Shown here one piece after another: positions 1-14,329 of a DNA stretch of 14,329 nt. Within the stretch, counting starts at the first letter, position 1. Every line of letters begins with the position of its first letter. The notes under the pieces are model-generated. The model was given only the letters and a program-made list of their open reading frames with translations. It did no database searches and had not been told where the DNA came from. Source of the DNA: an uncultured Burkholderiales bacterium (GTDB taxonomy: Bacteria > Pseudomonadota > Gammaproteobacteria > Burkholderiales > Burkholderiaceae_D); NCBI GenBank assembly GCA_903904635.1, contig CAIVDH010000179.1:1-14329 (forward strand), read 5' to 3'. The position numbers were made by a program, and so were the translations under genes.

Positions 1-306
1 GGCATCTTTTGCTTTAAAATCCAATTCTAGCTCTGGGACCAGCTTGGCTTTGGGTGCCGGCTTGGGTGTGGCCAGCGCTGCCGGCTCCGCTATGGGGTCG
101 GTGCTTAGCTCAGGCTCTATGCGCTTGCCAAATGCAACTTCAATATGTTTGGTTTTGCCCTCTTCAGCAGTCTGTTGATGATCTTGCAGCTCGCGGGTTT
201 TACCTGCGTTGTCTTCTTTGCGATTATGTTTTGCATCAACACCTTCATTGATGCCTTTTTCTTCATGCGAATTCGTACGAAAAACTTGTGATTCTTCATT
301 TGGCAT
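1..306 (-). CDS. Hypothetical hydrophilic protein, 5' part only
   Basis: An open frame begins at an ATG at 306 and stays open for 102 codons to the left edge, so only the N-terminal part is seen. A good ribosome binding site (AGGGAG, about 8 nt upstream) supports the start. The visible part is highly charged and polar (MPNEESQVFRTNSHEEKG...), then becomes Ala/Pro/Lys-rich and ends near an acidic LELDF stretch. There is no signal peptide, membrane segment or recognisable domain, so it is probably a disordered N-terminal region in front of a domain outside the window. It lies 47 nt downstream of the SPOR-protein gene on the same strand, with no terminator visible between them, so it is likely the next gene of the fliK-flhB operon. 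Its function is unknown. Confidence 0.7.
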   Translation of the reverse strand, partial: MPNEESQVFRTNSHEEKGINEGVDAKHNRKEDNAGKTRELQDHQQTAEEGKTKHIEVAFGKRIEPELSTDPIAEPAALATPKPAPKAKLVPELELDFKAKDA

Positions 307-353
307 CGTATTCGCTCCCTTGAACGCTATCTCTGATTTTTAAACGCTGGCTA

Positions 354-1997
354 TCAGCGATTCTCGACCTGTAATGCCTGCTTTAATGAAGCAAGCGGTC
401 GCAACCAGGGGTTAGCTGGTATGCCAGGTTTGTTACTAAATGTCTCAGCCTCTTTGCGATTGGCAAAGGGGCCGGACAAGACTATAAATTTCACACCCTG
501 ATCGGGCGTTTTTGCCGCAGCGATCAAGCTTTTTTTCAGTGCCGCATGTTGCGCCCGCCATTCCTGTGCCTCAGACATGGAGCTTAATGACACATGCTGT
601 ACAAAAAAACTGCCGGGCCTGGCTTGCTCGACTAATTCCCTGGCACCACGTTCAGATCTGGGCGCTAAAGCATCAGCCGGGCTGGCTTCGGCCAAGGATG
701 TATTTTTTGCATCAGATTTGGCTGCAGCGTCATTTTTTGCTGATTCACCCGCCTTTACTACGGCTTCAATTTTTGCCACGGGCGGCACCGGTTTGACTGA
801 TTCGACTGGTTGCGCTGTTACTGGTGATGCTAAGCCGCTGGCATCAGATTTTGCAGGGTCGAGTTTTTCAGCAGTCAATTCTGTCTTGGTGACTGTATCG
901 GAAGATATCGCCGGAACTGTAGGGGCAGCTGTATTTTCAGCGGCAAGCGCCGGCTCGGCTGGCTTGGGCAGGGCATCAGTATCCACTATGGCTGGTGTTG
1001 GCTTTTGCACCGCGTTGGCGATGATTTCCATCATCCATGGCGGCAGGTTTTGTTTTAGCAGCGGCGAAGTGGCCAGCATGGGAACCAGGCGCTGCGGAAA
1101 CAGCAAGGCGATGATGCCCGCCGATAGTGCTATGAGCATGACGATGGCTGCTATCCAGCGCATGGTCAGGCCCAGTAGCTGGCGAGCGCGACCTGGTGGT
1201 GATGATGATTTTTCTTTATCGGCTGCTGCGGGCTTGGCGCCTGCAGGCGTGAAATTGTTGAGTACCGGCTCGGTTCGACCTTGCTGATTTTTGCCTTCTT
1301 GTTTACGCGCAGCCTCAAGCTGCTGAGCAAAAATTGGTTTGTCGGCAGGTGGCTTTTCAAATGGCTGTTCAGCGGGGATTGCTGTCTCTTTTGCATAACC
1401 GGTTGCGGCCAATAATTTTTTGACTTCGACTTCCTGGCCGTGTGCGCGCGCCAGCTGCAGCAGCGCCTCGCCTTCGGCATGGGTAGGTAATTCTACTGGC
1501 CAGCGCAACATGCGTTGCCCGAAGTTTTCCAGCGAGCGTTCATATTGTTGTCGGCCGACTTTGTCCAGCAAGAGCACGAGGGCCGTATTAGCCCCGGGAA
1601 AATCCTGGATTAATCTGGCCAGCAATTGTAATTCGCGGGGGTTGATGGCTCTGGCATCGTGGGCGATTAACACGCGCCGCGGGGCAGGTGAAGATTCGGC
1701 ATTGCGGGCATCTGTGAGGGACAAGTCAGCCAGTATCTGGTTGAAACGCTCCAGCAGGGCTTCGGTGTTGGCAGGTAAAAATACTTCAATCTGCAGATCA
1801 TGCATCTGGCGCAGCTTGTTGATGACCAGACGACCGTAATGATCGAGTATGTCATCGCTGTCGCTAGATAAAGCCAGCGATTGTGATTGCGTTTGTACTG
1901 CGCGCATCACATAGTCAAAGCGGTTGCGGTCAGACTCACGAAAAAATATGCCGCCGCTGCCAAATGCTTCAGCATTGAGATTCTGTTCGTTTTGCAT
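354..1997 (-). CDS. SPOR-domain membrane protein with degenerate AAA-like N-terminal half (DamX-like)
   Basis: This 547-residue protein has one membrane segment at about residues 281-300 and no signal peptide. Residues 1-270 should be cytoplasmic and 301-547 periplasmic. The C-terminus (about 463-543) looks like a SPOR domain: it opens with FFVQHVSLSSMSEAQEW, continues with FIVLSGPFANRKEAE and ends in a PANPWLRPLASLKQAL segment, as in DamX-type proteins. SPOR domains bind septal peptidoglycan lacking stem peptides. A long Ala/Pro/Lys/Ser-rich linker (about 335-450) spans the periplasm. Residues 65-185 resemble the later part of the AAA module of ExeA/MshM/DamX-like proteins: a hydrophobic VLIAHDARAIN stretch (109-119) sits where Walker B would be, followed by a second beta strand (139-145). 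No Walker A is present, so ATPase activity is unlikely. The ATG lies inside the flhB stop (TGATG, 1-nt overlap), implying translational coupling. A role linking flagellar assembly or placement to the cell wall or division site is inference. Confidence 0.8.
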   Translation of the reverse strand: MQNEQNLNAEAFGSGGIFFRESDRNRFDYVMRAVQTQSQSLALSSDSDDILDHYGRLVINKLRQMHDLQIEVFLPANTEALLERFNQILADLSLTDARNAESSPAPRRVLIAHDARAINPRELQLLARLIQDFPGANTALVLLLDKVGRQQYERSLENFGQRMLRWPVELPTHAEGEALLQLARAHGQEVEVKKLLAATGYAKETAIPAEQPFEKPPADKPIFAQQLEAARKQEGKNQQGRTEPVLNNFTPAGAKPAAADKEKSSSPPGRARQLLGLTMRWIAAIVMLIALSAGIIALLFPQRLVPMLATSPLLKQNLPPWMMEIIANAVQKPTPAIVDTDALPKPAEPALAAENTAAPTVPAISSDTVTKTELTAEKLDPAKSDASGLASPVTAQPVESVKPVPPVAKIEAVVKAGESAKNDAAAKSDAKNTSLAEASPADALAPRSERGARELVEQARPGSFFVQHVSLSSMSEAQEWRAQHAALKKSLIAAAKTPDQGVKFIVLSGPFANRKEAETFSNKPGIPANPWLRPLASLKQALQVENR

Positions 1998-3145
1998 CAG
2001 GCTGCAGCCTCTTCAGTTTGCAATTTGCCCAGCGCGTCGAATTGCATGGATTCTGGCACCTTAGGTTGTGGCTTGATAACGGGCGGTGCGCCAGGCGTTA
2101 TGCTGGAGAGATTAAATACATATGCAATGACTTGTGCCACTGCAAAATAGAGATCTTCCGGTACGGGGTGATCAATCTCAGTTGTAAAGTAAAGCGCACG
2201 AGCCAGTGGTGCGGCCTGGAAGATTTCTATGCCGTGTTTTTTTGCTTCTTCGCGTATGCGAGCTGCGACGGCATCTGTACCCTTGGCCAGTAAAATCGGG
2301 GCGCTGTCACCATTCGGATCATAGGAGAGGGCAACGGCAAAATGCTCCGGGTTGGTGATGACGACATCGGCATCTTTTACGCTGTCTATCATGCGGGCAT
2401 TGGACATTTCGCGCTGTCGGCGACGGATTTGGCCTTTGACTTCAGGATTACCCTCGCTTTGCCGCATCTCGTCCCTTACTTCCTGCTTGGTCATGCGCAT
2501 CTCTTTCTTGAACTGCCAGCGTTGAAAGGGTACATCTATCATCGCGATGGCAACCAGTGAAAGTGCAATAAACAAAGCCGTTTTGGCCAGCAGTTCACCC
2601 GATGTTTTCAGAGCAGGCTCTAAGGCCATGCGGCTAATCAGATTGAGTGTGTCGATATTGTTATTAAATACCAGCACCATAACGCCTGTGACGATGCTGA
2701 ATTTCAGTATGGCCTTGGCCAGTTCTACCAGCGCTTTTGTGCCGAACATGCGCTTTAATCCGTTTGCCGGGTTGAGCTTGGAGGCTTTCGGCGCTAATGC
2801 GCCCATTGCAAAAAGAAATCCGCCCGTAGCGCCCGTTGCTGCTATGGCGACGATTGCTGTGAGTAACATTAAAGGAAAAATGAGCAGGTAAGACTGAAAC
2901 AGCTCGTGTCCAAAGATAGCGGGCAAAAGATTGGCTGAGAACACCAGCTTGCGATCAAAATTAAAGCCCGACGCAAAGTTCGCAGAGAGTTTGGTGACTA
3001 AGGCGCCACCAGTTAAAAACAGCATGGACAGCGCAGCGATGGTTACGGCTGCTGCCGGTAATTCTGCAGAGCGGGCGACTTGTCCCTTTTTACGTGACTC
3101 CGAGACGCGCCGCGCGGTGGGTTCTTCTGTGCGTTCTTCAGACAT
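1997..3145 (-). CDS. flhB: Flagellar export gate / substrate-specificity switch protein FlhB
   Basis: This is a full-length FlhB of 382 residues. It starts with the family N-terminus MSEERTEEPTARR..SRKKGQVARS and has four hydrophobic membrane segments at about 31-52, 86-112, 141-163 and 186-206. A linker helix rich in Lys/Arg/Glu (KKEMRMTKQEVRDE, 213-226) leads to the cytoplasmic FlhB_C domain. FlhB forms part of the inner-membrane type III export gate and, with FliK, switches export from rod/hook to filament substrates. Family members cut themselves at an N-P-T-H loop. Here the loop reads N265-P266-E267-H268, so the Thr is replaced by Glu. Other FlhB_C signatures are present (LLAKGTDAVAARIREEAK; APPLARALY-type AAPLARALYFTTEIDHPVPEDLY). 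A Pro-rich tail follows from about residue 350. The gene begins 1 nt after the fliR stop and its own stop overlaps the next start. Confidence 0.97.
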   Translation of the reverse strand: MSEERTEEPTARRVSESRKKGQVARSAELPAAAVTIAALSMLFLTGGALVTKLSANFASGFNFDRKLVFSANLLPAIFGHELFQSYLLIFPLMLLTAIVAIAATGATGGFLFAMGALAPKASKLNPANGLKRMFGTKALVELAKAILKFSIVTGVMVLVFNNNIDTLNLISRMALEPALKTSGELLAKTALFIALSLVAIAMIDVPFQRWQFKKEMRMTKQEVRDEMRQSEGNPEVKGQIRRRQREMSNARMIDSVKDADVVITNPEHFAVALSYDPNGDSAPILLAKGTDAVAARIREEAKKHGIEIFQAAPLARALYFTTEIDHPVPEDLYFAVAQVIAYVFNLSSITPGAPPVIKPQPKVPESMQFDALGKLQTEEAAA

Positions 3146-3146
3146 T

Positions 3147-3920
3147 TCAGTTCACCAGTCCTACCAAATCACGCACATGAGAAAAGGCCTGCATCCAGAC
3201 CCACTGCATGCGGCCGACTATGCTTTCCAGAGAAACGATCAGTACGATAAAGCCTGCTGCAATGGTTGCAGGAAAACCGACGGAGAAAATATTCAGACTG
3301 GGCGCAGCGCGTGTGACTACGCCTAAGCCTATGTTGATGAACAACAGTGCGACCAAAACAGGCAATGCGATGAGCAGACCACCAATAAACATCATCGAAC
3401 TCCAGGCAATAACTTTGCCGAATGGTACCTGACCTAGTAGTGATTGGCCTATAGGCAGCACCCTAAAACTGTCGAAAACCATAGAGATAAGGATGACATG
3501 GCCACCAAAACCCAGAAATACCAGGGTTGAGAGTATCAGCAGCACTTGCGAGATAACCGGCACGTTACCCACATTGGGGTCTATCATGCTGGCCATGGAC
3601 AAGCCCATGGAGCCGGCGATGGCTTGACCCGCCACGACGATGGCGCCGGTAGCAACCTGCAGCATTAAGCCCATCAGGGCACCGATGAATAACTGGTTGA
3701 CGATTTCTAGTATGCCCTCAGCAGAGATAGGATCTATCACTGGCCAGGTCATGAGCGGATAAATAAATGCGGTGAGTACGAGTCCGATGACGATGCGCAG
3801 GCGTACGGTGAGCGAGTCGAGCGAAAAAATGGGTGCGGCCATCAGCATGGCACTGATGCGCAGCATGGGCCATAAAAACATGTAGAAACGCTCGACGATG
3901 TCCGCTGCCAGTAAGGTCAT
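3147..3920 (-). CDS. fliR: Flagellar export gate protein FliR
   Basis: This 257-residue, very hydrophobic protein has about six membrane-spanning stretches. FliR-family features include an N-terminal FLWPMLRISAMLMAAPIFS segment, a GQAIAGSMGLSMASMIDP loop with PVISQ following, and a LALLFINIGLGVVTRAAPSLNIFSVGFP-type segment in which the R-A-P-N-F pattern is intact. FliR joins FliP and FliQ in the helical gate complex through which flagellar substrates cross the inner membrane. The start has a GAGG ribosome site 8 nt upstream. The gene sits between fliQ (25-nt gap) and flhB (1-nt gap), the classic fliPQR-flhB order. Confidence 0.97.
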   Translation of the reverse strand: MTLLAADIVERFYMFLWPMLRISAMLMAAPIFSLDSLTVRLRIVIGLVLTAFIYPLMTWPVIDPISAEGILEIVNQLFIGALMGLMLQVATGAIVVAGQAIAGSMGLSMASMIDPNVGNVPVISQVLLILSTLVFLGFGGHVILISMVFDSFRVLPIGQSLLGQVPFGKVIAWSSMMFIGGLLIALPVLVALLFINIGLGVVTRAAPSLNIFSVGFPATIAAGFIVLIVSLESIVGRMQWVWMQAFSHVRDLVGLVN

Positions 3921-3945
3921 GGGTGTGGCCTCGTCGCGACTACAG

Positions 3946-4215
3946 TCAGGAGAACAGCGCCGGAATGCGCTTGTAAATATCTTTGGTGAAGTCGATTAGC
4001 ATGGCCAATTGCCAGCCACCGAAAATTGAGAGCGCCAGACCCATTACAAGCAGTTTGGGGATGAATGACAATGTAGCTTCATTGACAGACGTGGCAGCTT
4101 GTATCACACCGATTACCAAGCCTACGGCTAGTGCTACTACCAAAAGTGGCGCTGAAATCAGCATCACGGCCATCAATGCGCTGCGACCAAGATCAATAAC
4201 GGTTGCGGGTTCCAT
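3946..4215 (-). CDS. fliQ: Flagellar export gate protein FliQ
   Basis: FliQ is a small (89-residue) protein with two membrane helices, at about 14-36 and 52-75. It has the family pattern EPATVIDLGRSALMAVMLISAP, then GLVIGVIQAATSVNEATLSFIPK and a C-terminal IPALFS. It is a subunit of the FliPQR export gate. The ATG at 4215 was chosen because it gives the usual family length of 89 residues and has GGAAA 6 nt upstream. A longer in-frame reading from a TTG at 4245 would overlap fliP and adds only a basic, unconserved leader. The gene lies 16 nt after the fliP stop and 25 nt before fliR. Confidence 0.95.
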   Translation of the reverse strand: MEPATVIDLGRSALMAVMLISAPLLVVALAVGLVIGVIQAATSVNEATLSFIPKLLVMGLALSIFGGWQLAMLIDFTKDIYKRIPALFS

Positions 4216-4231
4216 ATGTCGTTTCCATTTC

Positions 4232-4978
4232 CTAAGGCATCGCAAAACTGGAGGCCAGCGAGCCCATCAGCATGCTCCAGCCATCGACCAGCACAAACAG
4301 CATGAGTTTGAACGGCATCGAGATCATCATGGGGGAGAGCATCATCATACCCATGGACATCAACACGCTAGAGACAATCAAGTCGATTACAACAAAAGGA
4401 ATGTAAATCAAAAACCCGATAGTGAAGGCACTTTTCAGTTCGGAAGTCAGAAAGGCCGGTACCAGCGTGGTGAAGGGTAATGATTCTGGTCCTTGCAATT
4501 CGGTTTTGTTGCGTGCGATGTCCAGGAACATGGCGATATCTTCTTCACGGGTTTGCGCCATCATGAAGCCGCGTATCGGCGCTTCAGCAGCAGCTAATGC
4601 CTGCTCGAATGGCAGCCCCTGATTCATGTAGGGCAGTATCGCGTTGTTATACACATCGGTAAAAACCGGCTGCATGATGAATAAAGTGAGAAACAATGCT
4701 AGTCCCACCAGTACCTGATTGGGTGGTGTCTGACCAGTACCCAAAGCCTGACGCAGTATGGACATCACGATAATGATGCGTACGAATGACGTCATCATCA
4801 AAAGCATGGACGGCAGCAAAGTCAGTACCGTCATCAAAGCCAGCAATTGCAGGGTCAGGCTGTATTGGGTGACGCCACCTTTGCCAGCCATAACATTCAA
4901 TATTGGCATGCCCTGAGCGTGCGCAAATACCGGCAGAGCCAGCAAAAGAATCAGAATTATGCGTCGCCACATGATCAT
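4232..4978 (-). CDS. fliP: Flagellar export gate protein FliP
   Basis: This is a 248-residue FliP, the main subunit of the export gate. A cleavable signal peptide is visible (WRRIILILLLALPVFAHA, predicted cut after about residue 21), as is usual for FliP. The family core follows: LTLLPSMLLMMTSFVRIIIV, then MSILRQALGTGQTPPNQVL and LALFLTLFIMQPV. Further on is FMMAQTREEDIAMFLD, with the C-terminal LSPMMISMPFKLMLFVLVDGW. The ATG overlaps the fliO stop by four bases (ATGA), so translation is probably coupled to fliO. A second ATG two codons later is possible. Nothing looks damaged. Confidence 0.97.
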   Translation of the reverse strand: MIMWRRIILILLLALPVFAHAQGMPILNVMAGKGGVTQYSLTLQLLALMTVLTLLPSMLLMMTSFVRIIIVMSILRQALGTGQTPPNQVLVGLALFLTLFIMQPVFTDVYNNAILPYMNQGLPFEQALAAAEAPIRGFMMAQTREEDIAMFLDIARNKTELQGPESLPFTTLVPAFLTSELKSAFTIGFLIYIPFVVIDLIVSSVLMSMGMMMLSPMMISMPFKLMLFVLVDGWSMLMGSLASSFAMP

Positions 4979-5364
4979 TTACCGTTTTTGTTAGCGCTGC
5001 TGTTGGTAACGGACTTGAGAAGATCAGCGAAGCGTTGTGCCAGCGGCGAGGAAGCTGTCATATTGCTATCTGAGTCTGGCTTGGCAGACTCGGTGTCATT
5101 GTCCGGCTCTTCTTCCGGTAAATCGAAGCTTGCCAGCGTGCTCATGTTTTGCGCTGTCACACCTATCAGTATTTCTTTATTGTTGACGTGCATAAGTATG
5201 AGTTTTTGTCTCGGTCCGGTGGAAAGCGTTTCTATCACACGGATGCGGCGCTGGCCCATGCCGAGCAAATTCCCGTTTTGCATTTTCTTCAGCATGAAGA
5301 GCAATCCGCCCAACAGGGCTAATACGATAGCAAAACTGAAAGTGAAGGAGAGCCAGTTAGTCAT
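4975..5364 (-). CDS. fliO: Flagellar export-gate assembly protein FliO
   Basis: FliO is a short (129-residue) membrane protein with one N-terminal transmembrane helix (about 5-25). A compact cytoplasmic beta-rich domain follows, starting with RRIRVIETLSTGPRQKLILMHVNNKEILIGVT, the FliO hallmark, and then an acidic, Ser/Asn-rich disordered tail. FliO helps FliP assemble into the gate and is not part of the final complex. It lies between fliN and fliP as in other proteobacteria. The 23-nt leader after fliN has no clear Shine-Dalgarno sequence, so initiation may rely on ribosomes arriving from fliN. Confidence 0.93.
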   Translation of the reverse strand: MTNWLSFTFSFAIVLALLGGLLFMLKKMQNGNLLGMGQRRIRVIETLSTGPRQKLILMHVNNKEILIGVTAQNMSTLASFDLPEEEPDNDTESAKPDSDSNMTASSPLAQRFADLLKSVTNSSANKNGK

Positions 5365-5387
5365 AGAAGAAATAAGCGCTGCGTTAA

Positions 5388-5717
5388 TTAAATGTTTTTC
5401 ATGCGTTCGCTGGCAGGTACTACACGCGTCAGTCTGATGCCATAACGATCATTAACCAGCACCACTTCGCCCTGTGCGACAACGGTATTATTAACCAATA
5501 AGTCCAGCGGCTCGCCGGCAATGCGGTCCAATTCTACGACGCTTCCTTGTGTAAGCCTCAACAAATCGCGGATTTTCATGTTGGTGCGACCAACTTCTAC
5601 CGTGATCGATACCGAAATATTTTGTAATACATCGGGGTTGATATGATTGGGCAGCGGAGAGTTGTCAGCTTCCAGCATGGCGTTTTCATTGTTCTGTTCT
5701 GTCGTCATTTCAGTCAT
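5388..5717 (-). CDS. fliN: Flagellar motor switch protein FliN
   Basis: This is a 109-residue FliN. After a polar N-terminal tail of about 30 residues comes a single SpoA (surface presentation of antigens) domain. It shows the conserved pattern ISVSITVEVGRTNMKIRDLL, then LTQGSVVELDRIAGEPLDLLVN, VVAQGEVVLVNDRYGIRLT and a final RVVPASERMKNI. FliN builds the lower part of the C-ring together with FliM and docks the FliH export complex. The start has AGGA 7 nt upstream. A second ATG three codons later is also possible. The gene sits 18 nt after fliM. Confidence 0.97.
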   Translation of the reverse strand: MTEMTTEQNNENAMLEADNSPLPNHINPDVLQNISVSITVEVGRTNMKIRDLLRLTQGSVVELDRIAGEPLDLLVNNTVVAQGEVVLVNDRYGIRLTRVVPASERMKNI

Positions 5718-5735
5718 GATGCGTCCTGAATATTT

Positions 5736-6785
5736 TTAGATGGTTTCGGGGCTGATAGGACGGTCTATGCGGACCGCTACTTGAGGTCCGGTCATACCGA
5801 CCTGGCCCTCGAATGCCGGCAGGCCTCCTACAAGGATACTCGCCAGCTCGGGTTTGTTGAAGAATAACAGGTCGCCCTCTTTTAGGGTTTCAACTTTTGA
5901 ATAATGTGCCGTGATCTGACCCAGCAATACCTGCACTTCCAGGGTTGAATCGCCCACAGCTGCGGTTAAGTCCTGACGCCATTTTTTATCGGACTCTTCG
6001 CTACCATCAGCCTGTACGCGATTGCGCAGCATGTCACGCAGAGGCTTCAAGGAAGAGTAGGGATAAACCAGATCGACAAATCCTTTGACGCCCCCATTGC
6101 CTTCTGTCTCGAAGCGCGAAGTAATGACGAGATCATTTTCATCAGCGATCTGGGCAAATTGCGGATTAATTTCTGAACCCACATGATCAAATTCAACCGG
6201 CATGAGCGGTGCCCATGCTTCTTTGAGCGAACGGAAAAACACATCAAGAATTATCTTGGTGATGCGTGTTTCAGTAGGCGTAAACATTCTTCCCGGTGGC
6301 AGCCAGTTGGGCGGCAGTGGCTCACCGGTTTCTCTGTCGGTTGTTCTACGGCGCTGTGCGCCGGGCATACCACTGCCAGTGCCGCCGAAAAAATTATCCA
6401 GAGCAGAAAATACTAATGTAGGTTCAATCACGGCCAGTGAAAAACCGCGCAGTGGGTTGATGCGTATCGTGTTGACTGAAAGCGGGGCGCGCAAATTTTT
6501 CAAGTAATCGCCAAAGCGCACAATCTGTGCACGTGAGGGCGTGATACGCGGACTGGTACGTAACACTTCCATCAAGCCTAAGCGAAACAGTCGCACGAAA
6601 CGCTCGTTGATCATCTCCAGCGCTGCTGTGTTCACACCTAGCGTGCTGTCCTCACTGGCGAGGTCGTGTTTCTTTACGCGTGTCGTGAGATTGAAGCCGG
6701 TATCGACCGCGATTGAGCCGTCGTCTATGCCCTCAGCGAGCGCCGCCAACTCTTCCGGTGATAACAGATTATTATTCTCAGCCAT
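5736..6785 (-). CDS. fliM: Flagellar motor switch protein FliM with an insertion at the GGxG loop
   Basis: This FliM has 349 residues, somewhat longer than the usual 320-335. The N-terminal peptide (LLSPEELAALAEG, 7-19) stands where FliM normally has the CheY-P-binding LSQxEIDALL motif, with several substitutions. The middle domain (about 50-250) has the expected INERFVRLFRLGLMEVLR and the GGxG motif GGTG (134-137), which contacts FliG. After it, 28 residues precede the conserved RMFTPTE (166-172). In typical FliM this stretch is about 8 residues, so there is an extra Arg/Pro-rich segment of about 20. The C-terminal SpoA domain (about 270-349) pairs with FliN. FliM is the core of the rotor switch complex. 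The gene lies between fliL (31-nt gap) and fliN (18-nt gap). Confidence 0.96.
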   Translation of the reverse strand: MAENNNLLSPEELAALAEGIDDGSIAVDTGFNLTTRVKKHDLASEDSTLGVNTAALEMINERFVRLFRLGLMEVLRTSPRITPSRAQIVRFGDYLKNLRAPLSVNTIRINPLRGFSLAVIEPTLVFSALDNFFGGTGSGMPGAQRRRTTDRETGEPLPPNWLPPGRMFTPTETRITKIILDVFFRSLKEAWAPLMPVEFDHVGSEINPQFAQIADENDLVITSRFETEGNGGVKGFVDLVYPYSSLKPLRDMLRNRVQADGSEESDKKWRQDLTAAVGDSTLEVQVLLGQITAHYSKVETLKEGDLLFFNKPELASILVGGLPAFEGQVGMTGPQVAVRIDRPISPETI

Positions 6786-6816
6786 GGCCTGATCGATCGC
6801 TAGTTATGCAGGGTGC

Positions 6817-7506
6817 TTACTGCACCACAAATTCGGTGAAATGAACTTCTTCTATACCACCGAAGCCTTCGTATTTTTCCAGCAGCGAGTTGATCGTCAG
6901 TCTGAGATTTTCAGCGAGCATCTTGCGGAAATCTGGTTGCGCAATGTCTGACTCTGTACTCTGACGCATCACATCAAGCAAAGCAGCACGTATGGGTAGC
7001 TCATGCGTTTTCATATTTTTGATCACGCGATCATCATAGTGCGTCATGACGGTTAACTGCACCTGCATGACTTTGCGTGAGCCGGCAATATTCGACAGCA
7101 GTGGCTTTTCAAGCGCGAAATAATTAAATTTCCAGCGCTGATTATCTGCATCTGGTGCGACGAGTTCTTTCGATACTGGTTCTGCACCGGGTTTGCCGCC
7201 ATGACCATCATCTTTTTTCGCGCCGTGACCATCATCTTTGGGAGCGCCGTGGCCGTCATCCTTGGGCGCTTCATGACCGTCGCCTTGTGGAGCACCACCT
7301 TCGAGCTTATCGAGTGTGGCATCAACCGCTGCTTCAGCCTTGTTCTTTTTTGTAAAGAAGCCGGTCGCAAACAGCGTGCCGGCGATTGATCCCCCAATCA
7401 AGACAAGCACCACCACCACCATAATGATGATCTTGATTAACGGACCCTTTTTCTTAACTTCGCCTTCGCCTTCGGCGGTCGCTTCAGGAGCAGCTTCAGC
7501 AGCCAT
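6817..7506 (-). CDS. fliL: Flagellar basal-body/stator-associated protein FliL with His-rich linker
   Basis: This is a 229-residue FliL. It has an acidic cytoplasmic tail followed by KKKGP, one membrane helix (about 23-48), a long periplasmic linker and a conserved C-terminal domain (about 124-229). That domain includes FNYFALEKPLLSNIA, MQVQLTVMTHYDDRVI, LPIRAALLDVMRQST and the terminal EEVHFTEFVVQ typical of FliL. FliL surrounds or supports the MotAB stator and raises torque. The linker contains four near-identical eight-residue repeats rich in His, Asp, Gly and Lys (75-106), which are not a general FliL feature. A strong ribosome site (AGGGGA) lies 7 nt before the ATG. The gene opens 37 nt after fliK. 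Confidence 0.95.
   Translation of the reverse strand: MAAEAAPEATAEGEGEVKKKGPLIKIIIMVVVVLVLIGGSIAGTLFATGFFTKKNKAEAAVDATLDKLEGGAPQGDGHEAPKDDGHGAPKDDGHGAKKDDGHGGKPGAEPVSKELVAPDADNQRWKFNYFALEKPLLSNIAGSRKVMQVQLTVMTHYDDRVIKNMKTHELPIRAALLDVMRQSTESDIAQPDFRKMLAENLRLTINSLLEKYEGFGGIEEVHFTEFVVQ
7189..7284 (-). repeat. Four tandem 24-nt repeats within fliL
   Basis: Four in-frame copies of a 24-base unit encode the octapeptides GDGHEAPK, DDGHGAPK, DDGHGAKK and DDGHGGKP in the periplasmic linker of FliL. The bases are also strongly conserved between copies (recurring ccatcatc on the plus strand), which suggests recent expansion by slippage or recombination. Copy number could therefore vary between strains. 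Confidence 0.9.
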
Positions 7507-7543
7507 GATGTTCCCCTACTAATAAATTCAAAATGTGTATTGA

Positions 7544-9034
7544 TCAGACCAGAATATCTAGTCCGTCTGCGTTACCCGACGCACCGTCAGCTGACGTTGA
7601 TGCCGGGGGCACTGCTTTATTTGCAATCTCGCCTGTCACGTTAGAGTTATCCGACTGCGGTCTTTGCTGCTGACCCTGTGTCGAATTTCCGCCGTTTTGG
7701 CTATCTTGCCGTATGTTAACATTCATCGAAGCAATATCCATGCCTAATTCTGTTAATACTTGTTTTAATCTTGGTAGCCCATCTGCAATAAGCTCTTGCG
7801 TCATGGGATGACTGGCGTTGAATGTTGCTTCGAGTTCGCCGCCTTTCATGTTGAGTTGTATATCGATCGTACCCATATTGTGCGGTTTTAAGGCTAGTTC
7901 GACTTTCCAGTCACCACGTGCTATTTGGGCTGATAAACGCTGACCGAGTGCATCTGCCAGGCGCTGCGAAAGTTTTTCATATTGTTCCGATCGTAAATCT
8001 GAATCAGTCTGGCTCACTAAGGCAGCGTTTGAGCCTGATTGCGTTTCTTTTTGCGCTGCGCTGTCAGATCGATTGCTCCATATTGCCTGCAGCTCTGCGC
8101 CGCTCATGTTTTGGTCGAGTACGACGGTTTCCTGTATCGGATCACTCAGACTGGCGATTTCAGACAAACTGCTGGCGATGCGTGTTTCTGCATTAGCGAG
8201 TTTTATAGCGGGGAGTTTGTCGCCTGCTCCATTTAAACTGTTTAATTTTGTTTGCAGCTGTTTTGCAAATTGCGCTGCTTGTGGCCCACGCATCAAAAGC
8301 GTGGCGGCAAGTGCATTGTTTTCGGCCTCTGCCTCACTTTCAGCTTTAGCGCCGGCCTTCTCCAGGTTGACTTCGCTAGCCGCACCACTCCGTACGCCAT
8401 TTAGTCCAAACAGGATAGGTTTGAGTAATTCTGTTCCTGGCGCTGTCTGCGCCGCGGAGGCGAGCTCTGCGGCGGTGGTTTGCTTGCCTAGCGTCCATTT
8501 CATGGTGGCTTCTGCGTCGAGCTGCAATTCAACTGTTTTTGATTGTCCAGTTTGTTGTTCGTTGGATTTTGCCAGCATTAAGCTGGCCGTGTCTGCAAAG
8601 CTATCTGCGCTGGCGATATCGCCTGAGGGCAGGGCGGTTGCGTTCAGATCAGCTGATGCCCCCATTCCCGTTGAGGGCGGTAATTGCGGGGTATTTTTTT
8701 CCTGGAAAATCATCGCCATTGCTGATTCATCCAGGCCCTGTGCTTTTGCAAACGCCATCAGGCTTGCGTCACTCATCGCAGGGGTGGTGGTGGTAATGAT
8801 TTTTACACTGTCGCTGAGTGCCTGAGCTGCCAGATCAATTGGCGGCGGTGATGTGCTGCCCTCACCAGCGGCAAGTTCTTGCCGGTTTGTGCCGGACATC
8901 ATGTTGGCGAACATGAGTGCAAAATCTGCGCCGATTTCCGGTGAGGCTGCGCCTGAAGGTGCATCAGGCCCAGTCTTTACGGGCTTTTTCGCTTGAACAG
9001 CAGTCGAATTGAGTACATTGATTGTTGCGGTCAT
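7544..9034 (-). CDS. fliK: Flagellar hook-length control protein FliK
   Basis: This FliK has 496 residues from the chosen start. The N-terminal two thirds is low-complexity (Ala/Ser/Thr/Gln-rich), as expected for the secreted ruler part. The C-terminal FliK domain is clear: WKVELALKPHNMGTIDIQLN, then LEATFNASHPMTQELIADGL and PRLKQVLTELGMDIASMNVN. A Gln/Asn/Ser-rich tail follows. FliK is exported, measures the hook and acts on FlhB to switch export to filament proteins. The ATG at 9034 was preferred over an in-frame TTG at 9082, because the TTG lies within the predicted sigma-54 promoter and adds an unconserved leader. The ATG has no good Shine-Dalgarno sequence; the leader is an A-run then CGCTCT. 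It is the first gene of the left block. Confidence 0.88.
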   Translation of the reverse strand: MTATINVLNSTAVQAKKPVKTGPDAPSGAASPEIGADFALMFANMMSGTNRQELAAGEGSTSPPPIDLAAQALSDSVKIITTTTPAMSDASLMAFAKAQGLDESAMAMIFQEKNTPQLPPSTGMGASADLNATALPSGDIASADSFADTASLMLAKSNEQQTGQSKTVELQLDAEATMKWTLGKQTTAAELASAAQTAPGTELLKPILFGLNGVRSGAASEVNLEKAGAKAESEAEAENNALAATLLMRGPQAAQFAKQLQTKLNSLNGAGDKLPAIKLANAETRIASSLSEIASLSDPIQETVVLDQNMSGAELQAIWSNRSDSAAQKETQSGSNAALVSQTDSDLRSEQYEKLSQRLADALGQRLSAQIARGDWKVELALKPHNMGTIDIQLNMKGGELEATFNASHPMTQELIADGLPRLKQVLTELGMDIASMNVNIRQDSQNGGNSTQGQQQRPQSDNSNVTGEIANKAVPPASTSADGASGNADGLDILV

Positions 9035-9077
9035 AGAGCGTTTTTTTTCAGAGTTTGCCTGGAGATAGGGGTCTATA

Positions 9078-9094
9078 AGCAAAAACCGTGACAG
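9078..9094 (-). promoter_or_regulatory. Candidate sigma-54 promoter for fliK operon
   Basis: The minus strand reads CTGTCACGGTTTTTGCT, matching the sigma-54 consensus YTGGCACG-N4-TTGCW in sequence and spacing except for one base: the -24 GG is GT. The predicted transcription start lies near 9067, about 33 nt before the fliK ATG. The position is ideal for an early or middle-class flagellar operon and follows a terminator. The lost G is at a normally near-invariant place, so activity may be reduced. Confidence 0.55.
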
Positions 9095-9148
9095 CTCAAA
9101 AAACTGGCTCTGTATGCGTCGTTAGGCTAAATAAGAATGGGTAATGCG

Positions 9149-9162
9149 GTCATCAAGATGAC
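9149..9162. promoter_or_regulatory. Palindrome GTCATC-AA-GATGAC, possible FleQ-type activator site
   Basis: This perfect inverted repeat has 6-bp arms and a 2-bp centre. Its outer bases GTCA...TGAC and 14-bp length match the FleQ-box pattern known from Pseudomonas (GTCA-N6-TGAC), though the inner bases differ. Its centre is about 90 bp upstream of the predicted sigma-54 start, a normal distance for an enhancer-binding activator. Confidence 0.4.
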
Positions 9163-9271
9163 TTAGGGAAGGGGACTTGAGGCTGTGAGCAATCCGCATT
9201 AGCCAATAGCCAATACCAAAAAGCAAATAGTGAATCTGCCTGCGCCAGAGATAGTTGAAAAAAGCGGGCTT

Positions 9272-9309
9272 AAAAACTTTTTGCAGATGCTGTCACCAGC
9301 ATCTGCAAA
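9272..9309 (-). terminator. Rho-independent terminator after fliS
   Basis: On the minus strand a perfect 12-bp stem (TTTGCAGATGCT / AGCATCTGCAAA) with a 6-nt loop (GGTGAC) is followed, after AAG, by TTTTT. It begins only 10 nt after the fliS stop codon. It should end fliS transcription and separate it from the fliK operon. The plus strand has no T-run on the other side, so it works in one direction only. Confidence 0.9.
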
Positions 9310-9318
9310 GGGTACAGA

Positions 9319-9738
9319 TTAGTTATTGTAGTAAGTGCGGCTGCTAGGCGGCACTAATGAAGGCACAACTTGCCAGGCTTCGCGAATGTCATTCATCATG
9401 CCGTGAATTTCTTCGAGTGCAGCCAGGTCGTTGTGTGCGTTGACGTAAAAGAGTCGACGCGTAACATACGAATACAACTCACCCAGATTACGGGCTATGT
9501 CGCCACCTTTTTCAAAATCCAGTGCGCCTTGCAGACCAATTACGATGCGGCCGGCTCGGGCTATGGCTTTGGATTTATCGATGATAGAACCATTTTCGAT
9601 ATGTCCTTTTGCTGTAGACAAGCTTTCGATCAAGCCGTCGAACAGCATTTGTATCAATTGAATATTGTCAGCACCGGCTATACCAGTGGTGTTTTTTACG
9701 TCGCCGTAAGAGGCTAGTGCGCGTTGTCTCATGTTCAT
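9319..9738 (-). CDS. fliS: Flagellin export chaperone FliS
   Basis: This is a 139-residue FliS. Family features are the N-terminal ALASYGDV, then GADNIQLIQMLFDGLIESLSTAKGHIENG, KSKAIARAGRIVIGLQGALDFEKGGDIARNL, LYSYVTRRLFYVNAHND and a final IREAW. FliS binds the C-terminal helices of flagellin in the cytoplasm, prevents early polymerisation and delivers it to FlhA. The gene stands alone between a sigma-28 promoter and a terminator, so it should be expressed late together with filament genes. It usually follows fliD, which is not in this window. A ribosome site is present (GGGAG, then AGAAG just before the ATG). Confidence 0.95.
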   Translation of the reverse strand: MNMRQRALASYGDVKNTTGIAGADNIQLIQMLFDGLIESLSTAKGHIENGSIIDKSKAIARAGRIVIGLQGALDFEKGGDIARNLGELYSYVTRRLFYVNAHNDLAALEEIHGMMNDIREAWQVVPSLVPPSSRTYYNN

Positions 9739-9776
9739 GGTCTTCTGCTCCCGACAAATTAATTTCGTCAGAGCAT

Positions 9777-9803
9777 ATATCGGTAGTTATTCAGAAGACT
9801 TTA
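9777..9803 (-). promoter_or_regulatory. Sigma-28 (FliA) promoter of fliS
   Basis: The minus strand shows TAAA, exactly 15 nt, then ACCGATAT, against the FliA consensus TAAA-N15-GCCGATAA. The -35 is perfect and six of eight -10 bases match, including the CCGATA core. Predicted transcription would start about 30 nt before the fliS ATG. AT-rich DNA upstream (about 9838-9870) could act as an UP-like element. The sigma factor itself is encoded about 1.7 kb upstream in the same cluster. Confidence 0.85.
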
Positions 9804-9926
9804 GGCGGGCGGTAAGAATTTGTGGCGGTAGACGAATAATTTTAAAAATATAGTTTTAAATCAATCACTTAGGCGATAACCCGCAATAAATAAAACGTAG
9901 GGTATGTATTTTTTAAATAAGCATAA

Positions 9927-10712
9927 TCAGGGATTTGCCTGAGTTGGTGCCACAGGAACTGGCTCTGGTGGCTGAGCCACAGGCAGGGTTACAGGTGCGG
10001 CAGGCTCAGGGGCTGTTAACGCAGGTGTGGCCTCTGCGCTGGCTTCAGCAGGTGGCGCGCTAACATCCGGGGCCGCAATGGCAGCTTCTGCAGCAGCATC
10101 CGGTGCAGGTGCATCAAGTGCGAGCGGTGTTTCTGTTGCAGGTGGGGCTTCCTTATCCCAGTTAGGCATGAGCAGCTTGGAGAGCTCAACCGGTGGCAAG
10201 CCACAGGCGGGGAAAAGCATAGTGCCAATTTGATCCAGCGATGCGACGATAATCCCATGCTCAGCCTTGGGCAAGGTCGAACGGCTGTGACCGGCCCGGT
10301 AGATGCCACTGGCAAATTCATGCGGTATCCAGGAAATCATTTCGCCACGCAGGGTAGGGACTTTGCGTTCGGAAGAAATCGGCATACTGAAACCTTCACG
10401 GCCATCGAGCGTGCCATCTTCAAACAATAATTCTATGTGTTTTTGCAGCACCATTTCATAACGACTTCTAATGGTATCAATCATTGCTTCGTTATAGCCT
10501 GGCACAGGTATGCCGGCCATGGCATCCCATAGCGCTTTGCCAGAAAGGCCGAAGTAGCTAGTATCCGTGGGCGCTTGCTTGAGTCCGGACTGTATGTTCT
10601 GGTTGTGTAATGCGTTTACCCGATCCAGCAGGTAAAAGACAACCAGAAGCAGGCCGACCAAGCCCCCGAATATTAATAGCAGCAGGACGTTATTCATCTG
10701 ATGCTCAAACAT
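9927..10712 (-). CDS. Unrecognised membrane-anchored protein between fliA and fliS
   Basis: I do not recognise this 261-residue protein. It has one N-terminal membrane helix (about 8-29) followed by Asp-Arg, with no cleavage site, so it is likely a signal anchor. Residues about 50-186 look folded, with FGLSGKALWDAMAG, NEAMIDTIRSRYEMVLQKHIELLFEDG, RGEMISWIPHEFASGIYRAGH and EHGIIVASLDQIGTMLFPACGLPP as distinctive stretches. Residues about 187-261 form an Ala/Pro-rich disordered tail. The ATG at 10712 has no clear ribosome site. A second ATG at 10697, preceded by GAG, removes five residues and is a fair alternative. It follows fliA by 18 nt and appears to be the last gene of the flhA-fliA block, so a flagellar role is plausible but unproven. 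Base composition resembles its neighbours. Confidence 0.85.
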   Translation of the reverse strand: MFEHQMNNVLLLLIFGGLVGLLLVVFYLLDRVNALHNQNIQSGLKQAPTDTSYFGLSGKALWDAMAGIPVPGYNEAMIDTIRSRYEMVLQKHIELLFEDGTLDGREGFSMPISSERKVPTLRGEMISWIPHEFASGIYRAGHSRSTLPKAEHGIIVASLDQIGTMLFPACGLPPVELSKLLMPNWDKEAPPATETPLALDAPAPDAAAEAAIAAPDVSAPPAEASAEATPALTAPEPAAPVTLPVAQPPEPVPVAPTQANP

Positions 10713-10730
10713 GAGTTAAGTTAATGATTA

Positions 10731-11459
10731 TTAGCGTACAGAAGCTTCAGGCGCTAATTGCGCACGTAGCTTTTTAACATTCGCCGACAGTATCTGCGAC
10801 ACCCGTGATTCTGACACACCCAGCACTTCACCAATTTCTCGCAGGTTAAGCTCATCAACATAGTACAGCGAGATCACCAGCTTATCTCTTTCAGGTAAGC
10901 CATCTATGGCATCAGTGAGCGCCGTCATCATTTGCGCCTCTTCAACCAGCGCCTCGGGCTGTTGTGATGCCTGCTCACGAATATTCATCACTTCTTCTGA
11001 CACCACCTCCATCGAGAATGTCTCAAATTGGCGCGCTGATCCACGATCTTTTTCAAAGCTGTCCAGCTCACGGCCCATATATTCTGCCAGTTCGGCCTGA
11101 GTCGGTGCGCGTCCCAGTTCTGTGGCCAGTGCCTGATTAGCAGAGCTGTGTGATTTATTAAAAGCGACCGCTGAGCGAGGCAGGAAAGACAAACGCCGCA
11201 CTTCATCAATCATGGCGCCCCGCACCCGGCTATGCGCATAGCTTTCAAAGACGACACCTTTGGTCGGATCAAATGCACGCGCCGCTTCTATCAGTCCTAT
11301 CATGCCGACTTGCACCAGCTCGTCGACTTCCATGAAAGGCGGGATGCGCGCTTTAAGATGCACCGCTACGCGTTTGACCATGCCCAGATGCGCAAGAATC
11401 AACTCTTCGTCGCGGTTCTGCGTTTGCTCGTAAAGTTTAATTGGAGGTGGCATGTTCAT
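10731..11459 (-). CDS. fliA: Flagellar sigma factor FliA (sigma-28)
   Basis: This 242-residue sigma-70-family factor lacks region 1.1, as FliA does. Region 2 (about 18-90) contains ARIPPFMEVDELVQVGMIGL and FESYAHSRVRGAMIDEVR. Region 3 (about 93-150) follows, and region 4 (about 185-236) has the helix-turn-helix LREIGEVLGVSESRVSQI. FliA directs RNA polymerase to late flagellar genes and is held back by FlgM until the hook is finished. A target promoter is visible in front of fliS. The ATG shares one base with the flhG stop (TAATG), so translation is coupled; a second ATG two codons in is possible. Confidence 0.97.
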   Translation of the reverse strand: MNMPPPIKLYEQTQNRDEELILAHLGMVKRVAVHLKARIPPFMEVDELVQVGMIGLIEAARAFDPTKGVVFESYAHSRVRGAMIDEVRRLSFLPRSAVAFNKSHSSANQALATELGRAPTQAELAEYMGRELDSFEKDRGSARQFETFSMEVVSEEVMNIREQASQQPEALVEEAQMMTALTDAIDGLPERDKLVISLYYVDELNLREIGEVLGVSESRVSQILSANVKKLRAQLAPEASVR

Positions 11460-12283
11460 TAGTCTTCTTGGTTTTGCTGAACCAGCCGTTCCATAAAAAA
11501 CTGGAGGCCGCCAGAGGCGTTGTTAATAGCTGGCAGAGTAGCCAGCGCATCAGCAAGTCGGCGAAAGTCACGCGCACCGCTACTGCCTGGTGCGAATTCC
11601 ATGACCGACTTGTATTTTTTTAAAGCACTCAATATCAGTTCATCTGCTTCTATCGAGGTAATGTATTGCAGCGATTTACCCAGAAAGCGGTCGCATACAT
11701 CATTAATCCGTCTAAACAGTTGGGCGCCTGCGGCCTGACTATCGACCATATTCGGTATCAGATAAATTTCATCAAGATCATGGTCGCGCGTCATGACTTT
11801 AATGATGCCGTAGGCGTCCGCTATTGAAGAAGGTTCATCACGAACCACAATAAAGCGTCGCTGACAGGCTTCCATAAAAGCCAGTACCGAAGGTGCGATA
11901 CCAGCGGCTGCGTCTACGATCAGGTAATCAATTTCTTCATCCAGCTCGCTAAAGGCTTGCACGATGCCTGCGGTGACAGCGGCACTCAGATCAGCCATAT
12001 GGCCTACGCCAGAGGCGCCGGGCACGAGCTTGACGCCATGGCGTGACGTGACAATGACTTCTTTCAGACTTTTTTGCCCTGAAATGACATGTGAGAGATT
12101 GAACGGCGCTTGAACGCCCAGCGCAATCTGCGCATTAGCCAGCCCCAGATCGCCATCGAGCACCATCACGCTTTTGCCCATCATGGACAGCGCTACAGCC
12201 AAGTTGACTGAGAGCGTAGTTTTACCCACGCCGCCTTTGCCGCTGGCTATGCCTATCACTTCAGTTTTGCGTTTAGCTTGCAT
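11459..12283 (-). CDS. flhG: Flagellar number regulator FlhG/FleN, MinD-like ATPase
   Basis: This is a 274-residue MinD/ParA-family ATPase. The deviant Walker A KGGVGKTT lies about 16 residues from the start, followed by LDGDLGLANAQIALG, a switch-II-like IVDAAAGIAPSVLAF and DEPSSIADAYGIIKVM. The C-terminal LQFFMERLVQ is typical of FlhG/FleN, which limits flagellum number and in Pseudomonas inhibits FleQ. The ATG at 12283 was chosen; an in-frame TTG at 12298 adds only five residues. The protein starts immediately before the ATPase fold and so lacks the N-terminal DQAxxLR extension by which many FlhG proteins activate FlhF. From memory, Pseudomonas FleN is similarly short. The start overlaps flhF by 11 nt. 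Confidence 0.95.
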   Translation of the reverse strand: MQAKRKTEVIGIASGKGGVGKTTLSVNLAVALSMMGKSVMVLDGDLGLANAQIALGVQAPFNLSHVISGQKSLKEVIVTSRHGVKLVPGASGVGHMADLSAAVTAGIVQAFSELDEEIDYLIVDAAAGIAPSVLAFMEACQRRFIVVRDEPSSIADAYGIIKVMTRDHDLDEIYLIPNMVDSQAAGAQLFRRINDVCDRFLGKSLQYITSIEADELILSALKKYKSVMEFAPGSSGARDFRRLADALATLPAINNASGGLQFFMERLVQQNQED

Positions 12284-13604
12284 GCGGCATTTTCTCAATT
12301 CGTTGGACTAGGGCCTGCGCCGCGGTCAAGATCGTATTTTCCTGTTCATGGTCCGAGGCTTCGGCACAATTCGCCATTGCGTCATCCAGTTCCAGACTCT
12401 GTATCGCCAATTCCACCAGATGCGCAGCAGAGAGTACTCTGAGCGGCGCAGACATCTTTGGACTGTCTGATGCAGCCGACAAGGCAACCGGAACCTCACA
12501 CAGCATTTGTATCAGCGGCCAAGGCTGCGTGGATTCATCCATGCGCGCTACCATCAGGCTGGCCCACTTCATATCCGGGTCTAGCAAAGTCTTGCGTATG
12601 GTGGTGGTCGATGCATCAGCCGACAAAACTAAATGGGTGGCGATATTCGATCCACATCCTACTATCTCATGTGTCCTCATGGCAACTTCTACGCCGGGGG
12701 TGTCGATTAAAATAAGTTTGCGTGTCCCCAGCTCTGAGAGCAGTGTCTTGAGTGTTTCGGGGTTGTTTGCCCGCAGGCAGTCTACGCCTATTTGCGCGCA
12801 CAACATTTGTATTTGACTCCAGGCGCCGGCACGCTGGTCGCTGTAACTTATTACAGCAACGGTATCAGCGCCTTTGCGTTCAGCCGCAGCCTTGGCTAAT
12901 TTTGCAACCATCGTTGTTTTGCCCGAGCCGGCAGGGCCAGCAATGGCATGAATACCTGATTGCGGCATTTTTGCGTGATGCTCGCCTATGCTGTTGACCA
13001 GATGTGTTTTGAGTGCAGCCGTGGCCGACTGTAAATCGTCCATATCATTAATATGATCCACCAGCAAAGTGCGCAGCGAGACAGGTATGCCTGCCTCAGC
13101 CAATGCTGCAACTAATGGTTGCACAGCAGGATGGGCGCCGGCAGGGGACTGCCACATTGCTACACGCTGAGCCAGTTTGAATTCTTTGCGCATGGCTGAG
13201 AGTTCATCTCGCACCATGTTGACGATTTCGCGACCGCGTATGTAATCACGCTGGTTGGATGCGCTATCGACAGGGTTATTGCCAGTACTATGGCTTAGCG
13301 TAGTTTCTGTTGAGTCTGATGCCGTATCTTCTGACTCGTCCATCGCTATGGCGGGGGCTGCGCTTGCAGTGGCACCGTTTTTCAGTGCTTTGAATGACTG
13401 ATTCAAGACGGCATGAAATTGCGCACCGTTACCCAGATCAGTCGGTGCTTGCACTACTTCAGGCATCACCTCTACTGCAACGATTACTTCCGTCATGCCG
13501 TTGACACGCGAATTGGAAACAAACAGGACATCCTTGCCGTAAAGAGCGACAGCTTTTTCAGTTGCCCTGCGGAGGTCTTTTGCGAGAATTCTTTTTAGTT
13601 CCAT
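12273..13604 (-). CDS. flhF: Divergent FlhF, SRP-type GTPase for flagellar placement
   Basis: This 443-residue protein has the three-part FlhF layout. Residues 1-50 form the small N-terminal B-like domain (MELKRILAKDLRRATEKAV; DVLFVSNSRVNG), with a polar linker to about 115, a helical N domain (about 120-212) and a G domain (about 215-405). FlhF normally marks the cell pole where the flagellum is built. The P-loop GPAGSGKTT (223-231) is intact. Other signatures are altered: the G2 region reads SYSDQRAG where FlhF has DxYRIGA, G3 is DTPG instead of DTAG, G4 is ARMD instead of TKxD, and the closing G5 is not recognisable. Position between flhA (11-nt gap) and flhG confirms identity. A good ribosome site (AGGA) precedes the ATG. 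GTP binding and hydrolysis are doubtful. Confidence 0.88.
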   Translation of the reverse strand: MELKRILAKDLRRATEKAVALYGKDVLFVSNSRVNGMTEVIVAVEVMPEVVQAPTDLGNGAQFHAVLNQSFKALKNGATASAAPAIAMDESEDTASDSTETTLSHSTGNNPVDSASNQRDYIRGREIVNMVRDELSAMRKEFKLAQRVAMWQSPAGAHPAVQPLVAALAEAGIPVSLRTLLVDHINDMDDLQSATAALKTHLVNSIGEHHAKMPQSGIHAIAGPAGSGKTTMVAKLAKAAAERKGADTVAVISYSDQRAGAWSQIQMLCAQIGVDCLRANNPETLKTLLSELGTRKLILIDTPGVEVAMRTHEIVGCGSNIATHLVLSADASTTTIRKTLLDPDMKWASLMVARMDESTQPWPLIQMLCEVPVALSAASDSPKMSAPLRVLSAAHLVELAIQSLELDDAMANCAEASDHEQENTILTAAQALVQRIEKMPHAS

Positions 13605-13615
13605 GATTTATCCTG

Positions 13616-14329
13616 TTACGACTTCGCTTGTGCTTCGACGGTGTAAATAACTTTTACGGCTTGATCATCCGGTATTTCTGTATACGACAGCACGGTCAGT
13701 TCACTGACGCGGTGGCGAACCATTTTCGACAGCCACGGACGTACAGTAGGGGAGACCACCAGCACGCTGGGGTGACCTTGTTCTTCGACGGTGCGACTGG
13801 CTTCGCGCAGTGCTGAAAAAAGACTTTCTGCCAGACCCGGTTCAATCACCACATTTTGATTGCCATTACTGTTAGCCAGTACGTTATGCAGTAACTGTTC
13901 CAGCTCTGGTGCCAATGTCATGACAGGCAGACTGTCTTTCATATCCAGCAGTTCCTGCACGATCATGCGACCCAGTTTAGGTCTGACTATCGCAGTCAAC
14001 TGTTCCGGATCTTGCGTTTTGTTGCTGGCTTCAGAGAGTGTTTCAACGATAGTGCGCATGTCGCGTATCGATACACCTTCTGCGAGCAAATGCTGTAGCG
14101 TGCGGGTGATGATGCCAAGTGCCATTTTGCCCGGTACCAGATCTTCAACAAGTTTCGGTGATTTCTCAGCCAGCTTATTGAGTAATTGTTGGGTCTCATC
14201 GTGGGACAGCAATTCAGCTGCATTGTCGCGCAAGATTTTATTCAAATGTGTGGCGATGGCCGTTGATGGATCAACCACGGTGTAACCCAGTGTGCGTGCA
14301 TAGTCGCGCTGGGCTGGGTCTATCCAGAC
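13616..14329 (-). CDS. flhA: Flagellar export gate protein FlhA, C-terminal part only
   Basis: The frame is open to the right edge, so the true start is outside the window and the last 237 residues are seen. This is the cytoplasmic FlhA_C domain. Recognisable family stretches are RDYARTLGYTVVDPSTAIATHL, LVEDLVPGKMALGIITRTLQHLL, EGVSIRDMRTIVETLSE and the end LTVLSYTEIPDDQAVKV. FlhA_C forms the nine-membered ring that receives chaperone-substrate complexes, including FliS-flagellin. It is the first visible gene of the right block and ends 11 nt before flhF. Confidence 0.96.
   Translation of the reverse strand, partial: VWIDPAQRDYARTLGYTVVDPSTAIATHLNKILRDNAAELLSHDETQQLLNKLAEKSPKLVEDLVPGKMALGIITRTLQHLLAEGVSIRDMRTIVETLSEASNKTQDPEQLTAIVRPKLGRMIVQELLDMKDSLPVMTLAPELEQLLHNVLANSNGNQNVVIEPGLAESLFSALREASRTVEEQGHPSVLVVSPTVRPWLSKMVRHRVSELTVLSYTEIPDDQAVKVIYTVEAQAKS

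Follow-up and report, generated by a model that had tools for sequence, protein, structure and literature searches.

To our knowledge, there is as yet no good account of how betaproteobacteria position their polar flagella and fix them in place. Proteins of the ExeA type combine an AAA part that carries ATPase motifs, a membrane helix and a peptidoglycan-binding domain of their own. ExeA is reported to bind peptidoglycan and to take part, with ExeB, in assembling the secretin (PMC4098917). Escherichia coli DamX is a membrane protein with a linker and a SPOR domain, and residues Q351, S354 and W416 are reported to matter for its septal localization (PMC6895207). DamX and DedD are also reported to stimulate class A PBPs in E. 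coli (PMC7642682). FipA, which is involved in the placement of a polar flagellum, is a DUF2802 membrane protein encoded among flagellar genes, and its described parts include neither a SPOR nor an AAA+ domain (PMC11620751).

In a freshwater bacterium, and in some bacteria distantly related to it, the core flagellum-building gene flhB is followed directly by a gene whose product resembles each of these proteins in part. The window analyzed here comprises 14,329 nucleotides from an uncultured Burkholderiales bacterium with a fragmented genome assembly (443 contigs, completeness 87.9). Its minus strand reads, in order, flhA (end), flhF, flhG, fliA, a gene for an unknown protein of 261 amino acids, fliS, fliK, fliL, fliM, fliN, fliO, fliP, fliQ, fliR, flhB, the SPOR gene and finally, cut off by the window end, a gene called D1 (Table 1). 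The flhA, flhB, fliS, fliL and fliK genes have Pfam matches, flhF and flhG match broader families or score under the cut-off, and the other flagellar names are presumed by us from sequence and gene order.

The TGATG junction with flhB noted in an earlier, sequence-only reading of this DNA is present as an overlap of one base. Overlaps of 1 or 4 bases recur in all 19 genus loci measured, and outside the genus there is an overlap in three of eight loci and a gap of 2-18 bases in the other five, counts that take the start codon nearest the flhB stop and hence favor short gaps. One of the 20 related genus loci (L052) was excluded because it begins inside the gene; these loci are labeled Oxalobacteraceae, Burkholderiaceae or Burkholderiales bacterium, with a few Polynucleobacter, Noviherbaspirillum and uncultured entries. 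A chance open reading frame is ruled out because the window protein has 279 homologues at E <= 1e-3. The counts given below refer to 195 proteins, including the window's own, that combine the best 120 of these 279 with the best 120 of 290 matches, where each of the two homologue searches scored about 8000 candidates, and to a further 53 proteins that form the L058 set.

Table 1. Features of the SPOR gene and its surroundings, numbered along the window; residues are those of the encoded protein.
Feature	Residues	Position	Strand	Remark
D1, start of next gene		1..306	-	cut by window end
SPOR/pseudo-AAA+ gene		354..1997	-	547 aa
SPOR domain	461-520	438..617	-	conserved W531 just beyond
Ala/Pro-rich linker, predicted disordered	332-449	651..1004	-	pLDDT under 50; composition (333-449)
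Single membrane helix region	273-307	1077..1181	-	hydropathy; model helix 270-299
AAA+-fold domain without Walker A, presumably cytoplasmic	15-200	1398..1955	-
Walker B position	109-114	1656..1673	-	first acidic residue is His; Tyr in L058 branch
P-loop position, replaced by conserved stretch with LDHY	45-62	1812..1865	-
TGATG stop/start overlap with flhB		1995..1999	-
flhB		1997..3145	-	Pfam match
fliR		3147..3920	-	name presumed from sequence and order; order kept in related loci
261-aa protein directly after fliA	1-261	9927-10712	-	N-terminal membrane helix at residues 5-33, rest presumably cytoplasmic
FlhF		12273-13604	-	P-loop present by eye

Read from the N terminus, the protein has a domain with a predicted AAA+ fold that lacks Walker A, followed by a single membrane helix, a linker predicted to be disordered and, at the C terminus, a SPOR domain. 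The AAA+ alpha/beta fold of the N-terminal domain is confidently predicted by a structure model, the sole source for the fold, and this agrees with the AAA-like half lacking Walker A that had been proposed. Neither a strict nor a loose P-loop pattern occurs within the first 230 residues of the homologues (0/195 and 0/53), at least four of these 248 proteins being truncated upstream of the P-loop place. The LDHY motif found at this place is carried by 193 of the 195 homologues and by 50 of the 53, and four of the five proteins without it are truncated. The loose pattern is likewise absent from the 14 N-terminal domains of profile A3. As a control, six DamX-type AAA/SPOR proteins were searched, and the loose pattern was found in all six and the strict pattern in five. 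At the Walker B site the first acidic residue has been replaced, giving HD in 191/195 homologues, ND in 2/195 and YD in 47/53 of the L058 set (two and six proteins, respectively, are unmatched by the pattern). Both motif positions derive from the predicted fold and from a weak hhalign register with DamX-type proteins. The profile-profile comparison with AAA and ExeA families suggested by the sequence-only reading gave the expected register with the ExeA-like AAA_22 domain of DamX-type proteins, although with E 0.015 and a probability of 3% the match itself is weak. In Pfam, AAA_22 does not match the window protein. The N-terminal domain is apparently a pseudo-ATPase whose nucleotide-binding motifs have been lost.

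The other parts of the protein that had been read from the sequence also hold. Hydropathy and the structure model agree on a single membrane helix, and the SPOR domain (PF05036) scores 33 bits against a cut-off of 21. A SPOR match by profile and an AAA+ fold by structure prediction are both present. Residues Q467, S470 and W531 of the window protein align with Q351, S354 and W416 of DamX, and a QH motif is conserved in 195/195 and 52/53 homologues. This conservation suggests that the window's SPOR domain could bind denuded glycan. Outside the genus, SPOR is above the Pfam cut-off in none of the five proteins scanned, and no precomputed Pfam domain is listed for any of the 53 L058-set proteins. 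Because the SPOR assignment there rests on alignment, glycan binding may not be universal among these relatives. A match to RlpA (NCBIfam, 20.6 bits against a cut-off of 201) was dropped as an effect of the common SPOR domain.

Class-wide matches to the C-terminal half include six open reading frames with an AAA-like N terminus and a SPOR domain (L065-L069 and L071; L070 and L073, in which no AAA part was seen, and L072 and L074, which were not read, are excluded). These DamX-type proteins share with the window protein the AAA-TM-SPOR domain order and the placement of the AAA domain, and their SPOR tail aligns with the window's (hhalign probability 97.4%, E 9.6e-12). In contrast, all five of those scanned pass both the AAA_22 and the SPOR cut-offs, and GK[S/T] stands at the P-loop in 6/6, whereas the window protein has neither an AAA_22 match nor this motif. 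Judged by eye, they are flanked by genes for glutamate synthase, by aroB-like genes or by others, rather than by flagellar ones. E. coli DamX itself shares the membrane anchoring, the linker and the SPOR domain with the equivalent glutamine, serine and tryptophan, but it lacks an AAA domain according to Pfam, and its gene adjoins aroB and dam. At E <= 1 the window protein gives no match to NF008153, the NCBIfam model for DamX equivalogs, which rules out a DamX equivalog insofar as so narrow a model can; the model gives E. coli DamX 848.8 bits and misses or under-scores gammaproteobacterial AAA/SPOR proteins too (47.3 bits for L071 against a cut-off of 256, no match for L066). The architecture is apparently that of a DamX-type AAA/SPOR protein with its ATPase motifs lost, and the protein is not a DamX equivalog.

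Compared by description, GspA/ExeA is also a membrane protein with an AAA part and a peptidoglycan-binding part that serves a wall-crossing machine, but the window protein has a SPOR domain, has lost the ATPase motifs and is encoded in a flagellar operon. With FipA (PMC11620751), the protein has in common that it is a membrane protein encoded among flagellar genes and could link the flagellum to a site in the cell. When the literature was searched for SPOR domains or DamX together with flagellar terms, no SPOR protein appeared as a component of a flagellar operon among the matches listed, as judged from titles and the starts of abstracts; most subscription papers lie outside this coverage, and absence is unproven.

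The expectation that homologues would keep the flhB neighborhood was borne out. Counting the window's own, 21 genomes of the genus have a match, and in 20 of them the gene lies directly 3' of flhB; the 19 overlaps measured come largely from these genomes too. Among 399 sampled genomes of the order, ten (again including the window's own) were found to carry the N-terminal domain, and in nine of these, which belong to families f1, f17, f18 and f49, the gene comes directly after flhB. In the tenth carrier, G124 of family f12, the gene adjoins an LPP20 lipoprotein gene, and flgN, flgM and flgA lie 3.7-5.4 kb away on the other strand. All homologues with surroundings read are in flagellar loci rather than in division or pilus loci, and such neighborhoods disfavor a division or pilus gene. 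The G124 protein (L060:7941-9179) is a shorter pseudo-AAA/SPOR protein, beside the lipoprotein gene instead of flhB, and four FlhB-family matches occur elsewhere in that genome.

A match to the FlhB family, which includes type III secretion proteins, occurs in 286 of the 399 order genomes, among them all ten carriers, and the N-terminal domain was not found in 389 of the 399. Since most FlhB-bearing genomes lack the protein, flagella do not need it in general. The exception within the genus, G014, encodes a membrane helix and SPOR domain without the AAA+ half, beside a fliO-like open reading frame, and its flhB shares only 41% identity with the window's. That a linked flhB and the AAA+ half are missing together is consistent with docking to the export gate, but the G014 protein, seen in this single genome, may be a decaying remnant. 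G014 (L056:8405-10360, L064) has another flhB-flhA-flhF set, which is 37-45% identical to the window's in the aligned parts.

Within a sample of 60 genomes of the family, the N-terminal domain was found in two, both of genus g1, compared with FlhB matches in 55. The window flhB is 73% identical to that of the genus member G003 and 54-58% identical to SPOR-linked flhB of other families, but its identity to flhB from the family's other sampled genera does not exceed 43%. Across 18 loci (ten of the genus, including the window, and eight outside), the identities of flhB and of the N-terminal domain correlate with r 0.93 (0.85 within the genus and 0.85 outside), a value reached by 0 of 2000 permutations; co-inheritance predicts such a correlation, although plain species descent within each clade would give a similar one. 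Based on this correlation and on the pattern of flhB identities, the gene apparently belongs to one type of flagellar operon, in one lineage that runs across several betaproteobacterial families. A simple explanation would be that this operon entered the genus by horizontal transfer.

Downstream, D1 begins 28-47 bases after the end of the SPOR-gene match in all 16 genus loci read. It encodes an acidic protein of 236-465 amino acids that is rich in short repeats and has no predicted membrane helix in the four examples checked. The D1 gene of L036 (L036:7642-8805) is built from 36/72-base repeat units, and its 72-base units are 90% alike. The next gene, D2, overlaps D1 by 4 bases in 15 of these 16 loci, and in the sixteenth the contig ends. 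Its product (e.g., L036:8802-10169 and L055:6337-7440) contains a single membrane helix in each of four examples checked, and in three that were scanned no Pfam model scored above its cut-off. D2 is common to the genus and the outgroup operons: a D2-like protein with a VLDAAEVAN-type stretch or a variant of it lies downstream in L055, L057 (where a repeat-rich protein precedes it) and L059, and L083 contains the start of a D2 match. The SPOR gene and the co-linear D1 and D2 genes make up a module.

Very probably, the SPOR gene encodes a dedicated flagellar accessory protein. At its strongest, the evidence supports an accessory protein dedicated to this flagellar lineage, in which a pseudo-AAA+ platform would face the cytoplasm and a wall grip the periplasm. 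We propose that it is an accessory component of one betaproteobacterial flagellar lineage that would be produced jointly with the export gate. The AAA+-type domain, devoid of nucleotide-binding motifs, might sit in the cytoplasm beside the basal body as a docking platform rather than a motor. The membrane helix and the long flexible linker would bring the SPOR domain into the periplasm, where it could grip glycan strands stripped of stem peptides. In this way the protein might fasten to the wall either the basal body during its assembly or the neighboring D1/D2, at places where the cell has recently divided or amidases have acted. The combination of an inner half like a dead motor with a wall-gripping outer half, encoded after flhB, suggests a tie between flagellum and wall that has gone unrecognized, and we give this docking and anchoring mechanism an even chance of being correct.

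Basal-body anchoring, passage through the wall and pole marking are each compatible with the evidence. The sequence-only reading also suggested that the protein might complement an altered FlhF/FlhG system, an idea that is speculative here. It is conceivable, if rather unlikely, that the protein is a wall-opening or insertion factor like GspA/ExeA, which would recruit or hold peptidoglycan remodeling so that rod and basal body can cross, with D2 as its partner. The plan of ExeA-type proteins, the conservation of the one-helix protein D2 within this run of genes, and the P-ring chaperone gene flgA at 4.6 kb from the G124 gene are in keeping with this idea. However, the ATPase motifs of ExeA are absent from the window protein, and no hydrolase was seen within the module of SPOR gene, D1 and D2. 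A still less probable explanation is a DamX-type division protein that is expressed along with flagella, for instance to keep division in step with their assembly. DamX-type proteins have the closest architecture, and the reported stimulation of class A PBPs by DamX and DedD in E. coli (PMC7642682) would suit such a function. Furthermore, the window's genome (88% complete) has four SPOR matches, and because the other three are in open reading frames without the P-loop pattern, no second DamX-like protein was seen there. Against a division function are the flagellar surroundings of all carriers that were read (20 genus and 10 order genomes), the scarcity of the N-terminal domain in the order and, narrow as NF008153 is, the failure to match it.

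The proximity of motor genes raises the idea that the protein, with D1 and D2, is a stator or motor-rim scaffold that holds motor parts around the rotor. By eye, 9 of 16 genus loci have motB/motA-like genes farther along, and Pfam matches confirm both genes in L036 and, for motA, also in L055 and L059. Yet in the genus these genes are convergent and often separated by another gene, so they do not form one operon with the SPOR gene; they were not seen within the stretch in the other 7 of 16, partly since contigs end, and the overlap is with flhB. We regard this scaffold as the most doubtful of the alternatives. Returning to the proposed anchoring protein, it is tempting to speculate that it serves as a flagellar landmark. 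The SPOR domain might read glycan stripped during division, and the inactive AAA+ domain might receive the export gate or basal body, perhaps via D1/D2, so that a new flagellum would be placed at the new pole or fixed there. This extension is tentative and on balance doubtful. If it were true, division would leave a mark in the wall that guides the placement of an organelle, within a flagellar lineage that spans several betaproteobacterial families. With its deactivated AAA+ domain and its gene overlapping the export-gate gene flhB, this putative wall-binding protein is a concrete candidate for a factor that places or fixes flagella.

Two other products of the window can be mentioned. The 261-amino-acid protein encoded directly after fliA resembles FipA (PMC11620751) in place and topology, but it has no match to DUF2802 at E <= 1 in a Pfam profile search. 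The TIGR03499 model gives FlhF 139 bits, below its cut-off of 174, and FlhF is therefore divergent.
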